A stretch of 64,000 bases of DNA from Gilliamella sp. WF3-4 (GTDB lineage Bacteria; Pseudomonadota; Gammaproteobacteria; Enterobacterales; Orbaceae). Shown here piece by piece: positions 1 through 64,000 of this stretch; position 1 is the stretch's first letter; each line of letters opens with the position of its first letter. Both the position numbers and the translations under genes were made by a program. The DNA is taken from contig NZ_LZGW01000032.1 of NCBI RefSeq assembly GCF_001690275.1, positions 1-64,000 of the forward strand. The letters run 5' to 3'. Under the pieces are notes generated by a model. That model had not been told where the DNA came from, made no database searches, and saw only the letters and a program-made list of their open reading frames with translations.

Positions 1-500
1 CGCATAATATGTTGTTTATCTTTCATGTAATAAATTAGGCATAGAGAGGGATCTACTTCGTGCACATGATTGGGATGTAATGCACGTAATGATTGAACAG
101 GATTTGCTACTTGTTGTGCTTTTACATTCATTTTGCGGTTTCGTAATAATCTTGCAAAATGATTAGTACTTACACCAATTTCATAACCATTTTGTTTTGC
201 AATACTTGTTGCTGTTGTTGTAAACATAGTTTGTTTACCATTATCACGCACTGACTCTTTACATATTGCTCCGACCACATTTAAAGCAATATCAGAAACA
301 CTTGTATCACCTTTATCAGCTCTGCATTTCCGATCACTTGACCAACCACAAAACTCTTTTAATTGTCGGTAAATAGTTTGTTTAGAAATACCTAAAAAGG
401 CTTGTGCTTCACTCATAATAGCGCTTCTTGAACCAAAATCTGTTTTATCTAACTTAATTGCTAATTCATTTAAATAGTTGCGAATATTAGGTGATACCAT
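1..500 (-). CDS. Mu-like (BcepMu-type) phage transposase A, N-terminal part
   Basis: This is the first about 166 residues of a phage DDE transposase; the gene continues beyond base 1. The start is the ATG at 498-500 on the minus strand, preceded by an AAGGGAAT ribosome site. The N-terminal part carries a helix-turn-helix (around residues 28-48, FLGISKQTIYRQLKEF). The last part reads VHEVDPSLCLIYYM, which fits the first catalytic Asp of an RNase H-like integrase core. In Mu-like phages this enzyme joins phage ends to the host DNA for integration and replicative transposition. It is the distal visible gene of the leftward early operon. The family call rests on motif and context; the rest of the catalytic triad is out of view. 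Confidence 0.75.
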   Translation of the reverse strand, partial: MVSPNIRNYLNELAIKLDKTDFGSRSAIMSEAQAFLGISKQTIYRQLKEFCGWSSDRKCRADKGDTSVSDIALNVVGAICKESVRDNGKQTMFTTTATSIAKQNGYEIGVSTNHFARLLRNRKMNVKAQQVANPVQSLRALHPNHVHEVDPSLCLIYYMKDKQHIM

Positions 501-524
501 TTTTAATTCCCTTGATATGAAATA

Positions 525-1529
525 TCATTTATATAAATCTTGGATATTCTCATTTACTAAAGATTCTTGTCGCTGTTGAGCTTCCATGATATCGCTATCA
601 AATTTGCTCCAAAGTTCACGATGCACATAACGAGCTTGATCTAAAGTTAATACAGCCGAACCATTCAACGTTAATAATGCAATTTGCATTGATTCAGGCA
701 ATGAATATGGTTTTTCGGGATCGTAATCAGGGTCATTCTCAAGTATTTCGAGCATTAATTTATACATAATGTCTACATACTGCCTTTGTTCTTCAAATAG
801 CTTATCCATGCGTGATTGCGTTTCTGCTATCTGTTTTTTAAACGGCTCTAAACGCTCATCTAACGGCACGGTTTTCATTTCAAATTGAGCCAGTTTTATT
901 GCTAATTCTTCCTTTTCTTTCGCTACATCCGCATTACGCTTGCTTAATGCTTTGTAGTCAGCTTGCAAATCACTGTTTTCTTTTTTGAGTTGCTCTTTTT
1001 CTTTAGCATTTTTAGCAATAAATTCTTCAGCAAGTTCTACTAAAGCTTCTTTATCACCTGCTTTAGCCACTTCAATTAATGCCGTTTTTTGGTCCTCGGG
1101 TAGTTTTCGGTATTGACGTAATTCACGGTAACCGATGCCCATACGAGACATAGACTCAAGGGCTTCCTCGCCGAATGATTTTAGGTTTGCTATATCTTGA
1201 TTAGCTTTTTCATCAGATACTCCTAACAATGAACAAAATTCTTCCCAAGTTCCTTTTAACTCCAAACCGTTTGGAGTTTTTTTCCCTGATAAATTACGAT
1301 AAAGCTTGTTTTCTTTAACAAAATTTAATTTAGAAGCCCAAACGGTTTGGGAAAATTTTTCAAAAGCATCAGCCATTTGAGCCTGACCTAAAAGCTGGTT
1401 AACTAGGTCACGATCCTCACTATATTCACTTTGAATTGTGGTCATAGTATTCATTACTTCATTAATCCCTTGCTCATCAATTGCAGGTAATTCAATTGCT
1501 TCTTTTGTTGGATTTGCTGTTCTTGCCAT
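525..1529 (-). CDS. Phage early-region coiled-coil protein, function unknown
   Basis: A 334-residue acidic/lysine-rich protein with no signal peptide or membrane segment. Residues about 175-245 form a clear coiled coil rich in Lys/Glu (KEKEQLKKENSDLQADYKAL). The N-terminal third looks like a phage regulatory or DNA-associated protein, but no named domain can be read with certainty. It lies between the winged-helix gene and the transposase, 24 bases from the latter, in the leftward early operon. It starts at ATG 1529 after AGAGGATAA. In Mu-like phages genes at this position support transposition or early control; that role is inferred from position only. Confidence 0.6.
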   Translation of the reverse strand: MARTANPTKEAIELPAIDEQGINEVMNTMTTIQSEYSEDRDLVNQLLGQAQMADAFEKFSQTVWASKLNFVKENKLYRNLSGKKTPNGLELKGTWEEFCSLLGVSDEKANQDIANLKSFGEEALESMSRMGIGYRELRQYRKLPEDQKTALIEVAKAGDKEALVELAEEFIAKNAKEKEQLKKENSDLQADYKALSKRNADVAKEKEELAIKLAQFEMKTVPLDERLEPFKKQIAETQSRMDKLFEEQRQYVDIMYKLMLEILENDPDYDPEKPYSLPESMQIALLTLNGSAVLTLDQARYVHRELWSKFDSDIMEAQQRQESLVNENIQDLYK

Positions 1530-1534
1530 TTTAT

Positions 1535-1843
1535 TTATCCTCTTGAACCAGCCGTAATACGCTGATTGATTTCTGTTATTTGGTCTTGCATTTTAGTGAT
1601 ATGGATTGCATGCGCTTGGGCTATTTGCAACATTTGCACACTATGAGCAAATAAGCCATTATCTAGCTTAATTACCAATCCTTCCTCAATAAGAGTTTGT
1701 AACGCCCTAGTAACATTAACCGGTGATTCATTAATCATCTTTGCGATATCGCCGTTGGATAAACCTGTTAATGTATAGCCTTTTAGCGCTTTGAGTACTT
1801 TCAGTATTCGAGTGCCAGATTTTGAAATTTGTGAACTATGCAT
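1535..1843 (-). CDS. Winged-helix (IclR/MarR-like) phage early regulator
   Basis: A 102-residue protein whose first 70 residues fit a winged helix: SGTRILKVLKALKG, then NGDIAKMINESPVNVTRAL as the recognition helix region, then a short wing (LVIKLDNGLFAHS). The C-terminal 35 residues are a helix that may mediate dimerisation. It is the second gene of the leftward early operon, 5 bases before the coiled-coil gene. It probably binds phage DNA to tune early transcription; the target is not visible. Start ATG 1843 has AAAAAGGG upstream. Confidence 0.6.
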   Translation of the reverse strand: MHSSQISKSGTRILKVLKALKGYTLTGLSNGDIAKMINESPVNVTRALQTLIEEGLVIKLDNGLFAHSVQMLQIAQAHAIHITKMQDQITEINQRITAGSRG

Positions 1844-1888
1844 GTTTTTTACCCTTTTTCTATATATGAAAAACTGTTACAATCAGGG

Positions 1889-2080
1889 TTATAAGGCTTG
1901 TTTTAAGCCAAGTTTTACTGCTATATCGTGTGTTTTACCGCGATGAGCACGACTTAAACCATTTAAAACGTTGTACACAACAACAGGGTGATAACCATTT
2001 TCAATCGCCCACGATTTGATAGTTTTACCTTTTTGTTGAAATTGTTGCTTAACTTGTGCTGGAGTGAGAATTTTGGACAT
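1889..2080 (-). CDS. BcepMu gp16-like phage DNA-binding protein
   Basis: A 63-residue protein with the layout of the BcepMu gp16 family: LTPAQVKQQFQQKGKTIKSW, then a helix-turn-helix (ENGYHPVVVYNVLNG), then a basic RAHRGKTHDIAVKLGL tail. It is the first leftward gene after the divergent switch, the position of Ner/Cro-like regulators in Mu-type phages. A strong AAAAGGAGAT ribosome site precedes ATG 2080. It likely down-regulates or directs the early promoter; this role is inferred from position. It is the best single indicator that the prophage is of the BcepMu subgroup. Confidence 0.7.
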   Translation of the reverse strand: MSKILTPAQVKQQFQQKGKTIKSWAIENGYHPVVVYNVLNGLSRAHRGKTHDIAVKLGLKQAL

Positions 2081-2136
2081 TTTTATCTCCTTTTATATAA
2101 GTTATGAATAATTGATTTATAAATTATGTGTTATAT

Positions 2137-2158
2137 TTTGTGACTTTTAAATCACAAA
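2137..2158. promoter_or_regulatory. Operator copy 1 of the lysogeny switch
   Basis: Inverted repeat TTTGTGA-N8-TCACAAA, perfect in both arms, just upstream of the repressor start in the divergent region. An almost identical site lies 33 bases downstream. It is probably bound by the repressor encoded next to it (inference). Confidence 0.6.
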
Positions 2159-2169
2159 GTCAAGGGGTT

Positions 2170-2191
2170 TTTGTGACTATTACATCACCAA
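2170..2191. promoter_or_regulatory. Operator copy 2, overlapping the repressor start codon
   Basis: TTTGTGA-N8-TCACCAAA, one inserted base in the right arm relative to copy 1, with the same arms and spacer length. It covers the likely GTG start at 2173, so protein bound here should block the repressor's own transcription or translation start. Spacing of 33 bp places both sites on one DNA face. Confidence 0.55.
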
Positions 2192-2583
2192 AAGATAGAA
2201 TTAAAGAAGAACGAAAAAAATTAAGATTAACTCAATCAGCAATTGCTGAATTATTTGGAATTAAGCGTGAAACGTGGAGTAGATACGAAGCTGGTACTAT
2301 ATCACCAGGAATGGAAGTACTAATTGCATTTTCTAAAATTGGTGCTGACATTCAATATATTTTAACTGGAGAAAAACAAGTTGGCTTAATTTTATCCAGA
2401 GAAGAAAAAGAATTAATTGAATTATATCGTAATGCACCATTAGCTATTAAAGCTGCTGCACTGGGAGCTTTAACAGCAGGAACGGCTCAGCAGACATCCG
2501 CTAAACAAATTTTTAACGGAAATATAGATGGTCAAGTTTCTGCAGAAAATATTTATAATATTGGGGTGAAAAGGAAAAGGTGA
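2173..2583 (+). CDS. XRE-family phage repressor
   Basis: A 136-residue repressor. Residues about 8-65 form an XRE helix-turn-helix (RIKEERKKLRLTQSAIAELF, then KRETWSRYEAG). The C-terminal part has an Ala-rich linker and ends with a FNGNIDGQVSAENIYNI motif that recurs in the next gene. I chose GTG 2173 because AAGGGG lies 6 bases upstream and the HTH starts at once; upstream in-frame GTG codons at 2128 and 2140 would add residues that merely translate the operator. It is divergent from the early operon and probably keeps the prophage silent by binding the two operators. Confidence 0.75.
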   Translation: MTITSPKDRIKEERKKLRLTQSAIAELFGIKRETWSRYEAGTISPGMEVLIAFSKIGADIQYILTGEKQVGLILSREEKELIELYRNAPLAIKAAALGALTAGTAQQTSAKQIFNGNIDGQVSAENIYNIGVKRKR

Positions 2584-2587
2584 GATT

Positions 2588-3049
2588 ATGGAGCAACACT
2601 TTAATCATACGGTTGGACAAGTTGCGGCAAATAATATCTATAATATTTATATTGAGCTAATAAACAAAAAATTAGATATTAGTGAATTATCTTCACAGCA
2701 CTTATTGCTAGCTATTGATTATATAAAACAAGAAAATAAACTAATAATCAGAAAGAAATTTTGTAACTTACCGGCTATTGCAATTTTGATTATTTCGCTG
2801 GACATTTTCTCAATAGCTGCGATGAACTGGTATTTTATGGCTTCCGGCGGTTTTCTAAATCACAATCGCGTTTTTTCTGGAGATACATTTTTTCTAATTA
2901 TGATATCTGCTTTAATTTTGATTACAATTTTAATTCGATTTTTGTGTATTAAAACTAAATATTTACACCCAATTTTATCTGAAAATAACCGGGTTATTTA
3001 TGAATTAGAGCTAGAAATTGAAAAAAGAAAATTGAGGGGCGAAAAATGA
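2588..3049 (+). CDS. Two-span membrane protein with repressor-like N-terminal motif
   Basis: A 153-residue protein with two membrane spans (about residues 58-82 and 96-118) between a cytoplasmic N-terminus and a charged C-terminal helix. It begins 4 bases after the repressor stop, so the two are co-transcribed. Its N-terminus (FNHTVGQVAANNIYNIYI) mirrors the C-terminus of the repressor (FNGNIDGQVSAENIYNI), suggesting that the two proteins interact through this short element. I do not recognise the family. It may be a lysogenic-conversion or exclusion protein, but nothing in the sequence proves it. Confidence 0.55.
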   Translation: MEQHFNHTVGQVAANNIYNIYIELINKKLDISELSSQHLLLAIDYIKQENKLIIRKKFCNLPAIAILIISLDIFSIAAMNWYFMASGGFLNHNRVFSGDTFFLIMISALILITILIRFLCIKTKYLHPILSENNRVIYELELEIEKRKLRGEK

Positions 3050-3456
3050 AAATTTTTTTATTTATTCTAGCTCTTATTTCAATTCCAATCGTAGTATCTA
3101 TTTTTGCCATCATGGCTATTTACGATAAAAATAGTCCTCCAACTAGCTCAGATGCAATATATCTTGCTCAAAAAAGATTAAAAATCAGTTTAAAAAATCC
3201 AAAATTTACAGATGTAATTTTCTTCAACACATCAAAAGATAAAGAATCAGAACATGTTTTAGCTGGAAATGTTTGCGGTAAAGTAGCGTCAGAATATTCA
3301 GATGATATGTATAGCCAGTTCTCAAGATTTATTGTTCCAATTCTGATAACAAATATGAACGGTAAACAAGGCGAAACTTCTACAATTTATTTAGAAGCAA
3401 CACATGGTAATGCAGATAACTTCCAATTTGCTTGGGATATTATGTGTAAAGAATAG
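3046..3456 (+). CDS. Membrane-anchored hypothetical protein
   Basis: A 136-residue protein with one N-terminal hydrophobic anchor (residues 3-25) and a soluble domain of about 105 residues outside the membrane. The ATG overlaps the stop of the preceding gene (ATGA), so translation is probably coupled. The soluble part has two Cys (near residues 86 and 134) that could pair in the periplasm. Not recognised. It belongs to the repressor-linked operon of lysogeny-expressed genes. Confidence 0.5.
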   Translation: MKIFLFILALISIPIVVSIFAIMAIYDKNSPPTSSDAIYLAQKRLKISLKNPKFTDVIFFNTSKDKESEHVLAGNVCGKVASEYSDDMYSQFSRFIVPILITNMNGKQGETSTIYLEATHGNADNFQFAWDIMCKE

Positions 3457-3497
3457 AGATATTTGCATAGAAAATATTTAAATAAATAGGATTAAGT

Positions 3498-3824
3498 ATG
3501 AATAAATTAAATTTACTCATTTTATGTTTAGCTTTAGTTTTAACTGGCTGTGCGACTAAAAATTACGGTCGCCAAGGTGAATTAACCCAATATGAAAAAG
3601 ACACGATGACATGCCGTGAAATTGCGTTAGAACAAGCGAAAATAGAAGGCTTTAAAGAACATGTAGAAAAAGAAAGCCAATTTGATGGACGTTCTGTTTT
3701 ATCGTTTTTAGGTGACTTTGGCGTTGGTAATGTTATTGAAAAAGGTGAAGCGTTGAAAAGTGCGAATAGGCGGTTGGAGCAATTAAAAGATGTTGAAAAA
3801 CAGAAGGAATGTGGGGAAGAGTAA
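3498..3824 (+). CDS. Small phage-borne lipoprotein
   Basis: A 108-residue lipoprotein: a Lys-bearing n-region, a hydrophobic stretch and the lipobox LTGC (Cys18). The mature part is charged, with a short Gly/Phe-rich stretch (LSFLGDFGVGNVIEKGEAL) that resembles a membrane-inserting turn, then a coiled tail with a final Cys. Genes for such lipoproteins are common near phage repressors and may alter the cell envelope or exclude other phages; this is inference. AATAGGATTAAG precedes the ATG. Confidence 0.55.
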   Translation: MNKLNLLILCLALVLTGCATKNYGRQGELTQYEKDTMTCREIALEQAKIEGFKEHVEKESQFDGRSVLSFLGDFGVGNVIEKGEALKSANRRLEQLKDVEKQKECGEE

Positions 3825-3998
3825 AATTCCTTATGAACAGATCATTTAAATCTAAAAATCAAACAACCTAATAATTTATTTATATTTTATAGAAATATAC
3901 AATTTTAAAATTAGAACCTTTAATTTCTTTCAACTAAAAATAAGTTTTAATTTACCAAAATGGTTGAATTGGCCTTTTTTTCATGATAAATTAGGGCG

Positions 3999-4017
3999 GT
4001 ATTTGTATATCAAATAC
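3999..4017. promoter_or_regulatory. Palindromic operator of the XRE/peptidase pair
   Basis: GTATTTG-TATAT-CAAATAC is a perfect inverted repeat 21 bases before the XRE gene start. Autoregulation by the XRE protein encoded next to it is the simplest reading. Confidence 0.5.
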
Positions 4018-4038
4018 TATAACAGGAGAAACAAAATT

Positions 4039-4401
4039 ATGGCACTGACAGAATTTGGCAAAGTAGTAAGAAAAGCAAGAATAGACATTGGCTATACGCT
4101 ATTGACTATGTCTAAAGAGCTTGAAACAACACCTGCTTACCTTAGTGGCCTAGAAACAGGATTAAAAAAGATCCCTAAAAATTGGGTTGAAAAAATATCT
4201 AACTTTTTCAAATCCAAAAATCACGAAATAAATAATTTGCAAGAATTAGCTGATGTGTCAAATGAAAATGTCAATATTAGTGGTTTGTCTTTGCAACAAC
4301 AGATGTTAATTGCAGGTTTTGCTAGATCCCCATTTAATGCTGAGGAACTAAAGCGATTAGCTAAATTATTTGAAGATATTAATAAAAAAAGGATTGATTA
4401 A
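4039..4401 (+). CDS. XRE-family regulator paired with ImmA/IrrE-type peptidase
   Basis: A 120-residue protein with an N-terminal XRE helix-turn-helix (FGKVVRKARIDIGYTLLTMS, TPAYLSGLETG) and a helical C-terminal part. I chose ATG 4039 since AGGAG lies 9 bases upstream and the upstream in-frame extension would cross the operator palindrome. It ends directly against the peptidase gene. In ImmR/ImmA-like pairs the peptidase cuts the HTH partner to relieve repression; here the same arrangement is visible, but cutting is inferred. Confidence 0.7.
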   Translation: MALTEFGKVVRKARIDIGYTLLTMSKELETTPAYLSGLETGLKKIPKNWVEKISNFFKSKNHEINNLQELADVSNENVNISGLSLQQQMLIAGFARSPFNAEELKRLAKLFEDINKKRID

Positions 4402-4866
4402 ATGATTGAAAAGTACCAAATGCGTGGAAATCGAGTTGAACCAATGGAAGTTGATGATATAAAAATAAAAGCAATTAACTCTTGCAAGGTCTTTAAGCTT
4501 TCAAAAGAAATGAAAATTAATTTTGATGCTGTATTTGAAAACTTAGCTTTATATGGAATAACATTACAAGTAATTTCGGATAAAGACTGGTTAGGTGTCA
4601 CTGAGGGGCATTGTGATCCTAACGATTTTACCATTAGTATACCAAATAAAACTTATGTGGCAGCCTCTAAAGGGAAAAGAGAAGCTTTATTTACTATTTT
4701 CCATGAGATGGGGCATATTTTATTAGGACATAAGGCTATTTTACACCATTCTCAACATCAACCAACTTATAAAGAAGATGCTGAATGGCAAGCTGATTTA
4801 TTTGCTTCAACTATATTATTAGAAATTGGAATTGAACGTCAATATTCGTTTGATTTCGAAGTGTAA
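4402..4866 (+). CDS. ImmA/IrrE-family metallopeptidase
   Basis: A 154-residue protein with the zinc-peptidase motif HEMGH (in TIFHEMGHILLGH, about residues 97-109) and the downstream Glu-rich segment EDAEWQADLFAS that supplies the third ligand in this family. It starts immediately after the XRE stop. It probably cleaves its XRE neighbour after a signal such as DNA damage or phage challenge. It could equally act as the active half of a toxin-antitoxin-like pair. A strong intrinsic terminator follows. Confidence 0.75.
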   Translation: MIEKYQMRGNRVEPMEVDDIKIKAINSCKVFKLSKEMKINFDAVFENLALYGITLQVISDKDWLGVTEGHCDPNDFTISIPNKTYVAASKGKREALFTIFHEMGHILLGHKAILHHSQHQPTYKEDAEWQADLFASTILLEIGIERQYSFDFEV

Positions 4867-4898
4867 AAAGCACTTATTTACGGTAAGTGCTTTTTATT
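4865..4898 (+). terminator. Intrinsic terminator after the ImmA-type gene
   Basis: Stem AAAAAGCACTTA / TAAGTGCTTTTT around a 7-base loop, overlapping the end of the peptidase gene and followed by a T-rich stretch. It closes the accessory early unit. Confidence 0.75.
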
Positions 4899-5068
4899 TT
4901 GGGTGTTAGTTACATATTTTACGGATATGACTAACTTGTTAACAACCATAAGAACATTTGGGTGTCTAATGGAACTTTTGAAAAAGCGAATAGATTATAC
5001 TTATTATTTTCTATTAAGCAATAGTTTATTTGTGCTCTAAATGTTCTCCTTTTGATAGGAGATATCGC

Positions 5069-5218
5069 ATGAGTGATTTTATTTGTCCTCGCTGTGGTAA
5101 TGCTTGTGGGTATACATTTGCTAGATATATAGTCAAAAATGGCAAGACTATTTATCCTAAAAAGGCAAAAGCTTTTCGTATACCACAGTGTGAATGCGCT
5201 AATAAAACAGCCGCTTAA
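5069..5218 (+). CDS. Small zinc-ribbon-like phage protein
   Basis: A 49-residue protein with a CPRC pair at residues 6-9, another Cys at 13 and a CEC pair near residue 40, enough to bind one zinc ion. The ATG at 5069 follows TAGGAGATATCGC. It sits between the peptidase terminator and a second terminator, alone in its unit. Mu-like phages encode small zinc-finger regulators (Com or TraR/DksA-like) around here, but the cysteine spacing is not that of Com, so I give no family. It may bind RNA or RNA polymerase. Confidence 0.5.
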   Translation: MSDFICPRCGNACGYTFARYIVKNGKTIYPKKAKAFRIPQCECANKTAA

Positions 5219-5229
5219 CACTTAATAAA

Positions 5230-5258
5230 GTCGTCACTTAATTGTGACGACTTTTTTT
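5230..5258 (+). terminator. Strong intrinsic terminator before the late region
   Basis: GTCGTCAC-TTAATT-GTGACGAC followed by seven T. It separates the early/accessory genes from the late promoter element at 5286. Confidence 0.85.
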
Positions 5259-5285
5259 AGTTATTCTTATAGAAAAGCAGAATTT

Positions 5286-5331
5286 AATCTGCCCCCGTTC
5301 AAATTACATTTCAAGTAAGTAAGATCATAAT
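5286..5331 (+). promoter_or_regulatory. Candidate activator-dependent late promoter, copy 1 (lysis unit)
   Basis: A 22-base dyad-symmetric element ending CTGCCCCCGTTCAAATTAC (5289-5307), followed 19 bases later by a -10-like CATAAT (5326-5331). A near-identical element with identical spacing precedes the protease/scaffold gene at 13013. No good -35 hexamer is visible. This is the pattern of Mu late promoters, where protein C binds a dyad with a G+C-rich centre upstream of a weak core; identity with C-type control is inference. Confidence 0.6.
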
Positions 5332-5364
5332 AACCTCATACATTAATTTAATTATGAGGTTTTT
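5332..5364 (+). promoter_or_regulatory. Hairpin plus T run abutting the holin start codon
   Basis: Perfect 9-bp stem AACCTCATA / TATGAGGTT with a 12-base loop, then TTTT and the ATG at 5365. The right arm contains the only plausible ribosome site (GAGG), so folding would hide it. It could be an attenuator, translation gate or mRNA-stabilising 5' end. Confidence 0.5.
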
Positions 5365-5781
5365 ATGGAACACCCTATCAAAAAATTATCCCAAGTACGC
5401 CTTCTCAAATGGTATTTAGTTGCTATTACTTTATTTGCAATTATTACGTTACTCTCGCCTCAGCAATTACCAGTTGTTGCTTATAAGTTGGCTTTAGTCT
5501 TGCTTTCTGCTGTGATTGGTTACCACCTAGACCGTGCGCTTTTCCCTTATGCATCTCCTGGAAGTTATTTATATAACGATTGGAAAGAGTTTGGTCCTGA
5601 TTTTTATACTCAGCAATATATTGAATCTTTAGAAAACAATGAACAACCAGAGGCAATGGATTCCAAAATGTGTGCAGAATACCCTGTTCTTGATGAGTAT
5701 CGAAATCTATTTGCGGTTGTTCTGATTCGTCGGGCGTTGATTGTTTCCGCTGTGATTCTTGGTGTAACTCTTGGATTATAA
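5365..5781 (+). CDS. Putative phage holin
   Basis: A 138-residue membrane protein. Hydrophobic spans lie at about residues 16-31 and 36-52, and another at 118-138, with an acidic loop of about 60 residues between. It matches the putative holin family found directly before the transglycosylase in BcepMu-like prophages. Holins form membrane lesions that end the lytic cycle. It is the first gene of the lysis unit, behind late promoter copy 1. Its stop is 3 bases before the lysin ATG. Confidence 0.65.
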   Translation: MEHPIKKLSQVRLLKWYLVAITLFAIITLLSPQQLPVVAYKLALVLLSAVIGYHLDRALFPYASPGSYLYNDWKEFGPDFYTQQYIESLENNEQPEAMDSKMCAEYPVLDEYRNLFAVVLIRRALIVSAVILGVTLGL

Positions 5782-5783
5782 CC

Positions 5784-6407
5784 ATGCGTTATTTAACTTT
5801 AATTATTGTGTTTATGCTGTTTAGTTGTCATTTAGCGCCTGCTATAGCAGGTGTACCAAATGATGCTAAGCAACATCAACGGGAACTGACACGTAATGCA
5901 CGAGCCATATTTGGTCTTGATGCACCCATTGCATTATTTGCGGCGCAAATTCACCAAGAATCACGTTGGAACGTCAATGCTAAATCACATGTAGGTGCAC
6001 AGGGTCTTGCTCAGTTTATGCCAGCAACGGCGGATTGGATTGCTGGAGCGTACCCAAAAACACTGAGCAGCAATGAACCTTATAATCCGTCTTGGGCACT
6101 ACGTGCTTTAGTTCAATATGATTATTGGTTATATCAGCGTATTAATAAAACTGCTAGCGATTGTGATAGATGGGGATTCACTTTGTCTGCCTATAACGGC
6201 GGGCTTGGCTGGGTAAATCGTGATCGTCAGCGAGCAAAACGAGAATATCAAGATTCTGGGCATTATTGGGGGGTAGTTGAAAATATTAATGGTGGTCGTA
6301 AAAGCATTAATTTTAAAGAAAACCGTGATTATCCAATTCGTATTATCTACCGTTGGCAACCTGTTTATATAAATGAAAATTGGGGTTTAGGAGTTTGTGA
6401 TGATTAG
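5784..6407 (+). CDS. Secreted lytic transglycosylase (phage lysin)
   Basis: A 207-residue SLT-type muramidase that cleaves peptidoglycan with 1,6-anhydro product formation. A signal peptide covers residues 1 to about 23 (ends APAIAG), so export is probably Sec-dependent. The catalytic Glu is in HQESRWN (about residue 53), followed by the family blocks GAQGLAQFMPATADW and LSAYNGGLGWV. It is flanked by holin and spanin genes. In Mu-like phages the endolysin slot often holds such an enzyme. Confidence 0.85.
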   Translation: MRYLTLIIVFMLFSCHLAPAIAGVPNDAKQHQRELTRNARAIFGLDAPIALFAAQIHQESRWNVNAKSHVGAQGLAQFMPATADWIAGAYPKTLSSNEPYNPSWALRALVQYDYWLYQRINKTASDCDRWGFTLSAYNGGLGWVNRDRQRAKREYQDSGHYWGVVENINGGRKSINFKENRDYPIRIIYRWQPVYINENWGLGVCDD

Positions 6408-6867
6408 AAATATAGGCAAATTAATCAAAAGCTTTTTTGTGGGCAGTAAAAATTATTTTTTGTTGGGAATAATTTTGGTTGTTGGTTTTGGTGCACTTTA
6501 CCGATTAGGTATCAGTCATGGCAAATCAATGGTCAAACAAAAATATATTGCTTTAGAAGCACAACAAGCAATGGATACGTTAAGTCAATTTATTGAGAGT
6601 ACAAAGCAATTAACTAAAGCCGCTAATGATGCAAGTTATTCATTGTCACAGCAGATAGTAGAAAGGAAATTATATGATGAACAATCAACCCAAGCATTAC
6701 AAGATGCACTTAATAAAACAGCTAATGATCGCAGTCATTGCGTGTTTGATGATAGTGTCTTGCAGTTCATCGACTCAGCCCGTGAAAATGCAGCTCAAGC
6801 AACAACCCATGGTTTTACCAGCACAACTGACGGTACCATGCGAATTACCCGTAAAACGACGAAATAA
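6400..6867 (+). CDS. Rz-like inner-membrane spanin
   Basis: A 155-residue protein with an N-terminal membrane anchor (about residues 18-36) and a long periplasmic coiled coil. It overlaps the lysin stop by 8 bases and has TTAGGAG upstream of ATG 6400. Together with the embedded Rz1 lipoprotein it would bridge inner and outer membranes for the last step of lysis. The call rests on topology and position, since Rz proteins are poorly conserved. Confidence 0.75.
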   Translation: MIRNIGKLIKSFFVGSKNYFLLGIILVVGFGALYRLGISHGKSMVKQKYIALEAQQAMDTLSQFIESTKQLTKAANDASYSLSQQIVERKLYDEQSTQALQDALNKTANDRSHCVFDDSVLQFIDSARENAAQATTHGFTSTTDGTMRITRKTTK

Positions 6868-6979
6868 TACGGCGGATGGTTTAGCTGAAGCATTAAAACA
6901 GCTTTATGACCAATATGGGCAGTGCTCAGGTCGATTTATTGAACTCCTAAAATATATCAATGAGGTAAACAATGGATAA
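6674..6979 (+). CDS. Rz1-like outer-membrane spanin lipoprotein, embedded in Rz
   Basis: A 101-residue lipoprotein whose first two-thirds overlap the Rz gene in another frame. A hydrophobic stretch leads to the lipobox MIVSC (Cys30), followed by a Pro-containing segment. AAAGGAAAT precedes the ATG pair at 6674. Nested Rz/Rz1 pairs are typical of lambda and P2-like phages. The C-terminal part beyond the Rz stop is unusually long for Rz1, with a helical end. Confidence 0.75.
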   Translation: MMNNQPKHYKMHLIKQLMIAVIACLMIVSCSSSTQPVKMQLKQQPMVLPAQLTVPCELPVKRRNNTADGLAEALKQLYDQYGQCSGRFIELLKYINEVNNG

Positions 6980-7013
6980 CGCTGATTTAGCAACAATAAC
7001 TAAAAAGGAATAA
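6972..7013 (+). CDS. 13-codon ORF, possible remnant
   Basis: ATG at 6972 followed by 12 more codons, overlapping the end of the Rz1-like gene. The stop is directly against the next ATG. Its position matches the TraR/DksA zinc-finger gene seen here in BcepMu-like phages, so it may be a deletion remnant, or just a coupling ORF. Very weak. Confidence 0.2.
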   Translation: MDNADLATITKKE

Positions 7014-7319
7014 ATGATGAATTTTAATGAAATCACCTTTAACTGGCAGTTTCTGCAATGGGTTGTAATGGCGGTGGTTGGAGTGTACTCATGGTTAATT
7101 GGTCGTCAATCGGCTAGCCAAAAAGAATTATTAGATTTACGTATTCGAGTAACACAAGTTGAGGAGACGGTTAAATCACTACCGACTCAGCATCAGGTAA
7201 CTAAATTGATTGAAAAATTAAGTAGCAACGAAGCTACTTTAAATCAGTTATCTGATCGGCTTTCAGGATTATCTCGTCAATTAGATAACATTAACCAATT
7301 TTTATTAAAGAACAAGTGA
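7014..7319 (+). CDS. DUF2730-family phage protein (Mu gp25-like)
   Basis: A 101-residue protein with one N-terminal membrane span (FLQWVVMAVVGVYSWLIG) and a coiled coil with regular Leu heptads. This matches the DUF2730 proteins encoded just before the packaging genes in Mu-like phages. AAAAGGAATAA gives the ribosome site for ATG 7014. Function is unknown in the family. Confidence 0.65.
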   Translation: MMNFNEITFNWQFLQWVVMAVVGVYSWLIGRQSASQKELLDLRIRVTQVEETVKSLPTQHQVTKLIEKLSSNEATLNQLSDRLSGLSRQLDNINQFLLKNK

Positions 7320-7325
7320 GGAATT

Positions 7326-7622
7326 ATGAGCTACGCTGAATTTTTAAAAGAAGATCAACGGTTGGTTATTTTGCGTATCTTATATGAAATGCCAAGTTAT
7401 AGCAGTAATTCTAGCATTATCTATAGTGCGTTAGATCACTATGGCCACGCTATTAGTCGTGATCAAGTTAAAACCCATTTAAGTTGGCTTGGACAACAAG
7501 ACTTAATTAAAACCGAAACAATCGGTAGTGTTATTGTTGCTCGTTTAACTGATTTTGGTGCTGATGTGGCCACTGGTAAAGTTGTTGTGCCTGGTGTAAA
7601 ACGTCCAAGCGCAGGAGCGTAA
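7326..7622 (+). CDS. Mu gp26-like winged-helix protein
   Basis: A 98-residue protein with a winged-helix fold: RLVILRILYEMPSYSSNSSII, then a recognition region RDQVKTHLSWLGQQDLI and a wing (VIVARLTDFG). Similar proteins sit between the gp25- and gp27-like genes in Mu-like prophages. They may help the small terminase bind DNA, which is inferred from order. Two bases separate it from the next ATG. Confidence 0.65.
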   Translation: MSYAEFLKEDQRLVILRILYEMPSYSSNSSIIYSALDHYGHAISRDQVKTHLSWLGQQDLIKTETIGSVIVARLTDFGADVATGKVVVPGVKRPSAGA

Positions 7623-7624
7623 TT

Positions 7625-8170
7625 ATGGGACGTAAATCAACGATCCACAAACTAGAGCCTGAGGTACGTAATTATATTGAGAAACTACTACGAGCAGATC
7701 AACTTACACTAGATGAAATGATTGCAGAACTGCAACAAAAATTCCCAAGCAATGAAACTCCTAGCAGAAGCAGTTTGCATCGGTACCAGAAAGGTTTTAA
7801 TGAAATGACCAATAGCTTACGTGAAATTGAAACGGCATCACGTATTTTGGTTGATGAACTTGGTGATAGTGTTGATGATAAATCAGGGGCACTACTTGCT
7901 CAGGCTGTTACAACGCTGGCAACGCGTGCTGCATTTAAGGCGCATGAATCAGAAGATATCACAATCAAAGAAATTAGTTTTTTAGCAAAAGCCGCTAAAG
8001 AAGCCATGCAAGCACGTCAATTAAGTTTTAAAGAGCGGCAGGAAATCGAAAAAGCAGCACGTGAAAAGTTATTGCGTGAGCAAAAAGAAAAACTGGATGA
8101 GCTAGAAAAAACAGGCGAAGTACCAGCTGAAATGTTAGCTAAAGTAATTAAAGCGGCGTATGACTTATGA
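7625..8170 (+). CDS. DUF3486 small terminase-like protein (Mu gp27-like)
   Basis: A 181-residue protein. The N-terminal block (GRKSTIHKLEPEVRNYIEKLL, then SRSSLHRYQKGF) is the DNA-binding HTH of DUF3486, and the rest is helical and highly charged. In Mu-like phages this is the small packaging subunit that recognises the phage end and recruits the large subunit. It overlaps the large terminase start by 4 bases. Confidence 0.8.
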   Translation: MGRKSTIHKLEPEVRNYIEKLLRADQLTLDEMIAELQQKFPSNETPSRSSLHRYQKGFNEMTNSLREIETASRILVDELGDSVDDKSGALLAQAVTTLATRAAFKAHESEDITIKEISFLAKAAKEAMQARQLSFKERQEIEKAAREKLLREQKEKLDELEKTGEVPAEMLAKVIKAAYDL

Positions 8171-9558
8171 CAGTAAAAAATGAACCAGCCTTAAAACTCT
8201 ATGACTATCAAAAACAGTGGGTAAACGACACTAGCCGTTTTGCTATTGCTATGTTCTCTCGGCAATGCGGTAAAACCTTTACCAGTACATTACAAATTGT
8301 GCTCGACTGTTTACGTGCTGAAGCACAAGGAAAACGTGCGCGTTGGGTTATTTTATCACGGGGTGAACGTCAAGCCCGTGAAGCCATGAACGAAGGGATT
8401 AAAGTTCATTTAAGAGCCATGTCGGCAGGATTTAAAGAGCTCGATTATGATTGGGATGCCAATGTTCGGGCGCTTGAAGTTGAATTACCTGGTGGTAGTA
8501 AAATTACTGCTTTACCCGCCAATCCTGATACTGCTCGTGGTTTTAGTGCTAGTGTTTTACTGGATGAATTTGCCTTTCACCAAGATAGTCGGGCAATTTG
8601 GAAAGCATTGTTTCCTGTTATCTCAAAGCCCAGTTTAAAACTGCGTGTGATTAGCACACCAAATGGCAAAGGCAATAAATTTTATGAGCTGATGACAGGT
8701 AAAGATGATGGTTGGTCACGTCATTCAGCGGATATTTATCAATGTGTAGCAGATGGTTTACCGCGTAATATTGAAGAGTTGCGACGAGGTGCCGGTGACG
8801 ACGATTTATGGGCGCAAGAGTTCGAGCTTAAGTGGTTAGATGAAGCAAGTAGTTGGCTGGATTTTGATTTAATTACTAGCGTTGAAGATGAAAAAGCAGG
8901 AGTTCCTCAACATTATACGGGCAATCCATGTTTTGTTGGCGTTGATATTGCTGCACGTAATGACTTATTTGTTATTTGGGTTATTGAGCAAGTCGGTGAT
9001 GTGCTTTGGACTCGTGAAATTATTGAACGCAAACGTATTTCATTTGCTGAGCAAGATTATTTACTTGATGAGGTTTTTCGTCGTTATCGTGTTATTCGTA
9101 TCTGTATGGACCAAACGGGTATGGGTGAAAAACCGGTAGAAGATGCTAAACGACGTTATGGCGAAATGGTTGTTGGAGGTGTGCTATTTACGGCTCCTAA
9201 TAAATTAACATTAGCAACGCAAGGTAAACAAGCCTTTCAAGATAGAAAAATTCGTATTCCATCGGGCAATAATGCCCTTCGTGCTGACTTGCATAAGTTA
9301 AAAAAAGTCACTGGTTCAACGGGGCAACCGCGTTTTGTTGCTGATTCTGATAGTAATGGTCATGCTGATCGAACTTGGGCTGCCTTTCTTGCAATTAATG
9401 CAGCTAGCCAAGATGGGTATGAAATTGAATACCAATCACTAGGCGTTCGTGATTCTTACCGTTCATTGAATCAATATTCGAGTAGCTCTGAACTGGAAAC
9501 AACCGATACAGGCTTTGGTACCGTGCGTGGCGGTAACGATTTTGGAGGATTTATTTAA
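8167..9558 (+). CDS. Terminase large subunit (Mu gp28-like)
   Basis: A 463-residue packaging motor. The ATPase shows a Walker A-like SRQCGKTF (residues 31-38) and Walker B with catalytic Glu in LLDEF (131-135). The nuclease half begins with VGVDIAARNDL (about 257-267), whose Asp binds metal in the RNase H-like fold. It pumps DNA into the prohead and cuts after a headful. The start overlaps the small subunit, and its stop overlaps the portal ATG (TAATG). Confidence 0.9.
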   Translation: MTVKNEPALKLYDYQKQWVNDTSRFAIAMFSRQCGKTFTSTLQIVLDCLRAEAQGKRARWVILSRGERQAREAMNEGIKVHLRAMSAGFKELDYDWDANVRALEVELPGGSKITALPANPDTARGFSASVLLDEFAFHQDSRAIWKALFPVISKPSLKLRVISTPNGKGNKFYELMTGKDDGWSRHSADIYQCVADGLPRNIEELRRGAGDDDLWAQEFELKWLDEASSWLDFDLITSVEDEKAGVPQHYTGNPCFVGVDIAARNDLFVIWVIEQVGDVLWTREIIERKRISFAEQDYLLDEVFRRYRVIRICMDQTGMGEKPVEDAKRRYGEMVVGGVLFTAPNKLTLATQGKQAFQDRKIRIPSGNNALRADLHKLKKVTGSTGQPRFVADSDSNGHADRTWAAFLAINAASQDGYEIEYQSLGVRDSYRSLNQYSSSSELETTDTGFGTVRGGNDFGGFI

Positions 9559-11060
9559 TGTTTAACTGGTTTAAAGGTAAAAAACCAAAGATTGAAACAG
9601 GACAAGAACTAGCTGGTACTGGTGAAAATAATGATATTACAAAATTGTATGTTGGTACACTAGCGCAACCAGATGATAGCGTGCTACAAAATCGCGGTGG
9701 TGGTCGTTTAGATATTTACAAAGAAGTATTGAATGATGATGAAGTGAAATCAGCCTTTACTCAGCGCCAAGATGCGGTGATTTCACGCGAATGGAAAGTT
9801 GAACCGGGAGGTGATAAACCGATTGATATTGAAGCTGCTGATGCAATGAGTAAGTTGTTAAAATCGGTTGGGTTTGACCGAGTGACTAAGTTAATGCATT
9901 ACGGTGTTTTTTATGGTTATGCTGTGGCGGAGTTAATTTATGGCATCAAAGATAATCTATATTGGATTGATGATATCAAAGTTCGTGAGCGCCGTCGTTT
10001 TCGGTTTACTCCAGTGGGTGAGCTGCGCTTATTAACGCCCAATAATATGCATGAAGGTGTTGCTTGTGATGCACCGTACTTTTGGCATTATGCCACAGGT
10101 GCCGATCATGATGATGAACCCTACGGCTTGGGCTTGGCTCATTGGCTTTACTGGCCAAGCTTTTTTAAACGCAATGATATTAAGTTCTGGCTAATTTTTC
10201 TGGAAAAATTCGGCATGCCAACGGCAGTGGGCAAATATAGTACAGGTGCAACACCTGAACAAAAACGGGACTTACTGTCACTCACTCGTGCAATTCAGAC
10301 CGATTCTGGCATCATCATGCCAGATGGCATGACGCTTGAATTGCTACAAATAGCACGCTCAGGCGCAGGCGATTACAAAGCTTTTTACGACTCAATGAAC
10401 GAAGCTATTCGGCGTGTAACTGTTGGTCAAATCACTTCTTCAGGCGGTGCATCTAGTTCAATTGGCGGTGATGAGTCATTACAAGCTGCGGTACTAACAT
10501 CAATTGCTAAATCAGATTCTGATGTGATGTGTGAAAGCTGGAATCGTGGGCCTGGTACATGGTTTACACAGATGAATTTTCCCGGTGCTGCTGTTCCTCA
10601 AGTTTCACGTATTTTTGATGAACCAGAGGATCTGAAATCATTATCAGAACGTGATAAAAATATTATTGAATCCACTGGCTTCCGTCCAACATTGGCTTAT
10701 GTTCAAGATACATATGGTGGGGAGTGGGAAGAAAAACCGCAACAGCAAGAACAAGTTGATGAAACGATTAAAACAGTAAAAACGGCTGAATTTGCTGAAG
10801 CACAAAAGCAAAATAATTTTGCGTCAGTACTGCAATCACAACGTTTAAACGCTGAAATGCAGCCCGTTACTGATAAATGGATTAATCAAATTAAAGAACT
10901 GGTTGATAGCGTACAATCGTTAGCAGAATTGCGTGATAAGTTATTTGAATTAATTCCAGATATGCAATTAGATGAATATGCAAAGGTCATGGCTGAAGCA
11001 TTAACAGCAGCTAATTTAGCAGGTCGCACAGAACTAATTGAGGATAGCAAAAATGGTTAA
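9558..11060 (+). CDS. Portal protein, DUF935 family (Mu gp29-like)
   Basis: A 500-residue protein with hallmarks of Mu-like portals: early FTQRQDAVISREWKVEPG, then WLIFLEKFGMPTAVGKY and the later TSSGGASSSIGGDESLQ block. A dodecamer forms the DNA gate at the head vertex. The Gln-rich segment (EEKPQQQEQVDE) near residue 400 looks like a linker before a helical C-terminal domain. It overlaps the next gene by 8 bases. Confidence 0.88.
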   Translation: MFNWFKGKKPKIETGQELAGTGENNDITKLYVGTLAQPDDSVLQNRGGGRLDIYKEVLNDDEVKSAFTQRQDAVISREWKVEPGGDKPIDIEAADAMSKLLKSVGFDRVTKLMHYGVFYGYAVAELIYGIKDNLYWIDDIKVRERRRFRFTPVGELRLLTPNNMHEGVACDAPYFWHYATGADHDDEPYGLGLAHWLYWPSFFKRNDIKFWLIFLEKFGMPTAVGKYSTGATPEQKRDLLSLTRAIQTDSGIIMPDGMTLELLQIARSGAGDYKAFYDSMNEAIRRVTVGQITSSGGASSSIGGDESLQAAVLTSIAKSDSDVMCESWNRGPGTWFTQMNFPGAAVPQVSRIFDEPEDLKSLSERDKNIIESTGFRPTLAYVQDTYGGEWEEKPQQQEQVDETIKTVKTAEFAEAQKQNNFASVLQSQRLNAEMQPVTDKWINQIKELVDSVQSLAELRDKLFELIPDMQLDEYAKVMAEALTAANLAGRTELIEDSKNG

Positions 11061-12279
11061 TGTGGCATATGGCTCGTTGCCATTTAAAGAGCAAATTGAG
11101 TTTTTCCGGCGTAAAGCAAATGTGCCCACAAACAGCTATGTAGATATCTACAATAATGAGCATGATTATGCTTTTGTTGTGGCGGGTGCTAATCGTAATG
11201 CATTACTAAATGATTTTCGTGCAGCAATTGATAAAGCAATTAGCCAAGGCACAACACTGGATGAGTTCCGTAAAGACTTTGCTGAGATAGTTGAACGTCA
11301 TGGTTGGAGTTATAACGGCGGCTTTAACTGGCGTACTCGTATCATCTATGAAACAAATTTAAACAGTTCTTATCAAGCTGGACGCTATCAACAATTACGT
11401 GATTCTAAATTTCCATACCTAGAATACTTACATAGTGATTATGTTGAACACCCTAGAGAACTTCATCAAAGTTGGGATCATCTGGTATTAGATTTTAATG
11501 ATCCTTGGTGGAATACTCACTTTCCACCCAATGGCTATGGTTGTCAGTGCCGCGTTCGTGGGCGTACTAAAGGTGATCTAAAAAGAATGGGAAAAAATCA
11601 ACCTGACAAAGCACCAACAATAAATTGGGTTGATAGAGTAATTGGTGAAAATAGCGGTAATCCACGTATTGTAAGATTGCCTGAGGGCATTGATCCAAGT
11701 TTTGAACATATTCCCGGACAATCAAGACTTGATAATTTTGTACCAAATCCATTAGATACAGATCCAACTTTAAAACGAGGTTTACCATCAAGCAAAGCAA
11801 CTGATGAATGGCCAGCTATCCGTGAAGTAAGCAAAAATAGACTGTTAGAAAAAGGCTTAACTGAAGAAGATTATGCCAATATTTTCTTAAATGAATTTGG
11901 TGCAACATTAACCAATCCAGCTATTTTTAAAGATGTAGCCGGTGATGCATTAGTAATCGGTAAACAGCTTTTCACTGTTAGCAAAACTGGTGAATTGAAA
12001 GTTACAAAACGTGGTCGTGAGCAATTTTTATTGTTACTTGCGGATTCGTTAAAACTGCCCGATGAAATTTGGACAAGAATGGAATACTTTGATCATCTAC
12101 AAAAATCGGTGGTTCGCCGTCGCTATATCTCACGTTTTATGATTGATGGCGAAGTTAAGCCCATGCTAGCGGTATTTGAAGTGGGTGATGATGGTTGGTT
12201 AGGTGTGACAACATTTGCGCCTGATAACCCTGAATATTTAGAACAGCTTCGGGTCGGTGTTCGAGTGTTTAAACGATAA
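11053..12279 (+). CDS. Minor head protein (Mu gpF / SPP1 gp7 family)
   Basis: A 408-residue head morphogenesis protein. The family core spans residues about 90-180 and includes NWRTRIIYETNLNSSYQAGR and a Cys/His pair (PPNGYGCQCRVRG). I chose ATG 11053, with TTGAGG 9-14 bases upstream, rather than the upstream TTG. It is thought to attach to the portal and enter the head with DNA. The C-terminal 130 residues look like a separate domain resembling a phage Barnase/colicin-like module (PDEIWTRMEYFD...RYISRFMIDG), but I cannot confirm nuclease activity. Confidence 0.82.
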   Translation: MVNVAYGSLPFKEQIEFFRRKANVPTNSYVDIYNNEHDYAFVVAGANRNALLNDFRAAIDKAISQGTTLDEFRKDFAEIVERHGWSYNGGFNWRTRIIYETNLNSSYQAGRYQQLRDSKFPYLEYLHSDYVEHPRELHQSWDHLVLDFNDPWWNTHFPPNGYGCQCRVRGRTKGDLKRMGKNQPDKAPTINWVDRVIGENSGNPRIVRLPEGIDPSFEHIPGQSRLDNFVPNPLDTDPTLKRGLPSSKATDEWPAIREVSKNRLLEKGLTEEDYANIFLNEFGATLTNPAIFKDVAGDALVIGKQLFTVSKTGELKVTKRGREQFLLLLADSLKLPDEIWTRMEYFDHLQKSVVRRRYISRFMIDGEVKPMLAVFEVGDDGWLGVTTFAPDNPEYLEQLRVGVRVFKR

Positions 12280-12373
12280 ACCTCAATCACTGCCATAATT
12301 GAGGTGCATAAGTAAGGATTTGAGGCTTTGGCAGAAGCTGCTTACTTACATTCGAAATAGTATAGGTGAAAAA

Positions 12374-12856
12374 ATGACTGGCGTAAATATTGAGTTTAAT
12401 ATACAAGATGCTCTTGATGCCATGCTTCATATTGAAGCAGCCATAGATGATACTCAAAGTTTATTTAGTCATATGGGCGAAGTATTACTTGATATTCATG
12501 AAGCCAGATTTACGGCTCAAGAATCGCCCGATGGTGTACCGTGGAAAGAACTATCTCCTTGGTATAAAGACTCAAAACCCAAACAAAAAGATAAAATTTT
12601 AACGCTAGATGGTAATCTAAGAAGTACGTTGCATTGGCAGATTGAAGGTAATACTTTGTTGTTTGGTACCAACGTAGTGTATGGTGCAATTCATCAATTT
12701 GGTGGTGTTATAAAACCACGTAATAAGCAAGCGTTAAATGTTGGTGGTCAAGCTGTTAAGCAAATTGTTATTCCCGCCCGACCATGGCTTGGCGTTAGCG
12801 CTCAAGATAAATTACTATTGGTCGATGTTGTGCGTGAGCACTTGGGTTTTGCTTAA
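12374..12856 (+). CDS. Virion morphogenesis protein (Mu gpG-like)
   Basis: A 160-residue protein matching the phage virion morphogenesis family: ARFTAQESPDGVPWKELSP, then ILTLDGNLRSTLHW, FGTNVVYGAIHQFGG and the ending IPARPWLGVS. Such proteins act at the head-tail junction or in tail completion. ATG 12374 has TAGGTG 8 bases upstream; the region from 12299 to 12373 shows no phage-like residues. Its stop codon lies inside a strong hairpin. Confidence 0.82.
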   Translation: MTGVNIEFNIQDALDAMLHIEAAIDDTQSLFSHMGEVLLDIHEARFTAQESPDGVPWKELSPWYKDSKPKQKDKILTLDGNLRSTLHWQIEGNTLLFGTNVVYGAIHQFGGVIKPRNKQALNVGGQAVKQIVIPARPWLGVSAQDKLLLVDVVREHLGFA

Positions 12857-12880
12857 AACGCAATATAACGCGTTTTAAGC
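12851..12880 (+). terminator. Hairpin at the end of the first late unit
   Basis: Perfect 11-bp stem GCTTAAAACGC / GCGTTTTAAGC with an 8-base loop, overlapping the gpG-like stop. The 3' side (CATTTTAC) is only weakly T-rich. It may partly terminate the lysis/packaging transcript before late promoter copy 2. Confidence 0.55.
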
Positions 12881-13012
12881 CATTTTACTAAAAAAGGCTA
12901 ATCAGTTTGTTTACGAATCGCTTTAATCGTGTTGTAAATGCTTTATAATAAGTTTTTAGTGTATATTCTTTCTATTATTTTGCCACTCTCCTTTCCAAAT
13001 CATTAAAAAATT

Positions 13013-13057
13013 ATCTGCCCGCGTTCAGATTACCCTTTTCTCAAAATAAGTCATGAT
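13013..13057 (+). promoter_or_regulatory. Candidate activator-dependent late promoter, copy 2 (head unit)
   Basis: Element ending CTGCCCGCGTTCAGATTAC (13015-13033), then a -10-like CATGAT at 13052-13057, with the same 19-base offset as copy 1 at 5286. Symmetry is clearer here: ATCTG / CAGAT arms around a G+C-rich 8-base centre. Its location before the I-like gene matches the Mu PI promoter. Confidence 0.6.
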
Positions 13058-13087
13058 GCTCTATATCAATTTATTGGAGCATTTTTT
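13056..13087 (+). promoter_or_regulatory. Hairpin plus T run abutting the protease gene start
   Basis: Stem ATGCTC / GAGCAT with a 15-base loop, followed by a six-T run ending at the ATG of 13088. The GGAG ribosome site is in the right arm. Same layout as the hairpin before the holin gene. Confidence 0.45.
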
Positions 13088-14164
13088 ATGGCACTTATTC
13101 CCGTTTTTAAACCTGGTACGCATACTGCGGTAGATGGTCGAAAAATCACTTTTACTTTAGAAAATTGTATTGATTTAGCAGAAAGCTACGATCCAAGTTT
13201 GTCAGAAGCGCCTGCTGTAATTGGCCATCCCAAACTAACAGCTCCAGCTTACGCATGGGCAAAATCATTTGAAGTAAAAGATGGGTTGGTTTATGCCAAG
13301 TTAGATCAGATTAATCCAGAATTTGCTGAAGCCTATAATGCGGGCAGTTATAAAAAACGTTCTTTATCAATCTATTTACCAGACTCACCGGGCAATCCTA
13401 AACCCGGTCATTACTATGCGCGGCACATTGGTTTTTTAGGTGCAGCAGCTCCTGCTATTAAAGGCTTGCCTGACGCCAGTTTTGCGGAGTCTGATGGTGA
13501 GCAAGGTGCCGCAGAGTTCTCGATGGCTGATGAAGAATTTGATGAGAATTTGATTTCAATTTTAGCTAATTTGCGTGACCTGCTGATTGAAAAAGCCGGC
13601 ATTGCCAGTGCTGACTTGTTTTTACCACAATGGCGCCTTGAATCATTGCGTGCAATATCCGACAGAAAACAAAAGGAGAAAGAAAAAATGCCACAACCTT
13701 TAGACGCTAGCTTTGCCGAACAACAAGCGGCAATTGATGCAAAAAATGCCGAACTTGCAAAACGTGAACAAGCATTGCTAGAAAAAGAACAAACTAACAA
13801 GCGTGCGGAATTTGCTGCCTTTGCTGATGAATTAGTTAAAGATGGAAAATTATTACCTGCTCATAAAACTACAGTTGTTGAAGCATTTATGGCGTTGGGT
13901 AGTGAACCAATTTCATTTGCTGAAGGTGATGCAACTGTTAACAGTTCCCCAGTTGATTTAATCAAAAAAGTACTTTCAGAGCGTCCTAGTTTTATGAACT
14001 TTGCTGAAAAATCGGCTGCTAGTGATAGTGAAGATAACGTTGATAAACAAGATCCAAAAGTCATTGCTGATGCAGCCAAAGCCTATCAAAAAGAACAGGC
14101 AGACAAAGGTAATACAATTTCAATTAGCCAAGCTGTTACGCATGTAACCAAAGCTAAAAAGTAA
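13088..14164 (+). CDS. Prohead protease/scaffold (Mu gpI-like)
   Basis: A 358-residue protein that both cuts and scaffolds the prohead. The protease half holds AVIGHPKLTAPAYAWAKSFE and the SYKKRSLSIYL block with the candidate catalytic Ser. The C-terminal half is a charged coiled coil (residues about 205-250) with several FAE repeats. The hairpin/T-run leader lies directly before the ATG. A strong ribosome site before Met201 allows the scaffold to be made alone, as with Mu gpZ. Confidence 0.85.
   Translation: MALIPVFKPGTHTAVDGRKITFTLENCIDLAESYDPSLSEAPAVIGHPKLTAPAYAWAKSFEVKDGLVYAKLDQINPEFAEAYNAGSYKKRSLSIYLPDSPGNPKPGHYYARHIGFLGAAAPAIKGLPDASFAESDGEQGAAEFSMADEEFDENLISILANLRDLLIEKAGIASADLFLPQWRLESLRAISDRKQKEKEKMPQPLDASFAEQQAAIDAKNAELAKREQALLEKEQTNKRAEFAAFADELVKDGKLLPAHKTTVVEAFMALGSEPISFAEGDATVNSSPVDLIKKVLSERPSFMNFAEKSAASDSEDNVDKQDPKVIADAAKAYQKEQADKGNTISISQAVTHVTKAKK
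13688..14164 (+). CDS. Internal in-frame scaffold product (Mu gpZ-like)
   Basis: Inside the protease gene, AAAAGGAGAAAG is followed 6 bases later by ATG 13688, in frame (codon 201). The product would have 158 residues and cover only the coiled-coil scaffold and its tail. Mu makes its scaffold Z by this exact device within gene I. The ribosome site is seen directly; use of the start is inferred. Confidence 0.7.
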   Translation: MPQPLDASFAEQQAAIDAKNAELAKREQALLEKEQTNKRAEFAAFADELVKDGKLLPAHKTTVVEAFMALGSEPISFAEGDATVNSSPVDLIKKVLSERPSFMNFAEKSAASDSEDNVDKQDPKVIADAAKAYQKEQADKGNTISISQAVTHVTKAKK

Positions 14165-14179
14165 GAGCATTAATTACAG

Positions 14180-14228
14180 GCTGATTATTAATATCAGCAT
14201 CATTTTAATTTTAACCAAAAGGTTTTTA
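14180..14228 (+). promoter_or_regulatory. Two small hairpins before the head decoration gene
   Basis: GCTGAT / ATCAGC (14180-14198) and AACC-AAAA-GGTT plus TTT (14213-14227), the latter ending 2 bases before ATG 14230. They may set mRNA ends so that the capsid genes are expressed more than the protease. Confidence 0.35.
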
Positions 14229-14229
14229 T

Positions 14230-14589
14230 ATGAATATTCCAGGATTAACAGTAGCAAAAACCGCTGAAGGCGAAGTCAAACCCCGTTTAATTGTGTGCCA
14301 TGGTAGTGAAGATGGGCTAGCAAAAACAGCGATTGACGGTAACGCATTATTAATCGGTGTATCAACAATTGTTGGTGGTGGTGACGGTGAAGTGTTTGAT
14401 GTTGTGCGCAGTGGGTTGGCACAAGTTTTTTATAGCGAAACAATTGCGATTGGTGATCCAATCACAGCAAATGCCGATGGTCGAGCTAAAAAAGCAATGT
14501 CAGGTGATTTTATTATTGGCTATGCCGAAGTTGTGGGTGATGCCGATGAATTAGGCACTATTTGGATTGCACCAAGCAAACAAGCTTAA
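14230..14589 (+). CDS. Head decoration/capsid cement protein (DUF2190-like)
   Basis: A 119-residue beta-rich protein lying between scaffold and major capsid genes. Its pattern (VCHGSEDGLAKTAIDG, GEVFDVVRSGLAQVFYSETI, AIGDPITANADGRAKKA) is that of DUF2190-type cement proteins, which bind the outside of the shell. The hydrophobic GDPIT-ANADG-AK segment is the most diagnostic. It would stabilise the head after expansion. Confidence 0.75.
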   Translation: MNIPGLTVAKTAEGEVKPRLIVCHGSEDGLAKTAIDGNALLIGVSTIVGGGDGEVFDVVRSGLAQVFYSETIAIGDPITANADGRAKKAMSGDFIIGYAEVVGDADELGTIWIAPSKQA

Positions 14590-14650
14590 CCTTTTATTTA
14601 ACTAATGGTCTATGACCTTTGATAAACAATTTTATAAATAGGAGTTTTAT

Positions 14651-15577
14651 ATGCAACGCCCTTTTCCCGTTGAACCGCAGTTGACTGCAATTGCTATCGC
14701 TTACCGTAATAATAAGTTAATTGCCGATGAGGTTTTGCCCCGTGTGCCTGTTTCTAGCACGTCTTTTAAATGGTTGGAGTACGATTTTTCAGAGCGATTT
14801 ACGCTCCCAGATACTAAAGTTGGGCGGACAGCACAACCAAATCAAGTTGAATTTGGTGCCAAAGAGCAAGAAAGTTCAGTGACTGATTATGGACTAGATA
14901 GCCCTGTACCGCAAGACGATATTGATACTGCAATCACTGGTCTTAACCCGCTCGGTCATGCAGTCGAAGCAACGACTGATTTAATTTTGTTAGATCGTGA
15001 AGTTCGAGCCGCTAATGTACTGTTTAATGCAAGTAACTACACCAACACCAAAACGTTAACAGCAGCGCAACAGTGGAATGATGATAAAAGTGATCCGATT
15101 GGTTTAATTACAGACGCTTTTGATTCAATGATTATGCGTCCTAATATCGGCACACTAGGTCGTCGAGTTGCAACAATATTACGTCGTCACCCCAAAATTG
15201 TTGCGGCATACCACGGTAATGCAGGCGAAAACGGACTGGTCCCGCTCGGTTTTTTAGCTGACTTATTAGAGTTAGAAGCGATTTATATTGGTGATGCATT
15301 CCTAAATAGTGCAAAACCAGGTAAATCACCAACCCTATTACGTGCATGGGGCAATAAAGCTAGTTTCACCGTTCGCAATAAATTAGCAAATACTAAAGGT
15401 GGTGTGACGTTTGGCTTTACAGCCCAATTTAAAGATCGTGTTTCGGGTTCGATTGTTGATCCTGATATCGGTTTACGTGGTGGCCAACATGTTCGAGTCG
15501 GTGAATCGGTCAAAGAGCTAGTTGTGGCTAAAGATGCGGGCTATTTGTTTGAAAATGTTATTCCAACAAACAGTTAA
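14651..15577 (+). CDS. Major capsid protein
   Basis: A 308-residue shell protein in the BcepMu capsid class. The N-terminus is FPVEPQLTAIAIAYRNNKLIADEVLPRVPV, then the spine helix with LNPLGHAVEATTDLILLDRE and the axial-domain block DSMIMRPNIGTLGRRVATILRRHPKIV. AATAGGAG gives a strong ribosome site for ATG 14651. The length and the neighbouring scaffold and cement genes agree. It is the HK97-fold subunit of the head; the fold is known for the family, not shown here. Confidence 0.88.
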   Translation: MQRPFPVEPQLTAIAIAYRNNKLIADEVLPRVPVSSTSFKWLEYDFSERFTLPDTKVGRTAQPNQVEFGAKEQESSVTDYGLDSPVPQDDIDTAITGLNPLGHAVEATTDLILLDREVRAANVLFNASNYTNTKTLTAAQQWNDDKSDPIGLITDAFDSMIMRPNIGTLGRRVATILRRHPKIVAAYHGNAGENGLVPLGFLADLLELEAIYIGDAFLNSAKPGKSPTLLRAWGNKASFTVRNKLANTKGGVTFGFTAQFKDRVSGSIVDPDIGLRGGQHVRVGESVKELVVAKDAGYLFENVIPTNS

Positions 15578-15590
15578 TAATGTGAACAAC

Positions 15591-15615
15591 AACCAACGGT
15601 AATTTATCGTTGGTT
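15591..15615 (+). terminator. Hairpin between capsid and gp36-like genes
   Basis: AACCAACG / CGTTGGTT with a 9-base loop, in the gap after the capsid stop. It may act as a partial terminator or a 3' stabiliser of the abundant capsid mRNA. Confidence 0.4.
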
Positions 15616-15624
15616 TGGGTAAAG

Positions 15625-16149
15625 ATGATGAATATTCCATACATTACATTGCTAAATTTATCCGAACGTCCAGGACTCGTTGAGCTATCCCAATTGGTTG
15701 CTCAAGATGGTGAAATTCCCGTAGATGCTAATTTGTTGGAAGTCATTATTAATGGTGGTGATGTTTCAAGTTGGTTGCCTGATGATGTTATTAATGCAAA
15801 TCGAGCAATCGCACGCATTAATGAATCAATAGCTGATACTGAAGCTGAAATAAACGGCTTTTTACGGCAACGTGGACACAGGCTACCCTTAGTTAAGGTA
15901 CCTCGTTTGTTAACTGATTGGGCACGCATTATTGTTCGTTACAAATTGCATCGCAATCGTGTTTCTGATGAAAAAAGCGATCCTATCGTGCGTGATTACA
16001 AACAAGTTCTGGGCTTTCTAAAAATGGTAGCTGAAGGGAAATATTCGCTTGGTATTGAAGATACTCTACCCGTTGCAGGTGGTGTGCCTAAACAAACTGG
16101 CCCTGTTCGTGTATTTGATATGAACACATTACGGGATTTTGGACGATGA
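15625..16149 (+). CDS. DUF1320 head-tail protein (Mu gp36-like)
   Basis: A 174-residue protein. The centre (ANRAIARINESIADTEAEINGFLRQRG, then RLLTDWARIIVRYKLHRNR) matches DUF1320/gp36, a head-completion adaptor of Mu-like phages. ATG 15625 follows TTGGGTAAAG; the upstream TTG at 15610 lies in the hairpin and is unlikely. It overlaps the next gene by 4 bases. Confidence 0.8.
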   Translation: MMNIPYITLLNLSERPGLVELSQLVAQDGEIPVDANLLEVIINGGDVSSWLPDDVINANRAIARINESIADTEAEINGFLRQRGHRLPLVKVPRLLTDWARIIVRYKLHRNRVSDEKSDPIVRDYKQVLGFLKMVAEGKYSLGIEDTLPVAGGVPKQTGPVRVFDMNTLRDFGR

Positions 16150-16595
16150 GTAGCGCACCATTTGATGTGTCAGTTGTTGCTGAAAAATTAAAAGGTTTAA
16201 TGCCTGATAAAACCTTAGTGTTTGTTGGTACCAGTGCTGAATACAGCAAGCTGACTGATTTAACATCGGCGCCAACACCTGCTGCTTACGTTTTGCTTGG
16301 CAAAGAAACACCGAACGATAAGCCAACAGGAACACGGCAGTCAGTCAGTGTTAATTTTGGTGTTGTGGTTGTTGCACGTGATATTTCTAGCCAAGCAACC
16401 AATATTCAAAATGTAAAACAATTGGCAAATCCAGTGATTGGTGCGGTGCGTGATTTGTTGATTGGTAAAACAGTTCAATTTATTGATGGAGTTCGTCCAG
16501 TCACATGGGTTGGTGGGCAAACGTTAGGTTTTCAAAATGGCGTGCTAGTTTGGATTGATTCATTTCAAACCCAACACTTCATCGGTAGCCGATAA
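16146..16595 (+). CDS. Mu gp37-like tail terminator/completion protein
   Basis: A 149-residue protein with alternating beta strands (YVLLGKETPN, VSVNFGVVVVARDI, GVLVWIDSFQTQHFI), similar in layout to gp37 (DUF1834) and to tail terminator proteins of long-tailed phages. The position between gp36-like and the tail tube genes agrees with a collar role: it would cap the tail for joining to the head. The start overlaps the preceding stop (ATGA). Confidence 0.7.
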   Translation: MSSAPFDVSVVAEKLKGLMPDKTLVFVGTSAEYSKLTDLTSAPTPAAYVLLGKETPNDKPTGTRQSVSVNFGVVVVARDISSQATNIQNVKQLANPVIGAVRDLLIGKTVQFIDGVRPVTWVGGQTLGFQNGVLVWIDSFQTQHFIGSR

Positions 16596-16614
16596 ATAAT
16601 TTTAGGAGAAAGAT

Positions 16615-17376
16615 ATGTCAGATTTATTAATGAGTTTGCAAGGTACGATTAACCTTGCCACACGTAATACCGCCAGTTCACCAGCCCGCCCAGGTGCATT
16701 TCGACATGTCGGTACTGCCGATTCGTGTGAAATGGAGTTAAGTGTTGAGACAGTTACGCAAAATGAGTCTTACACTGGGCAACGTCTACAAGTTGGTGAA
16801 TTAACACTGGGTAAAAGTGGTACGTTAAATCTTACGTTAAAAGATTGGTCAATTGAAAACATTGCTTTGGCACTTTATGGTGAAAAGATTACTGTTAATT
16901 CAGGTATAGCGACAGATGAAAAATTACCAGAGAACCTGATAATAGGTGATCGTATCAAGTTAACCCATCCATTTGTAGCTGATGTCGAGTTAAAAACACC
17001 AGATGGCTCTATATTAGTATTAGGCACGGATTATGAAATTGAATCAGCTCATGCTGGATTAATCAAGTTATTAACCGCGAAGGCATTAACTGCCAGCATT
17101 GATTATTCATACGCTAAGACTGAAAGTTTGGGCATTTTTACCCGTCAACCACCAGAATGTTGGTTTATGCTCGATGGTATCAATACTGATAGAGAAAATG
17201 AACATGTAATTGTGGAGCTATTCCGCGTTAAATTCAATCCAATTTCTAACTTCTCGTTACTACACAATGAGGGATACGGTGAATTACCACTTACTGCCAC
17301 GGTCTTGGCTGATATGAGTCAAAACAAGGATAGTTCGCTTGGTTATTTTGGCTCATACGTTCAAAAGGCGAAATAA
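16615..17376 (+). CDS. Major tail tube protein
   Basis: A 253-residue beta-rich protein directly after the terminator gene and before the chaperone genes, the usual place of a siphovirus tube protein. Features include RLQVGELTLGKSGTLNLTLKDW, a beta-insert around LGTDYEIESAHAGLIKLL and a C-terminal VIVELFRVKFNPISNFSLL block. It forms the ring stack of the tail. A paralogue lies at 26090-26878. TTTTAGGAGAAAG is a strong ribosome site. No sheath gene is seen, so the tail is non-contractile. Confidence 0.82.
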   Translation: MSDLLMSLQGTINLATRNTASSPARPGAFRHVGTADSCEMELSVETVTQNESYTGQRLQVGELTLGKSGTLNLTLKDWSIENIALALYGEKITVNSGIATDEKLPENLIIGDRIKLTHPFVADVELKTPDGSILVLGTDYEIESAHAGLIKLLTAKALTASIDYSYAKTESLGIFTRQPPECWFMLDGINTDRENEHVIVELFRVKFNPISNFSLLHNEGYGELPLTATVLADMSQNKDSSLGYFGSYVQKAK

Positions 17377-17388
17377 ATTATTGTCTAT

Positions 17389-17406
17389 GCGGTGAATATT
17401 CACCGC
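17389..17406. repeat. Perfect 18-bp palindrome after the tail tube gene
   Basis: GCGGTGAATATTCACCGC in the 70-base gap after the tube stop, without a following T run. It may be a protein site or an mRNA end stabiliser that keeps tube mRNA abundant. Confidence 0.5.
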
Positions 17407-17446
17407 TAATTACTCAATTCTCTAAATTTAATAGTGGGCAAATAAA

Positions 17447-17863
17447 ATGGCAGAAAAAGTGACAGCAACAAAAGAAGAATCAAATGATTTAAACGCATTA
17501 ATGCCGAATCGTGAAATCACGCTAGGAGGCGAAATAATTACAGTACGTGAATATTCATTTAAAGATGCGCTAACAATCGGTAACGAAGTTGACCAGTTTG
17601 TTGCATTAATTGTGAATGAAATGAACGGTACAAACAAAATCACGATTGAGCAAGCCGACACAATTATTATGAATAATTTAGAGTTGGTTTATTCATTAAT
17701 CAGTACCTCTATTAAAAAACCGATTTCGTTTATTGAAGCGTTGTCATATGAAGATGGTTTGCAATTATTAGATTGGTGGTGGGTTGTTAATTCTCGTTTT
17801 TTTATGAACGCGGTAACTCGCAAAATCATTCGGCAAAACGCTGCAAAACAGGCAAATCAGTAA
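17447..17863 (+). CDS. Tail assembly chaperone, short form (G-like)
   Basis: A 138-residue protein between the tube and tape-measure genes. Its start resembles chaperones of long-tailed phages (ALMPNREITLGGEIITVREYSF). It coats the tape measure before tube polymerisation. A heptamer T-TTT-TTT at 17797-17803, in the correct X-XXY-YYZ register, lets some ribosomes shift by -1 into the downstream frame and make the longer form. Confidence 0.75.
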   Translation: MAEKVTATKEESNDLNALMPNREITLGGEIITVREYSFKDALTIGNEVDQFVALIVNEMNGTNKITIEQADTIIMNNLELVYSLISTSIKKPISFIEALSYEDGLQLLDWWWVVNSRFFMNAVTRKIIRQNAAKQANQ

Positions 17864-18075
17864 GCTGGAGTGAAGTTTTTACTTTACTAATTAAAAATGG
17901 ACATGATGCACAGCAGTTACCGCATTACACGCAACGTCAGTTACTGCTGTATTACGATGAATTAATTAAGCTACAAAACCGAGAACGAGCTAACCGAATT
18001 GAAGATATTTGTGTTGGCTTTAATGGTGGTAAACAAGTTACTAAGTTTGTAAAACAGTTACGCGGAGAGCAATAA
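17447..18075 (+). CDS. Tail assembly chaperone, long GT-like form by -1 frameshift
   Basis: The -1 frame is open from the T7 heptamer (17797-17803) to the TAA at 18073-18075, adding about 91 residues to the first 119. The added part contains KSVSWSEVFTLLIKNGHDAQQL and YTQRQLLLYYDELIKLQN, whose aromatic/helix pattern is like other T extensions. No ATG with a ribosome site starts it independently. An A4 run at about 17840 is a second possible slip point. The tape-measure ATG comes 2 bases after the stop. Shape and position are standard for G/GT; the slip itself is inferred. Confidence 0.72.
17797..17803 (+). promoter_or_regulatory. Slippery heptamer for -1 frameshift
   Basis: Seven T in register T-TTT-TTT within the zero frame (codons at 17798 and 17801). 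This is a canonical slip site, 60 bases before the short-form stop. Confidence 0.65.
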
Positions 18076-18077
18076 TA

Positions 18078-21000
18078 ATGGCTAATAACGATATGAATAT
18101 TGCAATGAAGTTCACTGCTGACGTGAATAGAGCAAAAGATAATATCAGTCAATTAAATGCTGAGCTGAAAGAGTCAGCAAATGTTGCTCAAGATGCTAAC
18201 AAAAAAAGTGCCAAAAGCATGAGAGATGTTTATATGGCACAAACTGAAGCAATGAACCGTGGTGCGCAAGCTACCGCTGCTGCCGAACAGCAAGCTAAAG
18301 CACAGAGTATTGCAGCTAAAGCAGCTGAAGCACATAAAAAAGAAGTTGAAAAACTGCGCCAAGGTTTAGATAAATTACTTGCTAGCATTGATCCAGCGAC
18401 AAAAGGTCTAAATCGTTTAGATGAATTAGAAAGCAAGTTAAGAAAATCCAAAAAAGCGGGAGTAATTGATAGTAATACGTTTGATGATTATTTATCAAAA
18501 ATCAGTAATCAACGTGCGGCGTTATCAACGGTTGAAACGCTTAATGAAAGTACTAAAAAATTAAATCTCAATACTAAAAGTGCCCGTCTCAGCATCACTA
18601 GTATGTTTAAACAATTAGCGAGAGGTAATTTTGCATCAGCGGGAAATTCATTGCTAACAATTGGCAACATGACTGGACGATTACCGCCATTATTTAGTGC
18701 TACTACATTATCCGTTGGTATTTTTATTGCTGCCGCTTACAAAATGTCTCAAGTGATAAGTACGATAATTTCAGACCAAGAGCGGTTTAATCGTGCATTA
18801 ATTTCAACGGGTAATTATGCTGGTGCGACAGCTGGTGGGCTTGAGATGATGTCTCAACGTATCGGTAAAATTAATCATAACTACAGTGAAACACGTGATG
18901 TTATTGCGGAACTGGCATCGGAGGGGCGGTTATCAGCAAAATCGATTGAAAATATTACTACTGCATCAGCATATATGGCAACCGTGACAGGAAAAAGTGC
19001 CAAAGACGCCGTTCAATCATTTAAAGGTATTGAAAATTCGGTTACAAGCTGGGCAGTTGAAAGTAATAAACAATACCACTTTTTAGATCTGGCTACTTAT
19101 CAGCGTATAAGTGCGTTAGAAGAACAAGGTAGAACCGAAGAAGCTATTGCAATCGCTACAGATAAATATGCTTCAGAGATGGAAGTCAGTGCTGATAAGA
19201 TGAAAAAACAGCTCAATTGGTTAGAAAAGGCATGGAGACACTTCAAAAATGGGGTTAGTGTTCTAGGTAATGAGTTAAAGAAAGAGCTTAAGTTTGATTT
19301 AGGATTATCAAGCCTAGAAGAAGATATTGAAAGAATGGAGAAAGCCAAAAATAGAGGTTTTTATATTGTGCCTGGGGCTGCATCTATTCCATACAATAAA
19401 AATGACGATAAAGCATTACAAGAAAAATATGCTCAACGAGAGAAACAGCAAAAAGAAGCCCAAGAAAAACATAATACCGATGTCATTAATGAAAAAGCAA
19501 CAAAAGCCCAAAAAGAACTTGACGAGCTTCATAAACAAAATGCAACTGATGCCGAAAAACAAGCCAAGGCGGTTGAGGATTTACGTAAAAAATATGAAGC
19601 ACTTTGGGCTGATGAAAAAGGTCGTAAAGATTTGCAAGCACAGGGCGTTACTTCAAGTGACGGGAAATCATTTGCTGGTGGTCAATATGATAAAGATGTT
19701 AAAAATATTACTGATAAAGGAATCCAAGAATACAATAAAGGGATTGAAAAATCACTTAAGCTAACTACTGAATTGCAACGAGTGATGCATGAAATCAATG
19801 AAGGACAATATAAAAATGCATCACAAGCAGAGAAAGACAGAGCTATCGCATTAGCAAAACAATTAGATGCTAAAAATGCAGCCAAACATAATAAAAAAAC
19901 TGATTTTTCATTAACAAATGACAAAACTAATCTAGCATTGCAGCAACAATTAAATGAACTATTACTTGGCACAAAGGCTAGTGATGACACAGTTAAACAA
20001 TGGTACAACAACTTATTAGCTCAATTTAAAAAAACGGGTAACAGAGAAGGTATCGACTTAATCGACCAAATTTTACCCCTGAAAAAAGCTGAAGCAAATT
20101 TAAATGAAATTACAACAAAAATTCAGCAAGCACAATCACGTCAATCAACAAAAGAACAATCGTTACAAGCACAAGTTACAGCAGGTTTAATTACACAAAT
20201 TGAAGCCCAAAGCCATCTTGTTGATTTGCATAAACAAACAGCTCAAGAGCTAGCAGAGTATTTACCTACACTGCAAGCCATGACTGAATTACCGGGCCAA
20301 GCTGGCGAAAATGCACAAAAAGCACTTGCTACACTTCAGCTACAAATTGCAGAACTAAATAAAACTACTGATGCATTAACCAATGCATTTAAAAACGGCT
20401 TGCAAAGCGGTATCCAAGGTAGTCTTGATTCTTTAGCAAAAGGTACTTTTGAATTAAAAGACGCACTACAAAACCTAGCGCAGAGCATTTTGTCGTCGAT
20501 GGCACAAGTGGCGACAAAAGGTTTAGCTGATATGGCAATGAATGGACTATCAAATCTAGGTAGTTCGTTGTTTGGCTCTGCCACTGATGCAGCTGTTGAT
20601 AATGCCAGTGCTGCTGCTTCTGCAGGGCTGATGGAAACAGCAATTGCAACAAGTAGCGCGACTGGCGCTGGATTGATGGGTGAGTCAATATCGATGTCGG
20701 CAGGTATTGGCGCCGAGACTATTTCAGCATCAATGATTACCGCAGGTACAGCAGCAGGTGAAATTATTAGCGCGGCAATGATTACTGCGGCAAGTGCAAA
20801 TGCCGGAAGTTCAGCCATGGGTGCTGCCGCAGTAGCAGCGGCGACTGGTGGTTATATAACTGGTGCGGGCACTTCAACATCTGACTCTATCCCAGCAAAA
20901 TTATCTAACGGTGAATATGTTGTTAAAGCTGCCTCAGTTAAAAAATACGGTGTTGACTATTTACATGCGATTAATACTGGGCGATTGCATCGTTACGCAA

Positions 21001-21230
21001 CTGGCGGTTTAGTTTCTAATGTTAGCAGACCAACAGCACCCAATTTATATGATGAAAACTCATCATCAAAAGCAACTAACCAAGCACAATCGGCACCGGT
21101 TATTCAACAAACTTTGGTTTTAGATAGCGGTGAAATGATGAAGTCTGGTATTAGTTCTGTTGCGGGTTCTCGTGCCATGATGACATGGATTCGTGCAAAC
21201 TCCCAAACCCTAAAACAGGAGTTGTCATAA
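18078..21230 (+). CDS. Tail tape-measure protein
   Basis: A 1050-residue protein, the longest in the phage. The N-terminal 140 residues are helical and Ala/Lys-rich. A hydrophobic stretch lies around residues 200-235. Long charged coiled coils follow, then an Ala/Gly/Ser-rich stretch with likely membrane-active helices (about 830-930). The C-terminal SDSIPAKLSNGEYVVKAASVKKYG block is characteristic of lambda-type tape measures. It sets tail length and helps DNA cross the inner membrane. Its TAA shares a base with the next ATG. Confidence 0.9.
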   Translation: MANNDMNIAMKFTADVNRAKDNISQLNAELKESANVAQDANKKSAKSMRDVYMAQTEAMNRGAQATAAAEQQAKAQSIAAKAAEAHKKEVEKLRQGLDKLLASIDPATKGLNRLDELESKLRKSKKAGVIDSNTFDDYLSKISNQRAALSTVETLNESTKKLNLNTKSARLSITSMFKQLARGNFASAGNSLLTIGNMTGRLPPLFSATTLSVGIFIAAAYKMSQVISTIISDQERFNRALISTGNYAGATAGGLEMMSQRIGKINHNYSETRDVIAELASEGRLSAKSIENITTASAYMATVTGKSAKDAVQSFKGIENSVTSWAVESNKQYHFLDLATYQRISALEEQGRTEEAIAIATDKYASEMEVSADKMKKQLNWLEKAWRHFKNGVSVLGNELKKELKFDLGLSSLEEDIERMEKAKNRGFYIVPGAASIPYNKNDDKALQEKYAQREKQQKEAQEKHNTDVINEKATKAQKELDELHKQNATDAEKQAKAVEDLRKKYEALWADEKGRKDLQAQGVTSSDGKSFAGGQYDKDVKNITDKGIQEYNKGIEKSLKLTTELQRVMHEINEGQYKNASQAEKDRAIALAKQLDAKNAAKHNKKTDFSLTNDKTNLALQQQLNELLLGTKASDDTVKQWYNNLLAQFKKTGNREGIDLIDQILPLKKAEANLNEITTKIQQAQSRQSTKEQSLQAQVTAGLITQIEAQSHLVDLHKQTAQELAEYLPTLQAMTELPGQAGENAQKALATLQLQIAELNKTTDALTNAFKNGLQSGIQGSLDSLAKGTFELKDALQNLAQSILSSMAQVATKGLADMAMNGLSNLGSSLFGSATDAAVDNASAAASAGLMETAIATSSATGAGLMGESISMSAGIGAETISASMITAGTAAGEIISAAMITAASANAGSSAMGAAAVAAATGGYITGAGTSTSDSIPAKLSNGEYVVKAASVKKYGVDYLHAINTGRLHRYATGGLVSNVSRPTAPNLYDENSSSKATNQAQSAPVIQQTLVLDSGEMMKSGISSVAGSRAMMTWIRANSQTLKQELS

Positions 21231-22417
21231 TGAAAAAATTTTTATGGCAAGCCGATCCCGATTGGACCAATGGTATAACTGAAATTTTGGAGTGGAAAAC
21301 CGATATTTTACAATCATACAGTGGTGCAGAACAACGCATTGCTAGACGATTATCACCACGTCGGACGTTTGAATTTTCTATTTTAATTAATGGTAATGAG
21401 CGTTCCAGATTTGAGAATCGATTGGCGTTTGTTGGTGGTAATTCGTGGTATTTGCCTATTTATACTGATGTTACCTATCTGAATGATGATGTCAATACAG
21501 GTGCTATAGTTCTGCCGTGCAGCACAATCGGTCGTGATTTTGTAGTTGGTAATAAAGTACTAATTAAAAGTGAGATTAACAATGTTAATCAAACAGCATT
21601 GCTTGAAGTCGCAGCGATAAGCACAGATTCAATCACATTAGTTAATCCAGTTAAAGTGAAGTTTTTAGCCGGTGCATGTATTTATCCTATTCGATTGGCT
21701 GTATTAACCGATGCCCCAGAATTGACTCGATATAATGATGATTTATTAAGTGCGCAAATTCGTTTTCGAATGACTGAACATAACGCATTTAGTAACAATA
21801 TTTCATTTTTACCCATTTATCGCCATTTTCCTGTGTTAAATATGCATCCAAATTGGTCAGAATCGTTAAAAGGTCGATATGAGCGATTTTTATTAGAACT
21901 AGATAATGGCTCAAGTATTCCAAGTCGATTAGATACTGCAAAATTGCCCTTTTTTGTTCAGGAATTTAGATGGTTTATAACGGAACGAGTTGAGCAAATG
22001 CAATTACGACAATTGTTTTATTATCTAAATGGTTGTCAAAAAAATATTTGGGTTTCAAGTCAAGCAAGTGATTTTAATGTTCTAACTGTTGATGGTCGAG
22101 TTCTTGAAGTTGAAAACACGGGATTTAATGAAATTGGATTAATGTCTGGTCGAAAAGATTTAGTTATCACGTTATGTAATGGCAATGAGCTATATCGTCG
22201 TATTGAACTTGTCGCTATCGTTTCTGATGAAATTGAGCGTTTATTGCTCAATGAATCAATCAATGCAAATGCTGAAGATATTTTGTCAGTCTCATTTTTA
22301 ACACTGTGTAGATTAGATTCCGATTCTGTCAGCTGGGAACATGTTACTGATGCCGATGGACTAGCCAATATAACTTGTAGTTTTAGAGGAGTACGCGATG
22401 AGCTGGAATCAATTTGA
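21230..22417 (+). CDS. Tail tip protein following the tape measure (distal-tail-like)
   Basis: A 395-residue beta-rich protein. It starts FLWQADPDWTNGITEILEWKTD and has paired repeats of the type LPIYTDVTYLNDDV. Proteins of this kind follow the tape measure in BcepMu/B3-like phages and are thought to form the ring or hub start at the tail tip. ATG 21230 overlaps the tape-measure stop, so translation is coupled. The precise role is inferred from gene order. Confidence 0.65.
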   Translation: MKKFLWQADPDWTNGITEILEWKTDILQSYSGAEQRIARRLSPRRTFEFSILINGNERSRFENRLAFVGGNSWYLPIYTDVTYLNDDVNTGAIVLPCSTIGRDFVVGNKVLIKSEINNVNQTALLEVAAISTDSITLVNPVKVKFLAGACIYPIRLAVLTDAPELTRYNDDLLSAQIRFRMTEHNAFSNNISFLPIYRHFPVLNMHPNWSESLKGRYERFLLELDNGSSIPSRLDTAKLPFFVQEFRWFITERVEQMQLRQLFYYLNGCQKNIWVSSQASDFNVLTVDGRVLEVENTGFNEIGLMSGRKDLVITLCNGNELYRRIELVAIVSDEIERLLLNESINANAEDILSVSFLTLCRLDSDSVSWEHVTDADGLANITCSFRGVRDELESI

Positions 22418-23204
22418 GTATTCAACCAATAATGGTAAACCATTAACGCTATATGAATTTATTCGTAATGAACAAAAATATTATCGCTATACCAATGCTG
22501 ACCGAAATATTGATTTTAATGGTGTGACGTGGATAAGTGAAGCAATCAGTAATACAGGACTAAGTATAGGCACGGGTAATAGTCTAGAAATTACATTGCC
22601 GTCAACATCTGATGTAGTTCGTTTATTTCGTGGCGTACCGCCAACCAAACCCGTGGTAATCAAAATGTATCAGTTACACGAAAATGACAATGAATTTAGA
22701 GTTATCTGGGTTGGAAAAATTCAAGAAGTTAAGCGTGAATCAATTGAAAAAGCAAAATTAATTACGGCAAGCATTGCAAGCTCATTTGAGCGCAGTGGCT
22801 TAAGATTGACTTATGGCCGTTCATGCCCCTATGCCCTTTATGACCACAATTGTCGAATTTGGCAAGATAATTACAAAGTGGCCAATATTGAAATCATTGC
22901 TCTTGATGGAGCAAATATTACTGTAAATCTACCGAATATTGCATCAGGTTATTTTTCTGGTGGATATATGGAATTTTACATTGATGGGATTAAAGAACTA
23001 CGCGGATTAAAAGCGCATGTTAATAATGTGATAGGTATTTTAGGGGGGACTCAAGGTTTACATAAAGGTATGCATATTAACTTGTATCCAGGATGTGACA
23101 AAACAATCAAAACCTGCAATGAAAAATTTAATAACCATTTGAATTATGGTGGACAGCCGCACATTCCAGGCATTTCACCATTCACAATCGTCAAACTGTT
23201 TTAA
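22398..23204 (+). CDS. BR0599-family tail hub protein with cysteine cluster
   Basis: A 268-residue protein of the DUF2163/BR0599 family, encoded between distal-tail and hub genes. The first 130 residues are beta-rich. The C-terminal half has two Cys near GRSCPYALYDHNCRIW and two more in PGCDKTIKTCNEKFNN, followed by the family block NYGGQPHIPG. Four conserved Cys in this order are reminiscent of lambda gpL, which binds an iron-sulfur cluster. The start overlaps the previous gene by 20 bases, after TAGAGGAG. Confidence 0.75.
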   Translation: MSWNQFEYSTNNGKPLTLYEFIRNEQKYYRYTNADRNIDFNGVTWISEAISNTGLSIGTGNSLEITLPSTSDVVRLFRGVPPTKPVVIKMYQLHENDNEFRVIWVGKIQEVKRESIEKAKLITASIASSFERSGLRLTYGRSCPYALYDHNCRIWQDNYKVANIEIIALDGANITVNLPNIASGYFSGGYMEFYIDGIKELRGLKAHVNNVIGILGGTQGLHKGMHINLYPGCDKTIKTCNEKFNNHLNYGGQPHIPGISPFTIVKLF

Positions 23205-23221
23205 TTTGGAGTAATTTTATT

Positions 23222-23455
23222 ATGTGGTGGGCTGTCGCTAAATTTGTTGCTGTTATTGTTGCCAGTTATGTGATTGCACGTGTTACTGCGAAACAACCAA
23301 AAAGTAATCGTCCAACCGCGGCGACGGAAGATGATTGGAATATGCCCATTCCAGACGAAGGTACTCCGCAGTGCATTTTTTTTGGTGACTGTTGGACATC
23401 TGACTGGTTTGTACTGGGCTATGGTAACTATCGTTATAGTGCAATTCGTAAGTAA
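23222..23455 (+). CDS. Small membrane-anchored tail-region protein
   Basis: A 77-residue protein with an N-terminal hydrophobic segment (AVAKFVAVIVASYVIARV) and a second part holding the P-D-EGTP block and FFGDCWTSDWFVLGYG. Similar small proteins occur at this place in long-tailed Mu-like phages and resemble the start of tail-tip J proteins. It may help assemble the hub. TTGGAG precedes ATG 23222. Confidence 0.6.
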   Translation: MWWAVAKFVAVIVASYVIARVTAKQPKSNRPTAATEDDWNMPIPDEGTPQCIFFGDCWTSDWFVLGYGNYRYSAIRK

Positions 23456-23470
23456 TTTGGAGTGTCAATT

Positions 23471-23674
23471 ATGAAAATAACAATGGCGCATATTCGTGCT
23501 GGTGGTGGCTGTGCCGGAGGATTACGTGAGTTTTTTAAACGCTATAACTTGGATTTAAATGCGTTTATTCGTGATGGATATATTGATTCAGAAATAGTTT
23601 TAAAAACAGGTGATGCATTAGCGTTACATATTGTCAATATTGCAAAATCTCGGGAGTTAGAAAAAAATGGGTAG
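23471..23674 (+). CDS. Small tail-region protein (BcepMu-type)
   Basis: A 67-residue protein beginning MKITMAHIRAGGGCAGGLREFF. It is highly conserved in style among long-tailed Mu-like phages at this position, just before the host-specificity gene. Function unknown. ATG 23471 has TTTGGAG 8 bases upstream; the TTG at 23462 is weaker. It overlaps the next ORF by 8 bases. Confidence 0.6.
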   Translation: MKITMAHIRAGGGCAGGLREFFKRYNLDLNAFIRDGYIDSEIVLKTGDALALHIVNIAKSRELEKNG

Positions 23675-26090
23675 TAGTTCAAGCAGTAAAGTTACCGTTG
23701 GATACAGATACTATTGGGATTTATTCTGTGGTTTGGGTCGTGGTCCTATTAATTCTATTGTTGCAATCACTGCAGATAAAAAAATTGTGTGGCTGGGAAA
23801 AGAAGACGAAGCAAATACAAATTGCTCTATTTATATTAATAAACCCAATTTATTTGGTGGTGAAGACACTGGTGGCGAGGGAGGCATTGAAGGAAACCTT
23901 GAAATAATGATGGGTGAACAAAATCAAATCCCATCAAATAGTTTAAACCGTATTTTAAAAGGGTTGATTCCTGGATTTCGGGGAATGGTCACAACATTTT
24001 ACTCCGGATTAATAAGTTGTTATAGCGCATCACCAAAACCATGGTCGTACAGAGTTCGGCGGACTACAAAAGGCTGGGATAATAATTTAGTCTGGTACCC
24101 AGAAAAGTGTACTATTGTGTTGTGTGATAATGTGTCAGAAATAATAGGCATTGAAAGTGAGATTGAAAGCCGCTATGGTCCAATACACAAAAAGAAGAAG
24201 AATAAAAACAAATATCCCTTTATAAATAAAAATAAAGACAAAAGCCCTGAACAAATTGAACAAGAAAAAAGAAAACAAGAGGAAGAAAAACGACGAGAAG
24301 AAGAAAGGCAACGGAAAATAGCTGCATTGAATAAAGAGCTGAATCATAATATTCGAAATATTCATGCAATGAATCCTGCTCATATTTTATTCGAATGCGC
24401 TACAAATCGAGATTGGGGAAGAGGATTAAGTTGGGATGAAATCGATATTGACAGTTTTAAAAAAGCGGCAGATACACTATTTAATGAAAAGTTTGGTTTA
24501 TGTTTTCGATACAATCGACAAGATCAACTGCAAACATTTATACAGCAAATTTTAGATCATATTGGTGCTGCTCAATATGCTGATTTATCAACCGGAAAAT
24601 TAACATTAAAGCTAATTCGTAACGACTATGATCCAGAAAAATTACCATCATTTAATTATGATAACGGTATTTTATCAGTACAAGATGATGATTCAGCGAG
24701 TAATGATGCGACATATAATGAAATAGTTGTTACATATAGTAATCCTGTTACCCATGAGGATGGAACTGTTCGTGCTCAAAATCTAGCATCAATTCAACAA
24801 GTTGGTTTAATTAGCAATTCAGTTGAATATAAAGCTGTGCCAACCCAAGAACTGGCCGCTCGCGTGGCTGAGCGAGATCTTGAAATGAATGCAGCAGGTA
24901 TTACACGTTTAATTATTAAATTTGATAGACGTGGTGGCATATTGGAACCCGCATCGTGTTTTCGTGTATCGTTACCTGACCGTGATATTGAAAATATGAT
25001 TCTCCGAGTTGGAAAAATAGAAGAACAAAGTGATGGCTCGTTATTAATAACCGGTGTGCAAGATGTTTTTAGTTTGTCATCTACATCGTATAGTGCATCA
25101 CAACAAAATAGTGAATGGGTTGAGCAAGATAACTCAATTCATGCTGTAAACGACATTAAACTGATTGAATTACCGTATGCATTATTAGCAGCAGCATTGA
25201 GTGCTGCCGATTTAGACTATGTAACACCAATTTCAGGATATATTGGTGTTACAGCATTAGCTCCCACGCAATCATCAATTAATTATATATTACAATTTCA
25301 ATCAGCTGGCTCTGCAATTAATGAAAATCGCAGTGATTGGACTCCATTTGCAAAATTAACTGATGATATTGATAAACTTGAAACACAGTTTGAAATCAAA
25401 ATTGATTCAGATTATCAACCAATGATTGGCGAAGGTCTTCTGGTTGATGATGAGTTCATGCGCATTGATGAAATTGATTTTGAAACAAATATGATAAAAG
25501 TTGGGCGCGGCTGTGTTGATTCATTACCCCAAAAACACCTATCAAACTCAATAATATATTTCTATGAGAACTCCTTGGCAACTGATCATATTGAGTATGT
25601 TAATGGTGAAACCGTTGGCGTCAAATTACTCACGCAAACTAATGCAGGTATATTAAATGATGATATTGCACCTATTAATAAAATAGTAATGTTACATAGG
25701 CAAATCCGTCCATATTTACCCGGAAATATCAAAGTTAATGACTCATTATATCCAGATGTAATTGAACAATCTGATACGTATATCATAAGTTTTTCACATC
25801 GCGATCGCATTTTGCAGGCAGAACGTTTGGTTGATTGTGTTTCAGATAATATAGGACCAGAACTAGGTACTGAATATATAATTGAAATTGCTGATTATTA
25901 TACAAAAGAAATTCTATGGAAATTTAATACCACTGATACATTCATATTATTACCGTATTCATCTCAAGAAGATTATGTTTATGATGATTTGCACATTTTA
26001 ACTTTATATAGCATTCGAGATGGTTATGAATCATTACAAAAATTTGTAACAACACTGCCTGAAGGTCATATCACTGTGGAGAGTAAATAA
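23667..26090 (+). CDS. Tail tip/host-specificity protein (J-like)
   Basis: An 807-residue protein that probably forms the central hub and baseplate spike and contacts the host. It starts SSSSKVTVGYRYYWDLFCGLGRG, typical for Mu-like J equivalents. Beta-sandwich repeats fill the C-terminal half (DSALYPDV-type stretches). An odd, strongly charged Lys/Glu/Arg segment lies at residues about 172-232 and should form one long helix. The stop overlaps the next ATG. Confidence 0.8.
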   Translation: MGSSSSSKVTVGYRYYWDLFCGLGRGPINSIVAITADKKIVWLGKEDEANTNCSIYINKPNLFGGEDTGGEGGIEGNLEIMMGEQNQIPSNSLNRILKGLIPGFRGMVTTFYSGLISCYSASPKPWSYRVRRTTKGWDNNLVWYPEKCTIVLCDNVSEIIGIESEIESRYGPIHKKKKNKNKYPFINKNKDKSPEQIEQEKRKQEEEKRREEERQRKIAALNKELNHNIRNIHAMNPAHILFECATNRDWGRGLSWDEIDIDSFKKAADTLFNEKFGLCFRYNRQDQLQTFIQQILDHIGAAQYADLSTGKLTLKLIRNDYDPEKLPSFNYDNGILSVQDDDSASNDATYNEIVVTYSNPVTHEDGTVRAQNLASIQQVGLISNSVEYKAVPTQELAARVAERDLEMNAAGITRLIIKFDRRGGILEPASCFRVSLPDRDIENMILRVGKIEEQSDGSLLITGVQDVFSLSSTSYSASQQNSEWVEQDNSIHAVNDIKLIELPYALLAAALSAADLDYVTPISGYIGVTALAPTQSSINYILQFQSAGSAINENRSDWTPFAKLTDDIDKLETQFEIKIDSDYQPMIGEGLLVDDEFMRIDEIDFETNMIKVGRGCVDSLPQKHLSNSIIYFYENSLATDHIEYVNGETVGVKLLTQTNAGILNDDIAPINKIVMLHRQIRPYLPGNIKVNDSLYPDVIEQSDTYIISFSHRDRILQAERLVDCVSDNIGPELGTEYIIEIADYYTKEILWKFNTTDTFILLPYSSQEDYVYDDLHILTLYSIRDGYESLQKFVTTLPEGHITVESK

Positions 26091-26878
26091 TGTCTAATGA
26101 AAGTGAATATTACTACGGTCAAGGTAAAGTGTTTTTAACGCATAAAAAAAGGGATCATCAATGGCGATGGATCGGAGATGTATCATCACTAAAAATTAAT
26201 TTTGAATTTGAAGAACAATATAGTAAACGCAGTATTGGGGGGCGCTTAGTTAATAGCAAAAGATTTATTACGTTTACGGGCGGTAATGTTACTGCAACAT
26301 GGTTTGATCGTTCACTGGAAAATCTGAAATTATTATTACGCGGAGAGTCTGTATCACATCAACAAAGTTGGGCTGAAGAAGAGTTCAGAAATATAAAATC
26401 AGGTATGACAATCTATTTACAACATCAAAATATAAGAGATGTTTTTATCGAAAATTTAAATGAACATGTTGACTATATTGTTGATTGTAAAGCTGGCTCA
26501 ATTTTATTTATAACAAAACCAAAATTTTCACGAATTTTAGTTGAATATGATTACTCAGGATTAAGCGGTATTAGTATTTTAAACAATGAACCATTAGATT
26601 TAGCATTGCGTTATGAAGGAAAAAATATAGTTGATGATAAAACAATAAATATTGAGCTTTTCCGATTATCACTAGATCCCATAGAATTTATCAGCTTGAT
26701 TGATGATAAATCAGAATTTTCAAATATTGAAACTACATTACAACTATTACCTGATTTATCAAAAAATCCGAAATCCGATTTTGGCCAATTTGGCAGAATA
26801 ATACAGTTTAATGATTTTAACGACATCTTATACGATGATGAAATTGCATATGATGAACGATACGAATTTGCATATTAG
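26090..26878 (+). CDS. Second tail-tube-like protein
   Basis: A 262-residue protein whose layout repeats the tail tube gene at 16615. Matching blocks include TINIELFRLSLDPIEFISLI versus VIVELFRVKFNPISNFSLL, and LLPDLSKN versus VLADMSQN, each followed by a Gly-Phe-Gly end. The N-terminal GRLVNSKRFITFTGGNVTAT matches the RLQVGELTLGKSGTLNLT region. Gene position after the hub suggests a tip ring or adaptor that has evolved from the tube. I infer paralogy from these aligned blocks; no search was run. Confidence 0.6.
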   Translation: MSNESEYYYGQGKVFLTHKKRDHQWRWIGDVSSLKINFEFEEQYSKRSIGGRLVNSKRFITFTGGNVTATWFDRSLENLKLLLRGESVSHQQSWAEEEFRNIKSGMTIYLQHQNIRDVFIENLNEHVDYIVDCKAGSILFITKPKFSRILVEYDYSGLSGISILNNEPLDLALRYEGKNIVDDKTINIELFRLSLDPIEFISLIDDKSEFSNIETTLQLLPDLSKNPKSDFGQFGRIIQFNDFNDILYDDEIAYDERYEFAY

Positions 26879-26890
26879 AGGGCGTAAATA

Positions 26891-27635
26891 ATGGAACATT
26901 TAATTGAAGAAGTAAAATGGGAAGATAATGTATATCTCATTCAGCGAAAAGATCGTGTCGGGGGGTGGTGTGCGGGGTATAGCAAACAAACCTCATTATG
27001 AACTTGCTAACAGAACACAATATTTAAAAAGAACAGTCGACACAATTAATACTGCATTAGAGTTTACATTATCTGCATCTGAAGATAATTCAAATTTTGA
27101 TGCTAAATGTAATCGTATCGAAAATTTAAAAAAACCAGAAAACAAAAATGATGCTGTTAATAAGGAATATGTTGACGGCAATGACGAAAAACTACAAAAA
27201 CAAGTAAATGAGCTAATCGAAGCCAAGATAGGCTATGAGTCAATTGGTAACTTCAATGATGGATGTACTATAAATACAAGAAATGAAATTGTTTATGATG
27301 AACAAACAAAAAAATATTATGCATGGGCAGGTAATTTACCTCATCACGTTTTACCTGAAACTAATGTGACTGATGAAATGAACAACGGAAAGCCGTGGCT
27401 AGTCATTGAAAATTCAAACGAGTTTATAGCAAAAATTGAGAGCATTAAACAAATAGCACAAAGTGTAGCTACACAATTCTATGGTTTTAAAAAAGATGGT
27501 GCAAAATTGATTTTAGAAACAGCAGGAAATATAGATAACAACATATTAAATATTGAGAACTTTTTAGAATGGGTGATTGCTCCTGGCGGCTGTGAATTTA
27601 CTGTTAACAATAAAAACTTACTGATGGTTATATAA
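26891..27635 (+). pseudogene. Tail fibre protein interrupted at a G6 tract
   Basis: The reading frame from ATG 26891 gives a standard fibre start (MEHLIEEVKWEDNVYLIQRKDRVGG) but ends at a TGA near 27000. The other frame holds the rest (ANKPHYELANRTQYLKR onward to 27635). The two frames join perfectly if one G is removed from the tract at 26960-26965. The combined protein would have about 247 residues, with a helical neck followed by a beta region. The ATG 26928 in the second frame lacks a ribosome site. It could be phase variation, a true mutation, a +1 slip or a sequencing error. Confidence 0.7.
26960..26965 (+). repeat. G6 homopolymer at the fibre frame break
   Basis: Six G bases at the exact switch point between the two fibre frames. 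With five G the ORF is continuous. Such tracts change length by strand slippage. Confidence 0.7.
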
Positions 27636-27650
27636 AAAAGAGAGGTAAAA

Positions 27651-28382
27651 ATGGCGACAATAAACTTAGGTAACATCAGATTTAACTGGTGTGGAACATA
27701 CAACAGTTCAACAACATATACAAAAGATGACGTTGTTGGTTTTGACGGCTCTGCATTTATCGCAAAAAAAACTGTAAAAAATATCAATCCTAACAGTAAT
27801 GAATTTTGGGACTTGATGATTGCTGGAGCTGAAAAACCATACATTGTTGGTGAACAAAAGCTAATGGCATTCAGAGCATCAGAACTACCGCATGGCTGGT
27901 ATTTCCGAAATGGTGATAACTATTTACTCGATTCACCACAAGGTCGAGCGTTAAATAGTTTATCTGCAAACTACAAAGAAGATTACAAAATCACAATCAA
28001 AGTAATTAACGGTCAACAATATATCAATGTCCCAACCGCGTTTTCGGATGACGGTAGAGGTTTTTTTGAGCGTGCAGTTAATGGAACTAGCAGGCAAGTT
28101 GGTAGCATTGAAAATGATGCAATTCGTAATATCTGGGGACAACTTTATAATGTCATGCAATGGCGTGGAACTGTTGGAGTTGGCGTTTTTCATGTTGGTG
28201 AACCGAATACTGCTGGATCGGGATTAAATAACAGACACTCGAATGCAGCCACATATGCTACTGATTCTGATTTTCCGGAACGAACTATAACATTTGACGC
28301 ATCACGCGTAGCACCTGTTACTAGTGACGACAACAGACCTTTAAATATCGGTATGACACCCGCAATCTATCTTGGAGTTTAA
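27651..28382 (+). CDS. Tail fibre with receptor-binding C-terminal domain
   Basis: A 243-residue protein. The N-terminal 60 residues (FNWCGTYNSSTTYTKDDVVGFDGSAFIAK) resemble a small carbohydrate-binding module common on fibres. The C-terminus DNRPLNIGMTPAIYLGV is the classic end of trimeric fibre receptor-binding domains. It is preceded by the G/T-rich VGEPNTAGSGLNNRHSNAA stretch. It likely recognises the host surface. AAAGAGG gives a good ribosome site. The gene is followed by its chaperone. Confidence 0.75.
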   Translation: MATINLGNIRFNWCGTYNSSTTYTKDDVVGFDGSAFIAKKTVKNINPNSNEFWDLMIAGAEKPYIVGEQKLMAFRASELPHGWYFRNGDNYLLDSPQGRALNSLSANYKEDYKITIKVINGQQYINVPTAFSDDGRGFFERAVNGTSRQVGSIENDAIRNIWGQLYNVMQWRGTVGVGVFHVGEPNTAGSGLNNRHSNAATYATDSDFPERTITFDASRVAPVTSDDNRPLNIGMTPAIYLGV

Positions 28383-28383
28383 T

Positions 28384-28911
28384 ATGATTAATTATTATTT
28401 TGATAACACAAATGAGCTAAAACCGTTTACTCATGAACTCGAAGCTAACGATAATACGCTACCGCCTGATAATGCGTTGCGCGTAGAACCAAAATTCAAA
28501 GACGGATATTGGCCATGTGAAAAAAACGGCGAGTGGGTTTTAGTTGAGGACCATCGAGAAAAAACAGTATACAACATTGAAACAAAAGCACCCGTTAAGA
28601 TTGATTATCTGGGTGAGGTTAGAGATGGTTTTACTGAGTTAGAACCATTCGATTTTTGTAAGTGGGATGGCACAAAATGGGTATTGGATAATGATACTAA
28701 AAATGAAAGCATTATCAAAAATAATCAATCATTGAAAAACACATTACTCAATGAAGCAAATGAGAAAATATCAATACTACTCGACGCTATTGATTTAGAT
28801 ATGGCTGAAGATGGTGATGACGAAAAATTAAAAAATTGGAAAAAATATAGAATTCTTTTAACTCGTATCGACACATCAAATATAAATGTAATTTTCCCAA
28901 CAAAACCGTAA
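28384..28911 (+). CDS. Tail fibre assembly chaperone (Tfa-like)
   Basis: A 175-residue protein with the Tfa pattern: DNALRVEPKFKDGYWPCEKNGEWVLVEDHREKTVYN, then FDFCKWDGTKWV, and a helical C-terminal part. It starts 2 bases after the fibre stop (TAATATG). Such chaperones aid folding of fibre tips and often stay bound. It is the last clear structural gene of the prophage. Confidence 0.82.
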   Translation: MINYYFDNTNELKPFTHELEANDNTLPPDNALRVEPKFKDGYWPCEKNGEWVLVEDHREKTVYNIETKAPVKIDYLGEVRDGFTELEPFDFCKWDGTKWVLDNDTKNESIIKNNQSLKNTLLNEANEKISILLDAIDLDMAEDGDDEKLKNWKKYRILLTRIDTSNINVIFPTKP

Positions 28912-28935
28912 TTTATTTTCAAATATAGAAATACA

Positions 28936-28983
28936 CGGCGTGGTTAATTATCAATTAATTTAAACAATAATTATCACACGCCG
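28936..28983. repeat. Extended inverted repeat after the last phage gene
   Basis: CGGCGTG (28936-28942) and CACGCCG (28977-28983) flank near-complementary A/T arms (TTAATTAT / ATAATTAT). The full structure can fold into a 15-bp, slightly bulged stem. There is no T run. It may be a terminator-like end for the phage transcript or a junction trace. Confidence 0.5.
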
Positions 28984-29409
28984 CATCATTTAGATAATCG
29001 AATAAAAATTTATTCTATCCATTCTAAAGAAAATGAGAATATAAAAATTCAGATCAGTAATGAAATATCTGCATTGATTACAAAAACATACCAAGGATTA
29101 GGTCATAATGATTTAGATCATCAATTAGGTTTTTCAATCATTCATCTTGCAAATGATGGTTGGTATATTTTAAGTATCAAATGGAATAATGCTAATAATA
29201 TTAGGCATATAGTTTATGAAACTGATGAAAATTTTAAAACACTAAAAAGGCTACAAGATAAAACAATTATAGCTTGTTTATGGGAAGCAAGATTGATTGT
29301 GCAAGAAAGTAATTTATGGCAAAAGCATATCTTATCAAATAACCTTCTGACTGTGACAAAAGATGCGGGTGATAAATATTTAAGCGAGGTATTTAATGGA
29401 AAACTCTGA
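28948..29409 (+). pseudogene. Probable 5'-truncated ORF at the prophage/biosynthesis junction
   Basis: One frame is open from 28948 to the TAG at 29407 but contains no ATG or GTG before the core. The only usual start is a TTG at 29074, without a ribosome site. The sequence looks like a real protein: TYQGLGHNDLDHQLGFSIIH, then GWYILSIKWN and ACLWEARLIVQES. These His/Trp-rich strands suggest a compact alpha/beta enzyme or binding protein. I do not recognise it. It ends inside the GNAT start, so it shares that operon. Truncation by recombination near the inverted repeat is the simplest explanation. Confidence 0.5.
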
Positions 29410-29872
29410 ATGTATAATTAGAAAAATAGAAAAACAAGACTTAAAAAATCTTATTAAGTTATGTTCTAAACATGCTGATTATGAAGCGTTGTTTTTTGAT
29501 GAGGACCCTGAATTAATTAAAAGATGGGAACAGCTTTTTTTTAGTGCAAATTCAAAGATATATTGCTGGGTTTGTGTTAACCAAAAAAATCATATTATTG
29601 GTTATATGAGTGTTACTATTGATTATTCAACTTGGAGTGCTTTACCTTTCTTATATTTAGATTGTTTGTATTTACAAGAAGAATATAGAAAAAAAGGTTT
29701 AGGAAAACGTTTAATTGCTACATTAGAGAATTTTGCATTTGAAAAAAATATAAATTCTATTGAATGGCAAACTCCACCTGATAATATTATCGGTATTAAT
29801 TTTTATCAAGCAATTGGTGCCAAAGCTTTAGATAAAAAAAGATTTAAATTAATAGTTCCTAAAGTTAAATAA
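29396..29872 (+). CDS. GNAT-family N-acetyltransferase
   Basis: A 158-residue acetyltransferase with acetyl-CoA motif A in LDCLYLQEEYRKKGLGKRLI (about residues 94-113, with the R/K-K-G-L-G-K loop) and the motif B block WQTPPDNIIGINFYQAIGA. The GNAT fold transfers acetyl from acetyl-CoA to an amine. It heads the biosynthetic operon, 10 bases before the adenylation gene. It could modify the product amine or give self-protection. The acceptor is unknown. Confidence 0.75.
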   Translation: MENSECIIRKIEKQDLKNLIKLCSKHADYEALFFDEDPELIKRWEQLFFSANSKIYCWVCVNQKNHIIGYMSVTIDYSTWSALPFLYLDCLYLQEEYRKKGLGKRLIATLENFAFEKNINSIEWQTPPDNIIGINFYQAIGAKALDKKRFKLIVPKVK

Positions 29873-29882
29873 AAGAGAACAT

Positions 29883-31484
29883 ATGATGAAGAAACTCATT
29901 GCTGATTCGACTAATTTTTTGCAGGATGATTTTTATATTGGAGAGTTATTACATTATGGCAAAGTTAATTGTCCTAATGCTATAGCTGTATCGGATTCAA
30001 AATCGAAATTGTCTTTTATAGAACTAGATTTAATGGCAAATACTTATGCTAAAACGTTGAAATATTCATTTGATGTCAAACAAAGTGATGTCGTGTGTGT
30101 TGTAGGAAAGAAATCTGTAGAAACAGTAGCTATATTAATTGCCATATGGAAATTAGGCGCTGTTTTTTGTCCAATAGATATCGGTTCAGGAATCGAACGT
30201 ATTAAATTAATTTCCAGTTTAGTATCACCTAAAATAGTATTAACAGAAAACAATTTGCAAAATGATATCTTTGATGGTTCTGTGATAGTTAAATCATATA
30301 AAGATTTATTATTAATAACAAATAATATTAATATTGAGTTAATTCCACATGCTTATAAATCAGATGATTTGTTATATATAATTTATACTTCTGGATCTAC
30401 TGGCGTGCCAAAAGGAGTAATGATTACTGCTAACTCTTTTAAGAACTATGCCGAGTCTCACCAAAAATGGTTACAATTTGGAATAGGAGATAGAATTGTC
30501 AGTTTAACTCCAATTCATTTTGATGTATTTCTTGAAGATACTATTATTCCTCTTGCCAATGGAGCACACGTTTATCAATTTGACACTCTTTATTCTGGTT
30601 ATTTTCTTAGAAAAATAATAGAAAAGCATCAAGTTACCCATATAATCGCTGTATCTTCTTTACTGGCAATTATTTCTGAAGATATGAATTTCGTTAATAA
30701 AAATAAGCTTCCTTATTTAAAGATGCTTATGACCGGTGCAGAAGCTTGTTCAGTAGCCCTAATTAATCAATGGAAAATAGAATTTCAAAATGCAAGAGTC
30801 ATTAATGCTTATGGTCCAACTGAAACAACAATTGTATCTCATTGTTTTGAAATTAAAGTTATAGACAAAAATTTACAAACAAGTTATCCAATTGGCATGC
30901 CTTTAGAAGGAACAAATTGCTTATTATTTGATGATGAAGGTCAGGAAATTTCTGAGCCATATATTCCTGGAGAGTTATTAATTGGTGGACCGCAAGTCAT
31001 GGCTGGTTATTTTGATGATGATGAATTAACCAAAAAAGTAATTAAAGATATTAATGGAATCAGATTCTACCATACAGGAGATGTTTGTACATTAGATAAA
31101 AATGGTAATTATATTTTTATAGAAAGAAATGATTTACAAGTTAAATTAAATGGTAAGCGCTTACATCTCGGATGTATTCATTCGACAGTATTAAACACTG
31201 ATGGTATTAAGCAATGTGCCTTGGGTATTGTAAAACATAATGGTATTTCATCGATTGGATGTGTTATTGTTGGGGCAAATGAACAAAAATTAGCAGAAAT
31301 AAAAATGAATTTAAATAATACTATCGATAACCAAATTATGCCCGCAGTATGGGGATTTCTTGATGAATCAATTATTACTCTTAATGGTAAAAGTGATAAC
31401 AAAAAATTGATGAACTTACTTCAAAATAATGTCATTAATGGCAAAAACGATTTTAACCTAAATGGAAGATGTAACGATGAATGA
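29883..31484 (+). CDS. Stand-alone NRPS-type adenylation enzyme
   Basis: A 533-residue AMP-forming enzyme that activates a carboxylic or amino acid and loads it on the carrier. Core motifs are A3 YTSGSTGVPKG (168-178), A4 FDVFLED (213-219), A5 NAYGPTETT (308-316), A7 YHTGD (396-400), A8-like NDLQVKLNGKR (416-426) and the A10 Lys in NGKSD (503). By-eye binding-pocket residues, read against GrsA, are D235 V236 E239 A278 M299 G301 A322 I330 V331 K517. Asp235 suggests a free alpha-amine; I cannot name the substrate. There is no condensation domain. The stop overlaps the carrier ATG. Confidence 0.85.
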   Translation: MMKKLIADSTNFLQDDFYIGELLHYGKVNCPNAIAVSDSKSKLSFIELDLMANTYAKTLKYSFDVKQSDVVCVVGKKSVETVAILIAIWKLGAVFCPIDIGSGIERIKLISSLVSPKIVLTENNLQNDIFDGSVIVKSYKDLLLITNNINIELIPHAYKSDDLLYIIYTSGSTGVPKGVMITANSFKNYAESHQKWLQFGIGDRIVSLTPIHFDVFLEDTIIPLANGAHVYQFDTLYSGYFLRKIIEKHQVTHIIAVSSLLAIISEDMNFVNKNKLPYLKMLMTGAEACSVALINQWKIEFQNARVINAYGPTETTIVSHCFEIKVIDKNLQTSYPIGMPLEGTNCLLFDDEGQEISEPYIPGELLIGGPQVMAGYFDDDELTKKVIKDINGIRFYHTGDVCTLDKNGNYIFIERNDLQVKLNGKRLHLGCIHSTVLNTDGIKQCALGIVKHNGISSIGCVIVGANEQKLAEIKMNLNNTIDNQIMPAVWGFLDESIITLNGKSDNKKLMNLLQNNVINGKNDFNLNGRCNDE

Positions 31485-31734
31485 AAATGAATTTATTGAT
31501 CAAATTATTAAGACTCATGTTGAAAAATTGAGTGACTCTATTACTTATGATAAAGATACTTTTCTTCATGAATTAGGATTAGATTCTATTACAGTTGTTT
31601 CGCTAATAGTTGAAATTGCTGAAAAAAATGATATTGATATTGAGAGTATATATTCTTCATTGATTGTTCCTGAAAAAGTGTCTGATCTGTATGCTTTGGA
31701 AAAAACAATGAAAGAAACTGCTAAAATCAATTAA
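31477..31734 (+). CDS. Peptidyl/acyl carrier protein
   Basis: An 85-residue four-helix carrier with the phosphopantetheine site ELGLDSIT (Ser37). I chose ATG 31477, since GGAAG lies 9 bases upstream and it overlaps the adenylation stop (ATGAATGA), giving tight coupling. It carries the activated amino acid as a thioester for the oxidases. No phosphopantetheinyl transferase is encoded in the window, so a host enzyme must prime it. Confidence 0.88.
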   Translation: MNENEFIDQIIKTHVEKLSDSITYDKDTFLHELGLDSITVVSLIVEIAEKNDIDIESIYSSLIVPEKVSDLYALEKTMKETAKIN

Positions 31735-31749
31735 AAAAATATTATAATT

Positions 31750-33177
31750 ATGACTATTACACGCAATAAGAAAAATATACATTTGGCATTGCATCTTATT
31801 GAATCAAATCTTTCAAAGAGACTTGATGCCACTTTAAATATTTTATTACCTAAAATTTTTGATTCGTTTTTAAAAGAATGTAACATAAAAAATGTTGAGC
31901 ACTTTTTTCCTTATATTTTAAATAAAGCAGATATTGCTCATGAAAATATCCATTTTAGTTATGAAGTTAAAATGATTTCAAAAAGTCCCAAAGGAGTACT
32001 TAAGATTGTGTATATTAATTCTGATGACGAAGCAAATATACTAAATTTTGAAATGGATAAATATAGAGATTCAGCAGAATATTTCATATATATCGATTTA
32101 CGTAGTAATTGTCATAATGTTATCCCTACCCCTCAAAATACATTTTATATTGATTTATCAAATTATGTATCTGGTGATTCATTAGGCAAAAAAATAAAAA
32201 ATTTGCTAATTACTTACTCATCCCAAAAAATAAGTGAATCGGTTCCTCAAATTTGTTTTAATGTAAATGGAGATAAATTTTCATTTAATTGCCCTCAAGT
32301 ATTATTAAATAATCAACATCAAGTGATGAATAGAGAATTTAGAAATTTGTCTTTTTCTAGAAAAATGCTAGATAAAGGGAACAATAATTCTTTAGATGAA
32401 GTAAGAGTAAACGCAAAGAACTCGACTAAACCTTTTGCTATAACTACTAACTCGGTAATTATTTATGATATTGATAATCAAATTCGCCTTTATAAATCCA
32501 AATTAGTTTCAAATCAAGACAAAGTTGTAATATCTATTCATGGTGGTGGATTGGTTTTTTATGATCAAGATGTTTTTCATTCTTTGATGATAAAATGCGT
32601 TGAAGTAACGAATTTAGACGTTTATAGCTTAGGTTACAATAAATTACCCGAAAACAAAATTGAATATTTAGTTGAAAACCTTTACTTACAAATTGAATTC
32701 GTTATTAATCACTGTTCATCTAAAAATATCATTTTTGTTGGTGATAGCATTGGTGGGTGGTTAGCTCTCTATTTTTCTAGAATATTTAGTAAGAAAATTA
32801 AAATTTTTTGTTCTCTTATATACCCTGTTTTAGATTTGAATCATTTTTTTCCATCTTACTTAAAATTTAATCAAGGATATTTTTTGGACTTTGAGAAAAT
32901 GCTTTGGTTTAAATCATTGTCTAGGTATTTTTTTAATTCAAATGAATTTGATCCTTTAAATATGCAAATTGATGATCAAGATCAGATGAATATTCAGATT
33001 TTCTCAGGAGGCTGTGATGTCTTATATGATGAAGCAATAATGTTTAAAAATAAATATCCTTTATGTTCTTTTACGAATTTTCATACTCTGCCACATGATT
33101 TTATGTTATATGCGGGCTTTTCTAAGACAGCGGAAGAGGCAACTTTGACTATTTTAAGATCTTTAATTACACGATGA
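31750..33177 (+). CDS. HSL-like alpha/beta hydrolase with long N-terminal extension
   Basis: A 475-residue protein. The C-terminal half is a hormone-sensitive-lipase-type hydrolase: oxyanion HGGG (264-267), nucleophile GDSIGG (331-336), Asp423 and His449 complete the triad. Residues 1 to about 220 form a separate, unrecognised domain. The enzyme could release the product from the carrier as a thioesterase or cleave a late ester/amide. ATTATAATTATG gives only a weak start, but 15 bases from the carrier gene implies operon translation. It overlaps the next gene by 4 bases. Confidence 0.75.
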   Translation: MTITRNKKNIHLALHLIESNLSKRLDATLNILLPKIFDSFLKECNIKNVEHFFPYILNKADIAHENIHFSYEVKMISKSPKGVLKIVYINSDDEANILNFEMDKYRDSAEYFIYIDLRSNCHNVIPTPQNTFYIDLSNYVSGDSLGKKIKNLLITYSSQKISESVPQICFNVNGDKFSFNCPQVLLNNQHQVMNREFRNLSFSRKMLDKGNNNSLDEVRVNAKNSTKPFAITTNSVIIYDIDNQIRLYKSKLVSNQDKVVISIHGGGLVFYDQDVFHSLMIKCVEVTNLDVYSLGYNKLPENKIEYLVENLYLQIEFVINHCSSKNIIFVGDSIGGWLALYFSRIFSKKIKIFCSLIYPVLDLNHFFPSYLKFNQGYFLDFEKMLWFKSLSRYFFNSNEFDPLNMQIDDQDQMNIQIFSGGCDVLYDEAIMFKNKYPLCSFTNFHTLPHDFMLYAGFSKTAEEATLTILRSLITR

Positions 33178-34190
33178 ATAATAAATTTGATATTACTATT
33201 ATTGGAAATGGTTTATTGGGAAGTACTTTAGCTTTTTATCTATCTAAGCAAGGGTATAAAGTTTGTATTATAGGGGCCAATTACAGTCATAAGAATAAAT
33301 ATTTTTCATCTCATCAAGATGAAACTAGAATTGTAAGAACATTTCATCATAATAATGAATATTGGCAAGATTTAGCTAAAGAGTCTTTTGATATTTTGAA
33401 AAATATTTCTCTTGAAAATCCAAATTTATTTAAAGAGGTTCCAGTAAAGTATTTATTTAAAGATGGTATTTCGTATGATAATCCTTATTTAATAAAAAAT
33501 GATAGTTATCGTTATAATTATATGGATACTTTTGGTGGTATCTTAAACCCTATCTTATATATTAATTATATGAATGACCATGCAATTAATCTGGGAGCAT
33601 CGTTGGTCGTCGATGATGTTGTTTCTATAAATTATAAAAATGAGACTTACATTAGCAATGGTGATTTTGGAGAAATTAAATCTGAATGGCTTATTGATTC
33701 AAGAGGAATACATGGTGTGACTGAAAATAATAATAATGAATTCATTATTGGTAAGGTTGCAATGTTTTTCAAGTTAACTGATACAAAAAATCATTCTAGT
33801 TTTGCTTTTATAGATGAAATAACAGAATCTAAATTAATCAATGATTTTTATGGTATTTGCTATTACAAAAATCAATTTGGAAAATCAATATCGAAAATTT
33901 CATTTACTGAAACAACTCCTATTGTTTTAGAACCAAATGCAGTGTCAAATTGGTTTAATGGAGCTTTTCACGAACATCCTATTTTAAACGATGCCGTAAC
34001 ATTAGTTTTATCCAAATTCCCCAATTTTAAGTTAGCTGACTTAAAACCTTGTGCTTTTGTAAAAACTACCGATGGAAAGCCAAGTGTTACTGTTGAAAAC
34101 AAATTATTAAGAATAAATGGATGTAATGGAATGTTAGCAAAAGCTGTTATTGCTTTCTCGAAAAATATTATAAATCGATATTTTAGTTAA
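33174..34190 (+). CDS. Sarcosine-oxidase/DAO-type flavoprotein oxidase
   Basis: A 338-residue flavoenzyme. FAD-binding motif GNGLLGS (11-17), the family block SSHQDETRIVR (45-55) and near the C-terminus the PCAFVKTTDGKPSV block, whose Cys293 aligns with the residue carrying covalent FAD in monomeric sarcosine oxidase and NikD. Members oxidise secondary or cyclic amines to imines, and NikD aromatises a ring to picolinate. Here the substrate is probably carrier-bound or free amino acid-derived; this is inference. Overlap with the hydrolase gene (ATGA) shows coupling. Confidence 0.78.
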   Translation: MNNKFDITIIGNGLLGSTLAFYLSKQGYKVCIIGANYSHKNKYFSSHQDETRIVRTFHHNNEYWQDLAKESFDILKNISLENPNLFKEVPVKYLFKDGISYDNPYLIKNDSYRYNYMDTFGGILNPILYINYMNDHAINLGASLVVDDVVSINYKNETYISNGDFGEIKSEWLIDSRGIHGVTENNNNEFIIGKVAMFFKLTDTKNHSSFAFIDEITESKLINDFYGICYYKNQFGKSISKISFTETTPIVLEPNAVSNWFNGAFHEHPILNDAVTLVLSKFPNFKLADLKPCAFVKTTDGKPSVTVENKLLRINGCNGMLAKAVIAFSKNIINRYFS

Positions 34191-34200
34191 TAAATGGTAA

Positions 34201-34965
34201 ATGCAAATGAATAACATCATAAAAAAAAGTTCATTAAGTTTATTTGGAAATAATCTTCAAAATGGAAATCCTACATCAGTTTATGAACTAAATATGTGGA
34301 TATCTGACAATGATATTTATTCTATTGTTTTTAACGAGGTTTATGAAGAAATTACTTTTTTTGTACGGGATAAACATGATATTTCAATCCGTTGGTTTTC
34401 TCGTATTAAAGAACTTCCTTTATGTGGACATGGAGCATTAGCAGTAGCTCATGTACTTTATGATTTTTTACCTAAAGGAGCTTTGATCAATATTTCTAAT
34501 TTAAAAGATAAATTATGGTTATTTGCAGATAATCGAAAACCATACATAGTTCTAAAAATAAATAACATATTCTCTTATACCAGCAATGAAAATATAGTTA
34601 ACTATCCTTTTTTAGCTTTTTTTAATTGTGGTAGAGATTTATTGATGTTGGTTTCATGTTATGAAGATGTTTTAAATTTTGATGCCACACTTATAGCCTG
34701 GGAGTCTCATAATTTCGTAGGTTTTATTATAGCCTCGAAACCCAATAAAGGTGTTGTATATTTTAGATTTTTTGCACCCAGGGCTGGAATTTCTGAAGAT
34801 AGAGCTTCTGCTTCTGTTATTCCTTCTTTAATTCAATGTTCTTTGTTGTTTGATTCAAATGTAAATGATTTGGAGTATGTTCAGTTGTCAGGATCTGATG
34901 TAAGTTTTAATGTGTTTAGTAAAAATGATTTAGTTTATATCTCTGGTAATATTTTTGAAATTTAA
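34201..34965 (+). CDS. PhzF-like isomerase
   Basis: A 254-residue protein of the PhzF/YddE fold. The N-terminal FGNNLQNGNPTSVY, EEITFFV and RWFSRIKELPLCGHGALAVAHVL, and the second-lobe FRFFAPRAGISEDRASASV, are the conserved blocks (with usual sequence EDPATGSA changed to EDRASASV). PhzF isomerises dihydro-hydroxyanthranilate in phenazine synthesis; relatives are epimerases or hydrolases. No other phenazine genes are here, so this one likely shifts a double bond or proton in a different intermediate. ATG 34201 or 34207 is possible. Confidence 0.75.
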   Translation: MQMNNIIKKSSLSLFGNNLQNGNPTSVYELNMWISDNDIYSIVFNEVYEEITFFVRDKHDISIRWFSRIKELPLCGHGALAVAHVLYDFLPKGALINISNLKDKLWLFADNRKPYIVLKINNIFSYTSNENIVNYPFLAFFNCGRDLLMLVSCYEDVLNFDATLIAWESHNFVGFIIASKPNKGVVYFRFFAPRAGISEDRASASVIPSLIQCSLLFDSNVNDLEYVQLSGSDVSFNVFSKNDLVYISGNIFEI

Positions 34966-34982
34966 TTATTAAAGGAGTTTTT

Positions 34983-35378
34983 ATGAGTATCGAACAAATG
35001 ATTCATTATCAATCAAAATTATCTTATGAATTAGATTCAGCAGATTTATTTTCAGCAATTAGTAAGAAGGAAAATATAGTAATTATAGATGCCAGATCAC
35101 CTCAATCTTATAAAAAAGAGCATATACCTAGTTCTATTAATTTATGGCATAAAGATATGTCGTTTCATTCAACTGAGCATTTAGATAAATGTAAAACATA
35201 TATTTGTTATTGTGATGGAATTGGATGTAACGCTTCTACAAAGGCCTGCATAAAATTATTAACTTTGGGATTTAATGTCAAAGAATTGATTGGTGGGTTG
35301 GATTGGTGGAAAAGAGATGGTTTTGCTACTGAAGGAGATGAGTCTCAATCAGGCACCGAAATTGATTGCGGCTGTTAA
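34983..35378 (+). CDS. Rhodanese-domain sulfur carrier/transferase
   Basis: A 131-residue single rhodanese domain. VVIIDARSPQSYKKEHIPSSINL is the CH2A-type strand and loop. The active-site loop is YCDGIGCNASTK, with Cys77 at the persulfide position and a second Cys82. The ending is Cys-rich (DCGC). Rhodaneses move sulfane sulfur to cyanide, proteins or pathway acceptors. Its presence hints that the product may contain sulfur. It could also be a detoxifying or regulatory enzyme. AAAGGAG precedes the ATG. Confidence 0.8.
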   Translation: MSIEQMIHYQSKLSYELDSADLFSAISKKENIVIIDARSPQSYKKEHIPSSINLWHKDMSFHSTEHLDKCKTYICYCDGIGCNASTKACIKLLTLGFNVKELIGGLDWWKRDGFATEGDESQSGTEIDCGC

Positions 35379-35395
35379 TTTATAAGAGAAAAAAT

Positions 35396-36631
35396 ATGAA
35401 TAAGAATAATTTGAACTTCATAATTGTTGGAGCCAGTATTGCTGGTTGTTCAGCTGCCATAATGTTGAAAAAAAATGGTGCACTAGTTACAATAATTGAA
35501 CGATCTGAATCTATTGATTCATATAAAAAACTATGTACCCATTTTATACAACCAATTTCGACTCCAATCTTGCAAGAGATTGGTTTATTGGATTTTGTTA
35601 AAGAAAACGGGTTAAAAAGCAAGGCTAAATTTTATACCCCTGCGGGGGTAATTGAAAGTTCTGGACCATATTCCGATAAAGAAACTTCAACGGAAAGTTA
35701 TGCATATAATATAGAACGTTCAGTATTAGATCCTGAATTAAGAAAAATATTATTAGAACATGATATTGAATTGAAAATGAATGCTTCCTTTAAAGAGGTT
35801 ACTATTGCTGAAGATCATTGCATAGTTACAATAGATGATAATGGTAAAAACACTAAATTAGAATGCGATGTTTTAATTGCAGCAGATGGAAGAACATCTA
35901 GCGTTTCGAAATTTTGCAATTTTCAACAGCAAGAATTTCAAAATGATAGACTAACAATATTTGCATATTTTGAAGGATACCCATTTGGAGAATTAGAAAC
36001 TCATCAATCTCATTTTGTTATTGATGGGAATGATATGGGTTTCATTTATCCTTTAAAAAAAGGTAAAGTATTACTATCTTGGTATTATGATAACAAATCA
36101 GAAAATAAACCTTCTAATCAAGAGGACAGGATAAAATTTATATTAGAAAAAATGAGTAATGCCTTTCCAGATTTCTCTTTTGACTCGTTAAAATGCATCA
36201 GTAATGTTTACGGGTATAATCATTTTCCCAATCAACTAAGAAATCCAATATCTAAAAATATTGCACTTATTGGCGACGCATGTGCATCAGTTGATCCTCT
36301 TAGTGGAGTCGGTTGCTCTATGGCGTTGAAGTCAGCATCACTGCTTACTGAAGCTTATATTAGTTTTAAACAAGATGGAGTTTCATTTCTTGATGAATAT
36401 TTAAAAAAATATCAAGAGGAAATTATGCCTCATCTTAATGGTATTATTGCTGACTCAAGAATTAATTATAATCAAACCAAAGAATCAATTCAAAAAAAAT
36501 ATTTACCTATTATTAGAGATAAATCACTTCGCGATGATTATCTTAATTTAACAGGAAGGCTTATTTATCCTAAAGATTTTCAAAAGAGATACTTGTTCAG
36601 TTCAATTAAACAATCCAAAACTCATATTTAA
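35396..36631 (+). CDS. Class A FAD-dependent monooxygenase
   Basis: A 411-residue flavoprotein hydroxylase of the PHBH type. It has the N-terminal GASIAGCSAAIML fold, the NADH/FAD-proximal DVLIAADGRTSSVSK and the second FAD motif LIGDACASVDPLSGVGCSMAL. It uses NAD(P)H and O2 to hydroxylate aromatic or heteroaromatic rings; some relatives are halogenases, but no WxWxIP motif is visible. ATG 35396 follows AAGAGAAAAAAT; the upstream in-frame ATG overlaps the rhodanese gene. In the pathway it may hydroxylate the ring made by the DAO-type oxidase. Confidence 0.8.
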   Translation: MNKNNLNFIIVGASIAGCSAAIMLKKNGALVTIIERSESIDSYKKLCTHFIQPISTPILQEIGLLDFVKENGLKSKAKFYTPAGVIESSGPYSDKETSTESYAYNIERSVLDPELRKILLEHDIELKMNASFKEVTIAEDHCIVTIDDNGKNTKLECDVLIAADGRTSSVSKFCNFQQQEFQNDRLTIFAYFEGYPFGELETHQSHFVIDGNDMGFIYPLKKGKVLLSWYYDNKSENKPSNQEDRIKFILEKMSNAFPDFSFDSLKCISNVYGYNHFPNQLRNPISKNIALIGDACASVDPLSGVGCSMALKSASLLTEAYISFKQDGVSFLDEYLKKYQEEIMPHLNGIIADSRINYNQTKESIQKKYLPIIRDKSLRDDYLNLTGRLIYPKDFQKRYLFSSIKQSKTHI

Positions 36632-36640
36632 GGAATTTTT

Positions 36641-37543
36641 ATGTTTTATTCTGCTAGTGCTATATTCTTATATTGCCTTACTACCGCTTTAGGGGCTGTT
36701 TGGATATCATTTGCTTTTACTGGATTAAGTGGATTTACAGTAACATTTTTCACTTTAACAATTGCATTTGTTATTTTTTCAGTTATACAAAAATTAAAAA
36801 ATAAAGGGAAAAATATTTATTGGTTAAGTCTTTTATACCCATATCGAATTTTTGAATTAAATATTTTAACTTTATTTAGTTGGCTCTTTGCTTTTTTGGC
36901 TCTCTATAACATAGAAGCATCAATAGAGTGCGCGTTATTTCAAGGTGCTTTACCTTTAGGTGTCTTATTATGTGAGTTATTCTCTAAAAAAACAAAGCTA
37001 CTCAGTTTGAGAGTTTTAGGGGTTTCATTAATAACAATTAGCTTAATTATTTTGGTGGTATTTAGAGTTAGAATTAATCAGGCAGCAATCGATTTTACTC
37101 AACAACAAATTTATTTAGGGGCATTTTTAGCTTTTGCTGGTGGTATTTCAGCCGGATTTTATGCTTATAGATCTTCTGGACTTTATGCTAAATCAAGGTG
37201 TTCCACGATGGATATACTTTGTAATAGGTTTTTTTTACTAATTTTAATAACAGGAATCATTGCTTCACAAGAAATTATATCAATTTTTAGTGGTGAAATA
37301 GAATTACCATTTAAATTACTAATATTATCATTGATATCAGTAGTAATTCCTGTTTTTGCACTGCAATATTCAATTGAAAAAATTGGTCCAGCCAGAGTAT
37401 CAATTATAACACCAACTATACCCATTATTGCTCTTGCTATCGAGCATTTTACTGCTGGATGGAATTCAATTTTAATACCAGCATCTATCGGTGTAACAAG
37501 TTTGTGTCTAATTTTAGCAAATGTTTGGATGAAACGTAAATAA
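36641..37543 (+). CDS. EamA/DMT-family membrane transporter
   Basis: A 300-residue protein with about ten hydrophobic spans in two five-span halves, the EamA design. The second half contains the typical ISVVIPVFALQYSIEKIGPARVSIITPTIPIIALAIEHF block. These carriers export metabolites or amino-acid derivatives. Located inside the pathway operon, 10 bases after the monooxygenase, it is a good candidate for product export and self-resistance. Confidence 0.8.
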   Translation: MFYSASAIFLYCLTTALGAVWISFAFTGLSGFTVTFFTLTIAFVIFSVIQKLKNKGKNIYWLSLLYPYRIFELNILTLFSWLFAFLALYNIEASIECALFQGALPLGVLLCELFSKKTKLLSLRVLGVSLITISLIILVVFRVRINQAAIDFTQQQIYLGAFLAFAGGISAGFYAYRSSGLYAKSRCSTMDILCNRFFLLILITGIIASQEIISIFSGEIELPFKLLILSLISVVIPVFALQYSIEKIGPARVSIITPTIPIIALAIEHFTAGWNSILIPASIGVTSLCLILANVWMKRK

Positions 37544-37557
37544 TTTGGAGTAATTTA

Positions 37558-37878
37558 ATGATTAAAGTAAAATTTATAGATAGTATGGGTAAATCTAGTG
37601 TGGTTGATGTTGCTATTGGTGAAAATCTCATGCAAGCAGCCGTTAGAGAAAACATACCTGGGATAGATGCATTTTGTGGAGGAAGCTGTGCTTGTGCTAC
37701 TTGTGTTATAAATATTGATAGTACTTTTGCTGATAAAATTCCACCAGCATTACAAGATGAAAAAGATGTTTTAGAATTTACCGATAACAAAACAGATTAT
37801 TCCAGATTGTCTTGCCAAGTTATAGCAATTGCTGAACTTAACGGCTTAGTGGTTCATGTGCCAAGTAATCGGAGTTAA
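37558..37878 (+). CDS. Adrenodoxin/putidaredoxin-type [2Fe-2S] ferredoxin
   Basis: A 106-residue ferredoxin with ligands Cys40, Cys46, Cys49 (C-x5-C-x2-C in CGGSCACATC) and Cys86 (LSCQV). The acidic patch and C-terminus match putidaredoxin-like electron donors to P450s and Rieske oxygenases. The partner reductase is the next gene. No P450 or Rieske oxygenase is present in the operon, so the electron acceptor is unknown. Confidence 0.85.
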   Translation: MIKVKFIDSMGKSSVVDVAIGENLMQAAVRENIPGIDAFCGGSCACATCVINIDSTFADKIPPALQDEKDVLEFTDNKTDYSRLSCQVIAIAELNGLVVHVPSNRS

Positions 37879-37901
37879 CATTATTTTTTGGAGAGCAATT
37901 C

Positions 37902-39140
37902 TTGATTAAAACAATTGTAATAATTGGAGGTGGACATGCGGGTTTTCATATGGCCAGCTCTTTAAGGCAGAATGGGTTTCATGGGCGAATTATTCTCATT
38001 GAAAAGCAACCATTTTACCCTTATCAAAGACCTCCCTTATCTAAATCATACTTATGTGGAGACATAAAATTAGAGCAACTTTTTTTCCGGAACGAACATT
38101 TTTATAAAACTAATAAAATTGAACTTATATTTGGTGAAGTAACCGCTATTCTTAAAGAAAAAAAAGCTGTTGTATGCAATAACCAAATGGTGTTTTACGA
38201 TGAATTAGTTTTAGCATTAGGATCAGTACCGAAAAAACTTGAGCTATATAATAAGTTTAATAATGTTTATTATATAGCTGATTTACATTCTACTGAGATT
38301 TTGAAAAAAAAATTAACAGAAGTCAAAGATGTTGTTATTGTAGGAGGTGGATTTGTTGGACTTGAGTTTGCCTGCATTGCAAATAAGCTCGGTATAAATA
38401 CTCATGTGATCGTAAAAAATAATAAATTGTTAAGTCGTTCTGTTTCTAATAATCTCTCTGAAATTATAAGAAATAAACATATTAGTGATGGAATTCAAAT
38501 TAATTTTGAGAGTTCTATTGATAAAATTTTAATTTCAAATAACTCAATTTATAAAGTAAAACTATCTACCAGTCATGAAATAAAATCTGATATCATTATT
38601 GTAGGAATTGGTTCAATAGTTAATGATGGAATTGCTTTTTCTTCTGGTTTAAAAACCGATAATGGCATTGTTGTAAATGAATATCTATGTACAAGCGATC
38701 CGAATATTTATGCAATTGGTGATTGTGCCAGTTTTTTAACTGAACTGAATGAATATTCAAGATTAGAGTCAGTTCAAAATGCGGTTGATCAAGCAAAATA
38801 TTTATCATCTTGGCTAACAGGACATCATAAGGATAAATATAAAAGTTTTCCTTGGTTTTGGTCTGACCAAGGTGAAATGAAAATCCAAATTGCTGGAAAT
38901 GTAAAACAAGGAAACTATAGTGTATTAAAAGGATGTCCAACAAATACTTGCTATGTTAACTATTGTTTTAACAAAAAAACATTAGTTGCAGTTGAAACTA
39001 TTAACTCAACACTTGTACATATGGCAGCAAGACAACTTTTTACTCAGAATTCAAATAATTTACCTGATCTTTATGAATTACAAAAATACTCTTTTGATTT
39101 AGTTAAGCTTGTTAAAGAAAAGAATAAACATAATATTTAA
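37902..39140 (+). CDS. Ferredoxin reductase (putidaredoxin reductase-like)
   Basis: A 412-residue flavoprotein with FAD motif GGGHAGFHMASSL, the PYQRPPLSKSYL block, an NADH-binding VGGGFVGLEFA motif and the C-terminal FAD contact YAIGDCASF. These features define class-I NAD(P)H-dependent ferredoxin reductases. It passes electrons to the ferredoxin encoded just before. The start is probably TTG 37902, with GGAGAG 7 bases upstream; no ATG is well placed. Last gene of the operon. Confidence 0.85.
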   Translation: MIKTIVIIGGGHAGFHMASSLRQNGFHGRIILIEKQPFYPYQRPPLSKSYLCGDIKLEQLFFRNEHFYKTNKIELIFGEVTAILKEKKAVVCNNQMVFYDELVLALGSVPKKLELYNKFNNVYYIADLHSTEILKKKLTEVKDVVIVGGGFVGLEFACIANKLGINTHVIVKNNKLLSRSVSNNLSEIIRNKHISDGIQINFESSIDKILISNNSIYKVKLSTSHEIKSDIIIVGIGSIVNDGIAFSSGLKTDNGIVVNEYLCTSDPNIYAIGDCASFLTELNEYSRLESVQNAVDQAKYLSSWLTGHHKDKYKSFPWFWSDQGEMKIQIAGNVKQGNYSVLKGCPTNTCYVNYCFNKKTLVAVETINSTLVHMAARQLFTQNSNNLPDLYELQKYSFDLVKLVKEKNKHNI

Positions 39141-39212
39141 GTTCACTGATAATTAAAAGATCTTGTCGTTTTAAATTATCAATTTATAAGCTGACTGATA
39201 AATCATAGAAAT

Positions 39213-39247
39213 ACTTTACTCTCTATTTAGGTAGTAAAGTGTTTTTT
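39213..39247 (+). terminator. Intrinsic terminator of the biosynthetic operon
   Basis: ACTTTACT / AGTAAAGT with a 12-base loop, then G and six T. It lies 72 bases after the reductase stop and closes the operon. Confidence 0.8.
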
Positions 39248-39275
39248 ATGATGTTAAATGTACTAGCTCAAATCT

Positions 39276-39317
39276 AATCTGACAGTTACCAGTTTTTAAT
39301 CAGGTGTCTGTCAGATT
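39276..39317. repeat. Inverted repeat at the IS481 remnant edge
   Basis: AATCTGACAG (39276-39285) and CTGTCAGATT (39308-39317) are perfect arms spaced 22 bases apart, next to the transposase remnant stop. They probably belong to the end of an IS481-type element. Confidence 0.6.
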
Positions 39318-39482
39318 AAATTTGGTTCAGATTTTTCTCTTCCCAGATCCGTTTTCCATCAAGTAATGTTTCCATTGACGTTCGACCGCAGCATATTTTT
39401 CTCCTGATGAGTACGTTCATTATTGTAATAATGTAACCAGTCTGTAAATATCCCAAACTTAGTACACAACTCACGTAGAAAA
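39316..39482 (-). pseudogene. IS481-type transposase remnant (C-terminus)
   Basis: On the minus strand this reads DWLHYYNNERTHQ, then after a one-base shift CCGRTSMETLLDGKRIWEEK and stop. This is the typical C-terminal part of IS481-family transposases. The rest is missing because the IS3-family element abuts it, so only about 55 codons remain. The frame break near 39415 confirms decay. Confidence 0.7.
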
Positions 39483-40307
39483 TCATGCTGCTTGTTTTAG
39501 TGTTTTATACTCAATCGGTGTCATGTTATTTAATGCCTCATGCGGCCTTTCGGTGTTATAAACCGTTAACCATTCTTCGGTTATTCTCCTTGCTTGTGCT
39601 AAGTTGTTAAAAAGATATAAATCGAGTACCTCAGTGCGATAGGTACGATTAAATCGTTCAATATAGCCATTTTGATATGGGCTACCGGGCTGGATATAAT
39701 CAATGGTTATATCATGTGATTTAGCCCAGTTTATAAAGGTTTTTCCTGTAAATTCTGGCCCATTATCGACCCGTATTTTTAATGGATACCCATGATATTC
39801 GGCCAGTTTATCTAAGTAACGGGTAATCCTTCCTGCCGGTAAGCTTACTGCAATATCAATCCCTAACGCCTCACGATTAAAGTCATCGATGACATTGAAT
39901 GTTCTAAAGCGGCGTTGATTACGGCTACTGTCACTCATAAAATCCATTGACCAACATTCACCTTGTTTATTGGGGACTAATAACCTTTCTGGGCATCGTG
40001 GAGGAATGCGTTTTTTACGCTTTACCCTGAGATTAAGCTTTAATTCACAATACACCCGATATACCCGTTTATGATTCCATTGATAGCCGAGCTTTCTGAT
40101 ACGATTAAAACATTTAGGAAAGCCCCAGCGTAAATGCCTATCTGTGATAGTATTCAGCGCCGAAATAATTACGGAGTCATCCTGCAACTTAGGTTGATAA
40201 TAGTAAGCACAACGGCTTAAGCCAACAATGGCACAACTCATAACAATAGTAATCGAATGATTTTGTTGTAGTTGCTGTGCCCACGTTTTACGTGCCCCAG
40301 TTGGCAC
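39483..40307 (-). CDS. IS3-family transposase OrfB (DDE domain)
   Basis: A 274-residue catalytic subunit. The triad shows as WSMDFMSD, VDNGPEFTGK and PYQNGYIERFNRTYR. The end RPHEALNNMTPIEYKTLKQAA is normal, but its stop coincides with the junction to the IS481 fragment. OrfB is probably made as an OrfAB fusion by a -1 slip on A-AAA-AAG at 40313-40319. It cuts and joins IS ends through a circular intermediate in this family. Confidence 0.85.
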   Translation of the reverse strand: MPTGARKTWAQQLQQNHSITIVMSCAIVGLSRCAYYYQPKLQDDSVIISALNTITDRHLRWGFPKCFNRIRKLGYQWNHKRVYRVYCELKLNLRVKRKKRIPPRCPERLLVPNKQGECWSMDFMSDSSRNQRRFRTFNVIDDFNREALGIDIAVSLPAGRITRYLDKLAEYHGYPLKIRVDNGPEFTGKTFINWAKSHDITIDYIQPGSPYQNGYIERFNRTYRTEVLDLYLFNNLAQARRITEEWLTVYNTERPHEALNNMTPIEYKTLKQAA

Positions 40308-40567
40308 TAAAGCTTTTTTATGATTTCTTCCTGAAGCTGGGATTTTAAGCTCAGTTCGGCAAACATCTGTTTAAGCTTGCGGTTTTCCGCCTCCAGCTCC
40401 TTTAAGCGTTTGATATCCGACGTTTCCATTCCGCCGTATTTTTCTCGCCATTTATAGAAAGTTGAATTACCCATGCCATATTTACGGCACAGTTCTTTAA
40501 CAGGAATACCTGCCTCTGCTTCTTTTAAAATAGCGACGATTTGATGTTCAGTCATTTTTTTCATCAT
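40307..40567 (-). CDS. IS3-family OrfA
   Basis: An 86-residue HTH and leucine-zipper protein. HQIVAILKEAEAGIPVKELCRKYGMGNSTFYKWREKYGG is the DNA-binding domain, followed by ELEAENRKLKQMFAELSLKSQLQEEII. I chose the ATG at 40567, with AGAGGATTTA upstream, over ATG 40591. It binds the terminal repeats. The A6G slippery site lies near the end of the gene. Confidence 0.85.
   Translation of the reverse strand: MMKKMTEHQIVAILKEAEAGIPVKELCRKYGMGNSTFYKWREKYGGMETSDIKRLKELEAENRKLKQMFAELSLKSQLQEEIIKKL
40313..40319 (-). promoter_or_regulatory. A6G frameshift site of the IS3 element
   Basis: A-AAA-AAG in zero frame of orfA on the minus strand, 4 bases before its stop. The -1 frame reads into orfB without a stop. 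Confidence 0.75.
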
Positions 40568-40646
40568 TAAATCCTCTTTTACTTTTATCATAGAGAATTT
40601 TCTACTTTTTTGCTGTACTATTTTAGGGGATAGTTACATAATATCA

Positions 40647-42251
40647 CTAAAGTCTATCTATCTGAGTTTTGCTGAATGGCCATACTTCGGTAGCGGTAAA
40701 TTCATTCATAAACTCACTCAAAGAAATACATGTGAATTCTTTTATTTTAATTGCCGCCATTGTTTGATACAGAGTAATCATGGCGTAACCAGCAACATTT
40801 AGTTTTGATGTACAATTAAATTTATAAGAAAAATGCTTCTCTACTTCTTCAATATTATCAAGCACCCAATTATATTTTTTTATGAATTTAGCACTATAAC
40901 TTTTTGGGCCATATGTAAATTTTGACAAGTCATCAAGGTGCATTCTAGGTTCTGTTGCAAACCCAACTTGTTTAACTTCTATTATTACTAATAATTTTTG
41001 ATCCTCATGAAAGCCTAAAAAATCTATTTCGCCGATTTCATCTGGAACCTTTAATCTATTATTCTTACTGAGATTTAAAGCTTTAATCGAAGAAGATCCT
41101 TTTATACCAATTGTATTTAGATTTTGCTCTACTACTTTCTCGAACCAACGGCCAGCTTTAAGGGATAAGACATCAAGAGATTTTTTCACGCGTTTAGAAC
41201 ACCATTCAGGCGGAAGTTTCTTGAATGGCACATCGCAAATAAGCAGATTTAGACACTCTAAAGCCATGCGGCGAGAGAAATAGACACAATTAACCCCATC
41301 GATTGAATTTTTAAAAAATGCTCGTTTATATGCACGATACTCCTGTTTTGGGCGAAATAATTCACGCTCCTCCAAATTTTCACTACTCAAGCAAAACCCA
41401 TTAAGTATTAATTCAGCCTGTGATAATGTGATACTTAAACGGTTTGCAATTTCACGGATCGCTACTTGCCATTTGAATTTACCCAAAGCTTCTGGATTAG
41501 CACTATCGCTACAAGTCTCGATAATCCCCAATAATGTGCCTATCAAATCTTTATAGCTAACCCCTAATTTGTCGACAAAGCTTTCATTTAATATATCATC
41601 ATGCGCATGAATATCTTGGAGGAACATTGGAAATCGAATATATTTTTCAAGATCACAGGCGGATTTACGTATATCAAAATTAAGAATGCCATCTTGTTCC
41701 ACATTGAAATACGTGTATTTTTCTGGATTGAGCGTTAATGTGAGTTCATCTAGGAAACTATTATAATGCTCACTTCTCATGTAAAGGCTTACTAATTCTT
41801 CAGCAGCAATAAATACCATTGAGATAGCATATTCCCGATCTTCTTGGGCGCTTGCAACTTTGCTAAGCTCCATTTTAGAACGACAACACAACTCTAGGAG
41901 ATACTTGATACCCCGCCTAGAATAGGCTGCATAGGATGCCCAAAACTCTTCATCATCTTTAGAAAGTTTGTTGTTTTTGTAGGCATCTGCAACTTTTCCA
42001 TAACGTTCATATTCAGCCGCCAAAAAAATTATAAAACTTCGAGGGTCCACTTTTGGAAAGTATTCATCCAAAATTTCATAGTACTGGGCATATATCAGAT
42101 TAACAATTTTAACAATTTCTGACTTATCTGTGTATGTGCCAGGTTGAAAATGCTTAAACACAGATTCTTTTATTCTTGTGTAAACTCTTTCCTCATGCTC
42201 ATAGCTTGCTCTGAAAATCTCAATACCACCAACCTTGCGGATTATTAGCAC
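40647..42251 (-). CDS. PD-(D/E)xK nuclease-domain protein, candidate defence effector
   Basis: A 534-residue, mostly helical protein with no signal peptide. Residues about 400-440 form a PD-(D/E)xK nuclease core: GRWFEKVVEQNL helix, GEIDFLGF with Asp, then LLVIIEVKQV with Glu and Lys. The larger N-terminal part is unrecognised and could sense a trigger. The gene follows a DCL-like gene by 48 bases on the same strand. Islands of IS debris surround both. The nuclease motif is seen; a role against phage or plasmid DNA is inferred. Confidence 0.65.
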   Translation of the reverse strand: MLIIRKVGGIEIFRASYEHEERVYTRIKESVFKHFQPGTYTDKSEIVKIVNLIYAQYYEILDEYFPKVDPRSFIIFLAAEYERYGKVADAYKNNKLSKDDEEFWASYAAYSRRGIKYLLELCCRSKMELSKVASAQEDREYAISMVFIAAEELVSLYMRSEHYNSFLDELTLTLNPEKYTYFNVEQDGILNFDIRKSACDLEKYIRFPMFLQDIHAHDDILNESFVDKLGVSYKDLIGTLLGIIETCSDSANPEALGKFKWQVAIREIANRLSITLSQAELILNGFCLSSENLEERELFRPKQEYRAYKRAFFKNSIDGVNCVYFSRRMALECLNLLICDVPFKKLPPEWCSKRVKKSLDVLSLKAGRWFEKVVEQNLNTIGIKGSSSIKALNLSKNNRLKVPDEIGEIDFLGFHEDQKLLVIIEVKQVGFATEPRMHLDDLSKFTYGPKSYSAKFIKKYNWVLDNIEEVEKHFSYKFNCTSKLNVAGYAMITLYQTMAAIKIKEFTCISLSEFMNEFTATEVWPFSKTQIDRL

Positions 42252-42299
42252 AAATACCTCCTTAATTAAATTCAGTCTATCACTATTTTATACAACCTA

Positions 42300-42647
42300 T
42301 TATTTTTCATTATTAATTATGGCTGTAACTGCTTTTCGGATTGAAAAGGGTCTTATCTCATCATTTGAGAACTTTACTTTATAGCAAACAGTTTCAAACC
42401 AATCTCCATTATTATTACGTCGCTCATTTCCAACAATGAAAGCTACAATTTCACGTCCATTAAATTCCCAACTTGGAGAACAATTACAATACCTCTTATA
42501 TAGATCTTTTAAATCTTCAAAAAAATTACCCTCAGTAATTAGTCCAGCTTCTTTTACCTCTGGTCGCCTATCCAGAAAATAACTTATTGCCTTTTCTTTT
42601 TTTGGAAAATCATGTCTATTAATTGTTACAGGCTTAGCTTTTCCCAT
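42300..42647 (-). CDS. DUF3223/DCL-like protein
   Basis: A 115-residue protein resembling the DCL/DUF3223 family: FPKKEKAISYFL, then FFEDLKDLYKRYC and a beta-rich end, YKVKFSNDEIRPFSIRKAV. Plant DCL acts in rRNA processing; bacterial members are of unknown function and are often near nuclease genes. Here it is the first gene of a pair with the PD-(D/E)xK protein. AAAGGGAG before ATG 42647 is a clear ribosome site. Confidence 0.6.
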   Translation of the reverse strand: MGKAKPVTINRHDFPKKEKAISYFLDRRPEVKEAGLITEGNFFEDLKDLYKRYCNCSPSWEFNGREIVAFIVGNERRNNNGDWFETVCYKVKFSNDEIRPFSIRKAVTAIINNEK

Positions 42648-42950
42648 ATTTAAACTCCCTTTGTAATAATCAAAAATTAAGAAAAATGAATTTCCATTAT
42701 TGGTAATTACTAATTTAATTGCAAATTACATAACACGTACCTTGTTTTGAAAATTCAAGTCAATTTCAATTTTATATTAATTTAATGTTAAATTGATTAT
42801 TTTAAACTAAAGACTAAATATATATATATAGCAAGCGGTTTTCAACGATAATTCTTAAAAAAATCCAAACAGCCCTAAACCGCATTTATTGCGTTTTTTT
42901 GTGCCTGTGTATTCATCATTAATGACGTTTTCAATAAGCTACATGCAGTG
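42648..42950. other. Intergenic region upstream of the nuclease pair
   Basis: Very A/T-rich, with a TA-repeat tract (around 42818-42828). One small A+T hairpin, AAACCGC-ATTTATT-GCG-TTTTTTT at about 42889-42901, looks like an intrinsic terminator for a rightward transcript. It probably holds the promoter of the pair on the minus strand; nothing else is seen. Confidence 0.4.
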
Positions 42951-42951
42951 G

Positions 42952-43505
<554 letters not shown>

Positions 43506-43560
43506 TATTCACCTCATTTTGATGATGTTAGTTTATCGCCTAATTGAGTATCTTGAATTA

Positions 43561-43671
43561 TTAAACCACTACAATACGTAACTCCAAACTATGACCACCA
43601 CACAGCAAATACACCAATAACTGCGCTTTAGCGCGAAGAATCCCTAAATCCGTTAAACGAATCATACTCAT
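43561..43671 (-). CDS. Small ORF or gene fragment
   Basis: A 36-codon frame with AAAGGAT upstream of ATG 43671; it starts MSMIRLTDLGILRAKAQLL and ends in a hydrophobic patch. It lies between the IS remnant and the tRNAs, so it is probably a cut-off gene. Not recognised. Confidence 0.25.
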   Translation of the reverse strand: MSMIRLTDLGILRAKAQLLVYLLCGGHSLELRIVVV

Positions 43672-43925
43672 ATCCTTTTGGTCAAAGATAAAAACGAAAA
43701 TTAAAAAATAGAAACCATCAAGAAGTCGATCTACCACAAAACGCAGTAAAATTAGGCTAAATTAGATAATGAATACCGAAGTGATTAAATTGAAAAACGA
43801 TGTAGTTAAAGATTTATTTAAATGACGTACATTGGGTACATTTCAATGGCTTTGCTTAGAAAAATGAGAGACGTTTTGATTATCTGGAGGATTAAGATAT
43901 TATTGGTCATCTATAGATTAATAAT

Positions 43926-44001
<76 letters not shown>

Positions 44002-44020
44002 ATAAGAAGTGTTTGGTTAA

Positions 44021-44108
44021 TGGTGCCCGGGGCGAGACTTGAACTCGCACGGCCAAAAAGGCCGAGGGATTTTAAATCCCTTGTGTCTACCGATTTCACC
44101 ACCCGGGC
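44021..44108 (-). tRNA. tRNA-Leu (anticodon TAA)
   Basis: On the minus strand an 88-base class II tRNA beginning GCCCGGGUGGUG and ending in CCA. The anticodon loop TTTAAAA gives TAA (UAA), the variable arm is CGGCCTTTTTGGCCG, and the T loop is TTCAAGT. It is 19 bases from tRNA-Gly and likely co-transcribed. Confidence 0.95.
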
Positions 44109-44333
44109 TCAAAACTGGTTACTTAAGAGTAACTGCGTTTTGAATGCTGTGCATTTTACCTATCTAAAATTTGGCGTCAACAAAAATATTAAAATTATTG
44201 TCTAACTGCTCAATGTTTGTCATGTTTTGTGGCTTTATTGTTCTATTTCACTAAAAATTAGAAAAGTATGGTTGTTTGTTTAGCGATAAAAGCTAATAGT
44301 GTAAAAAAACAAATGCAATTTAAGCACTAAAAT

Positions 44334-44672
44334 TTAAACACTAAAAGAAGAACCGCAACCACAAGTTGTTGTTGCATTAGGATTATCAACCACAAAACGA
44401 GAACCTTGTAATCCTTCAACATAATCAATGGTGCCACCAACTAAATATTGTAAACTCATGGGATCGATAACTAACGATACACCATTTTTTTCGATAGCTA
44501 GGTCATCTTCATTCACTTTTTCATCAAAGGTAAAACCGTACTGAAACCCACTACATCCACCACCAGTTATATATACGCGTAATTTTAGATTTGGGTTTTC
44601 TTCTTCTGTGACGAGTGATTTAACTTTATTAGCTGCCGCATCGGTAAAGTTAATCGGTAAAGCATCGCTCAT
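44334..44672 (-). CDS. erpA: Iron-sulfur cluster insertion protein ErpA
   Basis: A 112-residue A-type carrier that delivers [Fe-S] clusters to enzymes including those of isoprenoid synthesis. It has the three conserved Cys: one in [13 protein letters not shown] and two in [11 protein letters not shown] at the end. Length matches the family. It is divergent from hemL, as in enterobacterial arrangements nearby. TAGGAGAAG precedes ATG 44672. Confidence 0.93.
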
Positions 44673-44831
44673 ATTCTTCTCCTAATATATTGATCTTTGT
44701 ATTATATACTGTTGCCAAATAAAAATACAAAATAGAAAACTTCTATTAAATAAATTTTTAATAGCTAACTTGAATTTATTTTGATTTTATGAATAAATAC
44801 AGCAAATTTTTATAGAGAGATTATTCCGGTT

Positions 44832-46124
44832 ATGCTAAACACATTTAAATCAGAAAAGCTTTATCATCAAGCATTATCCGTTATGCCTGGCGGCGTGAAT
44901 TCCCCTGTTCGTGCTTTTAATGGTGTGGGTGGCACCCCCCTATTTATTGAGCGAGCAAACGGCGCATACATTTATGATGTGGACGATAAGGCCTATATCG
45001 ATTATGTAGGTTCTTGGGGGCCAATGATCCTTGGGCATAACGATCCCGATGTTGCCAATGCAGTAATTAATGCAGTGCGTAACGGTTTAAGTTATGGAGC
45101 ACCGACCGAAATAGAAACCAAAGTTGCTAATTTAGTGACACAATTAATGCCTTCAATTGAAATGGTGCGGATGGTGAATTCAGGCACTGAAGCAACCATG
45201 AGTGCTATTCGTGTAGCGCGTGGTTTTACTGGCCGAGATAAGATTATTAAGTTTGAAGGTTGTTATCATGGTCATGCTGATTATTTGTTAGTTAAAGCGG
45301 GCTCTGGTGCTCTGACTTTCGGTCATCCAACCTCTCCAGGTGTGCCTAATGATTTTGTTAAGCATACATTAGTTTGTGATTATAACAATTTAGAATCAGT
45401 CAAAAAACAATTTGAACAATATCCCAATGATATCGCCGCTATTATCATTGAGCCTGTTGCAGGTAACATGAACTGTATCCCAGCCAAAAAAGAATTTTTA
45501 CATGGATTACGTGCACTTTGTGATGAATATGGCGCTTTATTAATTATTGATGAAGTGATGACAGGTTTTAGAGTCGCACTGGGTGGTGCTCAAGATTATT
45601 ATGATGTTGTTCCTGATTTAACTTGTTTAGGAAAAATTATTGGTGGTGGTATGCCTGTTGGAGCATTTGGTGGTCGTGCTGATATTATGAGGCAATTAGC
45701 ACCAACTGGGCCAATATACCAAGCTGGCACCCTGTCTGGTAATCCTGTTGCGATGGCAGCAGGATACACTACATTAACTAAACTAATGGAAGTTGGCATC
45801 TATCAAGAGTTAGCAGAAAAAACCGCACAGCTCGCTAACGGTTTATTGTCAGTAGCCCAAAAGCATAACGTACCGTTAGTCGTAAATTATGCTGGTGCAA
45901 TGTTTGGTTTATTTTTTACAACTGCTTCTGAAGTAAGCTGTTATCAAGATGTCATGCAATGCGATGTTGAATTATTCAAAAAATTCTATCATCATATGCT
46001 AACTGAAGGTGTTTACTTTGCACCATCAGCTTTCGAAGCGGGTTTTATGTCACTTAAGCACACAGACAAAGAGATCAATCACACCATTGATGCAGCAAGT
46101 CGTTTTTTTAGTAAATTAATTTAA
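44832..46124 (+). CDS. hemL: Glutamate-1-semialdehyde aminotransferase HemL
   Basis: A 430-residue PLP enzyme that converts glutamate-1-semialdehyde to 5-aminolevulinate in the C5 haem pathway. N-terminal [37 protein letters not shown] and the PLP Lys in [16 protein letters not shown] are all intact. Full length. Its role next to erpA fits cofactor metabolism. GAGAGATT lies upstream of the ATG. Confidence 0.95.
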
Positions 46125-46187
46125 AAGTATGACACTGTTTTATATACCCAAAGAGAACATTAAACGATTAAAATAGGTAATAATTAT

Positions 46188-46664
46188 ATGGTTAATCCAC
46201 TTAAAGAAGGCGTAAAAGCACCTCAATTTTCGTTACCTGACCAAGATGGAGAGCAAATAAGCTTAAAAGATTTTAAAGGTCAACGAGTTTTAATTTATTT
46301 TTATCCTAAAGCGATGACGCCAGGTTGCACAGTGCAAGCTTGTAATTTGCGCGATTGTTCTGATGAGTTAAAAAAATATAATGTGGCGGTTCTGGGTATC
46401 AGTACCGATAAGCCAGAAAAGTTATCTCGATTTGTTGAAAAGGAATTATTAAATTTTACGTTGCTATCTGATGAAAACCATGAAGTTGCCCAAGCATTTG
46501 GTACTTGGGGCGAAAAAGAGTTTATGGGTAAAACCTATGATGGAATTCATCGCATTAGCTTTTTAATAAGTAAAGATGGAATAATCGAGAAAGTATTTGA
46601 TGATTTTAAGACGACTAACCACCATGAAGTGGTTTTAGATTATCTTAAAAATCACAGCAAATAA
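46188..46664 (+). CDS. bcp: Thioredoxin-dependent peroxiredoxin Bcp
   Basis: A 158-residue AhpC/TSA-fold peroxidase that reduces hydroperoxides with thioredoxin. The peroxidatic Cys is in YFYPKAMTPGCTVQACNLRD (about Cys46), with the usual second Cys five residues later (TVQAC). The C-terminal motif HRISFLISKDG is present. It precedes perM in opposite orientation, an arrangement like E. coli bcp/perM. Confidence 0.92.
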   Translation: MVNPLKEGVKAPQFSLPDQDGEQISLKDFKGQRVLIYFYPKAMTPGCTVQACNLRDCSDELKKYNVAVLGISTDKPEKLSRFVEKELLNFTLLSDENHEVAQAFGTWGEKEFMGKTYDGIHRISFLISKDGIIEKVFDDFKTTNHHEVVLDYLKNHSK

Positions 46665-46672
46665 CTTTGGTT

Positions 46673-46701
46673 AAAAGCAGATTAATAACTAATCTGCTTT
46701 T
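46673..46701. terminator. Bidirectional terminator between bcp and perM
   Basis: Perfect 12-bp stem AAAAGCAGATTA / TAATCTGCTTTT with a 5-base loop. It overlaps the end of perM and serves both converging genes. Confidence 0.8.
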
Positions 46702-47777
46702 AATTCACTATTGGCATTATTCAATTCATCCAGTTTTGGCCAAGCATTGATGATTGCTTTAACCAATGTTGCCAAAGGTATTGCAAAAAATATTCCCCAA
46801 AAGCCCCACAAGCCACCAAACACAATCACCGCCAAAATAATAACGAGTGGATGCAAATTAAGCTTTTCGGAAAATAAACAAGGAACTAATAAGTTACCAT
46901 CTAATGCTTGAATCAAAATATAAAAGCATAGCAAATAGCTAAATTCAGTAGTCAATCCCCATTGGAACAGCGCAATTAATACAACAGGAATACTTGAAAT
47001 AATAATACCAACATAAGGCACTAATACAGATAATCCAACAAGTACAGCTAATAATAGTCCATAATCTAAACCAAAGTACCAAAAAGGAATATAAACACAC
47101 ACGGTCAATATAATAATATGCAAAACATTACCAACAATATAATTAGATATTTGCATATCCATTTCTGCTGCAACTTGGTTTAAAATTGTACGATTTTTAG
47201 GTAGAATTTTTGAGCAATACCCCCAAATTTTGGCTTTGTCTTTTAATAAAAAAAACATCATTATTGGCACTAATACTGCATTAATCGTAATCGAAACCAG
47301 CCCAAATAAAGACACAATAGAAAATTGTAATAGCGAATTACCAGTTTGCACAACTTTGTTAGTAACACCTTGAATAATCGAATCAAATAAACCAACATCG
47401 ATTAATTCTGGATAGTGCTCTGGCAATGTAGTAATGAAATTGTTAGCGAAATTTAGCATGTTTGGAATATTAGTGATTAAGCTAATACTTTGCTGCCAAA
47501 TTAATGGTAATAGAATCATAAAGCCAACTAAAACAATCATTAAAAAAAGCAACAATACCATCACAACAGCCAGCGTTCTTGGTATGTTTTTTTTATGCAA
47601 AAAGTTAATTGGTCTATCAAGTAAATATGACAGTACAATAGCAATCAAAACAGGCAGAAGAATTTTATTAAAAAAATAGATGATAATAAATAAGCCAACA
47701 ATCACAGCCATTAACGACACGACATGCGGATCGCTAAAACGTTTTTTATACCAATCTATAAACATTTTTAACATCAA
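46689..47777 (-). CDS. perM: AI-2E/PerM-family membrane protein
   Basis: A 362-residue protein with about seven to eight hydrophobic spans. FFNKILLPVLIAIVLSYLLDRPI opens the AI-2E transporter family fold, and the C-terminal GGLWGFWGIFFAIPLATLVKAI is its signature. The family is linked to signal or metabolite transport; PerM's substrate in E. coli is not settled. The bcp/perM neighbourhood supports the name. AAAAGGAGAG precedes ATG 47777. Confidence 0.85.
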   Translation of the reverse strand: MMLKMFIDWYKKRFSDPHVVSLMAVIVGLFIIIYFFNKILLPVLIAIVLSYLLDRPINFLHKKNIPRTLAVVMVLLLFLMIVLVGFMILLPLIWQQSISLITNIPNMLNFANNFITTLPEHYPELIDVGLFDSIIQGVTNKVVQTGNSLLQFSIVSLFGLVSITINAVLVPIMMFFLLKDKAKIWGYCSKILPKNRTILNQVAAEMDMQISNYIVGNVLHIIILTVCVYIPFWYFGLDYGLLLAVLVGLSVLVPYVGIIISSIPVVLIALFQWGLTTEFSYLLCFYILIQALDGNLLVPCLFSEKLNLHPLVIILAVIVFGGLWGFWGIFFAIPLATLVKAIINAWPKLDELNNANSELKAD

Positions 47778-47820
47778 ACTCTCCTTTTGCTAAATTTTGG
47801 GAATAATAAACTTAAGTTCA

Positions 47821-49341
47821 TTATTTTTTAAAACCACCTAATATACCACGGGTGATCTGTTTACCGATTTGATTAATTACTTGCCTAGTTGTGCTTTTGA
47901 CTATTTTCTGAGCTACACCATCATGTTGCCCACCTTTTGGACCTTGCTTGCCAAAAAGAAGTGTACTAAAAAAATCCATCAACCCGCCATGATTTTGTTT
48001 ATTGCTTACCCCTTCTGTTTGGGTATCGTTACTATTCGTAGTTTGGCTAGACAGGCTATCTAACGAAAATCCATTTTTCAATAATTCATAAGCAGATTGA
48101 CGATCCAGCATTTGCGCATATTTATTATAAAGATGAGATTGATGAACAATTAATGATAACTTATCTGGCGCCATTGCCCCCATTTTTGAACCTGGGGCAA
48201 TAATATAGCCACGTTCAACTATGCTTGGACGACCTTTTTCGTCTAGAAATGAAATAAGCGCTTCACCAACACCTAATTCCATTATTGCTTTTTCCGTATC
48301 AAAACTTGGATTGGCACGCATGGTTTGAGCAGCTATTTTAACGGCTTTTTGGTCTTTCGGTGTAAATGCACGTAAAGCATGTTGTACACGATTGCCTAAT
48401 TGCCCCAAGATTGTGTCAGGAATATCACTCGGGTTCTGAGAAGCAAAATAAATTCCGACTCCTTTAGATCGAATTAAGCGCACAACTTGTTCTATTTTTT
48501 CTAGTAATGCTGGTGAAATATCATTGAAAAGTAAATGTGCTTCATCAAAAAAGAAGACAAGTTTTGGTTTATCAAGATCCCCTACTTCTGGCAAATGCTC
48601 AAAAAGCGCTGACAATAACCATAATAAAAAGACAGAATATAATTTGGGTGAGCTATATAATTTTTCAGCCGATAAAATATTAATAATGCCACGACCTTGA
48701 GCGTTAACTTGTATTAAATCTTGAATATCTAGCATTGGTTCGCCAAGAAAAAACTCAGCGCCTTGTTGTTCTAGTGTTAATAAGCTACGTTGGATTGCTC
48801 CAATTGATGATAGCGAAATATTGCCATATTGCGTAGTAAATTGTTTAGCATTATCACCTACAAATTGAATTAATGCTCGAAGATCTTTAAAATCAATTAA
48901 TAATAGTCCGTTATCATCAGCAATTTTAAATATCAGTTGTAACACACCTGATTGAACATTATTTAAGTCGAGTAATCGACCAAGTAGAATCGGCCCTATA
49001 TCTGACACGGTACTACGAACGGGAATGCCCTTTTCAGCAAACACATCCCATAATTCAATTGGTGATGCGTCTGGTTGCCAATTATCAACCTCAATGCTGG
49101 CTAAACGAGCCTGTAGTTTTTCAGATAGTATGCCCTTTTCGCCAATCCCCGTTAAATCACCTTTAACATCAGCAAGAAAAACTGGCACACCTATTTTTGA
49201 AAAACCTTCAGCCATTTTTTGTAATGTTACTGTTTTACCCGTGCCTGTTGCACCAGTAATTAAACCATGACGATTAGCCAATGCAGCAATAACAGATAAA
49301 TCTTTGCCATGGCTTTTGGCAATTACAATCGACTCACTCAT
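47821..49341 (-). CDS. yjgR: HerA-like ATPase YjgR (DUF853)
   Basis: A 506-residue ATPase. Walker A is [12 protein letters not shown] (about residues 30-41), Walker B is [12 protein letters not shown], and the late sensor block is [28 protein letters not shown]. These match DUF853/HerA-like helicases such as YjgR. Its natural substrate is unknown in the family. The C-terminus is a Gly/Lys-rich, less ordered tail. The gene is monocistronic. Confidence 0.88.
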
Positions 49342-49532
49342 GCGGTACCCCTTTAGTAACTTTATGATTAAATTTGTGATTTAATTTATAATTCAAACTG
49401 TTTTATTATAAATAACAAAACAATGTAGCCATTTGTGCAATTTTTCTATTAATCCAACCAATAATATTGTATTCTGAATTAGCAATAGCTGCTATTGTTA
49501 TTATTCTATCCAACCTATTATAAGGAGGCATT

Positions 49533-49763
49533 ATGTTTCCAGAATACCGAGAAATCATTTCTAAATTAAAAAATACTGATTTACGTTTTCAAAAATTATT
49601 CGATCAACATAATGAGTTAGATCAAAAAATTAAAAATATTGAGTCTGGCATTATTGTCAATACGGCCGAAACTATAGAGGCATTAAAAAAGCAAAAACTT
49701 AAAATTAAAGACGAAATTTATGAAATTTTAAGAAAAGCGTCTGATACTCATTTAAACTTATAA
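49533..49763 (+). CDS. ydcH: YdcH-like DUF465 small protein
   Basis: A 76-residue helical protein of the DUF465/YdcH family: MFPEYREIISKLKN, FQKLFDQHNELDQKIKNIESG and KKQKLKIKDEIYEIL. The fold is a helical hairpin; function in the cell is unknown. TAAGGAGGCATT is a near-perfect ribosome site. A terminator follows at 49826. Confidence 0.9.
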   Translation: MFPEYREIISKLKNTDLRFQKLFDQHNELDQKIKNIESGIIVNTAETIEALKKQKLKIKDEIYEILRKASDTHLNL

Positions 49764-49825
49764 TTGAGCACAGTTCATCACGAATTGAAAAAATAGACTT
49801 TTATTACATTAAAAGATTAAATAAA

Positions 49826-49852
49826 AACCCCAATTGTTTGGGGTTTTTTTAT
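49826..49852 (+). terminator. Intrinsic terminator after ydcH-like gene
   Basis: ACCCC-AATTGTTT-GGGGT followed by seven T, about 65 bases after the ydcH-like stop. Confidence 0.8.
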
Positions 49853-49880
49853 TATATGTAAACTTAATTCATTGCACTAA

Positions 49881-49964
49881 TTATTTAGCTTGTAATTGCT
49901 GCTGTGTCTTTTTTTGTTTTCGGCTTTTAATTAACATTATTAAATTTTTATGTGGTGTTTTCAT
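49881..49964 (-). CDS. Small basic protein gene downstream of mgtA
   Basis: A 27-codon frame on the minus strand with AAGGAAATAATCT before ATG 49964. The product is Lys/Gln-rich, beginning MKTPHKNLIMLIKSRKQ, with no membrane span. It is 117 bases after the mgtA stop on the same strand. It is too short for normal gene callers. The ribosome site is the main support; function is unknown. Confidence 0.4.
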   Translation of the reverse strand: MKTPHKNLIMLIKSRKQKKTQQQLQAK

Positions 49965-50081
49965 AGATTATTTCCTTTTAATTATAATTATAGGGCTAAT
50001 AAAGTAGTTTTTAATACGATTTTATTATATGAGTTTTAAAATCGCTAAGCGATGTTAACATCGCCTAGCTGTTTCTAACAA

Positions 50082-52790
50082 TTAGAACCACTGACCAAAA
50101 CGTTTGATATAAATACGTTTCATCAATTGTGCAACACAGCAATAGCTAAACAAGGTTGCTAAAAGCCATGGAAAGTATGACCACGGTAATGGCTGTAACC
50201 CAATTAATCCACCCAATGGAGAAAACGGGATATAAATACCCACAGCCATAATTAGCAATGTCATCACAATCACAGGAAATGCTGCTGTGCTTTGCACAAA
50301 TGGAATTTTTTGTGTTCTCAGCATGTGCACAACCAAAGTTTGTGACAACAACCCTTCAATAAACCAGCCTGAATGAAATAGTGATTGCGCTTCAACACTG
50401 TTAGCACTAAAAACAAACCACATTAGTGCATAGGTTGTAATATCAAAAATAGATGATGTTGGTCCAATCCAAATCATAAAACGTTTAATATTTAGCGCAT
50501 CCCATTTACGCGGTTTTTGTAAAAACTCATCATCCATTTTGTCCCATGGTAATGAGAGTTGTGAAATATCATACAGCAAGTTTTGAATTAGTAAATGTAT
50601 TGCTAGCATAGGTAAAAATGGTAAAAACGCACTAGCAACCAATACTGAAAAAATATTGCCAAAATTCGAGCTCGCTGTCATGTTTAAATACTTCATGATA
50701 TTGCCGAAGGTTTCACGTCCACATATTACACCTTCTTCTAATACCATTAAGCTTTTTTCAAGCAGGATGATATCTGCGGATTCTTTGGCAATATCCGTTG
50801 CGGTATCAACCGAAATGCCAACATCCGCATCACGTAATGCTGGTGCATCATTAATACCATCACCTAAAAAGCCAACGGTATGTCCGTTTTCTTGCAATAA
50901 TCGAATAATTCTTGATTTTTGCAATGGCGTTAATTTAGCAAAAATAGTATGTTGCTCGATTTGTATTTTCAGTTCCGCATCGTCCATTTTTTCAACTTCA
51001 GTGCCTAGCAACGGAACACCTGGCTCTAAACCGACTTCGCGACACACTTTAATGGTGATAATTTCGTTATCGCCTGTTAAAACCTTAACTCCCACACCAT
51101 GTTCACTTAATGCCGAAATGGCTTCAAGTGCACTTTCTTTTGGTGGATCTAAAAAGGTTAAAAAACCACGAATGGCTAATGCGGTTTCGTCTTGTACTGT
51201 GTATTGCGCTTTTGTATCGCTAGCGGGAATATCCTTAACACCCACAGCTAAAACTCTAAACCCCTCTTTGTTATAATCATGAGCTAAGGCAATTAACGCT
51301 TGTTTGCGGTTATCATCTAATGGTAAATATTCACCATTTTCATAAACATAACTGGCTATAGATAACATTTCTTCAACTGCGCCTTTACAAATCATTAAAT
51401 GGTTATCACCACCATTTTGTACAACAACTGATAAACGGCGACGCACAAAATCAAACGGTAATTCATCAATTTTTTTATATAAACCGACCCCAACCCTTTT
51501 CATATTGGTCTTTTCTTCAGTAAAACGAATGATCGCTTTGTCCATCAAGTTTTTCATACCGCTTTGATAATAGCTGTTAAGCCAAGCAAGTTCTAAAACC
51601 GATGAATCAACTTGACCATTGATATCAAGATGATGTTCTAAAATGATTTTATCTTGTGTTAAAGTGCCAGTTTTATCGGTACATAAAATATCCATTGCGC
51701 CAAAATTTTGAATGGCATTTAACCGTTTAACCACCACTTTGCGCTTTGCCATGCCAACGGCACCTTTTGCTAGATTGGCACTCACAATCATTGGTAACAT
51801 TTCAGGCGTTAAGCCAACAGCTACAGCTAAAGCAAAAAGTGCAGCATCACCCCAATCATTTTTTGAAAAACCATTAATAAAAAAGACGATTGGCACCATA
51901 ATTAACATAAATCGAATAAGTAACCAGCTAACACTATTAACCCCTCGATCAAACGAGGTTTCAGCACGAGATCCTACAATCGATTTTGCTAATGATCCAA
52001 AATGTGTATCAGCGCCAGTCGCAACGACAATAGCCGTCGCAGTGCCACTTACGACATTAGTTCCCATAAAACAGATGTTATTTACATCAAGTAAATTATC
52101 TTTACTAATATTGGATGCTTCAATATTATCAGTTGTTTTTTGCGTAACAGCACCTAATGTATCGTACTTTTCAACAGGAATTGATTCACCCGTTAAAACA
52201 GCTTGGCTAACAAATAAATCTCGCGACTCAATCAATCGAATATCTGCTGGGATCATGTCACCAGCAGATAAATAAACAATATCACCGGGAACAATTTCAC
52301 TTAATGGAATTTCAATGCGTTCTGGGCTTATATCTTTATGCGCACGGCGCAACACGGTCGCTGTTGTGCGAATCATTGACTTTAACGCTTCAGCAGCTTT
52401 GTTTGATCTAAATTCTTGCCAAAAACGTAATAATCCACTTAGTGACACCATTGTTAGAATAATAATAATCCCTGTTAAATCCGTTTCTTCGCCATTTTGC
52501 AAAGGCAACCAGAAATCAGTCACAAAACTAACAGAGGCCAACGCTAATAATACAAATATAAATGGGTTATTAAATGCCATTAATAATTGCACTAAAATTG
52601 AGGGAGCTTTTTCTCGTGCGACTTCATTTTTACCATATTTTTCAATTCTTGATTTTGCATTTTCTTGCGTTAAACCTGAAAGACTCGATTGAAATTTAGA
52701 TAAAATACTATCGAGGCTACTTTGAGCTTCATTGATAGCTTTGATATCTACACTATTTTGTGTTTTATGTTGTGATGTATTTTTTGTCAT
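50082..52790 (-). CDS. mgtA: Mg2+-importing P-type ATPase MgtA
   Basis: A 902-residue P3B-type ATPase. The phosphorylated Asp is in CTDKTGTLTQDK, the actuator loop is LTGESIPVEKYD, the hinge is VGFLGDGINDAPALRDADVGISVDTA, and about ten membrane spans surround these. It imports Mg2+ into the cytoplasm. In Salmonella it is controlled by PhoPQ and by a leader RNA with a short ORF; a 450-base leader is present here too. The nearest paralogue, MgtB, is slightly different; the name is by family. Confidence 0.9.
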   Translation of the reverse strand: MTKNTSQHKTQNSVDIKAINEAQSSLDSILSKFQSSLSGLTQENAKSRIEKYGKNEVAREKAPSILVQLLMAFNNPFIFVLLALASVSFVTDFWLPLQNGEETDLTGIIIILTMVSLSGLLRFWQEFRSNKAAEALKSMIRTTATVLRRAHKDISPERIEIPLSEIVPGDIVYLSAGDMIPADIRLIESRDLFVSQAVLTGESIPVEKYDTLGAVTQKTTDNIEASNISKDNLLDVNNICFMGTNVVSGTATAIVVATGADTHFGSLAKSIVGSRAETSFDRGVNSVSWLLIRFMLIMVPIVFFINGFSKNDWGDAALFALAVAVGLTPEMLPMIVSANLAKGAVGMAKRKVVVKRLNAIQNFGAMDILCTDKTGTLTQDKIILEHHLDINGQVDSSVLELAWLNSYYQSGMKNLMDKAIIRFTEEKTNMKRVGVGLYKKIDELPFDFVRRRLSVVVQNGGDNHLMICKGAVEEMLSIASYVYENGEYLPLDDNRKQALIALAHDYNKEGFRVLAVGVKDIPASDTKAQYTVQDETALAIRGFLTFLDPPKESALEAISALSEHGVGVKVLTGDNEIITIKVCREVGLEPGVPLLGTEVEKMDDAELKIQIEQHTIFAKLTPLQKSRIIRLLQENGHTVGFLGDGINDAPALRDADVGISVDTATDIAKESADIILLEKSLMVLEEGVICGRETFGNIMKYLNMTASSNFGNIFSVLVASAFLPFLPMLAIHLLIQNLLYDISQLSLPWDKMDDEFLQKPRKWDALNIKRFMIWIGPTSSIFDITTYALMWFVFSANSVEAQSLFHSGWFIEGLLSQTLVVHMLRTQKIPFVQSTAAFPVIVMTLLIMAVGIYIPFSPLGGLIGLQPLPWSYFPWLLATLFSYCCVAQLMKRIYIKRFGQWF

Positions 52791-52992
52791 CTTACGTACC
52801 TATATTCATAATTTTGGCAAAAGCATGCCAACTCATTGTTACCAAGTAACGATAAGTAATTGAATTTTTTGATAAGCTAAAATTTAGTGCATAACAAAAT
52901 TAGCCCATAAGCTATTTTTGCAGCTAACTTGTGCTGCTAATTTGTACAGCCAATGCTGAGCATTAAATTAGCCAATAGAATTAATTAAGAAT

Positions 52993-53106
52993 TTAGATAC
53001 AACTCGGTGGTTCTAAGTGTTTTTCTGAAAGGTGTAAAACACGCAGTATTAAGCCTTGCGCGCATTGATGTTTTGAATTTGTGTGATAGCGTGTAAAAAA
53101 ATGCAT
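52993..53106 (-). CDS. Second candidate leader ORF of mgtA
   Basis: A 37-codon ORF from ATG 53106, His-rich at its start (MHFFTRYHTNSKHQ) and ending EKHLEPPSCI with a Pro-Pro pair. The upstream GGTGAACGAT is a moderate ribosome site. A Pro-Pro near the end could stall ribosomes and change leader folding. Speculative. Confidence 0.35.
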   Translation of the reverse strand: MHFFTRYHTNSKHQCAQGLILRVLHLSEKHLEPPSCI

Positions 53107-53175
53107 ATCGTTCACCGTTACCGTTTTATCAATTTCGGTTTGTGAACTGAAAAAATGATGATTCAGACAGGTTCA

Positions 53176-53241
53176 TTAACCGATAATGATGTGTTTAAAT
53201 TTATCGCCCCTCATTTTGGGGTGATCCGATTGAGTGTCCAT
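53176..53241 (-). CDS. First candidate leader ORF of mgtA
   Basis: A 21-codon ORF with an excellent ribosome site (CAGGAG, 5 bases before ATG 53241). The peptide begins MDTQSDHPKMRGD and contains one Pro. It occupies the place of mgtL. Support comes from the ribosome site and position. Confidence 0.45.
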   Translation of the reverse strand: MDTQSDHPKMRGDKFKHIIIG

Positions 53242-53520
53242 ATTTCTCCTGTAAATTGAACTCTACACTTTGTATTTCAACTTTTCTTTACTCTTATTTT
53301 TAACTTATGTAATAGCTAAAAAGAAAGAAAAGCTTAAAAGGCGGGGGAATTTATACGCCTTTAGCAAACAGATGTCAACCCATAAAATAGCAAAAGGACG
53401 GCATTTACTAAAAAACAACACTTATGGGCTTTTTTATTTACATTATGATATAGAATCGATACCGCTCTTATCCAATATAAGTTACAATTACACTACGATA
53501 AATTAACGAGAATATGTTAA

Positions 53521-54156
53521 ATGAATCCTTCTGAATTACTTTATGCTAACTGGTTCAATTTGGTAATTATCTTTGTTCTGTCTTTGGTTGCATTTATCTA
53601 CAAAAAACGAACTAAAAATGAAAATTTTGATAATATCATTAAGTATGCCGATATTTTAGAAAAAGTACCTCACTCAAAATATCAAATGGATTATTTAAAT
53701 AACATCAAAAAGAAACTTATTTGGGAAAAAGTCTGCTTTTATAAATCAGGCAATATCAACAAAGAAAATATTGCTATTTCATTAATTAATGCTGATGCCC
53801 ATAATCTAATTAAACTCACTCAATTAGATTTATTAACGCAATATTTTAAAATCGAAAAAAAACATATTACACCACTTAAACCATATTTAATTACAGAAGT
53901 GTTATTTAGTGGCATTGCCTTTGTGTTGGCATTTATTATACTGCTGGCTAACATTATTACTATGCTAAGCTCACCTTGGGTAATTGATATCATTATTGCT
54001 ACTTTGACAGTCTTTATCATTGTGACCGCGCTGTTTCTTTTTGCTGTAGATCCCATAAAACGATTCAAAACCTACCTTTTTATTCTAAAAGACAACGCTT
54101 TTTTACAAAGAGCAAACGATGAGCTAGCGAAAATAATTGAAGATAAAAATTACTAA
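53521..54156 (+). CDS. Membrane protein of unknown function
   Basis: A 211-residue protein with one N-terminal span (about 13-28) and two near the C-terminus (about 120-145 and 152-180). Between them lies a soluble helical region of about 90 residues. It ends in a charged tail (DELAKIIEDKNY). Not recognised. No obvious operon partner; the next gene is on the other strand. Confidence 0.6.
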   Translation: MNPSELLYANWFNLVIIFVLSLVAFIYKKRTKNENFDNIIKYADILEKVPHSKYQMDYLNNIKKKLIWEKVCFYKSGNINKENIAISLINADAHNLIKLTQLDLLTQYFKIEKKHITPLKPYLITEVLFSGIAFVLAFIILLANIITMLSSPWVIDIIIATLTVFIIVTALFLFAVDPIKRFKTYLFILKDNAFLQRANDELAKIIEDKNY

Positions 54157-54514
54157 TTAAATGATTAATAACACTTTTATTATCAACTTGATAAACATTT
54201 CTATCCCTTTTTCTATTTTTATAAAATAATTAACCCAATTGCTAGCACTTTTTATATTTAAAGTAAATAATCGAAAAAAGACAAAGGCTAATAAGCAATA
54301 ATATCGGTTCGACAAAAAACGATGCTTATTAACTAAAAATGCCGGTTACATAGCGCCAAGTAAACTTGTTAAAAAACAACAAAAAGCAGTCAGAAAAGCC
54401 ATTGATTTTATTGAAGTTTTTTCAAGCACTCTTTTTGCTAATTATTTATAACATTTTGTTTTTTAACAATGAAAATAGGGTGAATGGATATTTTTTAGAA
54501 ATATAAAAACCACG
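54157..54514. other. Gene-free interval
   Basis: Convergent interval of 358 bases. It is A/T-rich. A startless frame at about 54299-54452 encodes a Lys-rich stretch but has no start or clear family, so I call no gene. No convincing terminator is seen. Confidence 0.4.
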
Positions 54515-54955
54515 CTAACTCTCTTTTTCTTCTTGGTTCCAATAGATTTTTCGTCCAAATCCCAATAAATTACTGGTCATCTTTACACGTTGTAACTGTA
54601 ATGACCAAATTGGTGCTTTTATTATTCTAGCAAACGGAAATGCTTGATAATATTGTGCATAAGCGTGCTTGGCCTGTTCTTTTTGTAATTGTATTGCTTG
54701 AGCTTGAAATTGGATGCCTTGAATTTGGGCAACCGTTTTAGGTGTCACACTAATTGTGCCTGCAACTTGTGGGCAAGTTAACATGGCTTTAGCATGTTCA
54801 GTTTTTAATTCGGAAAGGAGATACAAGCACATTACACGTTCATCAAAGACATAAAAGGCATTACATGCCCATGGTTTATTGTCTGGCAAGATGACGTGAA
54901 GCGATAATACATGATGCTTTTTGATGAATTTAATAATTCTAGGATCCGTTTGCAT
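54515..54955 (-). CDS. yhbP: YhbP-like (UPF0306) split-barrel protein
   Basis: A 146-residue member of the pyridoxamine-phosphate-oxidase-like split barrel group. The opening (IIKFIKKHHVLSLHV) and the WACNAFYVFDE and TEHAKAMLTCPQVAGTIS blocks match UPF0306/YhbP. Flavin or haem binding is likely for the fold; the reaction is unknown. It lies 22 bases from ubiX on the same strand, so the pair may be an operon. Confidence 0.75.
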   Translation of the reverse strand: MQTDPRIIKFIKKHHVLSLHVILPDNKPWACNAFYVFDERVMCLYLLSELKTEHAKAMLTCPQVAGTISVTPKTVAQIQGIQFQAQAIQLQKEQAKHAYAQYYQAFPFARIIKAPIWSLQLQRVKMTSNLLGFGRKIYWNQEEKES

Positions 54956-54976
54956 ATTTTCTGGACTCGATTGACA

Positions 54977-55570
54977 TTATTCAGGTTTAACGTTAAGGTG
55001 CAGATCTTCACCCCAACGAGGTAGCGATGGAACGTCCATGCCAAACAAATCGAGCGCCCTAGCTACACTGTGGGTGATCATGTCATCAATACTACTAATA
55101 TGCTGATAAAGTGCTGGCACGGGTGGAAATATCACGCCCCCCATTAATGTGACTAATTCCATATTTTTAATATGCCCCAAATGAAGTGGTGTTTCTCTAA
55201 TCATTAAGACTAACCGACGTCGCTCTTTTAATACGACATCAGCAGCACGAGTCAGTAAATTATCTGACAAGCTATTAGCAATCGCCGATAATGAACGCAT
55301 TGAGCAAGGAGCAACTAGCATGCCGATTGTTTTATAAGAGCCACTAGCAATTGCAGCACCAATATTGTTAATGGAATGCACTTTATCTGCAAGTGCTTCA
55401 ATTTGTTTTATATTCATGTTAGGAACTTCGTATGCACTTGTTATTTGTGCTGCTTTAGAAATAACAAGATGAGTTTCGATGTCCATTGGTTTTAATAGCT
55501 CTAACGCTTTTATTCCATAAGCAATTCCTGTTGCACCACTAATGCCAATTATTATTCGACGCGTTGTCAT
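54977..55570 (-). CDS. ubiX: Flavin prenyltransferase UbiX
   Basis: A 197-residue enzyme that makes prenyl-FMN, the cofactor of UbiD decarboxylases in ubiquinone synthesis. [21 protein letters not shown] binds FMN, and [39 protein letters not shown] is the diagnostic block. I chose the ATG at 55570, with CAGGAATAG upstream; a start at 55609 would add 13 unconserved residues. Full length. Confidence 0.92.
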
Positions 55571-55839
55571 GTCTATTCCTGTATTAATATCCAATTGCGA
55601 TAAAATCATTAATTTAAACAGTCAACTTATAACATTATACTGCTCATAACAAGCGATATTAAAGCCAGCTATCAAGGAAGTGACTATACCCTATATATGC
55701 GTAGCGAATCAAGTAGACAGCAGGTTATTCTTAGCTTTATTGATACATTGATAATAAATAAATTAAGAAGCGGAGGTTAAGTTATTAAGCGGTTATTGAT
55801 GGCTACCAATATAAGATTTTGGCAGCCATTTTTAGTGAT

Positions 55840-57048
55840 TTATTCTTTAGCCATGGGTTCATTAACAACTTTGGTTTGTTGGTTACCTTGAATAGCCTCG
55901 ATTTTTTTTGCATATTTTGTTACATCATCTTTATTCGATAATAAACTATAAGTTAAGGTAAACTCTGCACTTTGTCCTGGCTCAAGTTGTCGAACACGTT
56001 TTTGTTCACGCTCAATAGTTACAGGATAAGCAAAGCTGGTACCTGGCTCTAAACCGGTGACATAACCTTGCTTCAGTGTGTCGGTGTTTTTCCACAACGA
56101 AAGGACAGGCAACTGTTTAATATTATAAGCAATACCAGCGGCTTTATCGCCAGCTTTGTTAGTTACCATTACTTGAGTTTGACCGTTGCTATCAGCGAAA
56201 GGATACACATTAAATACCATTTCATCAAAGCCTTTTGTTGGTCCTAAATAAGTTTGCCATGTGTTTAAACCATTTTTAGCATAATCGTTAAATGGTGAGA
56301 TTTCTTTTACTGGCGCAACAAACTGTGCGCCTTCTTCAAGAATTGGCGTACCAAAATTGCTATGGTAGATAATTTGGTAATCGCGTGCATAATCACTTTT
56401 ATTAGTCACCACATCATGCACGGTAAACTCCCTACTTCCTGGTACATAGCTAAGTGATGCCCACGTTTCTAGGTGACTTTTTTTGAACGTATTTTCTTTG
56501 ATTAAACCTTTCACTGTAATAGTGTATGGTGCTTTATCAGCAATATCCACCGTTAATTTAGATACCGGCGTGTTTTGTGCACGACCATGGAGTGTATACA
56601 TCATACCATCAGCTTGCGTCGCATGACCTGTCCACTCAAAACCACAGCGCACCATCATTTCGTTAAAACCATCTAGCCAACCTATGCCTCCACGACTTTC
56701 TAAATTGATATATTTGGGGTGAACAATTTCATTTACTGGCGAATCCCAGCCCATACGAACACCATCACCAACAACCGACAAAATACCTAATCCTCGAGTT
56801 GGGCTTAATTTAATCGTGAAGTTATCACTAGAAATAGTTAAAACTTCAGTACCATCTTGTTTACCACCTTTAAGCACGGTATTTTCAATAGTAAACGTTT
56901 TACCTTTTACACCTAAAGCTTGACTTGAAATCGACCAATTCCCTTTAGCAAGGCCGTTTTCATTATCAGTCAATACAAATTCTTTCGCATTGGCATGATA
57001 ACTAGCCAAACTAAGTAGCACTGCTAATGAAACAATTTTGATTTTCAT
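55840..57048 (-). CDS. Secreted aldose-1-epimerase-like protein (DUF4432)
   Basis: A 402-residue protein with a signal peptide (residues 1-21, ending SYHANA). The mature part is a beta-sandwich of the galactose mutarotase type, DUF4432: TRGLGILSVVGDGVRMGWDSP, EIVHPKYINLESRGGIGWLDGF, MVRCGFEWTGH. In relatives such proteins act on sugars or sugar acids; periplasmic location suggests carbohydrate sensing or mutarotation of imported sugars. The ribosome site is TGAGGTCTTACC. Confidence 0.78.
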   Translation of the reverse strand: MKIKIVSLAVLLSLASYHANAKEFVLTDNENGLAKGNWSISSQALGVKGKTFTIENTVLKGGKQDGTEVLTISSDNFTIKLSPTRGLGILSVVGDGVRMGWDSPVNEIVHPKYINLESRGGIGWLDGFNEMMVRCGFEWTGHATQADGMMYTLHGRAQNTPVSKLTVDIADKAPYTITVKGLIKENTFKKSHLETWASLSYVPGSREFTVHDVVTNKSDYARDYQIIYHSNFGTPILEEGAQFVAPVKEISPFNDYAKNGLNTWQTYLGPTKGFDEMVFNVYPFADSNGQTQVMVTNKAGDKAAGIAYNIKQLPVLSLWKNTDTLKQGYVTGLEPGTSFAYPVTIEREQKRVRQLEPGQSAEFTLTYSLLSNKDDVTKYAKKIEAIQGNQQTKVVNEPMAKE

Positions 57049-57229
57049 GGTAAGACCTCATCGTTAATAAGTTAATACTGAATCGTTTCAGTCAATATGA
57101 CATAAAAACCGAAGAAGCAATAAAAGAAAATGGCAAAAATGAGAGGTCATTCACACTTTTTTAGCATCAAATAAATCAACCTATAAACGTAATTTATTGA
57201 CTTAAAATCAGTGTGAAATGTTTAGAATA

Positions 57230-57808
57230 TCAGTTTTTAGGCCTAATTTGCCCAACCTTCCAGTGTTTTCGGCACACTGAATGGTATTCGCTATCACCCA
57301 GATGAATGGAATTGCCAAATTTAACAATTTGACCATCTTGCCCTTCTAATAAAATCATGGTGGCTTTTTTTCCACACCAGCATACGGTTTTAAGCTCTCT
57401 AAAATTGTCGGCAATTTCAAGTAGCGTTTTAGATCCTTCAAACAGATGCCCCATATAATCGGTTTTAATACCAAAGAACATAATTGGGACGCTATATTCA
57501 TCACACACATCAGAGAGCTTCCAGATGGTGTTGCGCGATAAAAACTGACTTTCATCAATCAATATGCAGGCATATTGATTTTGTTTGATATGCTCAATGA
57601 TGGCATCAACAGTTGTGTCATCAAGCAGTAATGCTTTTTTGCGTAACCCTAAGCGAGAGACGATTTCGACAGCCGAATCACGTGTATCAACCGATGACTT
57701 AAGTAGTAATGTTTGCATGTTATTACTTAAGTAGTTGTGATCAATTTGTAGTAGTTCGGTAGATTTTCCGGCATTCATTACGCCATATATATAATAGATC
57801 TTAGACAA
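57230..57808 (-). CDS. tdk: Thymidine kinase
   Basis: A 192-residue type II thymidine kinase that phosphorylates thymidine with ATP in nucleoside salvage. P-loop GVMNAGKSTELLQ (about 9-21), DESQFL Walker B-like block, and zinc-binding Cys pairs (VCWCGKKA and the C-terminal HSVCRKHW). Full length. It is 111 bases from gpmA, with a terminator between them. Confidence 0.92.
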   Translation of the reverse strand: MSKIYYIYGVMNAGKSTELLQIDHNYLSNNMQTLLLKSSVDTRDSAVEIVSRLGLRKKALLLDDTTVDAIIEHIKQNQYACILIDESQFLSRNTIWKLSDVCDEYSVPIMFFGIKTDYMGHLFEGSKTLLEIADNFRELKTVCWCGKKATMILLEGQDGQIVKFGNSIHLGDSEYHSVCRKHWKVGQIRPKN

Positions 57809-57872
57809 AATAACGCTCTCAAAATAAAAACAATGAATAAAAATAATGAATAAAAGCTGTGATGTAGGTAAT

Positions 57873-57904
57873 AAAAAAGGTAAGTTAAATAACCTACCTT
57901 TTTT
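57873..57904. terminator. Bidirectional terminator after gpmA
   Basis: AAAAAAGGTA and TACCTTTTTT arms around a 12-base loop. On the minus strand it follows the gpmA stop by about 15 bases and has a T run. Confidence 0.8.
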
Positions 57905-57919
57905 AACTTTAAGAAATAA

Positions 57920-58672
57920 TTATTTTGCTTTACCTTGGTTTGCAACAGCCGCTTGTTTTGCAGCGATTTCATCAGCATTACCGAGATAATAGTGTTTAAT
58001 GACTTTCATATTGTCATCAAATTCATACACTAACGGCACCCCAGTTGGGATGTTAAGCTCAATGATATCATCATCACTGATGTTGTCTAAATGTTTTACT
58101 AGTGCACGCAGTGAATTACCGTGAGCGGCAATAATAACACGCTCACCTTTAGCTACGCGTGGCGCAATTGTTGATTCCCAATAAGGAAGTACACGTTTAA
58201 TAGTCAATGCTAAACTTTCCGTTAGTGGTAATTCTGCTTCAGGTAAGTTGCTGTAGCGTGAATCATGTCCAGGAAAACGTTCATCTGATTTTTCAAGTGC
58301 AGGAGGAGTAATGGCAAAACCGCGACGCCATAATTTTACTTGCTCATCGCCATATTTTGCTGCGGTTTCTGCTTTGTTTAAGCCTTGTAATGCACCATAA
58401 TGGCGTTCATTTAATTTCCAACTTTTTTCAACGGGTAACCATGCTTGATCAACTTCGTCTAAAACGTGCCATAATGTGTGAATAGCGCGTTTTAATACTG
58501 AAGTGTAAGCATAATCAAATGTGAAACCTTCTTTTTTTAGTAATTTACCTGCTTCAGCAGCTTCTTTATTGCCTTTATCAGATAAATCAACGTCAGTCCA
58601 ACCACAAAAACGGTTCTCTTGGTTCCAAACACTTTCTCCATGTCGAATTAACACTAATTTTTTTACAGCCAT
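57920..58672 (-). CDS. gpmA: 2,3-bisphosphoglycerate-dependent phosphoglycerate mutase
   Basis: A 250-residue glycolytic enzyme that interconverts 3- and 2-phosphoglycerate. The catalytic His is in [15 protein letters not shown], the second His in [12 protein letters not shown], and [12 protein letters not shown] carries substrate-binding residues. Full length for the dPGM class. The ribosome site is AAAGGAGTT. Confidence 0.95.
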
Positions 58673-58759
58673 GAGTATAACTCCTTTATTACGTATAATT
58701 AAATTTTAAGTGTATTTGGTTTATAGGCAAGTGGTATATACAACCATGCCTGCCTATTT

Positions 58760-58788
58760 GTTTTGAATTAAAATGCTTAATTCAAAAC
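58760..58788. repeat. Inverted repeat between nlpD and gpmA
   Basis: Perfect 11-bp arms GTTTTGAATTA / TAATTCAAAAC with a 7-base loop, just after the nlpD stop on its strand. It is probably a terminator, although the T run lies on the opposite side. Confidence 0.5.
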
Positions 58789-58790
58789 AT

Positions 58791-59879
58791 TTATTTTTTT
58801 GGTAAGTATTTTAACGGATCAACTGATTGCGCTTTATATCGAATTTCAAAGTGTAACCTAACTGACGAAGTGCCCGTAGCCCCCATTGTAGCAATTTGTT
58901 CACCTGCACGCACCGCTTGTTGTTCTTTTACTAATATAGATTGGTTATGCGCATACGCTGTTAAGTAATCATCATTATGCTTAATAATAATTAAATTACC
59001 ATAACCAGGTAATGAATTGCCCGAATACACAACACGCCCATCAGCCGCTGCCATGACTTTAGCCCCAACTGAGCTTGATATATCAATACCTTTACTTATA
59101 TTTGAGAATTTTTCAACAATCTTACCCCGTGCTGGCCATTGCCATGAAATATTAGCCACATTCACTTTTGAAGTACGGGTTGGTATAATGTCAGAAGAAC
59201 TATCTAACGGCTCAGTGATAGTTTCCGTTTTTTCGATTGTCGTTGGTTGTTGATTTTTATCTGTTGTAGTAATCGAAGTCGTTGTTGTTTTAGTGATCGT
59301 TGGTCTCGTTTTGGCTTGCCCCATTGCGATAGTAGTATTATTGCTATTAACTTTATTCGATGTTGCTGGATGTGTAGTGGTTTTTTGGGTTACGACAACA
59401 GTACCACCACTAACATCTAACACTTGCCCAACATTAACGGCAAAGGGTTCTTTGATATTATTTTTAGCCGCTAGTGAACGGTAATCGTTACCTGTTACCC
59501 ACGCAATATAAAACAATGTATCCCCACGTTTTACAGTATAAGTATCGCCTTGATATCCACCTTTAGGTATTTCGTCATAATTACGGTTATAAACAATACG
59601 CTCGTTGCTAATTACCGTATCATTACTGTTAGCACTTATAGAATGAGTGTCGTTAGCGGTATTTGTATTGGACGTTGTCGTTTGTCTTGATGAAGGTGTA
59701 GAAGAGGCTCTACCACCCGTTGAAATATTCGCAGGTGGTTTGGTGTAAACAGAAGACGTTGATGATCCACCTGCTCCCGAAATATCTTCAATTTCGGCTT
59801 GCTCGGTTTGAGTACAAGCAACCGCTAACAAACTTAAGCAACTTAATGTCAGTATTTTTTTCAAAGCAACACCTTTCAT
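58791..59879 (-). CDS. nlpD: Murein hydrolase activator NlpD
   Basis: A 362-residue outer-membrane lipoprotein. Lipobox LLAVACTQ (Cys22), a Thr/Ser-rich linker, a LysM domain (GDTYTVKRGDTLFYIAWVTG, residues about 114-160) and a C-terminal M23 (LytM) domain with RGKIVEKFSNISKGIDISSS and LHFEIRYKA. The zinc-ligand positions read as KGIDI, not HxGxD, so it is degenerate and should activate amidases such as AmiC in cell separation. Family length fits. Confidence 0.9.
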   Translation of the reverse strand: MKGVALKKILTLSCLSLLAVACTQTEQAEIEDISGAGGSSTSSVYTKPPANISTGGRASSTPSSRQTTTSNTNTANDTHSISANSNDTVISNERIVYNRNYDEIPKGGYQGDTYTVKRGDTLFYIAWVTGNDYRSLAAKNNIKEPFAVNVGQVLDVSGGTVVVTQKTTTHPATSNKVNSNNTTIAMGQAKTRPTITKTTTTSITTTDKNQQPTTIEKTETITEPLDSSSDIIPTRTSKVNVANISWQWPARGKIVEKFSNISKGIDISSSVGAKVMAAADGRVVYSGNSLPGYGNLIIIKHNDDYLTAYAHNQSILVKEQQAVRAGEQIATMGATGTSSVRLHFEIRYKAQSVDPLKYLPKK

Positions 59880-60332
59880 TCTAGAATTTCATTTTTAGTT
59901 ATCTTATGCAAAATACTATTTTCAGCACATATGGGGATATTTGCACATTTTAACGTTTTTATAGTAAAAAGCTATTATATTGATTACTTATTAAGTAAAT
60001 CAATAATTTTATTTAGTTCTTTATGATTTTAGCTAATATTTAGCTTGTCAGCATATCATTTTCATAAAAATAACGATGCATACTCAAATCAATTGAACCT
60101 GATACTATTCACTTTTAATTTAGGTTAACCACTTTATCAACTAAGACTGCACACGCAGATTGTTGCCATAAGCAAATTCTAGTCATAAGCAAGTTATTTT
60201 AAGTTATATTCGCTAACTAATTTACTCAGACTAGTCGAATTTATTTTGAAAGTAATGAGTATATACAATAAAATGAGGGTTCGTACAGTATCTTTACCAT
60301 CTTTCTATAAAAATTTAATGTGATTAAAAATA
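59880..60332. other. Divergent intergenic region nlpD/rsmI
   Basis: A 453-base, A/T-rich gap holding promoters for both directions. No ORF with a ribosome site, tRNA or terminator-like hairpin is evident. The rsmI ATG is preceded by a TAATGTGATTAAAAATA stretch without a clear ribosome site. Confidence 0.5.
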
Positions 60333-61160
60333 ATGACTTTATATATTGTTGCTACCCCCATCGGAAATTTAGATGATATTACGCTTAGAGCGATCGATAC
60401 ACTTAAAAGCGTCGATCTGATTGCGGCTGAAGATACGCGTCATAGTGGCTTACTTTTACAACATTTGGGAATTAAAGCGAAGCTGTTTGCTTTGCATGAT
60501 CATAATGAACAAGAAAAATCCAATATACTTATCGAGAAACTCAAATCAGGGTTATCCATTGCGTTGATTTCTGATGCAGGTACACCATTAATTAACGATC
60601 CAGGATATCATTTGGTTAAAGCATGTCACGAAAATGGCATTAAAGTCGTACCAATTCCTGGCGCTTGCGCTGCGATAACAGCTCTATGTGCTTCAGGATT
60701 ACCGTCAGATAAGTTTATTTATGAAGGTTTTTTACCCGCTAAAACTAAAGCACGCCAAGATTACCTTACCCATTTATTAGACGAACCACGCACAATCATC
60801 TTTTATGAATCGACTCATCGCTTATTAGACACGCTTAATGATATGCAAACTATTTGGGGTGCTGATAAGCCAATTATTTTGGCTAAAGAGCTAACCAAAA
60901 CGTGGGAAACTATTGTCAGTTTTAAGGTTAATGAGTTGATAAATTGGTTAAATGAAGATCCTGCCCGCCAAAAAGGTGAATTTGTGTTAATCGTGCAAGG
61001 CCATACAAAATCAGAGGAAGATATTGATCCAAAGGCGATTGGTACTCTTAAACTATTGCAAAAAGAACTGCCATTAAAAAAAGCAGCAGCTATTACCGCT
61101 GAAATATATGGACTTAAAAAGAATCAACTTTACCAAATCGGTTTGAATACAGAACAATAA
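60333..61160 (+). CDS. rsmI: 16S rRNA 2'-O-methyltransferase RsmI
   Basis: A 275-residue SAM-dependent enzyme that methylates the ribose of C1402 in 16S r[26 protein letters not shown] and [16 protein letters not shown] open the fold, with [13 protein letters not shown] as the key SAM/RNA motif, and GEFVLIVQG near the end. Length and all blocks are intact. Confidence 0.93.
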
Positions 61161-61369
61161 CTAAATGACTAAGTGGGTGGGTTATGGCCAGTATACAGCA
61201 AATATTAACTTGGTAATAAACTAAGCTTGGTAATAAACAATAAATAGTAACTGTTAATTTGTTTAATTCCTCGTGGATTTATCGCTAAGAACATTGGCAT
61301 AAATAGCACAATTTAGTATATAATCTCCCCTTATTTTTAAGACATTTATGATAAAAGGTAACAAACAAT

Positions 61370-62461
61370 ATGGGATTTAAATGTGGTATCGTCGGACTAC
61401 CTAATGTGGGTAAGTCAACGCTTTTTAACGCACTAACTAAAGCTGGCATTGAAGCGGCTAACTTTCCGTTTTGTACTATCGAGCCAAACACTGGGGTTGT
61501 GCCGATGCCCGATCCACGTTTAGATGAACTGGCAAAAATTGTAAAACCACAACGTACATTGCCAACTACTATGGAATTTGTTGATATTGCAGGTTTAGTT
61601 AAAGGTGCGTCGAAAGGTGAAGGTTTAGGTAATCAATTTTTAGCTAATATTCGTGAAACTGAAGCCATTGGCCATGTTGTACGTTGTTTTGAAAATGATA
61701 ATATCATTCACGTCGCTGGCAAGATCGATCCGGCTGAAGATATCGAGATTATTAATACTGAACTTGCCCTATCCGATCTTGAAGCTTGCGAACGTGCAAT
61801 AACGCGCCTACAAAAACGTGCCAAAGGTGGCGATAAAGAGGCCAAATTTGAATTAGAAATCCTTGAAAAATGCTTACCACATTTAGAGCAAGGTAAAAAA
61901 TTGTTGCAACTTGATTTAAGTAAAGAAGAGCTTGATGCAATTAAATACCTAAGCTTTTTAACCCTAAAACCAACCATGTATATCGCTAATGTGAATGAAG
62001 ATGGTTTTGAAAACAATCCTTATTTAGATAAAGTCAAAGCCATTGCTGAACAAGAAAAGGCCATAGTTGTACCTGTATGTGCCGCAATTGAAGCCGAGCT
62101 TGCTGAGCTTGATGATGCTGATCGTGACGAATTTATGCAAGATTTAGGGTTAACAGAACCTGGTCTAAACCGCGTGATTCGTGCAGGATATAGTTTGCTT
62201 AATTTGCAAACGTACTTTACAGCAGGTGTTAAGGAGGTTCGAGCATGGACAATTTCAGTTGGCGATACAGCGCCACAAGCAGCAGGTAAAATTCATACTG
62301 ATTTTGAAAAAGGGTTTATTCGCGCTCAAACTATCGCTTTTGAAGATTTTATTAAATACGGCGGTGAACAAGGTGCAAAAGAAGCAGGCAAAATGCGCGC
62401 TGAGGGTAAAGATTATGTCGTGCAAGATGGCGATATTATGAACTTCTTATTTAATGTATAG
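61370..62461 (+). CDS. ychF: Ribosome-binding ATPase YchF
   Basis: A 363-residue Obg-family P-loop ATPase. [19 protein letters not shown], the switch [16 protein letters not shown], and NVNE in place of the usual NKxD, which shifts the preference to ATP. A coiled coil and a TGS domain with final EDFIKYGG complete it. It binds 70S ribosomes and is linked to stress control. Terminator-like hairpin at 62473. Confidence 0.95.
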
Positions 62462-62472
62462 CTAATGATTTG

Positions 62473-62496
62473 ACGTCGCCTTTTGGCGACGTTGTT
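62473..62496 (+). terminator. Terminator after ychF
   Basis: ACGTCGCC-TTTT-GGCGACGT followed by TGTTATAT. The T run is weak but the stem is strong. Confidence 0.7.
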
Positions 62497-62624
62497 ATAT
62501 TAGCAATCATAAAGATCAATTCAATCTTGATAAAAAAGTGATTTTTACTAAAACAGATACATTTCCTGAAATTTCTTAGCAAGATCAAATAATAGCTTCA
62601 TAAACATAAGGAAGGCACACTTTT

Positions 62625-63851
62625 ATGTTACTCACATTTCAACAAGCCAAACAGCAAATGCTTCAACGCGCATCAGCCATAAAATCACTCAATTGCGAAA
62701 AAGTTTCTTTGTTAGATGCATTAGGACGTATCACTGCAAAGCCGGTAATGTCGCCGATTAATGTGCCAAGCTTTAATAACTCAGCGATGGATGGGTATGC
62801 CGTTAGATTATCCGATGTTAATCAATCTAAATTATTACCTATAGCGGGCATTATTTTAGCTGGCGATGATATAAGTAATCTTAATTGGCCACAAGGTACT
62901 TGTTTACGTATTATGACTGGAGCACCCGTACCTAATGATGCTGATGCCGTAGTGATGCAAGAACAGACCGAAAAATCGGAGATAGGTATCACTTTTTTAA
63001 ATGAGGTAAAAGTTGGCGATAATATCCGCCGTATGGGCGAAGATATAAAAAAAGACACTGCCGTTGTGAGTAAAGGAGAAAAATTAACCATCCCTATACT
63101 ATCAACCCTTGCGACATTAGGCATTAGTGAAGTTTTGGTTTTTAAAAAACTGAAAGTAGCTATCTTATCAACAGGTAATGAATTAACGCCAATTGGTGAG
63201 CCTTTAGCTGGTAATAGTGCTATTTATGATAGTAACCGTTTCACGCTAAAATTATTATTAACTGAGCTTAACTGTGACATTGTCGATCTTGGTATCATTT
63301 CTGATGACCCTGCTCAAATCAAACAAGCGTTGATAGCCGCATCGAACCAAGCTGATTTAGTCATCACCAGCGGTGGCGTTTCTGTGGGCGATGCAGATTA
63401 TACTAAAGTGGCTTTAGAAGCGCTTGGCAAAATCAGCTTTTGGAAAATTGCGATGAAACCTGGCAAGCCTTTTGCCTTTGGCAACATTGGCGAGGCGCTA
63501 TTTTGTGGTTTGCCCGGCAATCCAGTTTCAACCTTAGTGACTTTTTATCAATTAGTACAACCACTAATTTTAGCGCTTTCAGGGGTTGAAGCACCAGCCA
63601 TTGATTTAACCTTTAAAGTAAGCACTGCAACCAATCTTAAAAAGAGCCTTGGTAGAGTAGACTTTCAACGTGGTATGTTACAAATAAATGCACAAGGTGA
63701 GTTAGAAGTTAGCACAACAGGTCAGCAAGGATCGCATATGACACAATCATTTAAGCAAGCTAATTGTTTTATTGTGCTTGAACAGGATCGTGGTAATGTC
63801 AGCAAAGGGGAGCAGGTAACGGTTGAGCTGTTTAATCGTTTACTAAAGTAA
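62625..63851 (+). CDS. moeA: Molybdopterin molybdenumtransferase MoeA
   Basis: A 408-residue enzyme that inserts molybdate into molybdopterin-AMP. SFNNSAMDGYAVR, the IMTGAPVPNDADAVVMQEQ block, VAILSTGNELTPIGEPL and the C-domain SGGVSVGDADYTK and MKPGKPFAFG all fit. The gene is full length; a moeB partner, if next, lies beyond the window. AAGGAAGGCA precedes the ATG. Confidence 0.93.
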   Translation: MLLTFQQAKQQMLQRASAIKSLNCEKVSLLDALGRITAKPVMSPINVPSFNNSAMDGYAVRLSDVNQSKLLPIAGIILAGDDISNLNWPQGTCLRIMTGAPVPNDADAVVMQEQTEKSEIGITFLNEVKVGDNIRRMGEDIKKDTAVVSKGEKLTIPILSTLATLGISEVLVFKKLKVAILSTGNELTPIGEPLAGNSAIYDSNRFTLKLLLTELNCDIVDLGIISDDPAQIKQALIAASNQADLVITSGGVSVGDADYTKVALEALGKISFWKIAMKPGKPFAFGNIGEALFCGLPGNPVSTLVTFYQLVQPLILALSGVEAPAIDLTFKVSTATNLKKSLGRVDFQRGMLQINAQGELEVSTTGQQGSHMTQSFKQANCFIVLEQDRGNVSKGEQVTVELFNRLLK

Positions 63852-64000
63852 GCGTGGTTTAAATACCCATTTGCATTATTTACCATAATAGTCATGCACA
63901 TTTATTATGTGTATGATTTAGTTGTGTAAATAGGTGGTATGTAACATTATGAACATATCGTTATATTGGTTTATTACTATATAACGGTATAACCCGCTGG

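Follow-up and report, generated by a model that had tools for sequence, protein, structure and literature searches.

A broken fibre-base gene at a run of six G in a Gilliamella prophage looks like a one-off mutation or sequencing slip rather than an on/off switch

Phage fibres are switched by DNA inversion at the G segment of Mu and the C segment of P1, and frameshift pseudogenes in prophage tail fibre genes are a known kind of lesion. In the poly-G/C contingency loci of Campylobacter jejuni and Neisseria meningitidis, a one-base change in an in-frame G run toggles the frame of a surface-related gene. For Neisseria, homopolymers of 8 or more are described as predominantly variable in the available part of PMC5084427, while the C. 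jejuni loci are counted at seven or more in the corresponding part of PMC4965091. In literature searched by title and the start of the abstract, no report of homopolymer phase variation of phage fibres was met; to judge from the available excerpts, the homopolymers concerned in PMC10877375 and PMC6286511 are in host genes, and that of PMC7291426 is in a phage gene which is not a fibre.

The locus compared here with these systems lies in the window, the whole stretch of 64,000 nucleotides that was analysed (contig C32:1-64000 of a genome of 2.85 Mb in 61 contigs). It belongs to a prophage whose left end is cut by the contig start and whose right edge was placed near 28988-29007, where alignments to relatives end. 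A Mu-type portal (PF06074, E 1.3e-87) and a Mu-type F head protein (PF04233, E 1.7e-10) mark the prophage as Mu-like, and terminase, head protease, major head, tail and tape measure genes are also carried. The leftmost ORF (3-500, minus strand), which is entered by the contig start, gave no Pfam match at 1e-5 when a DDE transposase was sought. At the right end, tail tip genes precede a tail protein gene and then the split gene (26891-27635), with the features being as follows.

1-29000, no strand assigned: Mu-like prophage with a siphophage-type tail (Portal_Mu, Phage_Mu_F; terminase, head, tail, tape measure)
26090-26878, plus strand: tail protein gene, open, directly upstream of the split gene (phrog_807; a G6 run at 26237 in frame)
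26891-27001, plus strand: frame A, carrying residues 1-25 of the fibre base and, before its stop, 11 more read out of frame (family N-terminal model positions 1-29)
26960-26965, plus strand: G6 run, meeting point of both frames; G5 in the sister prophage L025
26928-27635, plus strand: frame B, remainder of the fibre-base gene with a Tail_spike_N (PF18668) domain, homologous only from about 26961 on
27651-28382, plus strand: next fibre gene, open; by profile matches the distal, collar-like fibre part (phrog_5073, phrog_523 and others)
28384-28911, plus strand: tail fibre assembly gene of the lambda gpK type, open (PF02413, E 1.1e-24; phrog_105)

Fibre genes near the right end of a Mu-like phage recall the inversion systems of Mu and P1; unlike there, no alternative fibre is swapped in here, an inversion module being judged from gene order alone. 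Several observations were also made away from the split. The Mu F-like head protein (11038-12279) carries a C-terminal PBECR2 nuclease-like domain (PF18810), and a tip protein gene contains a lysine/glutamate-rich stretch (24170-24346) at which the alignment to Choc5-1, Lep-s35 and L029 breaks. Just beyond the right end of the prophage (29396-33177), genes for an acetyltransferase, an AMP-binding enzyme, a small carrier-like protein (no Pfam match at 1e-5) and an alpha/beta hydrolase form a group resembling a small biosynthetic cluster.

Frame A runs from the ATG at 26891 to the TGA at 26999-27001 and comprises 36 codons, the stop being codon 37; its residues 1-25 are as in L025 and the next 11 are foreign. 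Frame B is open after the stop ending at 26915, has its first ATG at 26928 and ends at the TAA at 27633-27635. On a 50-position model of the family N-terminus, frames A and B correspond to positions 1-29 and 24-50, respectively. As in phase-variable loci, a frame-altering repeat tract is thus found inside the ORF, at 26960-26965. Comparison places the frame change there more firmly than the overlap of ORFs could, since the L025 gene (L025:4932-5675) has five G at the junction and runs uninterrupted for 247 codons plus stop. A natural sister gene spanning both frames also rules out a chance overlap of unrelated ORFs. The original prediction of one fibre gene in two frames that meet at six G was confirmed in this way, and its further claims, that one G is surplus and that the N-terminal piece is a typical fibre N-terminus, were borne out by the five G of L025 and by the family model.

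Over 7 kb, the window and L025 differ in 155 alignment columns. Between 24250 and 28820, however, there are only three differences: substitutions at 24974 and 25297, and the G at 26960, which is the sole indel in this stretch. The low-difference block suggests either recent shared descent or recombination. Tract-length polymorphism among close sisters therefore amounts to one pair, with six versus five G, and when viral contigs were scanned with a pattern tailored to the flanks of the window allele, those two records only were found (the window allele and L025). An AlphaFold model of the intact L025 protein, built on a 7-row alignment, was unusable (mean pLDDT 40.5).

Within the genus, 12 of 35 genomes matched some of 26700-28000, six of them at full length, the genome of the window included. 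The scans supplied 5 loci from genome contigs and 7 from viral contigs, and the named relatives of the locus are the Gilliamella strains Choc5-1, Choc4-2, Lep-s35 and wkB112. Of 17 entries at the site (L003-L007, L019-L030), 16 carry the first 50 codons in one frame. The exception, L024, is split as in the window, is identical to it over its 7482 bases and comes from a record that starts within about 3 bases of the window contig start; it is probably the same assembly and so gives no independent support for six G. Once duplicates are merged, the 16 open entries leave seven distinct sequences, namely L025, Choc5-1, Choc4-2, Lep-s35, wkB112, L029/L006 and the MAG L023, with L003/L019, L004/L020, L005/L021 and L007/L022 being the same contigs, and with matching IMG/VR entries and L006/L029 grouped by identical site sequence.

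None of the seven distinct full-length relatives is interrupted at the site, and aligned proteins and tabulated frames show open genes of 247 or 254 codons. All six relatives compared base by base differ from the window by one base at 26959/26960, so the extra G is most simply the derived state. These comparisons also list numerous further gaps whose length is not a multiple of three (32 entries for G036); most of them seem to be close pairs or to lie in intergenic or poorly aligned stretches. Orthologues in one frame and a lesion limited to the lineage of the window, both observed here, are expected of a frameshift pseudogene, in which the lesion would also have to be present in the real DNA. 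The locus shares with such pseudogenes of prophage tail fibre genes a one-base indel in a short homopolymer, intact relatives and an apparently open remainder, and nothing material sets it apart from them, except that a near-identical intact sister allele exists here.

The same pair of near-identical prophages, differing at exactly the G run with one gene open and one broken, and the position of the run early in a surface gene, would also suit reversible phase variation, a possibility raised by the original prediction; slippage between five and six G would then alternate the fibre base between on and off states across the population. Two frames that meet on a G run in a surface gene are nevertheless weak evidence of phase variation until relatives show the run kept. 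The longest G run at the site was six in the window, five in L025 and Choc4-2, four in L029 and L023, and two in Choc5-1, Lep-s35 and wkB112. The glycines are mostly conserved there but the G run is not, and tract maintenance, as expected of a phase-variable locus, was not seen among the relatives, since other bases interrupt the run in five of the seven distinct ones. With these five interruptions and five G in the other two, nothing keeps the run. Comparison with sister strains, which the prediction had called for, showed five G in L025 and an open gene in all relatives, but not a run retained among them.

Length also argues against such a switch. Six G in the window and five in L025 fall short of the roughly 7-8 or more G/C of hypermutable tracts, and six is short beside the lengths of 8 or more (PMC5084427) and seven or more (PMC4965091) given in the available parts of those papers. 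Variability of a six-long tract is not impossible, since a C5/C6 polymorphism between strains is recorded for the Neisseria gene NMB1760 in the former. Across both strands of the 64 kb window, GGGGGG was observed 7 times against 4.57 +/- 2.61 expected, with at least 7 in 22 of 100 shuffles; G6 is not enriched. The three further G6 runs of the prophage (6268, 23043 and 26237) all lie within open frames, away from frame breaks. Those at 23043 and 26237 are also six long in L025, that at 6268 carries substitutions in three aligned relatives, and no indel was found at any of the three in the three relatives aligned. In two distant family members, L056 and L065, a G6 run falls within the motif or next to it, and the frames there stay open over 402 and at least 547 codons, respectively.

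The likeness to the poly-G/C contingency loci of C. jejuni and N. meningitidis thus ends with a run of only six, unconserved, in a phage gene. Moreover, a fibre switched off yields no new host range. We consider phase variation improbable at this site and unsupported by the comparisons made. The more specific claim, that changes between five and six G actively switch the fibre base of a Gilliamella phage on and off, with L025 and the window as the two states in different isolates, is very improbable; if it were true, a fraction of particles would be fibreless, or silent fibres in lysogens would revert at useful rates. To judge from the sequences compared, the split resembles a commonplace single mutation (or an error of sequencing) rather than a built-in switch.

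Recoding would offer another way to a full-length fibre: the ribosome might shift by +1, or the polymerase slip, on the six G, the run being a possible slip site with frames open on either side. All seven distinct relatives use one frame, however, and in five the run is interrupted, so that no programmed site is conserved; neither a conserved slippery site nor a gene split in all members, as programmed frameshifting would have, was found among the relatives. Recoding here would also need a +1 step, whereas -1 is the common kind. Such a rescue is extremely improbable.

In the wider family, the N-terminal module was found in 15 of 295 genomes of the order and in 9 of 99 genera, the genus of the window included. 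The site table of this wider family comprises 28 loci, among which L059 and L060 are without a match, L066 has a match at chance level, and L045, L051 and L063 are the window's own allele. L064 has a short frame of 79 codons, a probable assembly error. In L046 and L047, a related fibre N-terminus was observed whose frame ends 63 codons past the match start, downstream of the glycine motif; this may be a further case of a truncated fibre base. At the nucleotide level, 50,697 phage records were searched and gave 2 partial matches to the tail region, with 66 and 68% identity.

Frame lengths at the loci bearing the module range from 111 to over 547 codons, and by these lengths the module appears to stand before unlike sequences elsewhere. 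Among the 40 matches listed out of 159 phage records, 21 are confined to the N-terminal part (within residues 1-77) and 19 to middle parts, with none of the matches listed covering 80%. Such a layout would fit an attachment part with variable parts behind it, as is usual for the part attached to the tail.

The ATG of frame B at 26928 has, as read from the sequence, a ribosome site that is weak and too close, and its product would be without the conserved first residues. With no good start for frame B, particles formed after induction would probably lack or mis-attach their fibres, while the distal fibre gene and the assembly gene are both open. Host-range switching, which had been proposed, found no support: the broken frame joins no alternative receptor-binding part, so that fibre loss is predicted, and particles without properly attached fibres are likelier than a changed host range.

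The main rival to a real mutation is a sequencing or assembly error, under which the isolate has five G and an intact fibre gene. It would account for every distinct full-length relative being open, and homopolymer frame errors in phage assemblies are documented: the available part of PMC3670811 reports apparent 454 frame-shifts in homopolymers that were corrected with Sanger data, together with tallies of phage homopolymers. A related fibre gene offers a parallel in another Gilliamella genome, G026, where two contig ends (G026:C1:1992648-2001639 and G026:C2:1-9000; L130, L131) share a prophage tail region of 9 kb and differ in it by 1 substitution and 16 gap bases. In one copy the gaps split a tail gene and shorten the fibre-base gene (111 vs 79 codons), and a fusion of two collagen-like fibre genes is seen. 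The gaps are probably indel or assembly errors; a comparable switch in G026 was rejected in favour of assembly error, since the copies differ almost only by gaps.

The quality of the present assembly was assessed from 29 distinct G/C runs of at least 6, sampled from the window and 30 loci (the genome count being 322 overlapping placements), with a crude frame-junction score that flags a run when both arms reach at least 20 codons. Five of the 29 were flagged, and only 26960 has an arm of more than 200 codons; the other four, with all arms at most 56 codons, look like chance. Runs of 7, 8 and 9 in this sample sit within long open frames. One run that the score left unflagged, L088:2349, is followed directly by a 259-codon frame and has 14 codons on the opposite side; it may simply sit ahead of a gene. 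Among 17 distinct runs of at least 8, nine fall within a single open frame that extends at least 26 codons in both directions, and one of these nine, a G9, is flanked by 442 and 499 open codons. Poly-G runs of 8-9 were also observed within long open frames, metabolic by eye, at L098 (G000:C3:73174-73182), L097 and L109, so that in this genome such runs occur in other genes besides those of the surface.

Two other junctions of the genome lend the error reading some weight. A C9 run on contig C37 (G000:C37:1749-1757; L110:1501-1509) falls exactly between same-strand frames of 222 and 288 codons, with the relatives G028 and G029 matching its flanks only, and is a better slippage candidate than the G6 run. 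A C8 run at L115 divides, less clearly, frames of 105 and 45 codons. Each of the two is either another genuine lesion or an error. Comparison of about 13.5 kb of chromosomal coding sequence with the related genomes G005, G019, G017 and G023 revealed no genuine frame split; the flagged pair L136 is an 82-codon frame with weak matches. Apart from C37, the clear exception, the samples do not suggest an assembly generally poor at homopolymers, and general homopolymer error was rejected on the G/C-run samples and the chromosomal comparison. An error at 26960 itself is less likely than a real insertion, though more likely than any form of switching or recoding.

General decay of the prophage was likewise considered. 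Among mechanical ORFs of three related phages, of which 64, 66 and 68 had matches, the fibre was the only genuine split flagged; a 62-codon antisense frame of L022 was also flagged and taken as chance. Decay was rejected on this result, which applies to long-arm splits only, because the script flagged the fibre against G036 and missed it against G037 and G038, so that small lesions could escape it. A second frameshift, which the same script had suggested at the tail chaperone pair 23222-23674, was rejected as well, the alignment showing two separate genes with a spacer of variable length. With no further genuine split in the prophage or in the 13.5 kb of chromosome, the break looks like a lone, recent lesion.

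We infer that the extra G is a real mutation, made by slippage, by which the fibre was lost. The best reading, with a probability of roughly 0.6, is that slippage recently inserted one base and thereby inactivated the fibre base of this lysogen. The five-G run of the prophage lineage would have gained the base most likely by replication slippage, and the insertion would have disabled the gene that encodes the proximal, tail-attached portion of the fibre. Starting at 26891, translation would give 25 correct residues and 11 wrong ones before the stop at codon 37, and induced particles would probably lack fibres or carry them mis-attached. The lesion would be tolerated because the phage is a dormant prophage. 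If the insertion is real, the two prophages form a near-isogenic pair with six versus five G and two other differences in 4.5 kb, which would suit asking whether the fibre base is needed for infection by bee-gut phages.
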